Assembly: GCA_946402335.1 (NCBI GenBank)
Contig: CAMIWE010000013.1
Coordinates: forward strand, 1 to 47,686
Reading direction: 5' to 3'
DNA: 47,686 nucleotides
Source: an uncultured Lachnoclostridium sp.
Lineage (GTDB): Bacteria > Bacillota > Clostridia > Lachnospirales > Lachnospiraceae
Numbering within the stretch: the stretch's first letter is position 1; the number at the start of each line of letters is the position of its first letter. The notes below the pieces were generated by a model. The model was not told the origin of the DNA and searched no databases. It saw only the letters and a program-made list of their open reading frames with translations. Below, piece after piece: positions 1-47,686 of the stretch. The translations under genes were made by a program, and so were the position numbers.

Positions 1-2
1 GA

Positions 3-131
3 AAGTACGGAAAGAAGGAATTTCTGAAAATTCAGACGAGATTACACGAGAAATTCGAGTTTCAGAAGGTCCAGGAAATCTTGGGACAAGACTACAAAGA
101 AGCCTTGCGGATATTGGAGGAGAACCGATGA
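3..131 (+). CDS. C-terminal fragment of an unknown protein (cut by window start)
   Basis: An open frame enters from the left edge and ends at the TGA at 129-131, which overlaps the ATG of the next gene (ATGA). The 42 visible residues are rich in Lys, Glu, Leu and Arg and end in a helical stretch (KEALRILEENR). The overlap argues for translational coupling with the downstream TIGR04076-like gene, and is the main reason to choose this frame; another frame is also open through here and continues into the next gene. No family can be named from so short a tail. Confidence 0.5.
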   Translation, partial: KYGKKEFLKIQTRLHEKFEFQKVQEILGQDYKEALRILEENR

Positions 132-490
132 AAAAATGGTATGATGAAGAATATGAATTTACGGTAGAGGTAGTCGGATTCCTGCGCGGGGATCATACGG
201 AGCACTATTGCAGAAACGGTGAGGAAATCGGCGACACATACACATGTACATATGGTTGTCCCGTGAATCGGGACGGGTACGGAATCTGTTCGAAGACGAT
301 GATGATGCTTTATCCGCTGATGGAAGCCGTGAGGAGCGGCGGCGATCTTATTAACCTGGGCGGTGACGACAGGTACACTAAGACCGTTGTCTGCCCGGAC
401 GGGTGTGTCATGTTCCGCCTGAGCGCGAAGCCTCTCGGCAATGAGAATTTTCACAAAGGCGGATTCTGGAAGGAGCCTGACGAATGCTGA
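128..490 (+). CDS. TIGR04076 family protein
   Basis: A 120-residue protein of unknown function that fits the TIGR04076 family in length and layout: an N-terminal beta-strand pair, a Cys-rich middle (C48, a CTYGCP segment and a GYGICSKTMMMLYPLMEA block) and a C-terminal VCPDG-VMFRLSAK segment. Family members share the pattern of small cysteine-containing beta proteins but have no established activity. The start overlaps the previous stop (ATGA) and a GGAGGAGA sequence lies just upstream. Its own stop overlaps the start of the YcaQ-like gene by 7 bp, so the three reading frames probably form one operon. Function is not inferred. Confidence 0.75.
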   Translation: MKKWYDEEYEFTVEVVGFLRGDHTEHYCRNGEEIGDTYTCTYGCPVNRDGYGICSKTMMMLYPLMEAVRSGGDLINLGGDDRYTKTVVCPDGCVMFRLSAKPLGNENFHKGGFWKEPDEC

Positions 491-1743
491 CACTTTCGAT
501 AGAGCAGGCCAGACAATTCATTTTGGCAAAGCAGGGACTTATAGGAACGTATCGCTTTACCGAAAAGGACGGGGCGTACCGTTATATCCGTCAGGCAGGC
601 TGTATACAGTATGATCCCGTGGATGTCTGCGGAAAGAACGCGGAACTGACTTTGCAATCCAGAGTGAAGGGATTCCGGAAATGCATGCTTGAGGAGCTTC
701 TTTATGCAGATCGGAAGCTGGTGGATTATGCGGATAAGGAGCTTTCCATATGGCCGGTGGAAGACTGGCCGTATTTCTCTTTTTACAGGGACAGAAGTCT
801 TGCACTGGGGGCTACTTTCGACGGGATTGAGGAACTGAAGGAGAGAGCAAAGTCGTACATTCGGGAGAATGGTCCGGTGTGCAGCGACGAACTCCCGATA
901 GAAGGAGAGATATTCTGGCATTCTTCCATGCATTGGAGCGGAAACTGGAATAAGGAATCCCCGGCGGCAAGATCTGTTCTGGAACAGTTATATACGGATG
1001 GGGAACTGGTCATCCATCACAAAAAGGGAAGCAGAAAATACTACGATCTTGCCAAGAGGCATATCCCGAAATCCATACTGGAGGCGGAGAATCCCTGCAA
1101 GAATGAGGAGGAGTTTATCTCCTGGCGCGTGCTTCGAAGAATCGGCGCAGTGGGGCTTCTTTGGGATAAAAGCAGCACCGCATATCTCGGCATTGACCTC
1201 AAAGCGGAGAAAAGAAAAAACATTCTTGAAGAATTAATCGCCTCAGGGAAAATCATTCCTGTTATCGTGGAAGGGTTGAAACCCCTGTTCTATTGCCTTT
1301 CATCGGATGAGAATCTGTTAAGGTCGGTTCTTGACGGAAGCGCCGATCTGAAGCCGCGTATGTCATTTCTCGCACCGTTAGATCCGCTTATGTGGGATAA
1401 AGCATTGATACGGTCGCTGTGGGATTTTACGTATTCATGGGAGATTTATACGCCGGCTGACAAGAGAAAGTACGGTTACTATACGCTCCCGATCCTTCAC
1501 GGGGACAGCTTCGTCGGGCGGATTGAAGCCATACCGGACAGGAAGAACGGAATCCTTAAGATAAACGGGCTCTGGTGGGAGCCGGGAGTACGTCAGACTA
1601 AGAAACTAAAAGACGCTTTGGACAAGACGCTGAAGCACTTCGCAGAGTTTAATGACTGCAGGGAAGTTATGTGGGATGCTTTGCATTTTACGTGGGAGAA
1701 CCGGATCCGGAACTTGTCAGAAACAAGCCGGACGGGTTTGTGA
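484..1743 (+). CDS. YcaQ/AlkX-like winged-helix DNA glycosylase (HTH_42 family)
   Basis: A 419-residue member of the crosslink-repair DNA glycosylase family (YcaQ, also called AlkX; Pfam HTH_42), which removes alkylated bases and unhooks interstrand crosslinks in characterised members. The N-terminus has the family's pattern LSIEQARQFIL, then CIQYDPVDVCGKNAELTLQSR. The Gln-aromatic-Asp at residues 42-44 (QYD) corresponds to the catalytic QxD motif of the YcaQ/AlkX branch rather than the QxQ of the AlkZ branch. The C-terminal part carries FLAPLDPLMWDK and GRIEAIPDRKNGILKINGLWWE, also typical. An AAGGAG about 9 bp before the ATG supports the start. It overlaps the upstream gene by 7 bp. Substrate is inferred from the family only. 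Confidence 0.85.
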   Translation: MLTLSIEQARQFILAKQGLIGTYRFTEKDGAYRYIRQAGCIQYDPVDVCGKNAELTLQSRVKGFRKCMLEELLYADRKLVDYADKELSIWPVEDWPYFSFYRDRSLALGATFDGIEELKERAKSYIRENGPVCSDELPIEGEIFWHSSMHWSGNWNKESPAARSVLEQLYTDGELVIHHKKGSRKYYDLAKRHIPKSILEAENPCKNEEEFISWRVLRRIGAVGLLWDKSSTAYLGIDLKAEKRKNILEELIASGKIIPVIVEGLKPLFYCLSSDENLLRSVLDGSADLKPRMSFLAPLDPLMWDKALIRSLWDFTYSWEIYTPADKRKYGYYTLPILHGDSFVGRIEAIPDRKNGILKINGLWWEPGVRQTKKLKDALDKTLKHFAEFNDCREVMWDALHFTWENRIRNLSETSRTGL

Positions 1744-1879
1744 TCATGACGCCGCAGAATAACTGCGGAAATGACGGGTATTCCACACCCCGCCCAAGTG
1801 AGCATGGAATGTCGGGCATCATAACCGAAAGACTGATATATTGACAGTGCAGAGAGCAAAAGAGAAAGGAGCAACCGGG

Positions 1880-2713
1880 ATGAAAGGCTGGATTGAAGGC
1901 ATTCAGGAGTCCATAGATTTCATAGAAGCAAATCTGACGGAGAACCTTGACATCGAGGTCATTGCCGGGAAAGCGGCCTTGTCGCCGTTTTATTACCAGC
2001 GCATCTTCGGGGCTCTGTGCGGGATGACTGTCGGCGAATACATCCGTGCGCGCAGAATGACGCTGGCAGCCCAGGAACTGAACCGAAAGGATATAAAGGT
2101 GATCGACGTCGCCGTCCGATACGGATATGATTCGCCGGACAGTTTTGCGAAGGCCTTCCAGAAGTTTCACGGAATCACACCGTCGCAGGCCCGGGAAACG
2201 GGAGCGCTGCTTCGCTCATTTGCCCCGATGCATATCAAAATCACAATGGAGGGTGGATCAATGATGGATTACCAAATCGTAGAAAAAGATCAGTTCACAA
2301 TCGTCGGCGTGAAGAGACGTTTTAATTCCGACACAAGTTATCAGGAGGTGCCGAAGTTCTGGGATGAGTGGATGGCACAGGGAGATAAACGCCCGATCAT
2401 GGGGACCTTCGGTTTGTGCCTTGACATGGACGGAAAGGATTTCGATTACTGGATTGCTGATATGTATTTTCCGTGGGAAGAGGTTCCGGAAGGGTGCGAG
2501 ACCCGCGTGATTCCGGCAAGCCTTTGGGCACAGTTCCCGTGCACGTTAAAGACGCTGCAGGATACCAATACGAAGATCTGGTCCGAGTGGCTTCCGGCAC
2601 TTAAGGGCTATGAACTTGTGGACGAATATGACATTGAAGTGTATCTCGCTCCGGAGCCCGGTTCGAGTGAGGTGAGAACCTTTATCTGGGTACCGCTTAA
2701 GAAAACGGAATAA
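1880..2713 (+). CDS. AraC-family regulator with GyrI-like effector-binding domain
   Basis: A 277-residue transcription regulator. Residues about 5-105 form a double helix-turn-helix of the AraC/XylS type (GKAALSPFYYQRIFGALCG and a second HTH around VAVRYGYDSPDSFAKAFQKFHG). Residues about 125-277 are an AraC effector-binding (GyrI-like, SOUL/SRPBCC-type) domain, seen as YQIVEKDQFTIVGVKRRF and ending in VYLAPEPGSSEVRTFIWVPL. The order matches small-molecule or drug-sensing regulators such as Rob or BltR-like proteins. The start is taken at the ATG at 1880, preceded by GAAAGGAG; a TTG at 1841 in frame lacks a ribosome binding site. A strong terminator follows. The ligand and target genes cannot be seen. 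Confidence 0.9.
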   Translation: MKGWIEGIQESIDFIEANLTENLDIEVIAGKAALSPFYYQRIFGALCGMTVGEYIRARRMTLAAQELNRKDIKVIDVAVRYGYDSPDSFAKAFQKFHGITPSQARETGALLRSFAPMHIKITMEGGSMMDYQIVEKDQFTIVGVKRRFNSDTSYQEVPKFWDEWMAQGDKRPIMGTFGLCLDMDGKDFDYWIADMYFPWEEVPEGCETRVIPASLWAQFPCTLKTLQDTNTKIWSEWLPALKGYELVDEYDIEVYLAPEPGSSEVRTFIWVPLKKTE

Positions 2714-2734
2714 GATTGCGAAAAATGTAGCCGT

Positions 2735-2776
2735 AACCCCGGTTATCTGTTATAATCAGATGGCCGGGTTTTTTAT
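2735..2776 (+). terminator. Intrinsic terminator whose loop is a -10 element
   Basis: The arms 2735-2749 and 2757-2771 pair over about 12 bp, including two G-U pairs and one mismatch, and are followed by a T run. The 7-nt loop is TTATAAT. With TG at 2748-2749 this forms an extended -10 element (TGnTATAAT), so the terminator of the AraC gene may overlap the promoter of the diguanylate cyclase gene. No good -35 hexamer is present at 17 bp. Confidence 0.8.
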
Positions 2777-2815
2777 TTGGATTCGGTTAAGACGGAGTAT
2801 TGACAGAGGTTTTCT

Positions 2816-3904
2816 ATGAATGTTTTAAAAGTTTTGCGCAATTATTTCTTCTACTGCGGAATTGAAAAGGAGGAATATGACGCGATCAAAAAGGATGTAT
2901 ATGTCTCGAATTTCGTGGTCTGGCGGATTCTGCATTGCTTTATGGCGTTTGTATTTCTTGCCTTATATTTCAGTTCTTTGATGAACAGCAGGCTCAGGGT
3001 CAATACGTTTTTTTACCTGATGGCGTTTCTGTATTCCGCCGCGGGTATTGCCGTCTTCTTCCGCCTGAAGAAGGATTCGAGAATACCAAAACTCGTGATG
3101 TATCTTTCGATTTCGCTTTTATTCATATTCGGTTGTTTTATCTCGCAGAACAGCGCATCTGTTCCGGCGACCACATTTATCGCACTCCTTTTGATCACGC
3201 CGATGTTCACGATTGACCGGCCGATTTATATGACGTTCGAACTGTGCGGCGCGGCAACACTCTTTCTGATCTGGATGTACGGTGTCAAAGAACGCGAAGT
3301 CTGGGACGTCGACGTAATCAATGTGGTAATCTTCACGATAGTCGGAATTTTCCTGAACATCATCGCCGATTCCGTCCGGATCCGCGAATTTGTCCTGACC
3401 AGGAAGCTCAATATTCAGAAGGATACCGATGAACTGTCCGGGCTTAAGAATAAAGCTGCGCTGATTCGCGAAGTGAACGCAATCTTTCATGGCGCAAAGA
3501 CGGATAAGGGCGTGCTCTTCGTAATGGACGTCGACAAGTTTAAATCGATCAATGACACCTTCGGCCATGATGTTGGTGACGATGTTATTGTGCAGTTCGG
3601 TACGATTCTGAAAAATCAGTTTGTAAACGGCGAGATTGCCGCCCGGTTCGGCGGTGATGAATTCGTCGTATTTGTCGAAGATGTCGATACCGCTGACAAG
3701 GCTCGCGCAATTGCGGAGGGAATCGTTAACGGTGCGGCGGAAGTTATCCTGCCGGCGGTCGGACGGAAGATGAGCGTCAGCGTCGGAGCCGCTTTATATA
3801 GCGGAGAGGAGAAGGATTTCGCCGAAATCTTCAAGAAGGCGGATTCCGCCCTGTATCGCGCCAAAGCGGATGCGGAGAACCGGTTCTGCAGTTACGAAGG
3901 ATAG
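2816..3904 (+). CDS. Membrane-bound diguanylate cyclase (GGDEF)
   Basis: A 362-residue protein predicted to make cyclic di-GMP from two GTP at the inner face of the membrane. Residues about 31-185 contain six hydrophobic segments (for example around 32-54, 64-83, 93-110, 115-133, 140-156 and 168-186) forming a membrane sensor. The GGDEF domain runs from about 200 to 360, with DVDKFKSINDTFGHDVGD and an intact active site GGDEF at 279-283. The residues before it read NGEIAARF, so the RxxD product-inhibition site is absent. It is a lone gene after a terminator and ends shortly before a lipoprotein gene. The sensed signal is unknown. Confidence 0.93.
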   Translation: MNVLKVLRNYFFYCGIEKEEYDAIKKDVYVSNFVVWRILHCFMAFVFLALYFSSLMNSRLRVNTFFYLMAFLYSAAGIAVFFRLKKDSRIPKLVMYLSISLLFIFGCFISQNSASVPATTFIALLLITPMFTIDRPIYMTFELCGAATLFLIWMYGVKEREVWDVDVINVVIFTIVGIFLNIIADSVRIREFVLTRKLNIQKDTDELSGLKNKAALIREVNAIFHGAKTDKGVLFVMDVDKFKSINDTFGHDVGDDVIVQFGTILKNQFVNGEIAARFGGDEFVVFVEDVDTADKARAIAEGIVNGAAEVILPAVGRKMSVSVGAALYSGEEKDFAEIFKKADSALYRAKADAENRFCSYEG

Positions 3905-3954
3905 AATTTGCGGGACTGTTTATGTGCAGGACATACGTAAACGGAGGAACAGTC

Positions 3955-4902
3955 GTGAAAAGAGGATGGCGGATTGTTATTTGTGTCATATTGGCCGGGT
4001 TGCTGTGCGGATGCGAGGCTGCACCGTCTGATACTGCACGAAGACCGACGGAATCCGGCATGGAATCCACCCCTTCAGAGGGAAGTCCGCAGACGACTGC
4101 GGAACCGGTAACGGACGGACCGACAGACCCCGTTACGCCGACGAACCCCGAAACCCCGACGCCCTCTGTCACGGAAGCAGTAAGAGTAAGACCGGAGCCG
4201 CTTTCGAAAGAAGAAATCCGTTCCATGTTGACAACGGATATCGCGGAATACATTCGCAACAACGCTTTATGCGATGATACTGCGAGGCTTGAGGTTAAGA
4301 TATACGACCGGGACACCTGGTATGGTAGTCTTCTGGGGCAGAACCGGTTTGTGCGTCTGGGAATCGATGCCGGCGTGTTTGAAAACTACGGTAACGGGGT
4401 GACTTTACTCCAATCCGTTCTCTATAATTATCCGGAAGCAGAATTCCGGAAAATGCCCGACGGAATGTATTATACCGCCTTTGAATCGCGGGACGGCGAC
4501 CGTCTCTTCTGGTTTGGTACCGAGCAGAATAATCTGTTTGCGTTGGCCGGATACCCGGTGCTGATTCACGGACCATTGAAGAAATATGCGGATTTTCAAA
4601 ACGTGACGGAAGGATGCACGCTTCGGGATGTACTCGAATGTGATGCGACCGTCAAGGATTATTATGATTTGTTTTATCAGCACAGCACGATTAACGAAAA
4701 CAGTCTCCGGGCCAATAAGACAACACTCAGGTATACGACGGTGCATTATCTGACGGACGGGATACTGGTATTTGCCTATGGTGCAATCAACGAGAAGGGG
4801 GAACTTGTTGTGACGGAGATCCGGTATTCGCCGGATTACACCCTGCAGGACTGCAGGGGACGGGAGATCATATACCGGATTAATCCGGCCGACCTGCCGT
4901 AA
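3955..4902 (+). CDS. Putative lipoprotein with Thr-Pro linker, unknown function
   Basis: A 315-residue exported protein read from a GTG start at 3955, chosen because GGAGGA lies 8 bp before it and because this start gives a clean signal peptide; an ATG at 3922 would place extra polar residues in front. The N-terminus KRGWRIVICVILAGLLCGC is a lipoprotein signal with Cys20 as the likely lipidated residue (the -2 Cys is less common). Residues about 24-75 are low complexity and rich in Thr, Pro and Glu, as in cell-wall-spanning linkers. The C-terminal 230 residues appear globular with many aromatic residues and are not recognised. Confidence 0.8.
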   Translation: MKRGWRIVICVILAGLLCGCEAAPSDTARRPTESGMESTPSEGSPQTTAEPVTDGPTDPVTPTNPETPTPSVTEAVRVRPEPLSKEEIRSMLTTDIAEYIRNNALCDDTARLEVKIYDRDTWYGSLLGQNRFVRLGIDAGVFENYGNGVTLLQSVLYNYPEAEFRKMPDGMYYTAFESRDGDRLFWFGTEQNNLFALAGYPVLIHGPLKKYADFQNVTEGCTLRDVLECDATVKDYYDLFYQHSTINENSLRANKTTLRYTTVHYLTDGILVFAYGAINEKGELVVTEIRYSPDYTLQDCRGREIIYRINPADLP

Positions 4903-4926
4903 AGAAGAACGAAAGAGGATTACAGA

Positions 4927-5082
4927 ATGAAGGATACAATAGCTGCATTGTTTAAGCAATGCGGTTTGGGAGAGATTACCGAAGACATCCGTCCCGTATC
5001 GGGAGGGCTTATGCATAAAATGTATAAGGTCCATGCGACATCGGGAGTTTCCGGTATCGGGCATGCAGGAGTAAGCCGGTAG
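4927..5082 (+). pseudogene. Truncated phosphotransferase (APH/choline kinase-like) N-terminus
   Basis: A 51-codon frame starting with a good AAAGAGG ribosome binding site. Its first 40 residues resemble the start of aminoglycoside/choline-kinase-type phosphotransferases: a short helix, GLGEITEDIRPVSGGLMHKMYKV (split here as GLGEITEDIRP and VSGGLMHKMYKV), then HATSGV. At the point where family members continue with the ATP-binding lysine strand, the frame changes to unrelated residues and stops at 5080-5082. The catalytic lobe is missing altogether, so this is most likely a decayed or deleted gene. A tiny functional protein is possible but less likely. Confidence 0.6.
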
Positions 5083-5170
5083 CAGACCGTGGAATCGCTG
5101 TACGAAACGGCACCGTCTATGTGAAAAACAGACAAAAACAGAAGAAAATAAACAGAAAAGACTGTCGGGG

Positions 5171-5205
5171 TCCGATGGCCTTTTTGGTTGTCATCGGAAC
5201 TTTTT
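5171..5205 (+). terminator. Probable intrinsic terminator
   Basis: TCCGATG pairs with CATCGGA (7 bp) across a T-rich loop and is followed by ACTTTTTT. It ends the broken phosphotransferase region and overlaps the -35 of the next promoter. The rest of the 4903-5259 gap holds the pseudogene and no other recognisable feature. Confidence 0.6.
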
Positions 5206-5216
5206 TCTGGTAAAAT
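5188..5216 (+). promoter_or_regulatory. Sigma-A-type promoter for the YD-repeat-like protein
   Basis: TTGTCA at 5188-5193, a 17-bp spacer and TAAAAT at 5211-5216 with TGG directly before it (extended -10). The start codon of the gene it would serve is 44 bp downstream. The -35 lies within the loop and 3' arm of the terminator hairpin. Confidence 0.65.
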
Positions 5217-5259
5217 ATCCTGGTGAATTTTATTTCTATTTCTTTTTTAGGGGGAAAAT

Positions 5260-6606
5260 ATGGAAACATCCAAAAGAAAAAAGCGTTCCGGTTTACGCAT
5301 GAAACGCCGGACATTTGCCGTAATCATTATCAGTTTATGCGGCATTGCACTGATAGCAGAAGGGTTTCTGCTGGCACGCACATTTAAGAAGAAAAACAAA
5401 AAGACTACGCCGACGCCGACAGTGACACAGGAAGCCACCAATGTTCCGAGTCCTTTACCGACATCGCCGACGAAGAATATCCGGCACAAGCTTGTGAAGG
5501 CTACCACCCAGGGCGAGAACGGGTCGACAATTGAATACAAATACGACGAATACGGACGCCTTAAGGAATTCTGTCACAGTGATTCCGGTGAGTACACCCG
5601 GTATACGGAATATGTTTATGACAAATGCGGCGTGAGGGTAATTACCTGGCAGCTTCCGGCAGGAGAAGAGAAGTCGGAAGATAATTACATCCGTATGGAT
5701 TTCTGGGGGGACCCGTTTGAGAAGTACGAAAACGAATGCCATCTTCTGAAGGAATACAATGATCCTGCATTTGTCATAACCTATGACAAGAATGGATACT
5801 GGAAGGAAGTGACCGGAGACGAGAACCAGAGAATCACGTTCAAATTTGATGAACAGGGCAACCTGGCGTCGTACCGTCTCTTCTGTTTAAAGGCCGGCAT
5901 GGCTGAGCCGGTCGATGAAACGAGGACGTTCGAGTTCTCCGTGGATGGGAACGACACGAAAAAAGAAACAGGATTCGGCAGCATTCAGAATCCCGGCCGG
6001 CGTCTTAACTATGATATGGTATTTGAAAACGGAAAGATTGTGAAATACGGTGTCGCGATGGACGGCTTCGCTGTGGAGGATTCCACCTGGAAGTATGAGG
6101 CGGGCGGAACCATGAAACACACCCTCACATATATTGATTTAGAGAATGTGATCGAGAACGAGACCTGGTCGGTTCCGCTTCCGATCCCGGAGGAAACTGT
6201 TCCCGGAGAATTCCAGTGTGCTTCCGTTTCGCGCACGAAGCAGGAAGGCTACGAAGAGCAGTTCCTGACAGACGGAAAAGGAAGAATTATCGGAATCAGC
6301 GTGGCGCAGAGCAATTCGGATGTTCCGCCTGCCGAGGAAATTATCCTTGATTATGACGAGGACGGCAGACTTCGCTGGTTTTTGGACAGAGGCATCGAGA
6401 GAAAGCTGACATATGCGCCCAACGGTGATCTTGAGAAGATGGACTATTACATGGAAGGCGATCTGCTGATGACCTGCGTGTATGAGTATGCGGATCTGGA
6501 ATTTGAGAATTACCGGTATGATTATACCTTCGCGGGATGGGGGAGCGGGGTAACTGAAATCCCCGAAAACACCTTTTGCACATTAACTTGGGAACAAGAT
6601 AAATAA
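5260..6606 (+). CDS. Membrane-anchored protein with YD-like repeats, unknown function
   Basis: A 448-residue protein. A basic N-terminus is followed by one hydrophobic segment (about 19-39) and a Lys/Thr/Pro linker (about 43-70), so the bulk should lie outside the cell with the N-terminus as anchor. The outer part is built from short beta strands with repeated Y-x-Y-D-E-x-G-R-L-type units (EYKYDEYGRLKEF, FKFDEQGNLASY, LDYDEDGRLRWF, YAPNGDLEKMDYY), like single units of RHS/YD repeats found in cell-surface proteins, but without the full RHS shell or a toxin tip. AGGGGG lies before the ATG. A strong terminator follows. Binding or structural roles are possible; none is shown. Confidence 0.75.
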   Translation: METSKRKKRSGLRMKRRTFAVIIISLCGIALIAEGFLLARTFKKKNKKTTPTPTVTQEATNVPSPLPTSPTKNIRHKLVKATTQGENGSTIEYKYDEYGRLKEFCHSDSGEYTRYTEYVYDKCGVRVITWQLPAGEEKSEDNYIRMDFWGDPFEKYENECHLLKEYNDPAFVITYDKNGYWKEVTGDENQRITFKFDEQGNLASYRLFCLKAGMAEPVDETRTFEFSVDGNDTKKETGFGSIQNPGRRLNYDMVFENGKIVKYGVAMDGFAVEDSTWKYEAGGTMKHTLTYIDLENVIENETWSVPLPIPEETVPGEFQCASVSRTKQEGYEEQFLTDGKGRIIGISVAQSNSDVPPAEEIILDYDEDGRLRWFLDRGIERKLTYAPNGDLEKMDYYMEGDLLMTCVYEYADLEFENYRYDYTFAGWGSGVTEIPENTFCTLTWEQDK

Positions 6607-6633
6607 CAGTAAGTACTACACAAGTAGAATAAT

Positions 6634-6676
6634 ACCGCCGGTTCGCTGCAGATTGCAGTAAACCGGCGGTTTTTTT
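6634..6676. terminator. Terminator between convergent genes
   Basis: A perfect 10-bp stem, ACCGCCGGTT (6634-6643) with AACCGGCGGT (6661-6670), followed by seven T. It ends the plus-strand gene at 6606 and may also serve the minus-strand operon, which ends at 6708. Confidence 0.85.
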
Positions 6677-6707
6677 GTGTCGTTACGGGAATCGCTCCGG
6701 GTGCAGG

Positions 6708-8066
6708 TTAAAGACACTTTCCAAGCAGGCTTCCGATGCTTTCCTCCGGCGTTAGAATGCCGTTTTCGAGGAAACGGAGCAGGAACGCATGGAAGCGGTC
6801 CACACTTTCCGGGCGGATATAATTGAGGGCAATGTTATAGGTGGCAATCAGCTCGCCGCTTGCGTCCTGCGGAGTAATGTAAACATACAGGGGCGTTGCC
6901 GCAGCACCGTTATGGATGGAATTGGCCTGAAATTTCAGATCGCTTTTTGAAAGATCAAAGTAGGGCTGATACGTGAGCCATGTTGTATGGTAGGTACATC
7001 CGGGCGGCGTCTTATGCTGTGCATTGATGATTCCGGTAAAATCCTCTAAAAGCACATCGGCATGGCGGTAGATTTCTTTCTGGATTCCGTCCAGGATCAA
7101 AAGCGCGTCACGGAAGGGAGTATCGGGAGCAATGACCGAGCGGAGCGGAAGTGTGTTGGCACGCGACAGGCCGCTTCGTTTCTGTGTGAGGGTGGAACGA
7201 CGGGCAATCACCGTATCGACGATGACGTCATCGGTTCCGCTGACCTTGCCGAGGTAGGTCCTAAGCGCTAACAGGTAATAAAGCTGTACGGCAAGCCGGC
7301 TGTCCCTGGCAGCAGCGTTCACCCGATCCACAAGCGAAGCGGGAATAACGCGGTCAATCGCGATTCCTTTCAGCTGGGTAAAATTCTGTCCCCTGCCGTA
7401 GCTGTGTCCGTCAATAAACTCGGGGCTTCCCAATCCGTTCAGGCTCGTAAAATGAGGCTCTTCCCGGTAGAACTCTTTCCACCATGCGACATCGGCCTCA
7501 TAGCGGGGAGAAGCGTAATACTGCGCTTCCTGTTCCACCATTTCCCAGGGAAGAGGAGCTTCTTTGGGAAGAGGGGCTCCGTCCTCAAGGGCTTTATAAA
7601 TCTTGCCGATATGCTCAATGGCACCGATGACCGCATAGGCATCCATAATGAAATGATGCCCGAGGAAGAACAGTTCGCGGCAGTTGTCTTCGCGTCTTAC
7701 CAGACGGGCGCGGTAGAGCTGGACATCCATGCAGTCGTTGGGGAAAAGCTCATGCGCCCAGTCGCTGTAAAGCGCCTGCATTTCCTCCTCCGTGCGTCCC
7801 GGAGCATCATAAATCTCCATTGCTTCGGGGGCATCATCGCTTACATACTGTTCGAACTGTCCGTCTTTTAAGCAGATCCGGATACGGCAGTACGGAAGGA
7901 TAGAGGGCAGCAGCCGGATGGACTCTGCAAGACGGTCTTCGTCAACGGTTTCGGCAAATCGGACGCGGACGCATATATTCAGAATCTGCTTGTCCGGATA
8001 AAATCCGAAAAGCAGTGCAAGTCCTTTTTGGGCCCTCATAAGAGGGTAGCAGGTTCTTTCTTCCAT
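6708..8066 (-). CDS. Stand-alone condensation-domain (C-domain) acyltransferase
   Basis: A 452-residue protein of the NRPS condensation/CoA-dependent acyltransferase superfamily. The active-site motif HHxxxD is present as HHFIMDAY at 137-144, with Ala in the place of the usual Gly. The length suits a single free-standing C domain with both chloramphenicol-acetyltransferase-like lobes. Such enzymes move an acyl or peptidyl group from a carrier-protein thioester to an amine or alcohol. It is the last gene of a minus-strand operon, 3 bp after the carrier protein, with the acyl ligase first. With only one carrier present, the acceptor is probably a small soluble molecule; that is inference. No adenylation or thioesterase domain is fused. 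Confidence 0.85.
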   Translation of the reverse strand: MEERTCYPLMRAQKGLALLFGFYPDKQILNICVRVRFAETVDEDRLAESIRLLPSILPYCRIRICLKDGQFEQYVSDDAPEAMEIYDAPGRTEEEMQALYSDWAHELFPNDCMDVQLYRARLVRREDNCRELFFLGHHFIMDAYAVIGAIEHIGKIYKALEDGAPLPKEAPLPWEMVEQEAQYYASPRYEADVAWWKEFYREEPHFTSLNGLGSPEFIDGHSYGRGQNFTQLKGIAIDRVIPASLVDRVNAAARDSRLAVQLYYLLALRTYLGKVSGTDDVIVDTVIARRSTLTQKRSGLSRANTLPLRSVIAPDTPFRDALLILDGIQKEIYRHADVLLEDFTGIINAQHKTPPGCTYHTTWLTYQPYFDLSKSDLKFQANSIHNGAAATPLYVYITPQDASGELIATYNIALNYIRPESVDRFHAFLLRFLENGILTPEESIGSLLGKCL

Positions 8067-8069
8067 TGG

Positions 8070-8294
8070 TCAGATTTTCCCTTCCAGATATTCCGTCAGT
8101 TCCCGAAGCGTGTAAATGCCGTTCAGGTCTTCGGTTGCAATCGTAATATGAAACCGGTCCTCCACGTCTCCGATCATCGTCATGACATCAAGGGAGGTCA
8201 TATGCAGATCCTCCGTAAAACTTGTGTCAGGAGACAGACCGCCCTCCGGTTCTTCGACATAATTGCGTAATATCTCACACAAACTTTCGTACAT
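8070..8294 (-). CDS. Acyl/peptidyl carrier protein
   Basis: A 74-residue carrier protein with the usual four-helix pattern and the phosphopantetheine attachment motif DLHMTSLD; Ser34 is the expected site. TFTEDL-like residues before it (DTSFTEDL) and LRELTEYLEGKI at the end are typical of ACPs. AGGAG lies before the ATG. The neighbours are an AMP-forming acyl ligase upstream and a condensation-domain protein 3 bp downstream, so it probably carries the acyl group between them rather than acting in fatty acid synthesis. It must be activated by a phosphopantetheinyl transferase; one of Sfp type is encoded at 35562-36299. Confidence 0.93.
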   Translation of the reverse strand: MYESLCEILRNYVEEPEGGLSPDTSFTEDLHMTSLDVMTMIGDVEDRFHITIATEDLNGIYTLRELTEYLEGKI

Positions 8295-8314
8295 GGTTTT
8301 CTCCTCACCGGCCG

Positions 8315-8408
8315 TTACCGGCTCTTTTCATTGTTGTCCCGATTATACATCACCGGTTCTTCTCATTGTTGTTCTTACAAGACGTCAACGGTTCTTTTCC
8401 CCGTCGTT
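8315..8408 (-). repeat. Three 35-bp tandem repeats of the ligase gene's stop region
   Basis: Cores at 8385-8408, 8350-8373 and 8315-8338 recur at exactly 35 bp. The first is the coding end of the acyl ligase (NDGEKNR-stop). On the minus strand the next two read NNNEKNR-stop and DNNEKSR-stop, each in its own frame. Roughly 18-20 of 24 core positions match between neighbours. They fill the gap before the carrier protein gene. Confidence 0.8.
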
Positions 8409-10022
8409 GAGCAGATGACGCTTGATTTTCATGGTTGTATTCTTTTCAAACGGAACCGGACGCACTTTGATGTGATGGATGTTCTTGGCAGAAGGCATTT
8501 TGCGGTTGAACTGTTTCACATCGGCGCTAAGACGCTCCTTCGCGTCCGGATAGGACGCTTCATCCAGGTAAAACTCCGCGGTAATGTTCCGGTTCTCTTC
8601 GTAAACGGCGACTTCCTTCACGTACTCGAAGCGGCAAAGTTTCTGCTCGAGTTCCTCAGGCGACACATTTTCCCCGTTCGAGAGAATGATCAAATTCTTC
8701 TTGCGGCCGGTGATGTAAAGGAAGCCGTCCTTGTCCATGCGGCCCTGGTCGCCGGTTTTGAACCATTCGCCGTCAAATGCCTCCGCGGTTGCCTCGGGAT
8801 CCTTATAATAGCCCTTCATGACATTGCTTCCGGATACATAAATCTCGCCGATACCGTTCGCGTCCGGGTCATGAATGATAACGCGGTTACAGGGGAGCGG
8901 ACGGCCGACACTGCCGAAACGGTAATCGTGGTTGCGGTTAACCGACACGACAGGGGAACACTCCGTAATCCCGTATCCGGTAATTACCTGGATGCCGATG
9001 TCGTAAAGGCCGCGCTGAATCTTCTCGTCAAGGGCTGCACCTCCGCAGATAATCGTCTCAAGCTGTCCGCCGAAGGTGGCATGAATGGAGCGGAACAGGC
9101 GTCTGCGGACATCAATGCCGATTGCCATAAGGGCCCGGCTCAGGCGGATTCCGCGTTTCAGTTTCTTTTCTTTGCCCTGTTTGCGCGCGGTATTCCATAT
9201 GCCGTTATAGATCATCTCGACCATCATCGGTACTGCGGAAATGTTCTGCGGTTTGTTCCGTTCCATGTCACGGATCACATGGTGCAGGTTTTCGCTGATG
9301 TGCCCGTCCTTAATGTATAAAAAGGCGGCGAACATAGCCGAGGCCCAGGAAAATGCATGGTTCAACGGGAGAAAAACCTGCGCATGGCGCGCCGTGACAC
9401 ACCGGCAGGTTGCCACCACGTCGGTGGTCAGATTGCCGTGCGTCAGCATGACACCTTTACATTTGCCGGAGGTTCCGGAAGTATATACGATACAGGCAAG
9501 GGTGTCCGGCGTGATTTCGGTTTCCGAAACGGGTTGCCCGTTCAAAAGGCATTGGTTGCCTTCGGATATTATGGCATCCAGCTGCTGGATGGAGAAGAGC
9601 CGGATGTCCGAAAGAGAGGCGTCCCTGTTCTGACAATACGCAACCTTCTCCTTAAGTTTTTCGGTATAAAACAAAGCGGAGCAATCGCAGCCCGCGAGCA
9701 GTTCGTAAAGCTCGTCTTCAGGCAGGTTCCGGTCTAACGGAACGACGACATTGCCGCTGTTCGTGATGCCGAAATAACAAAGACACCATTCGGTGGAATT
9801 CTCTCCGAGCAGGGCAATGTTCTTTCCGTGAAAGCCCTGTGCGGAAAGGAAGGCGCCGATGGAGCGTATTCCTGCGGCACATTCCCGGAAGGAAAGCGGG
9901 CGTTCGTCCTGGCCGGTATAAAAGACGGTTATGTCTCCGCCGGCCTTCTCGCCGTTGTCAATCAGTTCGCAAAGTGTATGTAAGTCCGGCATATCGTAAT
10001 AGGGATACGGACGGTTTTTCAT
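8385..10022 (-). CDS. AMP-forming acyl ligase (long-chain acyl-CoA synthetase-like)
   Basis: A 545-residue adenylate-forming enzyme. Visible motifs are the P-loop YTSGTSGKCKGV (180-191), GYGITECSP (349-357), the ribose-binding TGDQGRMD (423-430), the hinge GRKKNLIILSNGENVSPEE, and a C-terminal KNTTMKIKRH carrying the likely catalytic Lys. The GYGITECSP form is typical of fatty acyl-CoA synthetases rather than amino-acid adenylation domains, so a fatty or aryl acid is the likely substrate. As first gene of an operon with a carrier and a C-domain protein it probably loads the carrier protein. Start ATG follows GGAGGT. The last codons (NDGEKNR-stop) are echoed twice in the intergenic DNA downstream. 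Confidence 0.88.
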   Translation of the reverse strand: MKNRPYPYYDMPDLHTLCELIDNGEKAGGDITVFYTGQDERPLSFRECAAGIRSIGAFLSAQGFHGKNIALLGENSTEWCLCYFGITNSGNVVVPLDRNLPEDELYELLAGCDCSALFYTEKLKEKVAYCQNRDASLSDIRLFSIQQLDAIISEGNQCLLNGQPVSETEITPDTLACIVYTSGTSGKCKGVMLTHGNLTTDVVATCRCVTARHAQVFLPLNHAFSWASAMFAAFLYIKDGHISENLHHVIRDMERNKPQNISAVPMMVEMIYNGIWNTARKQGKEKKLKRGIRLSRALMAIGIDVRRRLFRSIHATFGGQLETIICGGAALDEKIQRGLYDIGIQVITGYGITECSPVVSVNRNHDYRFGSVGRPLPCNRVIIHDPDANGIGEIYVSGSNVMKGYYKDPEATAEAFDGEWFKTGDQGRMDKDGFLYITGRKKNLIILSNGENVSPEELEQKLCRFEYVKEVAVYEENRNITAEFYLDEASYPDAKERLSADVKQFNRKMPSAKNIHHIKVRPVPFEKNTTMKIKRHLLNDGEKNR

Positions 10023-10077
10023 AAGCTGACCTCCGTCTTCTGAATATCGGAAAATGATCAGAAGAACAATCTATTTT

Positions 10078-10106
10078 ATGATAAAGGTTTTTCCGAAAAA
10101 TCGCAA
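10078..10106 (-). promoter_or_regulatory. Probable promoter of the acyl ligase operon
   Basis: On the minus strand TTGCGA (10106-10101) and TATCAT (10083-10078) are separated by 17 bp, about 55 bp before the ligase start. Neither hexamer is perfect, so this is a moderate call. Confidence 0.45.
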
Positions 10107-10184
10107 CTCTTTTTTCCTTTTCGCGGGGAAAAGGGAGGCTTTCGGACGATATAAAAATGTGCCGTTTTTCGGCAAATTTGCCTT

Positions 10185-10220
10185 GTTACGGTAGCATTCT
10201 TTCGTAACATGTGATATACT
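10185..10220 (+). promoter_or_regulatory. Inverted repeat and -10 element before the lipoprotein hydrolase
   Basis: GTTACG and CGTAAC form an inverted repeat with a 12-bp spacer (10185-10208), and TATACT follows at 10215-10220, 37 bp before the ATG. The repeat covers the -35 position, where no good hexamer is seen, so it may be an operator for an activator or repressor. A 12-bp palindrome GGCAAATTTGCC lies just upstream at 10171-10182. Confidence 0.4.
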
Positions 10221-10256
10221 TATCAAAATCCGTTTGGATACAGAGGAGAAGACAAT

Positions 10257-11126
10257 ATGAAGAAAAGAAACCGAATGCTGATTGCCGTGATCGTATTCAC
10301 CCTTACGGCTGTCCTTATATCCGGCTGCGGCGGGAAGAAGGACGGCGGCAAAGGGCAGGACGGGAACGCGGAGCAGGAAGCAAAGAAAGATGAGAATGAA
10401 CTTCCGATTCTTCGACCGAGTGATATTCCGACAGCGGACCCCGGCGGGGAGAAGGAGCAGCAGGACAGTACAGACCCCGGTGTTACGCCGGATGAGAATA
10501 AGGAGGAGATTATGGGAGCAGCAACATTACGGTATCAGGGACACGGAAGCCTTCGCATTATCACTGCGGAAGGCAAGACCATCTATATCGATCCGTTTTC
10601 GGGAGACGGATACGATGTTCCGGCCGACCTGATTCTGATTACCCACGGACATTACGACCATACACAGACACAGCTGATCACAACGAAGAACGAAGGCTGC
10701 AAAACCATCACCTACGCGGAAGCCCTGAGCGGCGGAACCCATCAGAGTTTCGACCTCGGTTTTGTCAAGGTTGAAGCGGTGGAGGCAGGCTATAACAAGA
10801 ACCACAACGTAACGGAGTGTGTCGGCTACATTCTCACGTTCGGTAACGGTGTGAAACTTTATGTTTCCGGCGATACGTCGAAGACGAAGGACATGGAGAC
10901 ATTTGCCGCAAAGAAGTTAGACTATGCGTTCTTCTGCTGTGACGGCGTATACAACATGAATATGGCGGAAGCCATCGAGTGCGCGAACCTGGTCGGCGCG
11001 AAGCACAGCATTCCGTACCATATGGTACCGGCCAATCAGAGCGGTTTTGACCAGTCGGTTGCGGAGCAGTTCAAGGTCGAGGGACGGATCATCCTGGCGC
11101 CCGGCGACGAGCTGGTGCTTGACTAA
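10257..11126 (+). CDS. Lipoprotein metallo-beta-lactamase-fold hydrolase (UlaG-like)
   Basis: A 289-residue lipoprotein. The signal peptide ends in LISGC, with Cys24 as the lipidated residue, followed by a polar linker to about residue 85. The rest is an MBL-fold hydrolase of the UlaG/RNase Z-like branch: HGHYDH at 130-135 supplies the first metal ligands, SGDTSK the bridging Asp, and the late YHMVPAN segment a further His. The substrate is unknown; family members cleave phosphodiesters or lactones. Being lipid-anchored outside the cell is unusual for this branch. GGAGAAG precedes the ATG. It is followed at 61 bp by a GH43-type gene on the same strand. Confidence 0.88.
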   Translation: MKKRNRMLIAVIVFTLTAVLISGCGGKKDGGKGQDGNAEQEAKKDENELPILRPSDIPTADPGGEKEQQDSTDPGVTPDENKEEIMGAATLRYQGHGSLRIITAEGKTIYIDPFSGDGYDVPADLILITHGHYDHTQTQLITTKNEGCKTITYAEALSGGTHQSFDLGFVKVEAVEAGYNKNHNVTECVGYILTFGNGVKLYVSGDTSKTKDMETFAAKKLDYAFFCCDGVYNMNMAEAIECANLVGAKHSIPYHMVPANQSGFDQSVAEQFKVEGRIILAPGDELVLD

Positions 11127-11187
11127 AGGCCCTAAGGGAGTGCAAAACGGCGAACCCGCCGAAGAAATATAAGTGAGGAAACGTAAT

Positions 11188-12624
11188 ATGAAAGAGTATA
11201 TCAAGGGTGCCAATCCCTACATGCCGCTCTGGGAACATGTCCCGGACGGGGAGCCGAGAGTGTTTACGCACAACGGCGAGGAGAGAGTCTATGTATACGG
11301 CTCGCACGACATTGAGCGGACACAGTATTGCGGACGCAATTATGTTGCCTGGTCCGCGCCGGTCACGGATCTGACTGACTGGACGTATCACGGCGTCTGC
11401 TACGAGACACATTATGATTCGATTCTATACGCACCCGACGTTGTAAAGAAGGGCGACACTTACTATATGTATGCGGCGGAGCGGAAGGGCAGCCTTGTTG
11501 TCGTTGCCTCCTCAAAGAATCCGTGGGGACCGTTTGAGAATCCGGTGGAGACGAAGCTCGGCTTCGATCCCGGCGTTTTAGTGGACGATGACGGCAAAGT
11601 ATACGCTTATTGGGGCGGCTGCGCGGCACCGTGCTACATCGCCGAAATGGAAGACGACATGGCTACGATCAAAGAGGGCACGCTTGTGTCGAACCCGCTC
11701 GGGCATTCGACCTGCCCGTGGGATCCGAGAGACGACGGACATATCTCGCTGATCGATGCATTTTTCGAAGCCTCTAGCCCGCGAAAGGTAATGGGCAAAT
11801 ACGTTTACATTTTCTCGAGACGCTACGAAAAGCCCATCCCCGAACTCGGCGTGTTTGAGCCCTGCAACGGATTCCTTTCCTACCGCATAAGCGATACGCC
11901 CTTCGGACCGTTCCATGACGGCGGCGACATCAGCTTTAACGGCGGAGAGATCCTTCGGGACAGCGAGGGGCTCGGCACCATGACGTACCGCTGGGGCAAC
12001 AACCACGGCTCCATTATGGAAGTGAACGGCCAATGGTACATCTTCTACCACCGCCAGACCGGTACGGACGAGTACTCGCGCCAGGCGATGCTTGAGCCGG
12101 TTGATGTGGCAATGGGAACGGACGGGCAGTTATACATCGGCGACGTTAGATATTTAAACGGCGAGCCGGTTTCCTCAAAGCCCGTCGAGATGACATCCCA
12201 GGGTCCGCACATCAACGGACTGGATGCTTATAAATGGATTTCCGCAGGTTATGCCTGCCATATATACGGCAGCCGCAAATACGCCTATATCCGTCCGGGA
12301 TACGAACAGCGGGACGACATTTCGACCCCCGTTGTGAATATCACACCGGGAACTACGGTCGGCTTCCGTTACCTGCAGTTCGGAAGCAATCCCGCGAAAA
12401 CCGTGACGGTCGTTTTGGAAGAGGCGAAGGCCGGAACCGTCCGGGTACGAATCGATTCCTACAAGGGGCGTGTTGTAGCGGAGGCTACACTGGACGGAAC
12501 CGTGAAGGAAGCAACGGCGGCACTTACTGCCGGCGTGATCGGAAAGCATGCGGTATACTTTGAATTTGCCGCAAAGAATGCGGACGAAACCTTTATCTTC
12601 GACCGGTTCACATTTGACTGCTAA
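11188..12624 (+). CDS. Glycoside hydrolase family 43-type enzyme with C-terminal CBM6-like domain
   Basis: A 478-residue cytoplasmic enzyme of the five-bladed beta-propeller GH43 type (beta-xylosidase/alpha-arabinofuranosidase group). The N-terminus has ANPYMPLWEHVPDGEPRVF, where Asp20 is a candidate catalytic base; FDPGVLVDDDGKVYAYWG supplies the conserved Asp that tunes the acid; FFEASSPRK gives the likely acid Glu; and NNHGSIMEVNGQWYIFYHR the conserved His. Residues from about 335 on look like a carbohydrate-binding module of family 6 type, ending in ETFIFDRFTF. No signal peptide, so it probably acts on imported oligosaccharides. ATG 11188 is preferred over GTG 11173 because GAGGAA sits before it. 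Confidence 0.88.
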   Translation: MKEYIKGANPYMPLWEHVPDGEPRVFTHNGEERVYVYGSHDIERTQYCGRNYVAWSAPVTDLTDWTYHGVCYETHYDSILYAPDVVKKGDTYYMYAAERKGSLVVVASSKNPWGPFENPVETKLGFDPGVLVDDDGKVYAYWGGCAAPCYIAEMEDDMATIKEGTLVSNPLGHSTCPWDPRDDGHISLIDAFFEASSPRKVMGKYVYIFSRRYEKPIPELGVFEPCNGFLSYRISDTPFGPFHDGGDISFNGGEILRDSEGLGTMTYRWGNNHGSIMEVNGQWYIFYHRQTGTDEYSRQAMLEPVDVAMGTDGQLYIGDVRYLNGEPVSSKPVEMTSQGPHINGLDAYKWISAGYACHIYGSRKYAYIRPGYEQRDDISTPVVNITPGTTVGFRYLQFGSNPAKTVTVVLEEAKAGTVRVRIDSYKGRVVAEATLDGTVKEATAALTAGVIGKHAVYFEFAAKNADETFIFDRFTFDC

Positions 12625-12674
12625 AAGGTTTTGAAAGCGGACGAACGCAATACAACAGAATGAGGAGAACATTC

Positions 12675-13148
12675 ATGGAATTTACAACTGATATTTTCAA
12701 ACAGTTTGACAAGAAATGGGCACTGCTTACGGCAGGCCGGGAGGACAGCTTTAACACGATGACCGTCAGTTGGGGCGGCATGGGAACCATCTGGGGAAAG
12801 CCCGTTGTTATGGTGTATGTGAGAGCATCCAGATACACGCACGAATTTATGGATGACAATGCGTATTTTACGCTCAGCTTCTACCCGGAGCAGTACAAAA
12901 AAGAACTCGGCGTGCTCGGCGCGAAGTCGGGACGCGATATGGACAAGATGCATGCATCCGGCCTTACCGCAATCCCGGCGGGGGAGTCGATGACGTTTCA
13001 GGAAGCCGAAGTGACGATTGTCTGCAGGAAACTGTTCCGGCAGCGTCTTGCTCCGGAAAATATGCCGAAGGACGTCGTTGAGCGGTTCTACGGCGATCAG
13101 GACTGGCATGATATGTATATCGGTGAGGTTGTTGATATAATCCGCTAA
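12675..13148 (+). CDS. Flavin reductase-like FMN-binding split-barrel protein
   Basis: A 157-residue protein of the flavin reductase-like (FMN-binding split barrel) family. The start ITTDIF-type segment, the KKWALLTAGREDSFNTMTVSWGGMGTIWGKP stretch (short sections KKWALLTAG, NTMTVSWG, MGTIWGKP) and YTHEFMDDNAYFTLSF are characteristic. Family members bind FMN and reduce flavins or act as small redox partners; the partner here is not evident. ATG 12675 is chosen over 12660 because GAGGAG lies between them at good spacing. A hairpin terminator follows directly. Confidence 0.88.
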   Translation: MEFTTDIFKQFDKKWALLTAGREDSFNTMTVSWGGMGTIWGKPVVMVYVRASRYTHEFMDDNAYFTLSFYPEQYKKELGVLGAKSGRDMDKMHASGLTAIPAGESMTFQEAEVTIVCRKLFRQRLAPENMPKDVVERFYGDQDWHDMYIGEVVDIIR

Positions 13149-13152
13149 AGTA

Positions 13153-13195
13153 TGACCGCAGTCACGAAAAGGCATGACTGCGGTCACTTGTTTTT
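13153..13195 (+). terminator. Terminator with TGACCGCAGTCA arms
   Basis: A perfect 12-bp stem: TGACCGCAGTCA (13153-13164) with TGACTGCGGTCA (13175-13186), followed by CTTGTTTTT. A near-identical hairpin ends the thiamin operon at 26790. Confidence 0.8.
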
Positions 13196-13278
13196 AAAGG
13201 GAGGAAGAAGTACTCTTTAGGCAGAACGGAAGGGAAGCCGGCTTCGGGCGGATTGATCTTCGGAAGCAGGAGGGCAGG

Positions 13279-13707
13279 ATGGATCGGAAGACAAGAGTGA
13301 TTTACGGTATTATTGCAGCTGTTTCGATCAGTGTGCTGGTGATTGTATTGACCGTTATCCGCTCGGGCGGAATCCGTTACCGGTCGAGTTTCACGGCAAC
13401 GATGATGGTCACCACGAATACTTCGAAAACCATGAAACTGAGTTTCTCAACGTTTCGGGGGACTAAGGTCGGCACCCTTCGGAATAAGAGCGACGCAGAA
13501 GTGCAGCTCCGTTTCAAGGGAAAGCTGGAATCCGGAACGCTCAGCGTATATTATGACTGTGACGGGTCCAAAAAGAAATTGTTCGATCTTCATGCCGGTG
13601 AGCAGGTCGATTCCGTCGGAGCACGGATTCCGAAAGGCAAGGTAACTATTATCGTTGAGACCGACGGCAAATGCGAGGAAGGTAAGATTGAGGTTTCCAT
13701 CGAGTGA
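13279..13707 (+). CDS. Small membrane-anchored protein, unknown function
   Basis: A 142-residue protein with a basic start, one strongly hydrophobic segment (about 6-26) and an exterior domain of about 110 residues rich in beta strands. There is no lipobox, so the segment may be an uncleaved anchor or a signal peptide. The exterior sequence (SFTATMMVTTNTSKTMKLSF, then SGTLSVYYDCDGSKKKLFDLHAGEQ) resembles small secreted proteins of clostridia, but no family can be named. AGGAGGGCAGG precedes the ATG. No clear partner gene; it lies between two terminators. Confidence 0.75.
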   Translation: MDRKTRVIYGIIAAVSISVLVIVLTVIRSGGIRYRSSFTATMMVTTNTSKTMKLSFSTFRGTKVGTLRNKSDAEVQLRFKGKLESGTLSVYYDCDGSKKKLFDLHAGEQVDSVGARIPKGKVTIIVETDGKCEEGKIEVSIE

Positions 13708-13777
13708 ACGGTGAAGGGGATTGTCGTCCTATTTTCGCGGACGGAAATACGGTACATTTTCCGTGATAAAAAAACGA

Positions 13778-13806
13778 TTGACACAACCGTACAATCTGCA
13801 TATAAT
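13778..13806 (+). promoter_or_regulatory. Consensus sigma-A promoter
   Basis: TTGACA at 13778-13783, a 17-bp spacer and TATAAT at 13801-13806: a perfect match to consensus. The predicted transcript start (about 13813) falls at the foot of a strong hairpin with a T run, and the Nudix gene starts at 13887. Confidence 0.85.
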
Positions 13807-13812
13807 CATAAA

Positions 13813-13860
13813 AACCACCCGGTTTCCTCTTCGGGAGAGGAAGCCGGGGTTCTTTTTTTT
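13813..13860 (+). terminator. Strong hairpin with T run at the transcript start
   Basis: CCCGG-TTTCCTCT pairs with AGAGGAAG-CCGGG around the loop TCGGG, followed by TTCTTTTTTTT. It may end the upstream gene's transcript. Because a consensus promoter sits directly in front of it, it could also cut off most new transcripts after about 50 nt, as an attenuator or as a very short RNA. Confidence 0.85.
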
Positions 13861-13886
13861 AAAAACGGCGAAAGAGGGGTGATTGG

Positions 13887-14390
13887 ATGAAGTACGACTG
13901 TGGCTTTACAAAGGACAACAAATGGTTCCGCTACCGCGCGGCGGCGATTATCGTTGAAGAGGGCTGTGTGCTTTTCGCAGGCAATGAAATCGACGATTAT
14001 TACTATTCGATCGGCGGCGGAGTGCACATGGGCGAGACTGCGGAGGATGCCGTAAGACGCGAGGTTTTCGAGGAAACCGGAGTGCCTTACGAAGTGGACC
14101 GTCTGGCGGTCATTCACGAGAATTTCTTCGATGAAAGCAGCGGCTCTTTAAAGGGCAAGGACTGTCATGAGCTCTCGTTTTATTTTCTGATGAAGCCCCG
14201 GGGCACGAAGGAACTGCACAGCGACAGCCACACCCAGGGCGTTAAGGAAAGCATGTACTGGATTCCGATTGCAGACCTCGGAAAATACAAAGCCTACCCC
14301 ACATTTCTTGCGGATTTTTTGAGCAAAGAGCACACCGGGATTGAGCATATCGTGACGGATGAACGGAAGGAGTGCCTGTTTCAGAAGTAG
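13887..14390 (+). CDS. Nudix hydrolase
   Basis: A 167-residue Nudix hydrolase, which cleaves nucleoside diphosphates linked to another group. The Nudix box spans about 43-66 (GGGVHMGE, then AVRREVFEETGV) with the REVFEE metal-binding core intact. Residues DCHELSFYFLMKP and ESMYWIPIADL are typical later strands. The exact substrate cannot be read from the sequence. GAAAGAGGGGTGATTGG precedes the ATG. It is followed after 13 bp by the 2H-GNAT fusion gene and then another Nudix gene, so the three are probably co-transcribed. Confidence 0.92.
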   Translation: MKYDCGFTKDNKWFRYRAAAIIVEEGCVLFAGNEIDDYYYSIGGGVHMGETAEDAVRREVFEETGVPYEVDRLAVIHENFFDESSGSLKGKDCHELSFYFLMKPRGTKELHSDSHTQGVKESMYWIPIADLGKYKAYPTFLADFLSKEHTGIEHIVTDERKECLFQK

Positions 14391-14403
14391 GGGGAGAACA
14401 ACT

Positions 14404-15360
14404 ATGGCAGACAGGAATTTATACATTTTAGCAGGCTATGATGACGAGACGGAGCAAAAGCTTTCGGCTCTTCAGCAAAGCCTGTTTGACAAAGGATTCA
14501 GCGGAACCCAGACCAACGGGATCCCGATGCATTTTACGATCGGTTCGTATGACACTAGTCGGGAGGAGGAGCTGAAGGAACGGCTCATTAAGGTTTCGAA
14601 GACGCACCGTGCAATGGCGGCAGAGTTCAATCACATCGGTTTGTTCACGCTCGGGGACAATGCGGTAATGTTTCTTGCGCCCGAAGTCACGCCGGAGATT
14701 CTTGCTTTAAAGGATTGCTTCCGTGACAACCATGACATCTACAACTGGTCGGCGCACAACACGCTTTTGATTGACCGGAAGGACGTGATTTGCGATGCGC
14801 TTAAAACAGTGATGGACGAGTTCGTGCCATTTGCCGGAAAAGTGAGCAGACTGTACCTGTACGAGTTCTGGCCGACGAGACACATTATGACCGTAGAGCT
14901 TTCGGGGGGAGAAACGTTCCTTCCGGTTGACGATCTGCGGGACGAGGAAATATTCCTCAGCTTAAACCATACTACCGAGGCGAAGCCGGAGAAGCAGTTT
15001 GTGCCGGCGTATCACTTTGACATTTGTTTGCCTGACGGCACGAAGATCGGCGAATGCGACCTCAGAATCGGGCACAACGACAAGCTGTATGTCGGCGGAA
15101 ATATCGGATATTCGATTGAAGAGCCGTACCGCGGGCACCGCTATGCGGCCAAGGCCTGCCAGCTGTTGTTTAAACAGGCAAGAAAGCACAATCTCGGATA
15201 TGTCATTATTACCTGTATTCCGACCAACGACGCGTCTGCAAGGACCTGTGAGCTGGCCGGCGGAATCTACCTTGAGACCATCGATATCCCTGAGGACAAC
15301 GAGATGTATGCCGAGGGCAAACGGCAGGTAAAGGTGTACCGGTTTAATATCAATTCGTAA
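14404..15360 (+). CDS. 2H phosphoesterase-GNAT acetyltransferase fusion protein
   Basis: A 318-residue two-domain protein. Residues 1 to about 190 look like a 2H phosphoesterase (2'-5' RNA ligase/LigT superfamily), with two H-x-T motifs: HFT at 43-45 in MHFTIGSYD and HNT at 118-120 in SAHNTLLI. Residues about 200-318 look like a GNAT acetyltransferase, with YSIEEPYRGHRYAAKAC (the acetyl-CoA loop, with Arg in place of the usual Gly) and CIPTNDASARTCELAGG. The first domain would open cyclic phosphates or cut 2'-5' bonds and the second acetylate an amine; how they cooperate is unknown. ATG 14404 follows GGGGGAG; the upstream in-frame ATG at 14359 lies within the Nudix gene. Confidence 0.82.
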   Translation: MADRNLYILAGYDDETEQKLSALQQSLFDKGFSGTQTNGIPMHFTIGSYDTSREEELKERLIKVSKTHRAMAAEFNHIGLFTLGDNAVMFLAPEVTPEILALKDCFRDNHDIYNWSAHNTLLIDRKDVICDALKTVMDEFVPFAGKVSRLYLYEFWPTRHIMTVELSGGETFLPVDDLRDEEIFLSLNHTTEAKPEKQFVPAYHFDICLPDGTKIGECDLRIGHNDKLYVGGNIGYSIEEPYRGHRYAAKACQLLFKQARKHNLGYVIITCIPTNDASARTCELAGGIYLETIDIPEDNEMYAEGKRQVKVYRFNINS

Positions 15361-15391
15361 GGGAAAGAAAATGAATAATACGGAGGATACT

Positions 15392-15925
15392 ATGGAGAAT
15401 CAGCAGGAACTTTTCATCGAACTTAAGGACAACGAGTGGCCTCTTCAGGAGATCACGCATGACCGCCACATCGCGCGGGCTATCGTGTATGACGAGGAGG
15501 GTTTCTTTTACTTCGTACATGTGAACCGGGACGACGCATTCGGTAAGGCTTCGGTTATTGAGACGCCGGGAGGCGGCGTGGAGGCGGGTGAGGATCTCGG
15601 GACGGCAATTCGCAGGGAACTTTCCGAGGAACTCGGCGCGGACGTAGACGTCATCTGCAAGATAGGGCTTGTCAGCGACTATTATAACGTCATCGGACGG
15701 CATAACTTAAGCAACTATTTCCTTTGCAGGGTAAAAAGCTTCGGCGAGCGCCACCTCACGCAGGACGAAATCGAGGACTTCCACCTGCAGACAATGCGCC
15801 TCACCTATGAGCAGGCTCTTGCGGAGTATGAAAAGAACCGCGACTATGCATTCGGCCGGCTTGTCGCAAACCGGGAAGTGCCGGTACTTAAGAGGGCAAA
15901 AGAACTGCTTGAAAAAAGTTGTTGA
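15392..15925 (+). CDS. Nudix hydrolase
   Basis: A 177-residue Nudix hydrolase. The Nudix box lies at about 60-82 (GGGVEAGEDLGTAIRRELSEELG read in two parts: GGGVEAGEDL and AIRRELSEELG), with the REL-SEE metal site intact. The sequence before it, HIARAIVYDEEGFFYFVHVNRDD, is the first part of the fold. The substrate is unknown. ATG 15392 is preferred because GGAGG sits 7 bp before it, but an in-frame ATG at 15371 after GGGAAAG is possible. It is 31 bp downstream of the 2H-GNAT gene. Confidence 0.9.
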   Translation: MENQQELFIELKDNEWPLQEITHDRHIARAIVYDEEGFFYFVHVNRDDAFGKASVIETPGGGVEAGEDLGTAIRRELSEELGADVDVICKIGLVSDYYNVIGRHNLSNYFLCRVKSFGERHLTQDEIEDFHLQTMRLTYEQALAEYEKNRDYAFGRLVANREVPVLKRAKELLEKSC

Positions 15926-16006
15926 CAAATCCCCCTCTGTCGGAGTAACAGACAACGAGCGAGCTTTGCTCGCGAGTGTGGCGGCAAATGTGAGAGGAGA
16001 ACTACT

Positions 16007-16834
16007 ATGGATTTACACGATTTTAAAGATGTGGCGGAGAATTATGACCGGTATCTCGAGGTAATGTACGGGAACGGTCAGGATAATCACGAGGGCTTTC
16101 AGGAGTTTTATTATGAACTTGCCAAAAAGTACGGTGACGGCGGTGTCGTAGATGTTGCCTGCGGAACCGGTGCGGTATTGCTGTATCTTGCAGAACACGG
16201 GATTATGGCGGACGGCACGGACCTTTCGGAGGAAATGTGTAAGGTTGCTGCCGCCAAGGCTCGGAAAATGGGACTCTCGCTTAACATTTACCCGGCGGAT
16301 ATGACGAAGTTCTGCTCCGGTCGCAAGTACTCGCTGGCGATTATCGCAAGAAGCGGGTTTATGCATCTTCCGACGCAGCAGTTGCAGAAAGACGCGCTTA
16401 AGAACCTTCGCGAGCAGCTTGTGCCGGGCGGGATTCTTACGCTCAACACGTTCGATCCCTGGCCGCCGATACAGGCGCAGCAGATGATGACGACGCCGGA
16501 CGATTATTCCTTCCGCCTGGAATATGTGAATGCGGACGGAAACCGCGAGAAAATTTACGATGCGATTTCCTACAATCCCTATACGCAGCAGATGTACGGC
16601 AACTGGAAATTTGAAGAGTACAACGAGGCCGGAGAGGTCATCGCAGAGCGTATCCGGCCGCTTATGATGCGGCAGACGAACCGTCACGAAATGTTCCTGC
16701 TCGCCGAACTCTGCGGGTTCGAGGTTCTGGATATTTACCGCGGATACAAGGGCGATAAGGAGGACTTGAACGATCCTTCCTCAGCGGCGAAATACCGGAG
16801 TAATCTGATCTGGATTCTTCGAAGAAAAGACTGA
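16007..16834 (+). CDS. Class I SAM-dependent methyltransferase
   Basis: A 275-residue methyltransferase with a Rossmann-type SAM site: motif I VVDVACGTGA (47-56), then the acidic ribose-binding GTDLSEEM and motif IV region SLAIIARSGFMHLP. It has an added C-terminal beta domain (YGNWKFEEYNEAGEVIAERIRPLMMR), as in many small-molecule methyltransferases; the substrate is unknown. GAGGAG lies 8 bp before the ATG. The 81-bp gap before it has a short GAGCGAGC-TTT-GCTCGC hairpin but no T run. An intrinsic terminator follows at 16896. Confidence 0.9.
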   Translation: MDLHDFKDVAENYDRYLEVMYGNGQDNHEGFQEFYYELAKKYGDGGVVDVACGTGAVLLYLAEHGIMADGTDLSEEMCKVAAAKARKMGLSLNIYPADMTKFCSGRKYSLAIIARSGFMHLPTQQLQKDALKNLREQLVPGGILTLNTFDPWPPIQAQQMMTTPDDYSFRLEYVNADGNREKIYDAISYNPYTQQMYGNWKFEEYNEAGEVIAERIRPLMMRQTNRHEMFLLAELCGFEVLDIYRGYKGDKEDLNDPSSAAKYRSNLIWILRRKD

Positions 16835-16895
16835 GACCGGACCGGGGCCGGAAGCCTTCGCGGAAGAGGAAACATGCATAACCAAAGAACGAAGA

Positions 16896-16920
16896 GGAGA
16901 ACCATCGGGTTCTCCTTTTT
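16896..16920 (+). terminator. Intrinsic terminator
   Basis: GGAGAACC (16896-16903) pairs with GGTTCTCC (16908-16915) around ATCG and is followed by TTTTT. Confidence 0.85.
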
Positions 16921-16993
16921 GCGTCATACGGGCAAAAAGACAGAATACTACCCAAGAAAGCAAGAAAATACGCTTTATCAGTGCGCTCATTCA

Positions 16994-17002
16994 TGGTATA
17001 AT
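16994..17002 (+). promoter_or_regulatory. Extended -10 promoter element
   Basis: TGGTATAAT is a perfect extended -10 (TATAAT at 16997-17002), 37 bp before the DNA glycosylase start. The -35 region 17 bp upstream is poor (CTTTAT/TTTATC), which extended -10 promoters tolerate. Confidence 0.6.
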
Positions 17003-17038
17003 AAGACAATACATTTTGATGGGAAATGAGGAAGCAAG

Positions 17039-17533
17039 ATGATCGTTCATCCGATACCGCCGTTTTGTGAGGCCGATTCCCGCGTGCTGATACTCGGGAG
17101 TTTTCCGTCGGTTAAATCAAGAGAAGCAATGTTCTTCTACGGACATCCGCAGAACCGTTTCTGGAAAGTGGCAGCAGCCGTTTTCGGGGATCCGGTTCCG
17201 GAAACAATCCCCCGGAAGAAAGCGTTTCTTAAGAAAAACCATATTGCGCTCTGGGATGTGATTCATTCGTGTGATATTACCGGCTCGTCGGATGCAAGCA
17301 TCAAAAACGTGGTTCCCAATGACCTGGGTGTCATCCTTAAGAAGGCGGATATCCGGCAGATCTTCGTGAACGGAAAGACCGCCGAAAAATATTACAAAAA
17401 ATATATATTCCCGGTGCTCGGACGGGATGCCGTATGCCTTCCGTCCACAAGCCCTGCCAACGCCGCATGGAAGCAGGAGCAGCTGGTAAATGCCTGGGAG
17501 ACGGTACGCATCGCGGTAAAGGATAAGGCATAG
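17039..17533 (+). CDS. Hypoxanthine-DNA glycosylase (uracil-DNA glycosylase superfamily)
   Basis: A 164-residue enzyme of the deoxyinosine/hypoxanthine-DNA glycosylase group (TIGR04274 type; family 6 of the UDG superfamily), which removes deaminated adenine from DNA. The motif LILGSFPSVKS (17-26) near the start, the HPQNRFWKV segment, ALWDVIHSCDITGSSD and the late LPSTSPANA loop are characteristic. ATGAGGAAGCAAG precedes the ATG. It follows its own promoter and terminator boundary and begins a run of same-strand genes that goes to 21409. Confidence 0.9.
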   Translation: MIVHPIPPFCEADSRVLILGSFPSVKSREAMFFYGHPQNRFWKVAAAVFGDPVPETIPRKKAFLKKNHIALWDVIHSCDITGSSDASIKNVVPNDLGVILKKADIRQIFVNGKTAEKYYKKYIFPVLGRDAVCLPSTSPANAAWKQEQLVNAWETVRIAVKDKA

Positions 17534-17564
17534 AAAAACCATTCAGAAGAACGGAGGAAAGACC

Positions 17565-18266
17565 ATGATACATGCGATTCTGACTATCGACGATATTGCA
17601 TCCCGCAATACGCCGGCAATTGTGGATTATCTGAATGAAAAGGGAATTGCAGCGCTTATGTTCGCCGTAGGACAGAATGTGGAGCGGTACTATGACAACG
17701 CGATATACGCGATTCAGCACGGGATGATTGTCGGTAATCACAGCTATTCGCATCCCGCATTTTCCAAACTCACCTTTGAGGAGGCAAGAGCGGAGATCGA
17801 GAAGAACGAGGCTCTGCTGGACCGCCTTTATAAGGATGCCGGAGAAGTCCGCCGGTTCCGCCCGTTCCGTTTCCCGTATGGCGACAAAGGGGGCGCGAAT
17901 AAGGAGGCTTTGCAGGCGTATTTCCGTGAGTACGGATTTCACAAGCTGAGTGACAGCCAGATCCCGTTCGGTTTCTGGAAGGCGATGGGGCTGGACCGCG
18001 ACGTTGACACACTCTGGACCTTTGACTTTGCCGAATACAATATCCGACCGAATTCCGGTTTTACTGTTGACGACGTGTGGAAGCGGGTGTTTGACCGGGA
18101 GCCGTTCAGCGGCGGGGCACTGCTTCAGGACGGGACGAGCCACATCCTTCTTTTGCATGCGCATGATGAGACCGAGGAACTTGTTCCGGGATACTACCGG
18201 CAATTCATTGACTGCCTGCTTGAGAACGGCGTCACATTTGACGTGCCGACATTTTTCGAACCGTAA
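17565..18266 (+). CDS. Polysaccharide deacetylase-family protein (NodB fold)
   Basis: A 233-residue protein with the NodB homology fold. The catalytic motif 1 is TIDD (7-10), motif 2 is NHSYSHPAF with metal ligands His59 and His63, and RPFRFPYGDKG is motif 3. There is no signal peptide, so it acts in the cytoplasm or is not a cell-wall enzyme, unlike classic chitin or peptidoglycan deacetylases. The late HILLLHAHDETEELVPG segment supplies the last conserved His. ACGGAGGAAAG lies before the ATG. Substrate unknown. Confidence 0.88.
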   Translation: MIHAILTIDDIASRNTPAIVDYLNEKGIAALMFAVGQNVERYYDNAIYAIQHGMIVGNHSYSHPAFSKLTFEEARAEIEKNEALLDRLYKDAGEVRRFRPFRFPYGDKGGANKEALQAYFREYGFHKLSDSQIPFGFWKAMGLDRDVDTLWTFDFAEYNIRPNSGFTVDDVWKRVFDREPFSGGALLQDGTSHILLLHAHDETEELVPGYYRQFIDCLLENGVTFDVPTFFEP

Positions 18267-18280
18267 AAGGAGCGCGTAAT

Positions 18281-18874
18281 ATGAGGATTTATGACATTTC
18301 ACAGGAAGTATTCGGATGCAATGTGTATCCGGGAGACCCGAGTCCCGTTCGGGAAGTGAAACTTCGCATCTGTGACGGGGCAGTCTGTAACCTGACTGCG
18401 TTTCAAATGTGTGCGCATAACGGCACGCATGTGGATGCGCCGTATCATTTTCTGGACGACGGAAAGACGATTGATCAGGTTTCGCTGGACCGCTTTATCG
18501 GCTATGCCTACGTGGCGGAGCATGAGGGCGATGTGACCGCAGCCGATGCTGCGAAGATTTATGAAAAAGCATACAAAACGGACCCGCGGGCAGCGGAGCG
18601 CATCCTTGTAAAAGGCAAGTCCGTCATGACTGCGGAAGCCGCAAAATATCTGGCCGGGAAGGGAATCAAACTGTACGGGAACGAATCCCAGACCGTCGGT
18701 CCGGAAGATGCCCCGATGGAAGTGCATCTGATCATGCTCGGAGCGGAAGCGGTTCTGTTAGAGGGCATCCGTCTTTCGCACGTGCCCGAGGGCGTATATT
18801 TGCTTTCCGCGGCACCGCTCAATCTCGGCGGTTCGGACGGAGCACCGTGCCGGGCGACGCTTACCGAACTGTAG
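18281..18874 (+). CDS. Cyclase-family hydrolase (kynurenine formamidase-like)
   Basis: A 197-residue protein of the metal-dependent cyclase/arylformamidase family. The signature HNGTHVDAPYHF at 46-57 provides the metal ligands (His46, His50, Asp52, His56), preceded by DISQEV and VYPGDPSP at the start as in KynB-like enzymes. Members hydrolyse N-formylkynurenine or related amides and isatin; there are no tryptophan-catabolic genes here to settle the substrate. AAAGGAGCG precedes the ATG, 15 bp after the previous gene's stop. Confidence 0.9.
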   Translation: MRIYDISQEVFGCNVYPGDPSPVREVKLRICDGAVCNLTAFQMCAHNGTHVDAPYHFLDDGKTIDQVSLDRFIGYAYVAEHEGDVTAADAAKIYEKAYKTDPRAAERILVKGKSVMTAEAAKYLAGKGIKLYGNESQTVGPEDAPMEVHLIMLGAEAVLLEGIRLSHVPEGVYLLSAAPLNLGGSDGAPCRATLTEL

Positions 18875-18905
18875 AAAATAAGTTGTATTTGTCAGGGAGA
18901 ACATT

Positions 18906-19790
18906 ATGGAAACACTGGTTTATTATGAGGCGGAGCAGATTGCGCAGAAGAGCTGGAAGATCACGAACACCTGCAAATCTTTTGCATTCTGTTATCTGAT
19001 TGAAGGAGAAAAATACGCGCTTCTGATTGATTCGATCATCGGCGTCGGAAATCTTAAGAAGTTTTGTGAGACGCTGACGGATAAAAAGATCGTCGTTGTC
19101 AATACCCACGGTCATACGGACCATATCGGCGGCAATTTCTTCTTTGATCATTATCTGATTCATCCAAGAGACATGGAGCTTGCCGCACAAGCCTACGGAT
19201 ATTCCAAACAGGAAATCTTTCAGATGGCGGTCAGCCAGGTACCGAAGGAAATTGCGGAGCAGATGGAACCGGATGACAACTTCGCCGACTGGAAACCGTT
19301 AACGGTATATCCGGTTAACGACGGAGACGTCTTCGATCTCGGAGACCGAATCATCGAAGTGGTAGAAGTGCCCGGACACACGGTGGGATCCATCGTTCTG
19401 ATCGATCACAAGAGCAGAATCGCGTATATCGGTGACGCGTGCAACGGAAACACCCTGATGGAGTTTTCAAATTCCGCCCCGGTCTGCACCTATATGAAGG
19501 GGCTTTTGCATCTGCTTGAACATGAGAAGGAATATGACCGGATGTACGGCGGACATGAAATCTTCGACGGTTCCATCCTCAGGGAAGCCATTGAGACGGT
19601 CGGGCGCGTCCTGGCCGGCACGGATGACCGTGAGGAGGCGGAAGGCATGATGGGCGGCAGGGTTTATTACGCTGCGGCAAGAAAGAAGGACGGATACGGG
19701 CGTGTGGACGGGAAGCACTTTAACATGAGCTATAACCCAGACCGTGTCAATGTGCCTGATGAAACGAAAAAGGTATACCGCTTTGACTGA
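18906..19790 (+). CDS. MBL-fold metallo-hydrolase (glyoxalase II/lactamase-like)
   Basis: A 294-residue cytoplasmic metallo-beta-lactamase-fold enzyme. HGHTDHIGG at 68-76 provides the first metal ligands, VEVPGHTVGSIV the next His and IGDACNG the bridging Asp, with a late YGGHEIFDG His. The fold is of the glyoxalase II-like type; the substrate is unknown. GGGAGAACATT lies before the ATG. It is 31 bp after the cyclase gene and 24 bp before a GNAT gene. Confidence 0.9.
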   Translation: METLVYYEAEQIAQKSWKITNTCKSFAFCYLIEGEKYALLIDSIIGVGNLKKFCETLTDKKIVVVNTHGHTDHIGGNFFFDHYLIHPRDMELAAQAYGYSKQEIFQMAVSQVPKEIAEQMEPDDNFADWKPLTVYPVNDGDVFDLGDRIIEVVEVPGHTVGSIVLIDHKSRIAYIGDACNGNTLMEFSNSAPVCTYMKGLLHLLEHEKEYDRMYGGHEIFDGSILREAIETVGRVLAGTDDREEAEGMMGGRVYYAAARKKDGYGRVDGKHFNMSYNPDRVNVPDETKKVYRFD

Positions 19791-19814
19791 GGTCATTCCG
19801 GCAGAAAGGAAGTT

Positions 19815-20411
19815 ATGTCTTTGATCAATGTAAGAACCGCCACGGCGGACGATGCGCCGGCACTTCTTCAAATTTATGCATACTATGTAAAGAATACGGC
19901 AGTCTCGTATGAATATGAGGTGCCGTCCCTTGCGGAATTCCGGAACCGTGTCGAAACGACGCTTAAGGATTATCCGTATCTGGTGGCGGAGGTGGACGGA
20001 AAGATTGCGGGATATATTTATGCGTCGAGGCTCGGTGTGCGGAAAGCCTACGACTGGGCAGCGGAAACATCCGTATACATTTCTGAGGAGTATCACCGCA
20101 TGGGAATCGGCCGGATTCTTTATGAGCGGATGGAAGCGTATCTGCGCAGGCAGAATGTGACCAATGTGTACGCGGGAGCCGCCGATCCGACGGTCGATGA
20201 CGATCCGTATCTGAGCCGCAACAGCGAGCATTTTCATGAGGCAATGGGCTACCGTGTCGTGGCAAGATACAATGCGTGCGGGAACAAATTCGGACGCTGG
20301 TACAATCTGATCAAAATGGAAAAGGTGATTGCGGAGCATGCGTGTCCGCCGAAGCCGTTCATTCCATTTGCCGTATTGGAGAAACAGGAAGAAGGGGGAG
20401 TGAGCGGATGA
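19815..20411 (+). CDS. GNAT N-acetyltransferase (phosphinothricin acetyltransferase-like)
   Basis: A 198-residue acetyltransferase whose layout matches the Pat/MnaT group that acetylates phosphinothricin, methionine sulfone or related amino acids: INVRTATADDAPALLQIY at the start, SYEYEVPSLAEF, the acetyl-CoA loop EEYHRMGIGRILYERME, and HFHEAMGYRVVARYNACGNKFGRW. That role is a family-level guess. AGAAAGGAAG precedes the ATG. The stop overlaps the next gene's start (ATGA at 20408). Confidence 0.9.
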   Translation: MSLINVRTATADDAPALLQIYAYYVKNTAVSYEYEVPSLAEFRNRVETTLKDYPYLVAEVDGKIAGYIYASRLGVRKAYDWAAETSVYISEEYHRMGIGRILYERMEAYLRRQNVTNVYAGAADPTVDDDPYLSRNSEHFHEAMGYRVVARYNACGNKFGRWYNLIKMEKVIAEHACPPKPFIPFAVLEKQEEGGVSG

Positions 20412-20959
20412 CGATCAAGGAAGCGGAGGAAATGTACAAATACTGCGACGGCGACGAGGGCTACATCATGTGGCATGAGTTCGGCACGAAGAAGACGCAG
20501 GAATACAGCAACGTGATCATTCCGAACGATTTGAAAGCGCAATGGGACCGGGACATTATCGAGAGTAACCTTGCTACGTTGGAGTCTTTGGACAATACGT
20601 CTTCGAACGGGATTGCATCCGTTCTTTCCGCAATGGACCGGGGCTTTTGTAATCCGCTTGACTACGCCGACCGGCTGCTTGGTGCACTGGAAACGATGAT
20701 GAAGTTAGAGCCTTTGGAAAAGGTGTATGTCATCCGGAACATGGGGCAGAGGGAGACACAGTTTCACACCTCCGGTATTGAAGTGTTTCGCAAGCTGGGA
20801 GACACTTATCTTAGGCGTATGGATGCGGTCATGCGGCGGTTTATGGATTTCGAGTGTCCGGACGAACCCGCGGCAAACAGTCCGAAAGCCCCGAGCAAAC
20901 TGAAGCTGTACCGGGAGGCAGTTTCAGCCTACAACGAGAATATCCGAAAAAAGGAGTAA
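20408..20959 (+). CDS. Uncharacterised protein, 183 residues
   Basis: A soluble, mostly helical protein of about 183 residues that I do not recognise. It has an acidic start (MTIKEAEEMYKYCDGDEGYIMWHEFG), a middle with repeated Leu-rich helices and a charged C-terminal tail with a Pro/Ala/Asn-rich joint. The start is fixed by an ATGA overlap with the GNAT gene, with GGGGGAG upstream; an in-frame ATG at 20276 lies deep in that gene. The flavodoxin gene follows 3 bp later, so all three are probably co-translated. Confidence 0.8.
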   Translation: MTIKEAEEMYKYCDGDEGYIMWHEFGTKKTQEYSNVIIPNDLKAQWDRDIIESNLATLESLDNTSSNGIASVLSAMDRGFCNPLDYADRLLGALETMMKLEPLEKVYVIRNMGQRETQFHTSGIEVFRKLGDTYLRRMDAVMRRFMDFECPDEPAANSPKAPSKLKLYREAVSAYNENIRKKE

Positions 20960-20962
20960 AAG

Positions 20963-21409
20963 ATGAAAACATTAGTAATTTATTTCAGCGCGGAAGGGAA
21001 TACCGCAAAGGTCGGAAAGGAACTGGCTGCGAAACTTTCGGCGGACGTATTCGAAATCGTTCCCGAGGTGCCTTACACGAAGGCGGATATCCGCTGGATG
21101 AATCCGCTTGCCCGATGCAATAAGGAAAAATTCGGCAAGAAGGATGTCCCGGTTGCAGGGAAGGTTGAAAACTTCGGGGAATACGACACGGTATACATCG
21201 GATTTCCGATCTGGTACGGCTGCGCGCCCAATGTGGTGAACACATTTTGCGCAGCGTATGACTGGAGCGGAAAGAAAATCGGCGTCTTCGCCACCTCCGG
21301 CGGAAGCGGAATCGGCAAAACGGCCGAGAAACTGCAGCCGTATGTGAAGGGCGGCGAGATTGTCGGAGCGAAGCTTGTGAAAGACGCATCGCAGGTTGAT
21401 GTGATTTAA
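20963..21409 (+). CDS. Flavodoxin
   Basis: A 148-residue flavodoxin-like protein. The phosphate-binding loop FSAEGNTAKVG (9-19), the FMN-stacking region FPIWYGCAPNVV and ATSGGSGIGKTAEKL match flavodoxins of the type that accept NAD(P)H-linked reduction or act as electron carriers. AAAAGGAG lies before the ATG. It follows the unknown 20408 gene at 3 bp. The partner oxidoreductase is not visible. Confidence 0.92.
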   Translation: MKTLVIYFSAEGNTAKVGKELAAKLSADVFEIVPEVPYTKADIRWMNPLARCNKEKFGKKDVPVAGKVENFGEYDTVYIGFPIWYGCAPNVVNTFCAAYDWSGKKIGVFATSGGSGIGKTAEKLQPYVKGGEIVGAKLVKDASQVDVI

Positions 21410-21520
21410 AGATTGTAATAGAAGAGGAGGAAAACGGGATCCATGTTATGATTACCGGCGCCGGAAAGGGATATTGACGGCTCCGGCAAATGTCCGGTTT
21501 TCATTTTATCAATTCTTTAC

Positions 21521-21549
21521 TTGATTTTTTCTCAAAAAGAGAGTATAAA
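21521..21549 (+). promoter_or_regulatory. Promoter of the thiamin operon
   Basis: TTGATT at 21521-21526, a 17-bp spacer and TATAAA at 21544-21549. The TPP riboswitch begins about 15 nt later. The 110 bp between the flavodoxin stop and this promoter hold only a weak GC-rich hairpin. Confidence 0.65.
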
Positions 21550-21564
21550 GGGATTGCAAAACAG

Positions 21565-21652
21565 AGACAGGGGAGTCTGTGCGGACAGGCTGAGAGGAAG
21601 TTAGCGAACTTCGACCCTAAACCTGATGCGGATCATGCCGCCGTAGGTAGTC
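21565..21652 (+). ncRNA. TPP riboswitch (THI element)
   Basis: The conserved parts are present in order: GACAGGGGAGTC, GGCTGAGAGG, a variable hairpin (AAGTT/AACTT), ACCCTAAACCTGATGCGGATCATGCCGCCGTAGG with the pyrophosphate-binding side in the last part. The terminator at 21671 is the expression platform. Bound TPP should favour that terminator and switch off the thiW operon. Confidence 0.95.
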
Positions 21653-21670
21653 ATTATAGTGATTTCTTTT

Positions 21671-21705
21671 ACGGGAGGCATCCGAAGGTGTCTCCCGTTT
21701 TTGCA
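21671..21705 (+). terminator. Riboswitch-controlled terminator
   Basis: ACGGGAGGCA pairs with TGTCTCCCGT (10 bp, one G-U) and is followed by TTTTT (the last two Ts after the arm are part of TTTTTGC). It lies 19 nt after the riboswitch core. Confidence 0.85.
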
Positions 21706-21946
21706 TGCATGCCCTGCCGCTTTCCGGCAGGGGTTCCTTCGAAGGAAGGAACGGTCCACTTAGGTGGCGGACGGAGGGGGAGCGCCCTGCGTCTTGAAGA
21801 GCAGCGATGGGAAGCCGTGTTCCGGCGTGAGAGGATGCCAGCAAGCATCGACCGAACTTCCGACAGATCCCTGCGGGGATTCTGCATCAATAAGGAAGCG
21901 TTGCTGTTTTTCAGCCGTTTCCCGAAATCGTAAAGGAGTATGCATT
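21704..21946 (+). other. Structured leader between the TPP terminator and thiW
   Basis: About 240 nt with no convincing reading frame. It contains several hairpins on paper: CCCTGCCG with CGGCAGGG near 21712, a palindrome TTCCTTCGAAGGAA, GATGC with GCATC, CAGATCCC with GGGATTCTG near 21865-21885, and GGAAGCG-TT-GCTG with CAGC-CGTTTCC near 21892-21925. No known riboswitch consensus was recognised. The thiW ribosome binding site AAAGGAG (21932-21938) lies just after the last hairpin. Confidence 0.55.
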
Positions 21947-22477
21947 ATGAAGAAAAGAAACATCATCAAACTCGCGCTGGCAGGCATGTTTTGTGCCGTT
22001 GCCGTAGTAGGAAGCCTTCTGTCGTTTCCGGTTTTGGGGAGCAAATGTGCCCCGATCCAGCATGTGGTCAACGTGCTGTGCGGCGTATTGCTCGGGCCGG
22101 TATACGGCGTGTGCGTCGCATTTGCCGCATCGCTTATCAGAAACCTGACCGGACTCGGAAGCCTTTTCGCTTTCCCGGGAAGCATGATCGGCGCGTTCCT
22201 CTGCGGCCTGCTTTATAAGAAGACGAAGAACATTCCGTTAACCCTGATCGGGGAAGTATTCGGCACGGCCGTTCTCGGCGGATTGTGCGCCTATCCGATT
22301 GCCATTCTGTTCATGGGACAGGATGCTTCCAAGCTTGCGTTTTATGTATATATCTTTCCGTTTTTCATCTCCACGGCGGTCGGTTCGCTGATCGCGGGAG
22401 TAATCGTATTCAGCATGAAGAAGTCCGGTGCGCTTAGCATGATGCAGAGCAATATGGACGAATCGAAGGAAGCGTAA
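21947..22477 (+). CDS. thiW: ThiW, thiazole-moiety ECF transporter S-component
   Basis: A 176-residue integral membrane protein with about five to six helices, matching the ThiW family, the substrate-binding component of an energy-coupling-factor transporter predicted to import hydroxyethylthiazole. Characteristic pieces are KCAPIQHVVNVLCGVLLGP and RNLTGLGSLFAFPGSMIGAFL. The energising ECF module is not nearby. The start ATG 21947 follows AAAGGAG; longer frames upstream are non-coding leader. It is the first gene of the riboswitch-controlled thiamin operon and lies 12 bp before thiM. Confidence 0.95.
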   Translation: MKKRNIIKLALAGMFCAVAVVGSLLSFPVLGSKCAPIQHVVNVLCGVLLGPVYGVCVAFAASLIRNLTGLGSLFAFPGSMIGAFLCGLLYKKTKNIPLTLIGEVFGTAVLGGLCAYPIAILFMGQDASKLAFYVYIFPFFISTAVGSLIAGVIVFSMKKSGALSMMQSNMDESKEA

Positions 22478-22489
22478 AGGAGAGAAGAC

Positions 22490-23311
22490 ATGTTAAAAGA
22501 GATGATGGAAAATGTAAGAAATACCCGTCCGCTTGTACACAACATTACGAACTACGTGACGGTTAATGATTGCGCGAATATTCTTCTTGCGTGCGGCGGC
22601 TCGCCGATCATGGCGGACGACGCCGGCGAAGTCGAAGAGATTACGACCGTATGCGGCGGTCTCAATATCAATATCGGAACACTTAACAAGCGTACGATCG
22701 AAGCAATGCTTCTTGCCGGAAAGAAGGCCAATACGCTCGGGCATCCGGTGGTACTTGATCCGGTCGGCGCCGGGGCGTCGAAGCTTCGTACCGAGACGGC
22801 GTACTCGCTGATCAAAGACGTAAAGTTCGCCGTGATCCGCGGAAACATGTCCGAGATCAAGACGCTTGCGAACGGAAGCGGAACGACCAAGGGCGTGGAT
22901 GCCGATGTGGCGGACAGCGTGAATGAGGACAATCTGAAGGAAGCGGTGGCATTTGCCGCAAGTGTTGCAAAGAAGCTCGGTACGGTCATCGCGATCACCG
23001 GAGCGATTGATATCGTAACGGACGGAACGAAGACGTACTGCATCCGGAACGGGCATCCGATGATGAGTTCGGTTACCGGAACGGGCTGCCAGCTGTCGGC
23101 AATGACGGCGGCATACGTAACCGCCAATCCGGACCACCCGCTTGAGGCAGCGGCAGCGGCAGTATGCGTGATGGGACTTGCCGGCGAGATTGCCTATAAG
23201 AGACTTGGTGAGCAGGACGGTAATTCGTCCTATCGGAATTATATTATCGATGCGGTATACCGGATGAGTCCGGAGCAGCTTGAGAAAGGCGCCAAATATG
23301 AAGTGCGATAA
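22490..23311 (+). CDS. thiM: Hydroxyethylthiazole kinase ThiM
   Basis: A 273-residue ribokinase-fold enzyme that phosphorylates hydroxyethylthiazole with ATP. The N-terminal HNITNYVTVNDCANILLACGGSP is the family signature, with MADD after it; VVLDPVGAGAS and the late anion-hole VTGTGCQLSAM complete the active site. AAAGGAGAG lies 8 bp before the ATG. Its stop overlaps the start of thiE by 14 bp. Its product is one of the two substrates of ThiE. Confidence 0.97.
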   Translation: MLKEMMENVRNTRPLVHNITNYVTVNDCANILLACGGSPIMADDAGEVEEITTVCGGLNINIGTLNKRTIEAMLLAGKKANTLGHPVVLDPVGAGASKLRTETAYSLIKDVKFAVIRGNMSEIKTLANGSGTTKGVDADVADSVNEDNLKEAVAFAASVAKKLGTVIAITGAIDIVTDGTKTYCIRNGHPMMSSVTGTGCQLSAMTAAYVTANPDHPLEAAAAAVCVMGLAGEIAYKRLGEQDGNSSYRNYIIDAVYRMSPEQLEKGAKYEVR

Positions 23312-23939
23312 GAAAACAATGCTTTTATATGCGGTAACGGACCGCGCATGGACCGGAAAGCAGACCCTTTATGAGCAGGTGGAATCGGCTCTTAAGGGCG
23401 GCGTAACCTGCGTACAGCTTCGCGAAAAGGACCTCGATGAGGAGACGTTTTTGAAGGAAGCCGTCGAAATCGCGGCGCTTTGCAAACGATACGGCGTTCC
23501 GTTCTTTGTGAATGATAACGTAGATATCGCGATTGCGTGTCATGCCGACGGAATCCATGTCGGACAGGAGGACATGGCGGCTGCGAAAGTGCGCGAGCGG
23601 GTCGGCGAAGGAATGATGATCGGCGTATCCGCGCATACGGTTGAAGAAGCAATCGAAGCCGTCCGAAACGGAGCGGACTGTCTCGGCGTCGGAGCGATGT
23701 TCTCGACCTCCACAAAGACCGATGTCGATGTTCTGCCGAAGGAAACGCTTAAGGCAATTTGTGATGCGGTTGACGTGCCGGTTGTTGCAATCGGCGGCAT
23801 CGGAAAAGGCAATATGAAGCAGCTTTCCGGAACGGGAACGGATGGATTTGCCTTAGTGAGCGCGATCTTCAGCGCGCCCGACATTGAAAAGGAATGCCGC
23901 GAACTGAGGAAGCTCGCGGAGGAAACGGTAGGGCAGTAA
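23298..23939 (+). CDS. thiE: Thiamin phosphate synthase ThiE
   Basis: A 213-residue TIM-barrel enzyme joining HMP-diphosphate and HET-phosphate to give thiamin phosphate. Visible motifs are LYAVTDR, CVQLREKDLDEE, PFFVNDNVDIAIACHADGIHVGQED (parts PFFVNDNVDIA and DGIHVGQED), GVGAMFSTSTK and VVAIGGIG with the product phosphate site. ATG 23298 overlaps thiM by 14 bp with GAAAGG upstream; a shorter start at 23319 is possible. A 160-bp gap with hairpins precedes thiD. Confidence 0.96.
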   Translation: MKCDKKTMLLYAVTDRAWTGKQTLYEQVESALKGGVTCVQLREKDLDEETFLKEAVEIAALCKRYGVPFFVNDNVDIAIACHADGIHVGQEDMAAAKVRERVGEGMMIGVSAHTVEEAIEAVRNGADCLGVGAMFSTSTKTDVDVLPKETLKAICDAVDVPVVAIGGIGKGNMKQLSGTGTDGFALVSAIFSAPDIEKECRELRKLAEETVGQ

Positions 23940-23965
23940 TATCTGCCTTAAAAGGAATTTGCGAT

Positions 23966-23998
23966 TATGACCGCAGCCAAGAGGCGCGGCTTCATAAC
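23966..23998 (+). other. Hairpin in the thiE-thiD gap
   Basis: TATGA and AGCC pair with GGCT and TCATA around CCGC and AAGAGGCGC. The first 11 bases (TATGACCGCAG) match the arm of the terminator at 13153. There is no T run, so it may be a processing or partial-stop site. A second hairpin GGCAC/GTGCC lies near 24003-24029. Confidence 0.4.
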
Positions 23999-24099
23999 GA
24001 GGGGCACACCGGGGGCACCACCTTGTGCCGCTTAATAAAACGATGCTGAGACTTCGCAGGCTTGCGGCCGCGCGAAGGGATGAAAGGAGTAACAGAAAC

Positions 24100-24909
24100 A
24101 TGAGAACAGCATTGACCATTGCAGGCAGCGACTGCAGCGGAGGCGCCGGAATTCAGGCCGATTTGAAAACAATGACCATGAACGGTGTTTATGCGATGAG
24201 CGCGATTACCGCCCTGACCGCACAGAACACGACCGGCGTAAGATCGATCCGGGAAACCGACCCGGAGTTTTTAGGAGAACAGATCGATATGATCTTTGAG
24301 GACATCCGTCCGGATGCGGTCAAGATCGGCATGGTTTCGAGCGTGGAACTAATAAAGGCGATCGCTTCGAAACTGAAACAGTATCAGGCACAGAATGTCG
24401 TTGTCGATCCGGTTATGGTAGCGACCTCCGGCTCCGTTCTACTTAAGAGCGACGCCGTAGACACGCTTACGTCAGAGCTGCTTCCGCTGGCAACCGTAAC
24501 GACGCCCAACATCCCCGAAGGCGAGATTCTTTCCGGGATGAGCATCAAAACGGAGCAGGACATGACCGAAGCCGCGAAGAAGATCGGCGACACCTATCAT
24601 TGCGCGGTTTTATTAAAGGGCGGACACAGCATTAACGACGCAAACGACCTTCTTTATGCAAACGGCAAATTCACCTGGTTCAACGGTAAGCGGATCAATA
24701 ACCCGAATACCCACGGAACCGGCTGCACGCTCTCAAGCGCGATTGCTTCCAATCTTGCCAAAGGCTTTGACCTGGAAACCTCGGTAAAACGCGCGAAGGC
24801 ATATATTTCCGACGCTCTTTCAGCAATGCTTGACCTCGGCGCGGGATCCGGCCCGATGGCGCACGGATTTGCCCTTACCGGCGAATACGCAAAGGAGGCA
24901 GAGGCATGA
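24100..24909 (+). CDS. thiD: HMP/HMP-P kinase ThiD
   Basis: A 269-residue ribokinase-fold enzyme that phosphorylates hydroxymethylpyrimidine twice to HMP-diphosphate for ThiE. The start TIAGSDCSGGAGIQADLKT and the late NTHGTGCTLSSAIASNLAKG are family signatures; VVDPVMVATSG and VLLKGGH are conserved strands. ATG 24100 follows AAAGGAG; the frame from 24025 is non-coding. The last bases overlap the cytX start (ATGA at 24906). Confidence 0.97.
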   Translation: MRTALTIAGSDCSGGAGIQADLKTMTMNGVYAMSAITALTAQNTTGVRSIRETDPEFLGEQIDMIFEDIRPDAVKIGMVSSVELIKAIASKLKQYQAQNVVVDPVMVATSGSVLLKSDAVDTLTSELLPLATVTTPNIPEGEILSGMSIKTEQDMTEAAKKIGDTYHCAVLLKGGHSINDANDLLYANGKFTWFNGKRINNPNTHGTGCTLSSAIASNLAKGFDLETSVKRAKAYISDALSAMLDLGAGSGPMAHGFALTGEYAKEAEA

Positions 24910-26120
24910 ACGAGAAACGTACTTCCGTTTTCGAAAACGGTTTGATCTGGTTCGGCGCTGCGGTTTCCATTGCGGAAATCCTGACCGGTACTTATTATTC
25001 TTCCCTTGGCTTTATGAAGGGGCTTGTAACGATCCTGCTCGGCCACGTGATCGGCTGCGTGATGCTTTTCGCAGCGGGTCTGATCGGCGGCAAGGTTCGT
25101 CAGAGTTCGATGGAAATTGCGAAGATGAGCTTCGGTTCCATCGGCGGCCTGCTTTTCTCGGTACTCAATATTATCCAGCTTGTCGGCTGGACCGCGATCA
25201 TGATCTATGACGGCGCGGGTGCCGCAGGCGGCATCTGGGGGGCAAATGTGAAATGGCTCTGGTGCCTTGTCATCGGCGGTCTGATCGTCCTCTGGATATT
25301 CATCGGAATCAAGAATCTCGGAAAGGTGAACACGGTTTCCATGTCCGCGCTTTTCATCCTTACCGTAATCTTAAGTTTTGTAATCTTCGGCGGCGGAGTA
25401 ATCCATGATGTGGACGGCGAGAGCATGTCCTTCGGTGCTGCATTGGAGCTTTCCATCGCAATGCCTCTTTCCTGGCTTCCGTTGATCAGTGATTACACGA
25501 GAGAAGCCGAGAAGCCGGTGAAGTCGACGGCTGTCAGCGCGCTTGTATACGGCGTGGTCAGCTGCTGGATGTACATCATCGGAATGGGCGCCGCAATCTT
25601 CACCGAAGAGTCCGATATCGCGCAGATTGTCGTAAAGGCAGGACTCGGTATTGTAGGCCTTCTGATCATCGTATTTTCCACCGTAACGACGACCTTCTTA
25701 GATGCCTACTCGGCAGGTGTGTCGAGCGAGTCGATCTCGAAGAAGCTGAGCAGCCGGTGGATCGGCATTGCGGTAACCGTTATCGGTACCGTCGGAGCAA
25801 TCCTGTTCCCGATGGATGACATTACCGATTTCTTATATTTCATCGGGTCCGTATTCGCTCCGATGATTGCCGTACAGATCGCGGATTTCTTCATCCTTAA
25901 GAGAACCGGCACGAAGCATCGTTTCGATATCCGCAACCTCATCATCTGGGTGATCGGTTTCGTCGCCTACCGCCTGCTGATGCGTGTGGATATTCCGGCC
26001 GGATACACGGTGCCCGACATGGCGATCACGATGATTCTTTGTGTTATTTCCTATTTGATCTTCGGAAAATGCCGGAACGATAAGGAGAGCGTTTCCGAAG
26101 CCGCAGTTGAAAAGGACTGA
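24906..26120 (+). CDS. cytX: CytX, hydroxymethylpyrimidine permease
   Basis: A 404-residue membrane transporter of the nucleobase-cation symport-1 (NCS1) family with about 12 helices. The opening FENGLIWFGAAVSIAEILTG and the helix pattern match CytX, the HMP transporter found in thiamin operons under TPP riboswitches. Its position between thiD and the thiamin diphosphokinase gene supports this specificity over cytosine. It overlaps thiD by 4 bp and ends 4 bp before thiN. Confidence 0.95.
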   Translation: MNEKRTSVFENGLIWFGAAVSIAEILTGTYYSSLGFMKGLVTILLGHVIGCVMLFAAGLIGGKVRQSSMEIAKMSFGSIGGLLFSVLNIIQLVGWTAIMIYDGAGAAGGIWGANVKWLWCLVIGGLIVLWIFIGIKNLGKVNTVSMSALFILTVILSFVIFGGGVIHDVDGESMSFGAALELSIAMPLSWLPLISDYTREAEKPVKSTAVSALVYGVVSCWMYIIGMGAAIFTEESDIAQIVVKAGLGIVGLLIIVFSTVTTTFLDAYSAGVSSESISKKLSSRWIGIAVTVIGTVGAILFPMDDITDFLYFIGSVFAPMIAVQIADFFILKRTGTKHRFDIRNLIIWVIGFVAYRLLMRVDIPAGYTVPDMAITMILCVISYLIFGKCRNDKESVSEAAVEKD

Positions 26121-26124
26121 ACCT

Positions 26125-26748
26125 ATGAACAGACGTTGTGTGATCGTCGGCGGAGCCGCGATAGACAATTATGAGTTTGTAAAAAGCTGCCTTCGGGACG
26201 ACGATTTCTTCGTGTTCTGTGACAGCGGACTTAAGCATATGGATGCACTCGGCGTGCAGGCGGATCTGATCGTCGGCGATTTCGATTCCCATGAGAACCC
26301 GCACCTTTTCGTAGAGACGATCGTTCTTCCGTGTGAGAAGGACGACACCGACACGGTTTATGCCGTGAAGGAAGCCGTAAAGCGCGGCTTTTCGGAGTTT
26401 CTGCTGGTCGGGACGGTGGGCGGAAGGCTTGATCACACGCTTGGCAATGTTTCAATCCTTCTGTACCTTGATTCGCTCGGGAAGAAGGCGCAGCTGATCG
26501 ACGATTATTCGGAGATGGAGATCGTTTCAAAAGAACCGGTTTTCATCGAAGACCGGTATGCGTATTTCTCGCTTTTAAACATCACGGGACTAGCAGAGGG
26601 CGTAACGATACGAAATGCGAAATATCCGCTTGAGAACGCAGCAATCACCTGCGAGTACCAATACGGTATCAGCAACGAACCGCTTCCCGGGAAGACGGCA
26701 CAGGTGTCGGTTGCTAACGGCAGGCTTCTGCTGATTAAGGTGAGATAA
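26125..26748 (+). CDS. thiN: Thiamin diphosphokinase
   Basis: A 207-residue enzyme that converts thiamin to thiamin diphosphate with ATP. Family marks are CVIVGGAAID, FFVFCDSGLKHMDALGVQADLIVGDFDS (parts FFVFCDSGL and ADLIVGDFDS), CEKDDTDTVYA and VGTVGGRLDHTLGNVSIL. ATG 26125 follows AAAAGGA in the end of cytX; a longer frame from TTG 26107 overlaps cytX. As last gene it closes the operon; thiamin taken up as such, or after dephosphorylation, would be activated here. A terminator follows at 26790. Confidence 0.95.
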   Translation: MNRRCVIVGGAAIDNYEFVKSCLRDDDFFVFCDSGLKHMDALGVQADLIVGDFDSHENPHLFVETIVLPCEKDDTDTVYAVKEAVKRGFSEFLLVGTVGGRLDHTLGNVSILLYLDSLGKKAQLIDDYSEMEIVSKEPVFIEDRYAYFSLLNITGLAEGVTIRNAKYPLENAAITCEYQYGISNEPLPGKTAQVSVANGRLLLIKVR

Positions 26749-26789
26749 CGGACTGCAAAACAAACAACTTAAAAAGACATCGAACGGTA

Positions 26790-26843
26790 TGACCGTGGTC
26801 ATGGTTTTTATGTGAAAATCGTGACTGCGGTCACTTTTCTTTT
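26790..26843 (+). terminator. Terminator of the thiamin operon, TGACC-type repeat
   Basis: TGACCGTGGTCA (26790-26801) pairs with TGACTGCGGTCA (26822-26833) over 12 bp if two G-U pairs are allowed, then CTTTTCTTTT. The second arm is identical to that of the hairpin at 13153-13186, including the following CTT. From 26844 to 26990 there is a weak -10-like TAGAAT (26868-26873) and no other clear signal. Confidence 0.75.
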
Positions 26844-26990
26844 AGGGGACAATTCGGTATGATGTAGTAGAATTCAGGAAACAGGGCGCATCAAAGCCTT
26901 TTCGACAGCGCCCTGAAAGAATCAAAGAAAAGCAAGAAAAATAAAGGGACTACGATTGTAGAATACACGCATAAAAGGAGCATTTCCGGT

Positions 26991-28157
26991 ATGAAAAGCC
27001 GATTGTCCGCAACCGGATATATTAAAAACAACAAACGAACCTGCTTCGTGCTGATCTTAGCGCTCGGGCTTACGTTCATGGCGATGTACATCATCGCATT
27101 TATCCTCGGCGCAACGACCGAAAGCTTCCGGCCGATCATCTTCGAATATCCGAGAAGAATCTCATTTGCCGAAGTGACGACCAATGCCTACTCGGTAAAA
27201 CGAAGCGATTACGAAACCATCGAAGAATATGCCGAAGCTTACGGGAAAGAGTATAAGGCGTTTTTCGAGGCACTCAGCAACGATCCGGATGTTACGAAGG
27301 TATATGATACCCAGTTTCTGAATGCCACCTACAACGGCGTGATCGGCGGAATCGGGTACGAATTCCCGCTCCTGCCGGCGGAGGAGATACCCTTTGTCGC
27401 GGAACACCTCGGCGCGGTACTGACGGGAGGACGCATGCCCGAAGGAGAAGGCGAGGTCGTGGTCGACGAGATCATCCTCAAAAACGGAAAGATGAAGATC
27501 GGCGACTGGTTCTTAGAGAATTCCTATGGACAGGTATTCAAGGTTGTCGGAACGCTCCGCTCGGACGGAATGGCCTGCCTCGGAACCCCGCGCGGAAGAT
27601 ATAACAGCGGATGGGGATTTGTCGTTCTATGTAATGACAACAGCAAGGATTTTACGAAGCTTGCCGCCAAATACGGCGTGCACGTTTCCGAGGAGAACGG
27701 CGATAACATCAGCGACGCTGTGACCTATAAGAAAATGTGGGATACGGATATCGCCGGCACGATCGACAGCGTGATGAAGGTAATCCTTCTTGTGGTAATG
27801 ATCTTCCTTACGATCTCCGTTCTGATCGCCTACATTTCCTTCATGCGAAACCGCGTCAACGAGTATTGCCTGTATGCCTCGATCGGTTATTCGAAAGGCG
27901 AGATTTACGGCATGATCATGCGCGAGATGATCATCCTGTTCCTTTCGGGAATCGTGCTCGGCGTGATCACTTCGCTCGGCATGATGAAGATCCTTGACGT
28001 GACGGTCATGGAGCCGAGAGGACTGGTTTCGGCCTGGTTCATGAAGGACCAGTTACTGCGGATTCTCGGGGCATTTGCCGTGATCGTCGGCATCCTGCAG
28101 ATTCCGGTTATGCTGTCCGTTCATAAAATCAAGACCATCGACCTGATGGAAGATTAA
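26991..28157 (+). CDS. FtsX-type ABC transporter permease
   Basis: A 388-residue permease of the MacB/FtsX type. One helix near the start (about 18-42), a large outer domain (about 45-255) and three helices near the end (about 262-285, 305-330, 350-375). The pattern is that of exporters or sensors for peptides and lipids, not of ECF importers. AAAAGGAGC precedes the ATG. It begins a row of permease, ATPase and second permease followed by a two-component system on the same strand, suggesting an antimicrobial-peptide-type module. Confidence 0.88.
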   Translation: MKSRLSATGYIKNNKRTCFVLILALGLTFMAMYIIAFILGATTESFRPIIFEYPRRISFAEVTTNAYSVKRSDYETIEEYAEAYGKEYKAFFEALSNDPDVTKVYDTQFLNATYNGVIGGIGYEFPLLPAEEIPFVAEHLGAVLTGGRMPEGEGEVVVDEIILKNGKMKIGDWFLENSYGQVFKVVGTLRSDGMACLGTPRGRYNSGWGFVVLCNDNSKDFTKLAAKYGVHVSEENGDNISDAVTYKKMWDTDIAGTIDSVMKVILLVVMIFLTISVLIAYISFMRNRVNEYCLYASIGYSKGEIYGMIMREMIILFLSGIVLGVITSLGMMKILDVTVMEPRGLVSAWFMKDQLLRILGAFAVIVGILQIPVMLSVHKIKTIDLMED

Positions 28158-28204
28158 CGATACGCCGTTATAGGACGGCAAATACGACACAGGAGAACAG
28201 TGAA

Positions 28205-28879
28205 ATGTTTGAAGTAAACAATATCAGCATGATCTACGACATGGATACGGATGAGAAAATGTACGCGCTCGGCGGGTTTGACTTAGAACTTCCGGACAAG
28301 GGACTGATCGGCATCAGCGGGCCTTCGGGAAGCGGCAAGAGTACACTGATGTACTGTCTTTCGACACTCAAAAAGCCGACCGAAGGCAGCGTTAGATACA
28401 ACGGTCTCGAACTCACCGGAATCCCGGACCGCGAGCGTGAGACACTGCGGCGGAAGGAATTCGGATTTGTCTTTCAGAAGCATTACCTTGTGCCTTATAT
28501 GAGCGCGCTTGATAACATCCTTGTGGCGGCTTCGGATTCCGGTAAGGAAACGGTTGAGAAGGCAAAGGAGATTCTTAAGATCATGGGTCTTAAGGAACGG
28601 GATTTTAAGAAGAAGCCGGCGAAGCTCTCGGGAGGACAGTGCCAGAGAGTCGCAATCGCAAGAGCCCTGATCAATGATCCGAAGGTCATCTTCGCAGACG
28701 AGCCGACCGCATCCCTTGACCATGAGAACGCATTTAACATCATGAAGATTTTGAAGGAATACTCGAAAGAACGGCTCGTGATCGTTGTGACACACGACCG
28801 GACGGTTCTCACGGATGTCGATACGATGATTGAAATGTGGGACGGCAATATCAGCAGCATCTCCGGCCGGGACCGGTAA
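28205..28879 (+). CDS. ABC transporter ATP-binding protein
   Basis: A 224-residue ATPase of the MacB/LolD group. Walker A is GPSGSGKST (39-47), the signature LSGGQCQR (141-148, Cys in the usual Gln place), Walker B VIFADEPTASLD (161-172), and the H-loop VVTHD. The preceding FVFQKHYLVPYMSALDN is the Q-loop. GGAGAACAGTGAA precedes the ATG. It should power the two flanking permeases. Confidence 0.96.
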   Translation: MFEVNNISMIYDMDTDEKMYALGGFDLELPDKGLIGISGPSGSGKSTLMYCLSTLKKPTEGSVRYNGLELTGIPDRERETLRRKEFGFVFQKHYLVPYMSALDNILVAASDSGKETVEKAKEILKIMGLKERDFKKKPAKLSGGQCQRVAIARALINDPKVIFADEPTASLDHENAFNIMKILKEYSKERLVIVVTHDRTVLTDVDTMIEMWDGNISSISGRDR

Positions 28880-28903
28880 GGGCGGAAGGAAAGGAAGAAA
28901 GCA

Positions 28904-29983
28904 ATGAAGCCATTTTCGGCAGCCTATTATATCGCAAAGAACAAAAGCCGTTCGGCCATTGTCATTTTCATGATGTTCTTAACAATGTGCATGTTTCTGG
29001 CAGGCAATTTTATCAGCAGTGTGTGGTGGTTTTACAATGTGTCGGCGAAGTACGATTCCCGCGTGATTGTAGTGACGGCGCTGTCCACGGATACGGATGA
29101 TTACCGGGACTGGAAGTCGTTCCGGGAGGATATCAAGAACGATGAGGAAGTGATCGCACTGTTCCGTACCGGCAACGGCTACGGCGGCGGGAGACTCAAG
29201 ACGACAATCGGTCTGGAAGCCGGTGTCGGAAGCATGGTATTCCGCTCGAAGGAGGATATGCAGAAGGCGATGGACCTTCTCGGAATCGACTTCGACTGCA
29301 GCGGCCTAACCGATCGGAGCGCGGTGATCAGCGAGAATCTTGCCCGGAACCGGGGACTTGGACTCGGCGACCTGAACGAATCGAAAGAATTCGAGATTCA
29401 GGGAATCATGAATGATCAGAGTTATCTGTTCTTCTACCTGCGGGAGAATAAAGAGGAGGATTGTTACCGCGTCAACATCATAAGCGAGACCCTTTCCGGA
29501 CAGGAACTGATCGACCATGTGCAGAAGATCATCGGTGACCGGAAGGTCCGGATCGAGAAGTCGACCGATTACTATATCCGGGAGGACCTCGGAAACATCG
29601 ATCTGATCTTTTATGTCGCCCTGATCATTCTTTCCGTAATCATGGCGGTTACGCTTAACTCGGTCGTGACCGGCCAGTATATTAAGAGAGAGTACGAATT
29701 TGCAGTGTACCGGGCACTCGGCGTGTCAAAGGGACGAATCCGCCGCAAGATAGCAGCGGAACTCGGGCTGATGGATCTGATCGCGCTTGTTATCGGCGTT
29801 GCCGCAATGCTTCTTGCAACGTTCCTTTTGAACGAACTCCTGTATATCCCGAGAGGACAGTACCTCCCGTATTGTTCGAAGAATGGCATTATCGGCGTAA
29901 TCGTTTCGAACCTTTTAATGCTTGTCCCGATGATTATCCTGAAGGGACGGAAAATGTGTAAAACCGATGTGACGGAGTATTAA
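28904..29983 (+). CDS. FtsX-type ABC transporter permease
   Basis: A 359-residue permease with the same layout as the 26991 gene: one N-terminal helix (about 16-40), an outer domain (about 42-235) and three C-terminal helices (about 237-262, 287-315, 330-350). GQYIKREYEFAVYRALGVSKGRI is the cytoplasmic loop that contacts the ATPase. The two permeases differ clearly in their outer domains, so the transporter is probably a heterodimer. GGAAAGGAAG lies before the ATG. Confidence 0.88.
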   Translation: MKPFSAAYYIAKNKSRSAIVIFMMFLTMCMFLAGNFISSVWWFYNVSAKYDSRVIVVTALSTDTDDYRDWKSFREDIKNDEEVIALFRTGNGYGGGRLKTTIGLEAGVGSMVFRSKEDMQKAMDLLGIDFDCSGLTDRSAVISENLARNRGLGLGDLNESKEFEIQGIMNDQSYLFFYLRENKEEDCYRVNIISETLSGQELIDHVQKIIGDRKVRIEKSTDYYIREDLGNIDLIFYVALIILSVIMAVTLNSVVTGQYIKREYEFAVYRALGVSKGRIRRKIAAELGLMDLIALVIGVAAMLLATFLLNELLYIPRGQYLPYCSKNGIIGVIVSNLLMLVPMIILKGRKMCKTDVTEY

Positions 29984-30020
29984 GACGGGGCATTTGCCAC
30001 ACGTATTTAACGGACTCCGC

Positions 30021-30059
30021 TTGTGGATACCCCGATGTTATGATACAATCGGGGTATCC
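30021..30059 (+). promoter_or_regulatory. Promoter embedded in a 12-bp perfect inverted repeat
   Basis: GGATACCCCGAT (30025-30036) and ATCGGGGTATCC (30048-30059) form a perfect inverted repeat. TTGTGG at 30021-30026 and TACAAT at 30044-30049, 17 bp apart, give a promoter inside it. The kinase gene starts at 30085. The repeat could be an operator, or a terminator without a T run for the upstream genes. Confidence 0.55.
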
Positions 30060-30084
30060 TTGATTAATAAAGGAGGTGCGGACA

Positions 30085-31281
30085 ATGGTATTTCTGAAAA
30101 TGGCGATTGCGCTTCTTGCCGGTATTCTGTCCGCGCTTAGTTCCGATAATCCGTCTGTTACTTTGATCGTAACCGGCTTATTGATGGTTTTGATCGCTGC
30201 GGAAGATGTGACCGATTCCTCGCGGAAACGCATCGCTCTTCGGATCGGCACTGCCGTATGCGCGCTGCTTACGGGAATCCTTTCCGGTCACTGGTGGGGC
30301 TTTCTGGCATCAGCCTGCGTCACGGTCCAGCCGATCCCGGGAACATTGGCAGCAGTTGTATCCTATGCAATCTTTGCGGCAACCGGAGTCGTGTCAACGA
30401 AGATGCCCGGTGTCCGGGAGGTATCCGGCGAGTCCGCCGGAAGGCATGCAGCGGAATTGATTTTTGCGACCGCCGTTCTCGGAACCGGTGTCGCGGTATT
30501 GTTCCTGCTCAGGCGGCTGTTACTCCTTTCGGAGGACCGGCGCAGAACGGAACGGCAGAGGCTTTGTGCGACAGTCGCAAGCGAGATGCATGAGCGGAGA
30601 CTCAACCGGGAGCTTGCGCAACAGTCATACACCGCCGAGAAGAATGCGCGACTTCTGGAGCGGGAAAATATCAGCCGCAACATCCATAACAACGTCGGCC
30701 ATTCAATCACGGCCGCAATCATGACGTTAGATGCGGCGGACATGCTTTTCGAGGCAAAGCCCGAGGAAGCAAGGAAACGGATGAACGACGCCAACGAGCG
30801 GATCCGCGGAAGTTTAGAGTCCATCCGAAGTGCGGTAAGGGCGCTGGATGACGAGGATGCGTCGGTTCCGATCGAGGATCTCAGAAGATATCTTGAAAAT
30901 ATTGTGGAAGGCTTTACGATGGATACCGAGTTGCAGGTAAGCCAGTCTTATGATGTGTATTCCGCGGAGGTCCTTGTGCCGAAAGAACACGCGGAGTTTC
31001 TGACCGGCGTCTTGCAGGAGTGTTTTTCAAACGGCGTGCGTCACGGCAAAGCGGACCGGTTCGCCGTATCGCTTCTTGCCGATGCGGGACATGTGAAGCT
31101 GACGGTTACGGACAACGGAAAGAGCGGCTTTTCCTCCGACAACCGGGAGGAGCTGATTCAAAACGGATTCGGGCTAAAGAAAATAGAAGCGTATGCGAAA
31201 CGGTGCGGCGGAAGCGCGGCCTTTACAAATGACGAAGGCTTTAAAACCGTTGTGGAGCTGCCGTTTACGGCGGGCGTATAG
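30085..31281 (+). CDS. Sensor histidine kinase (NarL-partner, HisKA_3 type)
   Basis: A 398-residue membrane kinase. Four to five helices lie in the first 147 residues with short outer loops, as in intramembrane-type sensors. A coiled region leads to the H-box RNIHNNVGHS with His201, then the ATPase domain with N316 (ECFSNGVRH), DNG at 343-345 and GFGLKKIEAYA. ATG 30085 follows AAAGGAGG; GTG 30076 is three codons upstream. The response regulator gene starts 10 bp after it. Its place after two FtsX permeases and their ATPase suggests the transporter is its target or co-sensor. Confidence 0.93.
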   Translation: MVFLKMAIALLAGILSALSSDNPSVTLIVTGLLMVLIAAEDVTDSSRKRIALRIGTAVCALLTGILSGHWWGFLASACVTVQPIPGTLAAVVSYAIFAATGVVSTKMPGVREVSGESAGRHAAELIFATAVLGTGVAVLFLLRRLLLLSEDRRRTERQRLCATVASEMHERRLNRELAQQSYTAEKNARLLERENISRNIHNNVGHSITAAIMTLDAADMLFEAKPEEARKRMNDANERIRGSLESIRSAVRALDDEDASVPIEDLRRYLENIVEGFTMDTELQVSQSYDVYSAEVLVPKEHAEFLTGVLQECFSNGVRHGKADRFAVSLLADAGHVKLTVTDNGKSGFSSDNREELIQNGFGLKKIEAYAKRCGGSAAFTNDEGFKTVVELPFTAGV

Positions 31282-31291
31282 GAGGGTTTGG

Positions 31292-31924
31292 ATGTTACGG
31301 GTTTTACTGGTGGATGACGAGACGATGCTCCTTGACAGTCTGGAGGTCATCCTTTCGTTAAATGATATGGAAATTGTCGGAAAGGCCCACGACGGAAACG
31401 AGGCGCTGGAAATACTTACGAAAGCGTCCTGTGATATCGCACTTGTCGATCTTAACATGAAAGGCATGGGTGGGATTGAGCTGATCGGCCATATGAAGAA
31501 ACGCTACCCGCAGACCAGAATCCTCGTGCTGACGACATTTTACGATGACGCCAACATCACGAATGCCATCAGCGGCGGAGCAGACGGGTATCTGTTAAAG
31601 GACAGCGGCAGGGATGCGATCTTAGGTGCCATCCGTCAGATCATGGGCGGCATCAGTGTCCTTGACCCGAAAGTCATGCAGCGCCTTACTACGCTTGTAG
31701 TACATAGTACAAACAGGGAAAATGTTCAGGAAGAGCAGGCATATGGAGACCTCACCGAACGGGAGAGGGAGATAGCCTCCCTCTTGGCGGAAGGCCTCAC
31801 AAACCGCCAGATTGCGGACCGTTTGTATATCTCGGAAGGAACGGTCAAGAATTACATTTCCGCAATCTATGATAAGACCGGAATCCACGACCGCGTGAAG
31901 CTGGTTGTGGCATTGAAAGGATAA
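31292..31924 (+). CDS. NarL/LuxR-family response regulator
   Basis: A 210-residue regulator. The receiver domain has Asp8, Asp9 and the phosphoacceptor Asp53 (IALVDLNMKGMGG), a Thr and Lys in LVLTTFYDD and LLKDSG, and residues about 145-205 form a LuxR-type HTH (LTEREREIASLLAEGLTNRQIAD read as LTEREREIASLL and GLTNRQIAD). TAGGAGG lies just before the ATG. It should be phosphorylated by the upstream kinase. The inverted repeat at 30025-30059 is a candidate binding site. Confidence 0.95.
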   Translation: MLRVLLVDDETMLLDSLEVILSLNDMEIVGKAHDGNEALEILTKASCDIALVDLNMKGMGGIELIGHMKKRYPQTRILVLTTFYDDANITNAISGGADGYLLKDSGRDAILGAIRQIMGGISVLDPKVMQRLTTLVVHSTNRENVQEEQAYGDLTEREREIASLLAEGLTNRQIADRLYISEGTVKNYISAIYDKTGIHDRVKLVVALKG

Positions 31925-31956
31925 ATTTATATCGCATTTGTCGAAAGGAGAGCCCC

Positions 31957-32760
31957 ATGAGTAATCTGATTGCAATTGCTAACGAAACCAAGAAAATCAC
32001 TCGAAACGGCTGCTATGACATGGACGGACATACCATCCGCTTTCCGCAGACGGACCTCAGCGCGGTGAAGGTTTATACGCCGGAGGAAGGCCTTGCCTTA
32101 TGCGCCAAATACGAAGGCGCGGACGGAACGGTACCGGCGTTTGAAATCACGACGGAGGATTCCTTCCAGGCGGCAAGAAGATTTGAGCATCCGCTTGTCA
32201 TGAATTTTGCGAATGCCCATCATCCCGGCGGAGGATTCGAAATCGGAGCAACCGCCCAGGAGGAAAGCCTGTGCCGCTGCAGCACGCTGTTTGCTTCCTT
32301 AAAGAGCGAGGCGGCAAAGGAAATGTACCGCTACAACAACGCCCACCGCTCCGGTGTCGAATCGGATTATATGCTTCTTTCGGACCCGGTTTACGTGTTC
32401 CGCAACGAGCGCTACGAATTGCTAGATAAGCCGGTCCCGGTCGGGGTTATCACGTTGCCCGCTCCGAACCGCAACGGTCTTGCGATGTTTACGACCTCCG
32501 AAAAACTGGAGGCGGCAATGACGAAGCGGCTGCGCATTATGGCTGCTGTAGCAAAGGAGAACGGATTCCGTTCCCTGATCTTAGGAGCCTGGGGCTGCGG
32601 TGCATTCCGCAACGATCCGGTAAAGGTCGCAGGGTATTTCAAAAAGGTATTGCTCGAAGAAAAATTCGGGGCATATTTCGATTCAATCTGCTTCGCCATC
32701 TACGGCAAAGAAGACGGAAAGAACATCACGGCGTTCCGGGAGGTTCTGGGAACAGACTGA
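31957..32760 (+). CDS. Bacterial-type poly(ADP-ribose) glycohydrolase-like protein (TIGR02452)
   Basis: A 267-residue protein of the TIGR02452/DUF2263 family with a macrodomain fold, the bacterial form of poly(ADP-ribose) glycohydrolase. The signature GGG followed after seven residues by QEE is present: GGG at 91-93 in HHPGGGFEIG and QEE at 101-103. The Glu pair cleaves ribose-ribose bonds in characterised members. ILGAWGCGAFRNDP is the conserved late loop. AAAGGAGAG precedes the ATG. A strong terminator follows. Its link to the ADP-ribose-type Nudix gene at 34997 is a guess from proximity. Confidence 0.9.
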   Translation: MSNLIAIANETKKITRNGCYDMDGHTIRFPQTDLSAVKVYTPEEGLALCAKYEGADGTVPAFEITTEDSFQAARRFEHPLVMNFANAHHPGGGFEIGATAQEESLCRCSTLFASLKSEAAKEMYRYNNAHRSGVESDYMLLSDPVYVFRNERYELLDKPVPVGVITLPAPNRNGLAMFTTSEKLEAAMTKRLRIMAAVAKENGFRSLILGAWGCGAFRNDPVKVAGYFKKVLLEEKFGAYFDSICFAIYGKEDGKNITAFREVLGTD

Positions 32761-32768
32761 CACAGAAA

Positions 32769-32819
32769 AAGCGCTATCCGAAGCGGCACGGGCCGTTTCG
32801 GATAACGCCTTATTTTTTT
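32769..32819 (+). terminator. Strong terminator
   Basis: GCG-TATCCGAA-CGGC pairs with GCCG-TTTCGGATA-CGC and is followed by TTATTTTTTT. It may stop traffic from both sides, since the flavodiiron gene converges from the right. Between it and the flavodiiron stop are two copies of CGGAGCGACTGTCAGG at 32828 and 32862. Confidence 0.85.
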
Positions 32820-32827
32820 GAATCGGA

Positions 32828-32877
32828 CGGAGCGACTGTCAGGCGGCATTTAAAAGCTTGCCGGAGCGACTGTCAGG
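32828..32877. repeat. Two 16-bp direct repeats 34 bp apart
   Basis: CGGAGCGACTGTCAGG occurs at 32828-32843 and 32862-32877. A partial third form (CCGGAGCAGTCGCC) follows near 32895. They lie between the terminator and the flavodiiron stop codon. Confidence 0.75.
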
Positions 32878-32935
32878 AAACCTTCGGGGAATCGCCGGAG
32901 CAGTCGCCTGCAGCCTGTGCGACTCCGGGAAAATG

Positions 32936-34795
32936 CTATCCGACAACCTTCTCAAAGTCGTCTTTGCCGTGCTTGCAAAGCGGGCAGATGAAGTCGTCCG
33001 GAAGCTCCTCGCCTTCGTACTCATAACCGCAGATCTTGCACACCCATTTGGTTTTCGGCGTGTCACTGCGCTGCGGCTTCGGTTTGATGTGCGCGAAGTA
33101 GTATTCGTACGTTACGGAAGGCTCGCTTGAGAGCACTTCGCTTTCCGTGATGTCGGCAAGGAAGATGCTGTGGGAACCGCAGTCCGTTACGGAAACAACC
33201 TTGCAGCTGAATACCGCATTGGTGCTCTTCGTGATCGCAAGCAGTCCGTTTGAAGTACGCTTGACATCCTCAAAACCGGCGTATTTGTCCGTGTCACGTC
33301 CGCTGGCGAAGCCGAAGCGCTTGAACAGGTCAAACTCAGCCGATTCGGTCAGCACGGAAACGTTAAAGACGCCCGTGCGGACAATCAGATCATGCGTATA
33401 ATTGGCCTTGTTAACTGCAATGGCGAGACGGTTCGGACCGGACGCCGCCTGGATCGTCGTGTTGGTAATGCATCCGTTATCCCGGTCGCCCTCGCGGGTG
33501 GAAATGACGAACAGACCGTAGCTTAACTTGAAGAGAGCGGCAGGGTCGGTGGAACCGGCAGCCGCAGGAGCATCGGAAACCGCAGCGCCTTCGGTAACCG
33601 GGAAGGTCGCGATCAAAGAGTCGGCAAGCGTATCAAGCTCGCTGAGCTGGGATTCCGCAAGGGAACTCTTTAAGGATACAAGAGGCTCCACATAGGACAT
33701 GTCCTTACACTCTTCAAAGAGGGCGCGCATCTTGCGGCCGCTCTGTGCCGCCCAGGTACCGTTCTCCAAAAAGGCAACCGTGCGGTTGCGGATATTGTGG
33801 GCCACGAGATCACGGAGCGCCTCATCCATGCGGACGAATATTTCCGCATTGTAGGTCGTTGCGGCAAATACGAGGTGGCTGTAGCGGAACGATGCGGATA
33901 CGATCTCGGACGCAGGTTTAACGGAAACGTCGAACATCGTAACCTTTGCGCCGCGCTCGCGAAGCTTCACGGCAAGAATCTCGGCTGCATTCTCGGTATT
34001 GCCGTATACCGAAGCATAGGCGATCATAACGCCGGTTTCCTCGGGCTCATAACGGCTCCATTTGTCGTAATACGAAATGTAATCCCCGAGATTGCGGCGC
34101 CATACGAAGCCGTGCAGCGGGCAGAGCATCCTGATCTCAAGGGCTGCAGCCTTCTTCAGAACGGCCTGCACCTGCGCACCGTATTTGCCGACGATATTCG
34201 TGTAATAGCGGCGTGCTTCATCAAGGTAATCCCGGAAGAAATCCACCTCGTCGGCGAACAGATTGCCGTTCAGCGCACCGAACGTACCGAATGCATCGGC
34301 GGTGAAAAGCGTGCCGGTCGTCTTATCGTAGGTCATCATAACCTCGGGCCAGTGAACCATCGGGGCCATGACAAATGTGAACTCGTGACGTCCCGTGCGC
34401 ATCACGTCGCCCTCTTTTACAAGATAGGGCTTGCGGGATGCATCTACATATCCGAAGCGGATCATCATGTCGAAGCTTTTCTGGTTGCATACGACAACAC
34501 AGTCGGGATAGCGAAGAAGCAGTTCCCGAAGCGTTGCGCTGTGGTCGGGTTCCATATGGGAAACCACGACGAAATCCAGCTCGCGTCCGTTCAGAACGTG
34601 GGTAAGGTTTTCAAAGAATACTTTATCGACTGCGCGGTCAACCGTGTCAAACAGGACCGTCATCTCGTCAAGAAGCAGATAGGAGTTGTAGGAAACGCCG
34701 TCCGGTACGGAATAAACGCCTTCAAACATGGCAAGGCGCCGGTCGTTTCCGCCGACCCAGTACAGGTCATCGGTTACCTTTCTGGTACAATACAT
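32936..34795 (-). CDS. Four-domain flavodiiron protein (MBL-flavodoxin-flavin reductase-rubredoxin)
   Basis: A 619-residue enzyme that reduces O2 or NO to protect an anaerobe. Domains in order: MBL-like diiron core (1 to about 250) with ligands His80, Glu82, Asp84, His85, His148, Asp167 and His228; flavodoxin (about 257-400, ASVYGNTENAAE loop); flavin reductase (about 435-555, SYGLFVISTREG, NKANYTHDLI); and rubredoxin (about 570-619, VCKICGYEYEGEELPDDFICPLCK split as CKICGY and CPLCKH). It thus carries its own electron chain. ATG 34795 follows GGAGG; a longer frame to 34858 adds an unlikely 21 residues. Confidence 0.95.
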   Translation of the reverse strand: MYCTRKVTDDLYWVGGNDRRLAMFEGVYSVPDGVSYNSYLLLDEMTVLFDTVDRAVDKVFFENLTHVLNGRELDFVVVSHMEPDHSATLRELLLRYPDCVVVCNQKSFDMMIRFGYVDASRKPYLVKEGDVMRTGRHEFTFVMAPMVHWPEVMMTYDKTTGTLFTADAFGTFGALNGNLFADEVDFFRDYLDEARRYYTNIVGKYGAQVQAVLKKAAALEIRMLCPLHGFVWRRNLGDYISYYDKWSRYEPEETGVMIAYASVYGNTENAAEILAVKLRERGAKVTMFDVSVKPASEIVSASFRYSHLVFAATTYNAEIFVRMDEALRDLVAHNIRNRTVAFLENGTWAAQSGRKMRALFEECKDMSYVEPLVSLKSSLAESQLSELDTLADSLIATFPVTEGAAVSDAPAAAGSTDPAALFKLSYGLFVISTREGDRDNGCITNTTIQAASGPNRLAIAVNKANYTHDLIVRTGVFNVSVLTESAEFDLFKRFGFASGRDTDKYAGFEDVKRTSNGLLAITKSTNAVFSCKVVSVTDCGSHSIFLADITESEVLSSEPSVTYEYYFAHIKPKPQRSDTPKTKWVCKICGYEYEGEELPDDFICPLCKHGKDDFEKVVG

Positions 34796-34891
34796 AACAC
34801 ACCTCCGTTGTTCGGATTTTAATACTTTCAGTATAGAGTAGAAAAGGAACGCGGTCAAGGGAAAAAGGTGTCACCCGCATGGCAGATTGCA

Positions 34892-34920
34892 TTGCAAATC
34901 TTTCCCGCGGTTGATATAAT
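34892..34920 (+). promoter_or_regulatory. Sigma-A promoter for the Nudix gene
   Basis: TTGCAA (34892-34897), a 17-bp spacer and TATAAT (34915-34920), 76 bp before the ATG and divergent from the flavodiiron gene. Confidence 0.75.
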
Positions 34921-34996
34921 AAAGAATATCAGAATTGTCCGGAGACAGGGAAAGCCCGATCCCGTTCTTCGGTATGAATCACAGGGTGAGAAGAGC

Positions 34997-35554
34997 ATGA
35001 AAGAAACAGATTTAACCTGGACAACCGAATCCGTCCGTACCATTCTGAAAACGCCTGTTTTTTCGGTGATGGCTAAGCAGCAGACCGCCGCGGCGGGACC
35101 GAAGGGCGAATACTATTCCATTCAGGGATGCCGCTGTGTGTGCTGTGTTGCGGTTTATGAAGGACAGTTCGTCATGGTGAGGCAGTTTCGTCACGGAAGC
35201 GACATGATCACGGCCGAGTTCCCGGGCGGAATCGTGGACGACGGCGAAGACCCCGTTCAGGCTGCGGCAAGGGAACTTGAGGAGGAGAGCGGTTTCCGTG
35301 CGGGAAAGGTCACACTGATCGGTAAAGTCAATCCGAATCCGGCGGTTTTCGAGAAGGAAAGCGAGCTGAACATCTGCCTTGCCGAGGACGTAATCCCGAC
35401 GGGAGAACTGCATCCGGATGAAGATGAGGTGCTGCACAGCGTACTCATTCCGGTGGACGAAGTACTTGCAAAATTCGGAACCGGGGAATATATGCATTCG
35501 TTCATGGGAGCCGCGCTTTTATTCTATCTGCGCGCAACCAAACGGATTGTGTGA
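34997..35554 (+). CDS. Nudix hydrolase, ADP-ribose pyrophosphatase-like
   Basis: A 185-residue Nudix protein of the ADP-ribose pyrophosphatase (NudF) type, which cleaves ADP-ribose to AMP and ribose 5-phosphate. The Nudix box is at about 78-100 (GGIVDDGEDPVQAAARELEEESGF read as GGIVDDGEDP and AARELEEESGF), preceded by VRQFRHGSDMITAEFP as in that branch, and an NPNPAVFE loop follows. ATG 34997 follows GGGTGAG; a longer frame lies upstream of the promoter. It overlaps no gene; the phosphopantetheinyl transferase starts 7 bp after it. Confidence 0.9.
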   Translation: MKETDLTWTTESVRTILKTPVFSVMAKQQTAAAGPKGEYYSIQGCRCVCCVAVYEGQFVMVRQFRHGSDMITAEFPGGIVDDGEDPVQAAARELEEESGFRAGKVTLIGKVNPNPAVFEKESELNICLAEDVIPTGELHPDEDEVLHSVLIPVDEVLAKFGTGEYMHSFMGAALLFYLRATKRIV

Positions 35555-35561
35555 GGGGTGC

Positions 35562-36299
35562 ATGATCAAAGTATACTTGGCCGATATCGGAACAATGGAT
35601 GGCGATACCCGGGACAGACTTTTCGCAGTCTTAAGCACGGAGCGGAAGGAACGGGTTTTGCGCTATAAAAGAGAGAAGGACCGTCTGCTCGGCATCGGTG
35701 CGGGAGCATTGGTTTCAATGGCGCTTTCGGAGGAACTGCAGAAGGACCCCGGCGGGAGTGCCGCGACCTTTAAGAGGGACTCGCGTCAGGAAACCGGCGC
35801 GGAGGTGCTTCTTTGTGAGGTTGGTTTTGCTTCTCTTGATACGGAAGGTTTTCCTTCCCCTGCGGAACTGGAAACGGGGAAGGGAGCACACGGAAAGCCG
35901 TACCTTAAGAAGTATCCGGCATGGCATTTTAACCTGTCACATTCGGGGACAAAGGTGATGCTTGCCTGTTCCGCTTCGGAACTCGGCGTGGACATCGAAA
36001 AGACCGGACCGGTGCGGGAACGGGTTTTAGGGAAGGCATTTGCCCCGGCGGAACAAAGGTATGTGAATGCCGCAGAAGGGGCGGAACGGGACAGCCGCTT
36101 TACGGAAGTATGGGCCCGTAAGGAAAGCTTTTTAAAAGCATGCGGCACGGGAATCGAACGGGAACTCGGGACATTGTCCGTAATCGGAGAGGACGGAAAG
36201 CCGGTTCGGTCGATTGTCACGGAGGAAGGATCGTATGACCTGTACTGCCCGGCGGAAATAGACGGTTATGAGTGTTTTCTGTGCGTGAAAAGAGGATAA
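35562..36299 (+). CDS. Sfp-type 4'-phosphopantetheinyl transferase
   Basis: A 245-residue enzyme that moves phosphopantetheine from CoA to the Ser of carrier proteins. Motifs: HGKPYL (110-115), FNLSHSG (123-129), GVDIEK (142-147) with the metal-binding Asp-Glu pair, and WARKESFLKACG (184-195). The length and these motifs match the Sfp/EntD group that serves secondary metabolism rather than AcpS. Start ATG 35562 follows GAGGGG. The only carrier protein in the window is at 8070-8294, so it is a candidate partner for that operon, 27 kb away. Confidence 0.93.
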   Translation: MIKVYLADIGTMDGDTRDRLFAVLSTERKERVLRYKREKDRLLGIGAGALVSMALSEELQKDPGGSAATFKRDSRQETGAEVLLCEVGFASLDTEGFPSPAELETGKGAHGKPYLKKYPAWHFNLSHSGTKVMLACSASELGVDIEKTGPVRERVLGKAFAPAEQRYVNAAEGAERDSRFTEVWARKESFLKACGTGIERELGTLSVIGEDGKPVRSIVTEEGSYDLYCPAEIDGYECFLCVKRG

Positions 36300-36335
36300 G
36301 AGGATACGCGCGTGAGCGCATATAAGGAGGATTAC

Positions 36336-37472
36336 ATGAATTTTAAAAAGATCACGGAGTATATTGACAGCCTGCCCGGAACATACGGGCTGCCGTCCGC
36401 GGACGTCATCATCATGAAGGACCATGAGCAGGTGTACCGCCATATGACCGGAACGACCGATGCTAAGCACAAAAAGCCGGTGGATGAGAAGGCACAGTAC
36501 CTTGTATTTTCCATGACGAAGATCCAGACGATGACGGCTTTGATGCAGCTGGTGGAGCAGGGAAAGGTGTCGCTTGAGGACGAGGTGGCGAAGTATCTGC
36601 CGGCGTACGGAAAGCTTTTTGTAGAGGAACATTTTGAGGACCAGATCCGCATTGTTCCCGCGAAGCGTCCGATGTTGATCCGGCATCTTTGCTCGATGCA
36701 GTCCGGTTTGGATTATAATCTGGACCGCCCGGGCATTTCCCTTGCAAGAGTGAAGTACGGTCCCGACGCGACGACGAGGCAGATTGTGGACGGTTTCCCG
36801 CTGACGCCGCTGATGTTTCACCCGGGCGAGCATTTTCTGTACAGCTTAAGCCATGACGTTGTTGCGGCAATCATTGAAGTGGTTTCCGGCAAGAAATTCA
36901 GCGAGTACCTTGCGGACAATATCTGGAAGCCGCTCGGAATGAACCGCACGCGTTTCTTTATGGAGGTCGGGCAGGAGAAGGATCTGGCGCAGCAGTTTAT
37001 CTGGGAGAATGAGAAGATCGTTCCGATGGAGAATGACTGCAATTACCGGCTGAGCAATGCTTACGAGAGCGGCGGAGCAGGACTGGTAAGCTGCACCGAG
37101 GATTATGCGGTGCTTGCCGATGCGCTTGCCTGCGGAGGTGTTGCGAAGAACGGCTACCGCGTATTAACAGAGGAGTCTATTGAGACAATCCGCACCGATC
37201 TTCTAACCGAGCAGGGGCATAAGGAAATCGAGCAGAACATGGGACGCTTCGGTTACGGCTACGGCGTCGGCATGCAGGTATTGCTGCATCCCGAGGTTAT
37301 CGGGTCGCCTGCAAAGGCAGGCGTGTTCGGCTGGGACGGCGCGGCAGGAAGCTGCACGATCATGTCGCCCGAAACGAAGACATCGCTCGTATTTTCCATG
37401 CATGTGAGAAGCTTCGGCCCGGCATACGGAGAGATTCATCCGAGACTTCGCGACCTGCTGTTTGAGGACTGA
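36336..37472 (+). CDS. Serine hydrolase, beta-lactamase class C-like
   Basis: A 378-residue protein of the class C beta-lactamase/penicillin-binding-like family. The SxxK motif is SMTK (59-62). A YSLSHD segment lies where the YxN motif is expected, and VFGWDGAAG takes the place of the KTG/HxG strand. RHLCSMQSGLDYN and FHPGEHFLYS are common to esterase-like members (EstB type). There is no signal peptide, so it probably acts inside as an esterase or peptidase. ATG 36336 follows TAAGGAGG at 5 bp. Confidence 0.9.
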   Translation: MNFKKITEYIDSLPGTYGLPSADVIIMKDHEQVYRHMTGTTDAKHKKPVDEKAQYLVFSMTKIQTMTALMQLVEQGKVSLEDEVAKYLPAYGKLFVEEHFEDQIRIVPAKRPMLIRHLCSMQSGLDYNLDRPGISLARVKYGPDATTRQIVDGFPLTPLMFHPGEHFLYSLSHDVVAAIIEVVSGKKFSEYLADNIWKPLGMNRTRFFMEVGQEKDLAQQFIWENEKIVPMENDCNYRLSNAYESGGAGLVSCTEDYAVLADALACGGVAKNGYRVLTEESIETIRTDLLTEQGHKEIEQNMGRFGYGYGVGMQVLLHPEVIGSPAKAGVFGWDGAAGSCTIMSPETKTSLVFSMHVRSFGPAYGEIHPRLRDLLFED

Positions 37473-37489
37473 TAAAAAAGGGAGGAGCC

Positions 37490-37987
37490 ATGAAGGGAAA
37501 ATATAACGGCTACGCGAATTTATTGCTGACGTTATGCGCATTGAGTACGATTATCCGGTTCGTCTTAATCGTGAGTTCGGGTGGTGGGGGTGCGTTCTTC
37601 GAGAGTCTTTCGATGACAAAAGGCACGGATATATTTGTTGCTGTTGTATGGTTCCTGGTTCCCGTACTTCAATTCCTGAAACTGTCAGGACTTTTCGGAG
37701 AAAAGATTGCGAAAAATGTAACGTTAAGCGTGATACTTACCGTTCTGTATTGTTCTATATGGGGAATTTGGATTATTGTTTTTTTGATAGCCGACTATGA
37801 TTCGACCAAAGGGTTTGCATCCTGGACGGACGGAGTCGCATTTGTCGGGGTTGTTTTAAAAAACATATGGTTCTATGTCTGGCTGATACTCAGTTTTACC
37901 CTTATACACATATCGCGCAGCATTGCGAAGGAAAAGCCGAAGCATGCGCCTGTGGAGGATACAAAGCAGACAGGATATCCGGAATAA
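37490..37987 (+). CDS. Four-helix membrane protein, unknown function
   Basis: A 165-residue protein with four hydrophobic segments (about 8-28, 46-68, 75-102 and 116-144) and charged tails; the C-terminal residues AKEKPKHAPVEDTKQTG are cytoplasmic if the count is right. No family is recognised. GGGAGGAGCC lies 2 bp before the ATG, and it is 18 bp before a lipoprotein gene, so they may be a unit. Confidence 0.75.
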   Translation: MKGKYNGYANLLLTLCALSTIIRFVLIVSSGGGGAFFESLSMTKGTDIFVAVVWFLVPVLQFLKLSGLFGEKIAKNVTLSVILTVLYCSIWGIWIIVFLIADYDSTKGFASWTDGVAFVGVVLKNIWFYVWLILSFTLIHISRSIAKEKPKHAPVEDTKQTGYPE

Positions 37988-38005
37988 ATAAGGAGTGATT
38001 TTGTC

Positions 38006-39220
38006 ATGAAGAAAAGAAAGAAACTATTGTTTGGGAATATCATGAAGACCCTTTGCATGGTATTTCTGATTCTTGCGCTGATTGGTTGCCTGGCAGCGTG
38101 CGGGGAGGACGATTCCTCGCCGAAGAAGGGCAAGGCCCGTGACGGAAAAGGAACGGAAGCTCCGACTGAGGAGCCGACTGCTACTCCGACCGGGGAGCCG
38201 ACGGACACCCCGACTCCGACTGAGGAACCGACGCCAACGCCTACGGAAGAACCGACGCCTACTCCGACCGGGGCTCCGCAGTACAGTGGCTACGCAGCGG
38301 ATATCAGCTACCTGTTCGGTTCCTGGGTTAACGATACCGGAGATGTTTTCACAATTCGCTCGACCAATGGTTCGGATGTTGAGATCGTAGCATCCAAATG
38401 GTATACCGAGGATGCCGGATTTTACGGAGAGGATAATAAACCTGCCGTGATGCCTGTATTTTCCGTATCCGTGAATGAGGTCAACGATAACGCGGATATC
38501 GGTGCGACACACACGGCCGCAAGCGGAGAGCAGAACGATTTCTATTTCGCCTTCACCGAGGTCAATGAGACATCTGCAATGCTGCAGATCAATCATGGAG
38601 TTCAGGATTATTATATCAAGCTGGCACCCGGAACCCCCATTCTCGGAGAAAAGTTTGACGACCGGGAATTCTTCCGGTTCTTTAACGGATTCTGGACCGA
38701 AGAGGATTCCTACAATTTCGTTATGATTGCCGTGTCCCGTGAGCAGCGTTTCACGATTAATTTCAGCTCGTTCTATTCCGAATGGGGCCCGACGGCCGAT
38801 ATCATTTCCCTTGTGAAGGGATGTCTTGGCGAGGGGCTGTTTGCACAGATTGAGTACGACCTGACCGAGACGACCAAGGGCAGAAAATGGATGTACATCA
38901 CCATAGACGGAAAAGGCTGCCTTGAGATCCTTGATTTCAGCACCATGGAACGTCGGATTTATGAGAAAGGCATTCCTTATCCGGACCTTGCGAGTCTGGC
39001 AGTGCCCGACATCATTTATGCGGCTGCGCTTTGTGAAGAGGACGCAATGGTATACCTCGAGGCTTATAATCTGCCGTACCTTCTGAACCTCTGGCATCCG
39101 TATGTCATTGAAGAAGTGCCGAACGAAAAGGCAACCTTCCATGAGGACTATTACGGCGGTACGATTACCATCTATTCGGATGCATCCGGAAAGATCACAA
39201 AGGTTGAGACAGGCAAATAA
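38006..39220 (+). CDS. Lipoprotein with Thr-Pro-Glu repeats, unknown function
   Basis: A 404-residue lipoprotein. The signal ends in LAAC with Cys32 as the lipidated residue; ATG 38042 is a possible later start. Residues about 48-92 are tandem Thr-Pro-Glu units (EPTPTPTEEPTPTPT). The outer domain from about 95 has a SYLFGSWVND start and a repeated aromatic pattern seen in lipoproteins of Lachnospiraceae, but has no name. AAGGAG lies 11 bp before the ATG. Confidence 0.82.
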   Translation: MKKRKKLLFGNIMKTLCMVFLILALIGCLAACGEDDSSPKKGKARDGKGTEAPTEEPTATPTGEPTDTPTPTEEPTPTPTEEPTPTPTGAPQYSGYAADISYLFGSWVNDTGDVFTIRSTNGSDVEIVASKWYTEDAGFYGEDNKPAVMPVFSVSVNEVNDNADIGATHTAASGEQNDFYFAFTEVNETSAMLQINHGVQDYYIKLAPGTPILGEKFDDREFFRFFNGFWTEEDSYNFVMIAVSREQRFTINFSSFYSEWGPTADIISLVKGCLGEGLFAQIEYDLTETTKGRKWMYITIDGKGCLEILDFSTMERRIYEKGIPYPDLASLAVPDIIYAAALCEEDAMVYLEAYNLPYLLNLWHPYVIEEVPNEKATFHEDYYGGTITIYSDASGKITKVETGK

Positions 39221-39302
39221 GCCCGACGACGAAACAATATGAAGCAGGTGTCGGGAACAGTTCTTCCCGACGGAAACAGAACAATCGAAGCGGAGGCAGC
39301 AC

Positions 39303-40769
39303 ATGGAAGATAACATCAAGAAACTGACGATACTGCATTCAAATGACCTGCACGGGGATTTTCTGCCGAAGGAAGCTGACGGAAAGGAAACGGGCGGACT
39401 GAGCCGTCTTGCCGGGTATGTTGCAAAGACGCGGCAGGAAAGGGAAAATGTGATCTATGCCGTCGCGGGAGACATGTTCCGCGGATCGGTCATCGACTCC
39501 GAATACCAGGGGCTCTCGACGATCGATCTGATGAACAATCTCGCCCCGGACGTAGCGACCATCGGAAATCACGAGGTGGATTACGGATTTGCCCACCTGT
39601 TGTTCCTCGAAAAATGTGCCAAGTTTCCGATCGTAAATGCGAACCTGTTTATTACAATGAATAATGCGCGCGTATTCACGCCGTACATCAATCTCGATGT
39701 CGGAGGAATGCGAATCATGTTCATCGGCATTCTGACCGAGGAAGTGCTTGCTTCCACGCGTTCCGAGAAGATCATCGGAACCTTTATCGATCTTGAATCG
39801 GCTGCAAAGGAAGTCGGCATCATCTGCGATAACTACCGGACCATCCGTACCGATATGACGATCCTTCTGACACACATCGGTTATGAGAATGACCGGAAGC
39901 TTGCCGAGATGCTTGATCCCGACTGGGGCGTAAACCTGATCATCGGCGGACACTCCCATACGTTTATGGATAAGGCCGACGTGGTGAACGGAATACCGAT
40001 CGTGCAGGCCGGAACCGGGACCGGTGTGATCGGCCGCTTTGACCTGCAGTATGATACCGAGAAGAAAGTGCTCGAGGATTGGAAATGGCGTACTGTTCCG
40101 ATCAATGAAGACACCGCTCCGAAGGACGATGTCATGGAGGAACTGATCGACAGCTACCGCACAAAGACCGACAGCAAATACAAACGCGTCGTGACCCGCT
40201 GGGCACGGAAACTGACGCATCCGAGCCGCGAGCAGGAGACCGAAATGGGGAACCTGTACGCCGATCTGATGGCGTGGGAAGCAAGCTATGATGTCATGCT
40301 GTTCGGTTCGGGAAGTATCCGTAAGAAAGAACTCGGACCGGTCATCGAATATCAGGATATGGTGGAGAACACGCCGTTCGACGATAACCTGTATCTGGTT
40401 GAGGTAACCGGCGCGCAGATCCGTCGGATTTTCCGGCACCTTTTCCGTGATGAGGCGTGGGTCGGCGAGACGGAGTTTTATCAGATTTCGAGCGCCCTTC
40501 GCGTAACGTACCGGAAGTCGACACACACGATTGAATCGTTTACGTTTAAAGGCGAAGAGATTACCGATGATATGCGGATCAAACTCGGAATACAGGCTTA
40601 TCACTACAATAACTTCGATGAGTTCTTCGGCGTACCGCTTGAGGAGATCAAGACCAACATGAAACCGCGCGTTGTGGCGACTTCCGTGAACAACATCATC
40701 GAAGAGTATTTCGCGACCAACAACGGACTGGATGCGAAGATTGACGGGCGGATTACGATATTGGAATAG
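39303..40769 (+). CDS. 5'-nucleotidase/2',3'-cyclic phosphodiesterase-family protein
   Basis: A 488-residue cytoplasmic enzyme of the bifunctional metallophosphatase/5'-nucleotidase (UshA) family. N-terminal metallophosphatase: LHSNDLHGDF (11-20), AGDMFRG, IGNHEVDYG (88-95) and IGGHSHTF. The C-terminal 5'-nucleotidase domain follows from about 290 to 480. There is no signal peptide, unlike the usual secreted forms, so it would act on internal nucleotides. CGGAGGCAGCAC precedes the ATG. Confidence 0.92.
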   Translation: MEDNIKKLTILHSNDLHGDFLPKEADGKETGGLSRLAGYVAKTRQERENVIYAVAGDMFRGSVIDSEYQGLSTIDLMNNLAPDVATIGNHEVDYGFAHLLFLEKCAKFPIVNANLFITMNNARVFTPYINLDVGGMRIMFIGILTEEVLASTRSEKIIGTFIDLESAAKEVGIICDNYRTIRTDMTILLTHIGYENDRKLAEMLDPDWGVNLIIGGHSHTFMDKADVVNGIPIVQAGTGTGVIGRFDLQYDTEKKVLEDWKWRTVPINEDTAPKDDVMEELIDSYRTKTDSKYKRVVTRWARKLTHPSREQETEMGNLYADLMAWEASYDVMLFGSGSIRKKELGPVIEYQDMVENTPFDDNLYLVEVTGAQIRRIFRHLFRDEAWVGETEFYQISSALRVTYRKSTHTIESFTFKGEEITDDMRIKLGIQAYHYNNFDEFFGVPLEEIKTNMKPRVVATSVNNIIEEYFATNNGLDAKIDGRITILE

Positions 40770-40833
40770 AAGAGCGGTTATAGGGAGTGTCGATCACGGC
40801 ACATCGCCGCATGGCAGAGATTAAGAGCATAAA

Positions 40834-40866
40834 AAATCCCCGGAGAACTTCTCCGGGGATTTCGTT
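40834..40866. terminator. Bidirectional terminator
   Basis: AAATCCCCGGAG and CTCCGGGGATTT pair over 12 bp around AACTT, with A and T runs on either side. It separates the plus-strand nucleotidase from the minus-strand pilT. Confidence 0.85.
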
Positions 40867-40887
40867 GTTTTGGATTGCTTGATACGA

Positions 40888-41943
40888 TCAGGTACCTGCG
40901 AGAATCTTTCTGAGGGCGGATACGTCGGGCGATACCTTGAAGGCCTCTTCCTTGGTAACGAGTTCCTGACGGATCAGGTTTGCAAGGTCTTCGTTCATGG
41001 TACGCATTCCGGCGCTGCGTCCGGCCTGCATCATGGCAGGAATCTGAAGGGTCTTGTTCTCACGAATCAGGTTCGTGATAGCGGGCGTTCCGATCATAAC
41101 CTCGGAAGCAAGCACACGGCCCTGTCCGTCGCTTCTTGCAAGCAGCTGCTGCGTGAATACGCCGCGGATTACGTTAGAGAACTGGTTTCTGATCTGGTCA
41201 CGGCCTTCCAGCGGGCACGCATCGATGATACGCTCAATCGTCTGTGCTGCGGAAGTGGTGTGCAGTGTGGAAAGAACCAGGTGTCCGGTCTCAGCTGCGC
41301 TGATCGCGGCCTGAATCGTTTCGAAGTCACGCATCTCACCTACAAGGATGATATCCGGATCCTCACGCAGTGCGGAACGGAGAGCGGATGAGAAGTTATC
41401 AACATCACGGCCGACCTCACGCTGATGGATCATTGCCTTGTTGTAAGGGTATACGTACTCGATCGGGTCCTCAATCGTGATGATGTGACGGGCGCGGGTC
41501 TTGTTGATGTAGGCAACCATCGAGGCGAGGGTCGTGGACTTACCGCTACCGGTAGGACCGGTTACCAGTACAAGTCCGCGGGGCGTTTCAGCCATATCTT
41601 TAATTGCGGAGGGAAGTCCCAATTCCATAAAGGAAGGAATATTCTGCTCCAGGATACGGATGCTGCACGCCAGATTGTTACGCTGATGGTAAACATTGGC
41701 ACGAATACGGCGGCCGTCGGGAAGCATTACACCGACATCAAGGTCATTGCCTGCATCGACAAATCTACGCTGATCCTCACTGAGGATTGAATAAATCATT
41801 TGCTTGGACTCTGCAGCGCTAGGTGCGGGTTCCAAAATACGGAGTTCACCAAACCGTCTGAGGGCAAGTGAAGTTCCGACAGTGATATGGATATCCGAGC
41901 AGTTAATATCGGTAGCCATCTCCAACAGTTCTGCGAAAGTCAT
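40888..41943 (-). CDS. pilT: PilT-like type IV pilus retraction ATPase
   Basis: A 351-residue secretion-type ATPase. Walker A is GPTGSGKST (129-137), then an acidic-box region IITIEDPIEYVY, Walker B IILVGEMRD, the LSTLHTTSA His box and the late RTMNEDLANLI. PilT drives pilus retraction (twitching). No other pil gene is in the window, so the pilus genes must lie elsewhere, or the protein has another use. GGAGGG lies 10 bp before the ATG. Phased T-tracts are upstream. Confidence 0.94.
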   Translation of the reverse strand: MTFAELLEMATDINCSDIHITVGTSLALRRFGELRILEPAPSAAESKQMIYSILSEDQRRFVDAGNDLDVGVMLPDGRRIRANVYHQRNNLACSIRILEQNIPSFMELGLPSAIKDMAETPRGLVLVTGPTGSGKSTTLASMVAYINKTRARHIITIEDPIEYVYPYNKAMIHQREVGRDVDNFSSALRSALREDPDIILVGEMRDFETIQAAISAAETGHLVLSTLHTTSAAQTIERIIDACPLEGRDQIRNQFSNVIRGVFTQQLLARSDGQGRVLASEVMIGTPAITNLIRENKTLQIPAMMQAGRSAGMRTMNEDLANLIRQELVTKEEAFKVSPDVSALRKILAGT

Positions 41944-42260
41944 TGCGTTATTCCCTCCTAAAAAAATGAGTGGTTTTTTTACTGACTGAATTATTGTAGC
42001 ACATTATTTCGGAAAATGATATATGATATTTCAACTTTTTTTGAACTTTTTTGCACTTTTTTTCAGGAACACAGATTTTGAACAAGGTCTTGAAGTTTGC
42101 ACGGAAGTTTAGTAAAGTATAAAACATAGCGGATTGCGTGGTGTATGACGCATTATCACGCATTTTCCGTAATCATGACATCATCGACCGGATGCCCCGA
42201 GCGGTATCCGGCAGAACGGGAAAACTTTGGGAGCGGAAGCGTCCCGAAGGAGGTTTTGTT
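41944..42260. other. Divergent AT-rich region between pilT and the CapA gene
   Basis: About 317 bp with no gene. It holds a TACAAT-like -10 for pilT on the minus strand (41993-41998, preceded by TG), T-tracts at 42036-42042, 42047-42052 and 42057-42063 with a 10-11-bp spacing (curved DNA), and a weak plus-strand -10 TATAAA at 42118-42123. The 5' part of the next frame (42138-42260) is open but lacks a ribosome binding site at its first ATG. Confidence 0.55.
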
Positions 42261-43667
42261 TTGGATCAGAGAGAATACGAAAGACTTCGCAGAGCCTATC
42301 AGGAACGCAAGAGGAAGAGCCGTCAGCGCAGAAAGATTGCGATCGCGCTGTTCGGGATCGTAATCATCGGGCTTCTTGTATGGCTTGTTGCGGGTCTTAT
42401 GAAGAAGCCGGGCAATCCGGGCGGATCGGGAGTTACCGATACGCCGGCTTCCGTAACCCCGACGAAAAAGTCGACATCCACACCGGTGCCGACCGATACG
42501 CCGACGCCCACGCCGACACCGACGCCGACGCCGATGCCGAAGGTCGTTTCGCTTGTGGCGGTTGGCGACAATCTGTATGACTGGGATATTCTGGAAGACG
42601 GGTATCTCGGTGACGGCAAATTCAGCTTTGCCGGCTACTACGATAACATTGAGCCGTATGCGAAGATGGCGGATTTCGCCGTGATCAACCAGGAGACGCC
42701 TCTCGGCGGTGACGGCGGATACCAGTCCTCCGGTACCGAGGTGGATTATATCAAGCAGAGAAACCGCTGGGGTTCCTATCACGGATATGCAACCTTCAAC
42801 ACGCCTTACGAGGCGGCCGAGGAATTCATGAAGGCGGGCTTTAACGTGGTCACTTCGGCGACGAACCATTCCTCGGATTACGGATATAAGGCCATTCAGG
42901 CAACCCTTGATTTCTGGAAGAATTATCCGAACATCACGGTTCTCGGAATGCATGACAGCGCCGAGTCCCAGGAGCAGATCGCGGTGGTCGAGAAGTACGG
43001 CATTAAGATCGCCCTTTTGAATTATACCTATGGCGTGAATATCAATTCGGCGCTGAAGGAAGCTCCGTACTCGATTGATATTCTGGAAGTTTCCAAGGTA
43101 AAACGCGATGTGGAACGCGCCAGGGAAATCGCCGATTTCGTCGTTGTATTCCCGCACTGGGGAACCGAGTATTCCCTGAGTGCTTCCTCTTACCAGAAGG
43201 AGTGGGCAAAGCGTTTTGCGGAGTACGGCGTTGACGTCGTGATCGGCGCACATCCGCACATTTGCCAGCCGATGGAGTTTTATGACCGTCCGGACGGAAC
43301 GAAGATGCCGGTTTATTATTCCCTCGGCAACTTCCTTTCCATCTTTAGAAATGCCGACTGCGAACTCGAGGGCATGGCTTATGTCGAGTTCTACAAGGAC
43401 GGCGACACGAAGTATGTTAAGGAGAGCACGGTTATCCCGCTCGTAAACCATTATAACTATGACGGGTCACGGTTCCGTTCCCGCTGCAATTTCACCGTAT
43501 ACGCGCTGCAGGATTATACGCTTTCGCTGGCTGCAGAGCACGGGTGTCTTAAGTTCGGGGACGGCAAAGGCTTCTCAAGAGACCGTATGGTAAATCTGGC
43601 GCAGAAGCTGTGGGGCGATAACATCAAGACCGTGGACTGGACCGTTACGGAGGAGAAATACCGTTAG
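42261..43667 (+). CDS. CapA-family poly-gamma-glutamate synthesis-type protein
   Basis: A 468-residue protein read from TTG 42261, chosen because AAGGAGG lies 7 bp before it; a longer frame from 42138 lacks one. A basic start, one helix (about 26-46), a Pro-Thr linker (about 55-92) and a metallophosphatase-like CapA domain: AVGDNLYDWDI, VINQETPLGGDGG, TSATNHSSDYG, PHWGTEYSLSASS and GAHPHICQP. CapA/PgsA proteins take part in capsule polymer export; no capBCA partners are near, so the role is unknown. It should face the outside. Confidence 0.88.
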   Translation: MDQREYERLRRAYQERKRKSRQRRKIAIALFGIVIIGLLVWLVAGLMKKPGNPGGSGVTDTPASVTPTKKSTSTPVPTDTPTPTPTPTPTPMPKVVSLVAVGDNLYDWDILEDGYLGDGKFSFAGYYDNIEPYAKMADFAVINQETPLGGDGGYQSSGTEVDYIKQRNRWGSYHGYATFNTPYEAAEEFMKAGFNVVTSATNHSSDYGYKAIQATLDFWKNYPNITVLGMHDSAESQEQIAVVEKYGIKIALLNYTYGVNINSALKEAPYSIDILEVSKVKRDVERAREIADFVVVFPHWGTEYSLSASSYQKEWAKRFAEYGVDVVIGAHPHICQPMEFYDRPDGTKMPVYYSLGNFLSIFRNADCELEGMAYVEFYKDGDTKYVKESTVIPLVNHYNYDGSRFRSRCNFTVYALQDYTLSLAAEHGCLKFGDGKGFSRDRMVNLAQKLWGDNIKTVDWTVTEEKYR

Positions 43668-43763
43668 CATCCCGTTTAATCCCTTCTTTTCGGAAAAGGG
43701 GATCGGCATATGCCGAAACGGATACGATACACATTACCGGGACATCCCGGGGAAAGGAATCCC

Positions 43764-45449
43764 ATGACCGGAGCGGAAATTGTAATCCGATGCCTGCGCG
43801 AGCAGGGAGTTGATACGGTATTCGGCTATCCCGGAGCCACCAATCTGGCTCTGTATGATGCCTTATGCAAAGACAACGGGATACGGCATATCTTGACGGC
43901 ACATGAGCAGGGCGCCTGTCACGCGGCCGACGGGTATGCGCGGGTCAGCGGAAAGCCGGGCGTATGCATGGCGACAAGCGGACCGGGTGCGACCAACCTC
44001 GTAACGGGTATCGCCACCGCCATGATGGACAGTGTCCCCTTGGTTGCCATTACCTGCAACGTTGCGGTGGATTCCATCGGAAAGGACAGTTTCCAGGAGG
44101 TGGATATATTCGGTATCACGCTTCCCATTACGAAACATAATTACCTGGTAAAAGACATTCATGAGCTGCCTTCGGTAATGAAGCGGGCATTTGAGATTGC
44201 CTCGGAAGGACGCCGCGGACCGGTTCTTGTGGATATCGCGAAGGATGTAACCAGGGCGGAACTGTCGGACGAAGAATACCGGAAGTGTCTTGCAAATTGC
44301 GGGACCGTCAAACACGGCAAAGCCTTTACGGATGCCGGCGATGCGGACCTATTCTGGAATATCATCAACGAGGCGAAGCGCCCCGTGATCCTAACCGGCG
44401 GCGGAGCCGTTGCTTCGGATGCGGAAGAGGAGATTGCCGCATTTGCCGAATATCTGGACGCACCGGTTTGCGAAACCCTGATGGGCAAGAGCGCCTATCC
44501 CGGAAGCGGCCACCGCTACCTCGGAATGGTCGGCCAGCACGGAACAAAGGCGGCCAATACCGCGCTTCGCGAATGCGACTGTGTCATCGCGCTCGGCGTG
44601 CGTTTCAGCGAACGCGTGACCGGCGATACCGCAACGTTCTGCCGGCAGGCGAAAATCTGCCAGATCGATCTGGATGCGGCGGAAATCAATAAAAACGTTA
44701 CGGCGGACGCATGGATCCGCGGCGATGTAAAGGAAAGCCTCCGCGGGTATTCGGAACGGGTTACGAAGAAGCACAATCCGGAATGGATGAGCCGCATGTG
44801 CGAGCTTCGGGAGAAGGACCGCGAGGAGGGACTTCGCAGGATGGATCCTTCCAGCGGAACTGCACTTGACGGAACCTATCTGGCCATGCTGATTGACCGG
44901 ATCACAGCCGGAAACGCCATTCTTTCTACAGATGTAGGACAGCATCAAATGTGGATGGCGCGTAATTACCGCGTAACAAAGCCGCACCGCTTTCTGACCT
45001 CCGGCGGACTCGGAACGATGGGGTACGGACTCCCTGCTGCCATCGGCGCAGCATGTGCCGCACCGGGCGAAAAGGTCATCAATGTAACCGGCGACGGATG
45101 CTTCCGCATGAATATGAACGAACTGAGCACGGTGGCGAGATACCGGCTTCCGGTTATCGACATCGTATTTGACAATCACGCCCTCGGACTGGTACACCAG
45201 TGGCAGCATATGTTCTACGGAGACCGGTTCTTTGAGACGGAACTGCCGCAAGGACCGGATTACGTCCGCATCGCCGAAGCGATGGGAATCCCCGGTTACC
45301 GTGTACGGACCAAGGAGGAGGCGGAAAAGGTCATCACGGCCGCCTATGCCGGCAAAGGACCCGCCGTCATCGTCTGCGAGCTGCAGCCGGATGACAGCCT
45401 GTGGACGTCGGTATGGCAGTCGGAGCCAAAGAGCGGAGACGCTATTTGA
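43764..45449 (+). CDS. ilvB: Acetolactate synthase-like large subunit
   Basis: A 561-residue ThDP-dependent enzyme of the acetohydroxyacid synthase family, first step of branched-chain amino acid synthesis. GYPGATNLALYDAL and HEQGACHAADGYAR (with the catalytic Glu) are the start of the pyrimidine domain; the ThDP-metal motif is TGDGCFRMNMNELSTVARY. GYPGATN differs from the more usual GYPGGAV, so a related 2-oxo acid enzyme is possible. No ilvN small subunit follows. ATG 43764 follows GGGGAAAGG; an upstream ATG at 43710 has none. A terminator follows at 45533. Confidence 0.85.
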   Translation: MTGAEIVIRCLREQGVDTVFGYPGATNLALYDALCKDNGIRHILTAHEQGACHAADGYARVSGKPGVCMATSGPGATNLVTGIATAMMDSVPLVAITCNVAVDSIGKDSFQEVDIFGITLPITKHNYLVKDIHELPSVMKRAFEIASEGRRGPVLVDIAKDVTRAELSDEEYRKCLANCGTVKHGKAFTDAGDADLFWNIINEAKRPVILTGGGAVASDAEEEIAAFAEYLDAPVCETLMGKSAYPGSGHRYLGMVGQHGTKAANTALRECDCVIALGVRFSERVTGDTATFCRQAKICQIDLDAAEINKNVTADAWIRGDVKESLRGYSERVTKKHNPEWMSRMCELREKDREEGLRRMDPSSGTALDGTYLAMLIDRITAGNAILSTDVGQHQMWMARNYRVTKPHRFLTSGGLGTMGYGLPAAIGAACAAPGEKVINVTGDGCFRMNMNELSTVARYRLPVIDIVFDNHALGLVHQWQHMFYGDRFFETELPQGPDYVRIAEAMGIPGYRVRTKEEAEKVITAAYAGKGPAVIVCELQPDDSLWTSVWQSEPKSGDAI

Positions 45450-45532
45450 TCGAAGGCGGAGAAGCCGCGTGTTTGGACGAATTTTACCGGATAAATACGG
45501 CACATTTGCCGTAAGAAAAACAGGACTTTGAG

Positions 45533-45567
45533 ACGGTTGCCGGAGGGATTTCCGGCAGCCGTTTTTT
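45533..45567 (+). terminator. Intrinsic terminator
   Basis: ACGG-TGCCGGA pairs with TCCGGCA-CCGT around a short loop and is followed by TTTTT. The space from here to the serC promoter at 45627 holds nothing clear. Confidence 0.85.
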
Positions 45568-45626
45568 GTGTGTTAGGCCGGTAGAAAAATAATGCGCAAC
45601 TTTTGGCAGATATCGTGCAACGGAGG

Positions 45627-45655
45627 TTGACTTTTACGGGTGGAAGGAATAGAAT
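45627..45655 (+). promoter_or_regulatory. Promoter of serC-serA
   Basis: TTGACT (45627-45632), 17-bp spacer, TAGAAT (45650-45655), about 97 bp before the serC start. The leader contains a short GTCTC/GAGAC hairpin. Confidence 0.75.
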
Positions 45656-45751
45656 GAGGATTGTACGGTGGCCCCGGCAGATAGTGTCTCCCGAGACCGC
45701 AAAAACCGTACCAAAATAAATTACCGATATATTCTAAAGGAGGATGTAACC

Positions 45752-46834
45752 ATGGCAAGAGTTTATAACTTTTCCGCGGGTCCGGCTGTATTGCCGGAAG
45801 AAGTATTAAAGGAAGCCGCAGCAGAAATGCTCGACTACCAGGGCAGCGGCCAGTCCGTTATGGAGATGAGCCACCGCTCCAAAGTATTTGACAAGATTAT
45901 CAAGGATGCAGAGCAGGATCTTCGTGACCTTCTCAATATTCCGGATAATTACAAGGTTCTGTTCCTTCAGGGCGGCGCACATCTGCAGTTCGCAATGATC
46001 CCGATGAACCTTATGAAGAACAAGGTCGCTGACTATATCGTTACCGGTCAGTGGGCGAAGAGAGCTTTCAAGGAAGCTCAGAAGTTCGGCGATGCAAAGT
46101 GCATTGCTTCAAGCGAAGACAAGACATTTTCCTATATTCCGGATTGCTCCGATCTCCCGATCGATGAGAATGCGGACTATGTTTATATCTGCGAGAACAA
46201 TACCATTTACGGTACCAAGTTCAAAACTCTCCCGAACACCAAGGGCAAGGATCTCGTTGCTGACGTATCCTCCTGCTTCTTAAGCGAGCCCATGGATGTT
46301 TCCAAGTATGCCGTTATCTACGGCGGCGCTCAGAAGAACATCGGACCTGCCGGTGTCGTTATCGCGATCATTCGTGAAGACCTGATCACCGAGGACGTTC
46401 TTCCGGGTACTCCTACCATGCTTCAGTACAAGACGCATGCGGACAACGATTCTCTGTACAATACCCCTCCGTGCTATGGCATTTACATTTGCGGCAAGGT
46501 ATTCAAGTGGCTCAAGAAGCAGGGCGGTCTTGAGGTAATGAAGGAGCGCAACGAGAAGAAGGCTGCGATTCTTTATGATTTCCTTGATCAGAGCAAGCTC
46601 TTCAAGGGCACTGTTGAGAAGAATTCCCGTTCCCTTATGAACGTTCCGTTCGTAACCGGCGATGCCGATCTCGATGCGAAGTTCATCAAGGAAGCTACCG
46701 AAGCAGGCTTCGTAAACCTTAAGGGACACAGAAGTGTCGGCGGTATGCGTGCATCCATCTACAATGCTATGCCGATCGAAGGTGTTGAGAAGCTGGTTGC
46801 ATTCATGAAGAAGTTCGAAGAAGAGAACGCTTAA
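45752..46834 (+). CDS. serC: Phosphoserine aminotransferase SerC
   Basis: A 360-residue PLP enzyme that makes phosphoserine from 3-phosphohydroxypyruvate and glutamate. The start YNFSAGPAVLPEEVL, then GSGQSVMEMSHRSK, QGGAHLQFAMIPMN and the PLP Lys in YGGAQKNIGPAG are typical. ATG 45752 follows AAAGGAGG. Codons in this gene and the next favour a few strong ones (AAG, GGC), suggesting high expression. It is 31 bp before serA. Confidence 0.97.
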   Translation: MARVYNFSAGPAVLPEEVLKEAAAEMLDYQGSGQSVMEMSHRSKVFDKIIKDAEQDLRDLLNIPDNYKVLFLQGGAHLQFAMIPMNLMKNKVADYIVTGQWAKRAFKEAQKFGDAKCIASSEDKTFSYIPDCSDLPIDENADYVYICENNTIYGTKFKTLPNTKGKDLVADVSSCFLSEPMDVSKYAVIYGGAQKNIGPAGVVIAIIREDLITEDVLPGTPTMLQYKTHADNDSLYNTPPCYGIYICGKVFKWLKKQGGLEVMKERNEKKAAILYDFLDQSKLFKGTVEKNSRSLMNVPFVTGDADLDAKFIKEATEAGFVNLKGHRSVGGMRASIYNAMPIEGVEKLVAFMKKFEEENA

Positions 46835-46865
46835 TGACAACGTGTTAACAGGAGAATGATGAGAT

Positions 46866-47686
46866 ATGAAATACGCATGTTTGAATCCCATCGCACAGGT
46901 GGGCTTGGACGTTTTTAACGACAAGTATGAAAAGGTTGATGATTTTAACGATGCCGATCTTGCGCTTGTGCGCAGCGCGGCAATGCATGATATGGAATTC
47001 AGTGACAAGCTGCTTGCGGTTGCAAGAGCCGGTGCCGGCGTAAACAACATCCCGCTTGATAAGCTCGCTGAGAAAGGTGTCGTTGTATTTAACACACCCG
47101 GTGCCAATGCAAACGGTGTAAAGGAGCTTGTAATTGCAGGCCTTCTTCTTACCAGCCGTGATATCCTCGGCGGAATCGATTTCGTACAGAGCATTAAGGA
47201 CGACGAGAATGTTGCCAAGCTTGTTGAGAAAGGCAAAGGCAAATTCGCCGGCAAGGAAATCCAGGGCAAGAAACTCGGCGTTATCGGTCTCGGCGCAATC
47301 GGCGTTCTGGTTGCCAATGCGGCCAGCGCTCTCGGCATGACCGTTTACGGCTGCGACCCTTACATTTCCGTAGAGAATGCATGGAAGCTTTCCCGCAACG
47401 TTATTCATGTAAATACCCGTGAGGAGATCTTCCAGGAGTGCGATTATATTACCGTACATGTTCCGCTTCTTGATGATACCAAGAAGATGATCAACAGCGA
47501 TACGATTGCCATGATGAAGGACGGCGTTGTGATTCTGAACTTCGCGCGTGACCTTCTGGTTGATGACGACGCAATGGAAGAGGCACTTGCTTCCGGCAAA
47601 GTTGCCCATTATATCACCGATTTCCCGAATGCCCGCACCGCAGGCATGAAGGGTGTTATCGCAATCCCGCATCTCGGCGCTTCCAC
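46866..47686 (+). CDS. serA: D-3-phosphoglycerate dehydrogenase SerA (cut by window end)
   Basis: The first 273 residues of an NAD-dependent enzyme that oxidises 3-phosphoglycerate to phosphohydroxypyruvate, the substrate of SerC. Visible are ARAGAGVNNIPLDKL, NTPGANANGVKELVIAGLL, the NAD fold LGVIGLGAIGVLVANAASALG (in parts) and ILNFARDLLVDDDA with the substrate Arg. The late His and the possible ACT domain lie beyond the edge. ACAGGAG is 11 bp before the ATG. Co-transcription with serC is likely. Confidence 0.96.
   Translation, partial: MKYACLNPIAQVGLDVFNDKYEKVDDFNDADLALVRSAAMHDMEFSDKLLAVARAGAGVNNIPLDKLAEKGVVVFNTPGANANGVKELVIAGLLLTSRDILGGIDFVQSIKDDENVAKLVEKGKGKFAGKEIQGKKLGVIGLGAIGVLVANAASALGMTVYGCDPYISVENAWKLSRNVIHVNTREEIFQECDYITVHVPLLDDTKKMINSDTIAMMKDGVVILNFARDLLVDDDAMEEALASGKVAHYITDFPNARTAGMKGVIAIPHLGAS

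Follow-up and report, generated by a model that had tools for sequence, protein, structure and literature searches.

A reversed ligase-carrier-condensation domain operon of an uncultured Lachnoclostridium sp. and its probable relationship to the FAA system

Organization of the operon

The window, i.e., the whole stretch of 47,686 nucleotides analysed here, carries on its minus strand three adjacent genes for free-standing proteins: (i) an acyl-AMP ligase (A; 8385..10022, 545 aa), encoded first in the operon, with matches to PF00501 (AMP-binding, E 1e-63) and PF23562 (E 6.3e-5), (ii) a carrier (T; 8070..8294, 74 aa) with a match to PF00550 (PP-binding, E 4.6e-11) and the phosphopantetheine-accepting Ser34 within MTSLD, and (iii) a condensation domain (C; 6708..8066, 452 aa) with a match to PF00668 (Condensation, E 2.4e-29) and the motif HHFIMDA (residues 137-143). 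The reading frames are all open, their motifs are intact, the spacing is 90 bp between ligase and carrier and 3 bp between carrier and C, and a Shine-Dalgarno-like sequence was recognized by eye ahead of each start (GGAGG in case of the ligase ATG). The three genes are a real, compact operon, as the original prediction had described it, including the quoted motifs. Neither a second carrier nor a thioesterase is present in the operon.

The intergenic region upstream of the ligase (10023..10256, minus strand), which is shared with a divergently oriented metallo-beta-lactamase-fold gene (10257-11126), is the probable promoter region. One promoter-like site is located at 10106-10078 (minus strand); the region contains 6 such sites versus a shuffle mean of 3.6 (sd 2.0), which is no clear enrichment. 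On the other side of the operon, a plus-strand gene (5260-6606) encodes 448 aa that match no Pfam family at E 0.001. The Pfam scan covered part of the genes of the window, including the operon and its neighbours; among the latter, no MMPL gene adjoins the operon.

Outside the operon, a phosphopantetheinyl transferase of the Sfp/AASDHPPT-like type is encoded at 35562..36299 on the plus strand (PF01648, E 1.8e-14; PF22624, E 1.7e-6), again in agreement with the original prediction. It is the sole PF01648 match in the window's genome (86.49% complete), just as the C domain is the sole PF00668 match there at E 0.001. As a 452-aa free-standing ORF, it is thereby unlike an assembly-line NRPS C domain, which would belong to a multidomain protein together with an amino-acid adenylation domain and an acceptor carrier.

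Relationships of the C domain, carrier and ligase

FAA cassettes of gut Clostridia, whose original report is attributed by later papers to Chang et al., combine a free-standing adenylating enzyme, a carrier and a C domain for the formation of fatty acid amides (PMC13142362). In the named example, OaaA-OaaACP-OaaC of Coprococcus eutactus, OaaC couples carrier-bound oleate with free aminovaleric acid, yielding oleoyl aminovaleric acid (PMC13142362). PMC13060934 refers to the same system as CTA operon, exemplified by Blautia wexlerae. A scan of contigs from close relatives of the window's genome retrieved one locus (L001), the ligase and carrier of which share 67 and 66% identity, respectively, with those of the window.

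The best PDB match of the window's C domain is 12KH, the structure of OaaC (E 1.7e-28, residues 4-448), followed by a match at E 6.3e-11 which covers part of the protein only. With an 11-row C profile, 12KH likewise ranked first (1.1e-180; next 1.8e-29), since nine of the profile rows are FAA-type loci. OaaC is 33-56% identical to most of the free-standing C domains found in the present analysis, 27-28% to L024 and L056, two outliers, and about 22% to the window and L001, a range that many assembly-line domains also show.

In a phylogenetic tree of 49 C domains, window and L001 form a pair (100/100) which clusters with the FAA domains (100/99.9), the FAA set without them being supported at 97/94; the branch leading to the pair is 1.23 long. 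This tree was based on an earlier set of 64 rows, from which 22 near-duplicate, truncated or very long-branched rows were removed and to which 7 plasmid C domains from other taxa were added. The earlier tree agrees with it and carried a long-branch warning. When window and L001 were constrained to join 15 clostridial comparison C domains (the 7 plasmid domains not being among them), the tree became 39.5 log units worse and was rejected (p-AU 0.000639). Grouping with L024 was also rejected (p-AU 0.0096), while grouping with L056 passed the AU test (p-AU 0.114), so that the position of window and L001 as first branch of the FAA domains is uncertain. Thus, the sequences well support a placement of both C domains inside the wider FAA clade for the present sampling; this placement rests on a limited outgroup, curated starter domains, for which nearness to FAA domains has been published, having been left out of the tree.

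Shared sequence marks were counted at 53 FAA-specific positions, namely those which at least 85% of 40 CTA domains have in common and no more than 25% of 20 comparison domains show. Of these, 17 each were found in window and L001, as compared to 29 in L024 and 22 in L056, counts which are free of the bias that the definition imposes on those of the CTA domains (36-53) and comparison domains (1-7). Furthermore, one stretch measures 62-64 residues in the eight FAA-type domains displayed and 42-45 in the comparison set of 20; in window and L001 it comprises 57 residues, with its EPxF start retained. In our reading of the alignment, their version would represent a short form of the OaaC insertion (17 residues, helix from Gln214; PMC13142362). 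Insertion length and the AU test against the 15 comparison domains led to rejection of an ordinary assembly-line C domain.

The catalytic motif is less telling. HHFIMDA of window and L001 fits the pattern (D/H)HxxxD followed by S, A or G, as given for FAA C domains in PMC13142362, but does not discriminate, since similar motifs occur in the 20 comparison C domains. Its first residue is Asp in 33, His in 4 and Asn in 3 of the 40 CTA domains. The His of the window, as in 19 of the 20 comparison domains, was counted against an FAA affiliation.

The residue preceding the modified Ser of the carrier is Thr, Asn or Ser in 21 of 22 CTA carriers, Thr in window and L001, and Asp in all three other carriers of the window's genome. 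Scored against a profile built from these 22 CTA carriers, L001 reached 81.6 and the window 70.1 bits, versus 54.2, 43.6 and 38.7 bits for the other three carriers; the assumption that the window's carrier is no more FAA-like than these was rejected accordingly (70.1 versus at most 54.2 bits). Leave-one-out scores of the CTA carriers range from 84.8 to 128.0 bits, so the window's carrier is FAA-like yet outside the CTA range, below all 22.

The ligase is of a different origin. Its best NCBIfam match is the long-chain fatty-acid ligase model PRK06187 (239 bits versus a cut-off of 476), and it shares 31-37% identity with the ligases of the 22 CTA loci. A tree of 43 ligases (22 from CTA loci, the two from A-T-C operons and 19 others; L089 and three further ligases of the window's genome were filtered out, and four more of that genome are not included) places window and L001 next to L069, a lone ligase, within the general acyl ligases. 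In this tree, 21 of the 22 CTA-locus ligases constitute a clade of their own (100/100), the ligase of a C-A-T locus (L119) falling into a group outside it. Forcing the two ligases together with the 21 CTA ligases was 51.4 log units worse (p-AU 0.000124), whereby a plain CTA ligase was rejected. Ligase searches of 391 and 397 genomes, scoring up to three candidates per genome, had as best match by E-value a protein of 48% identity. Among the 21 loci retrieved in this way (L069-L089), 20 contain nothing in the extracted stretch that matches the window's C domain at E 0.01; the remaining one is a C-A-T locus (L087).

With respect to the original prediction, against which a grouping of the ligase with plain acyl-CoA synthetases and of the carrier with the ACP of fatty acid synthesis would have counted, the picture is mixed. 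The ligase groups with general acyl ligases rather than with CTA ligases. The carrier fits the FAA profile better than the other three carriers of the genome do, while in NCBIfam it is matched best by acyl carrier protein models, none of which reaches its cut-off.

Distribution and gene order

In the direction of transcription, the operon has the order ligase-carrier-C (A-T-C), the reverse of C-T-A. Among 89 loci compared, C-T-A was found in 37, C-A-T in one (L087, same place as L024), and A-T-C only in L001 and three copies of the window's own operon. The 22 larger loci comprise 21 with C-T-A and one with C-A-T. At the free-standing FAA-type loci L028 and L057 the C gene was found alone, and the carrier of L041 is visible only in the larger stretch L108. 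Genes of one cluster occur near C in 15 of the 22 CTA loci, and the three members scanned are all alpha/beta hydrolases; the window neighbours scanned include no counterpart. Downstream of C in L001 (38 bp, same strand), a gene for an MMPL-family transporter is located, a possible exporter.

Matches to the C domain at E <=0.001 were obtained in 40 of 150 genomes of the family, many of them belonging to CTA cassettes and some to large NRPS frames. C-domain searches of 150 family, 99 relative and 391 class genomes yielded no further A-T-C locus besides that of the window, and neither did a search of 295 order genomes with a profile of window and L001; these genome sets overlap, and four free-standing matches (1 family, 1 class, 2 order) were left out of the gene order comparison. 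The best full-length identity to the window's C domain, apart from the window itself, was 29% in the family, relative and class searches, and plasmid searches gave distant matches only (6 records; best 10 of 27 records). Among the papers listed in literature searches, titles and the opening parts of abstracts contain nothing on an A-T-C order. Hence, of the conservation expected in the original prediction, the gene content is widespread, whereas the order recurs in one other genome only.

Within the genus, one of 22 genomes carries a free-standing C gene, the match in G168 residing in a 2865-aa frame, and a genus-wide trait was rejected on this count. In the congener G166 (L143), the operon is absent at the matching place: a GGDEF gene is followed by a small gene, the metallo-beta-lactamase-fold gene and a GH43 gene (91% identical), and the spacing between GGDEF and lactamase-fold genes amounts to 0.7 kb versus 6.4 kb in the window. 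The operon is an accessory part, gained in the window's genome or lost elsewhere.

Proposed function and comparison with known systems

C domain and carrier are kin to those of FAA cassettes, the ligase is of other origin, and the gene order is reversed. The operon is a mosaic in that an FAA-type C domain and carrier are combined with a ligase from a separate lineage. The swap of the ligase may have occurred either in the A-T-C line or in an ancestor of the CTA operons.

Most likely, with a rough probability of 0.75, the operon loads a fatty acid onto the carrier and transfers it to a free amine, yielding an N-acyl amide. The transferase encoded at 35562 (or another one) would modify Ser34 of the carrier with phosphopantetheine, the ligase would convert a fatty acid to the acyl-AMP and load the carrier, and the C domain would then shift the acyl group onto a small amine that diffuses freely, with release of the amide. 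A second carrier or a thioesterase would be needless, because the C domain is supposed to use a free amine as acyl acceptor and thereby release the product. The fatty acid donor, the amine acceptor, the transfer from ligase to carrier and the partnership with the transferase are proposed by analogy with OaaC. Of the original prediction, the idea that one carrier delivers its acyl group to a soluble acceptor is in line with FAA/CTA chemistry; of its two product types, kinship favours the N-acyl one, while nothing favours the O-acyl one. Several observations weigh against the N-acyl amide reading, namely the identity of about 22% to OaaC, the position outside the core CTA clade (97/94), the non-CTA ligase, the different order, the carrier score below the CTA range and the long branches.

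Acyl transfer could also proceed with a donor or acceptor unlike that of FAA cassettes, e.g., an aryl or short-chain acid and an alcohol or amino acid acceptor. The ligase is of another lineage and its group includes ligases beside other gene sets, 36 of the 53 FAA-specific positions are not shared, the HH motif and the SRANTLPLR stretch differ from the CTA rows, and the branch to window and L001 is long (1.23). We nevertheless consider this unlikely, as C domain and carrier both group with FAA and the top NCBIfam model of the ligase, albeit below cut-off, is that of a long-chain fatty-acid ligase. A further, rather doubtful reading, to which we would give somewhat more room, is that A-T-C operons represent a separate early FAA branch with a different ligase and a different donor or acceptor, forming acyl conjugates not yet described.

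Some related ligases (L097, L098, L099 and L101) adjoin a carrier or large frames that match adenylation domains, which would suit a fragment or helper of an NRPS pathway, where a lipopeptide would be initiated by ligase and carrier and its acyl chain passed by the C domain to another carrier, encoded elsewhere in the genome. Such a role is highly improbable in view of the missing second PF00668 domain at E 0.001 in the genome (86.49% complete), the scanned neighbours of L001 (MFS, MMPL and one protein without match), which are no NRPS genes, and the rejected grouping with the 15 comparison C domains. Even less is to be said for a decayed or non-functional leftover of an acquired FAA cassette. 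The sporadic occurrence (1 of 22 genus genomes) and the absence at the matching place in G166 would agree with decay, but the three frames are open, their motifs are intact, and ligase and carrier are conserved at 67 and 66% identity in L001. The reading as an operon for N-acyl amide formation is preferred.

The outlying lineage illustrates that C domain and ligase do not travel together in every case, and it offers an outgroup for studying the residues that determine amine and acyl chain. High-identity searches with known CTA proteins would miss the A-T-C operon.

FeeM and the N-acyl amino acid synthases, to which the original prediction had solely compared the operon, form products of a similar kind by a different protein family and are not known to possess a C domain or a dedicated carrier set of the FAA kind; the nearest system, FAA/CTA, had been overlooked. 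1L5A is a VibH-type free-standing C domain working on a soluble amine with an aryl donor. The window's C domain is likewise free-standing and would likewise use a free amine, yet its match to 1L5A (E 2.9e-6, residues 122-218) is much weaker than that to 12KH.

With the FAA/CTA system (OaaA-OaaACP-OaaC), the window shares three adjacent free-standing genes for ligase, carrier and C domain, a C domain that falls into the wider FAA clade and has a shortened FAA-type insertion, a non-Asp residue ahead of the modified Ser of the carrier, and an operon without second carrier or thioesterase. It differs in the order A-T-C instead of C-T-A, in a ligase from another clade, in a C domain outside the core clade with about 22% identity to OaaC and 17 of 53 FAA-specific positions, and in scanned neighbours devoid of the alpha/beta hydrolase whose gene cluster lies near 15 of 22 CTA loci. 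As in the Blautia wexlerae CTA operon, the carrier gene is located between C and A; however, identities are far below the criterion of 70% across 80% of the protein applied in PMC13060934 (about 22% between C and OaaC, and 31-37% between A and its counterparts at the 22 CTA loci, as checked against OaaC and the loci found in the present analysis). By that source, CTA homologs occur in 36 species, all Lachnospiraceae, and the operon is linked to acyl amines, built from fatty acid and amine, in cultures. Lipids from FAA cassettes are reported to be active on host G protein-coupled receptors (PMC13142362) and to act on gut hormone release (PMC13060934). The idea of the system is not new, since the published FAA/CTA cassettes make fatty acid amides with the same three parts; judged from their sequences, window and L001 are an outlying branch of the FAA system and a seldom found form of it.

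The ligase-carrier gap and other genes of the window

Between the ligase and carrier genes (window 8317-8372), inspection of the sequence by eye shows a 21-base repeat, ACAACAATGAxAAGAxCCGGT, occurring twice in nearly identical form, at positions 8372-8352 and 8337-8317. Elsewhere, the window encodes a microbial-type PARG catalytic domain (poly(ADP-ribose) glycohydrolase family; 31957-32760) and a large fusion protein with TTG start (32936-34858), in which an ODP/lactamase fold is joined to flavin reductase and rubredoxin-like portions; a flavodoxin match in this fusion falls slightly under its cut-off.

Other gene arrangements and transferase neighbours

A third arrangement, condensation domain-ligase-carrier (C-A-T) followed by a phosphopantetheinyl transferase, is present in genome G047 (locus L119:3742-7714), the ligase of which falls in the general acyl-ligase group. 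Matches to the window phosphopantetheinyl transferase (PF01648) are also located near the C gene in three order-level loci of the fatty acid amide (FAA) type (L149, L153 and L155).

Genes next to the condensation domain gene

The sole A-T-C locus found besides that of the window, L001, contains a gene for an MMPL-family transporter (1375 aa; L001:9401-13528) on the same strand as the C gene and starting 38 bp past it, possibly representing an exporter of the operon product.

In the CTA loci, i.e., fatty acid amide cassettes, a hydrolase sequence cluster is represented in 15 of 22 cases. Three members were scanned, and alpha/beta hydrolase genes adjoin the C gene at L102:6582-7586, L104:868-1830 and L105:6883-7830. 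Fatty acid release or amide cleavage could be the role of this hydrolase.
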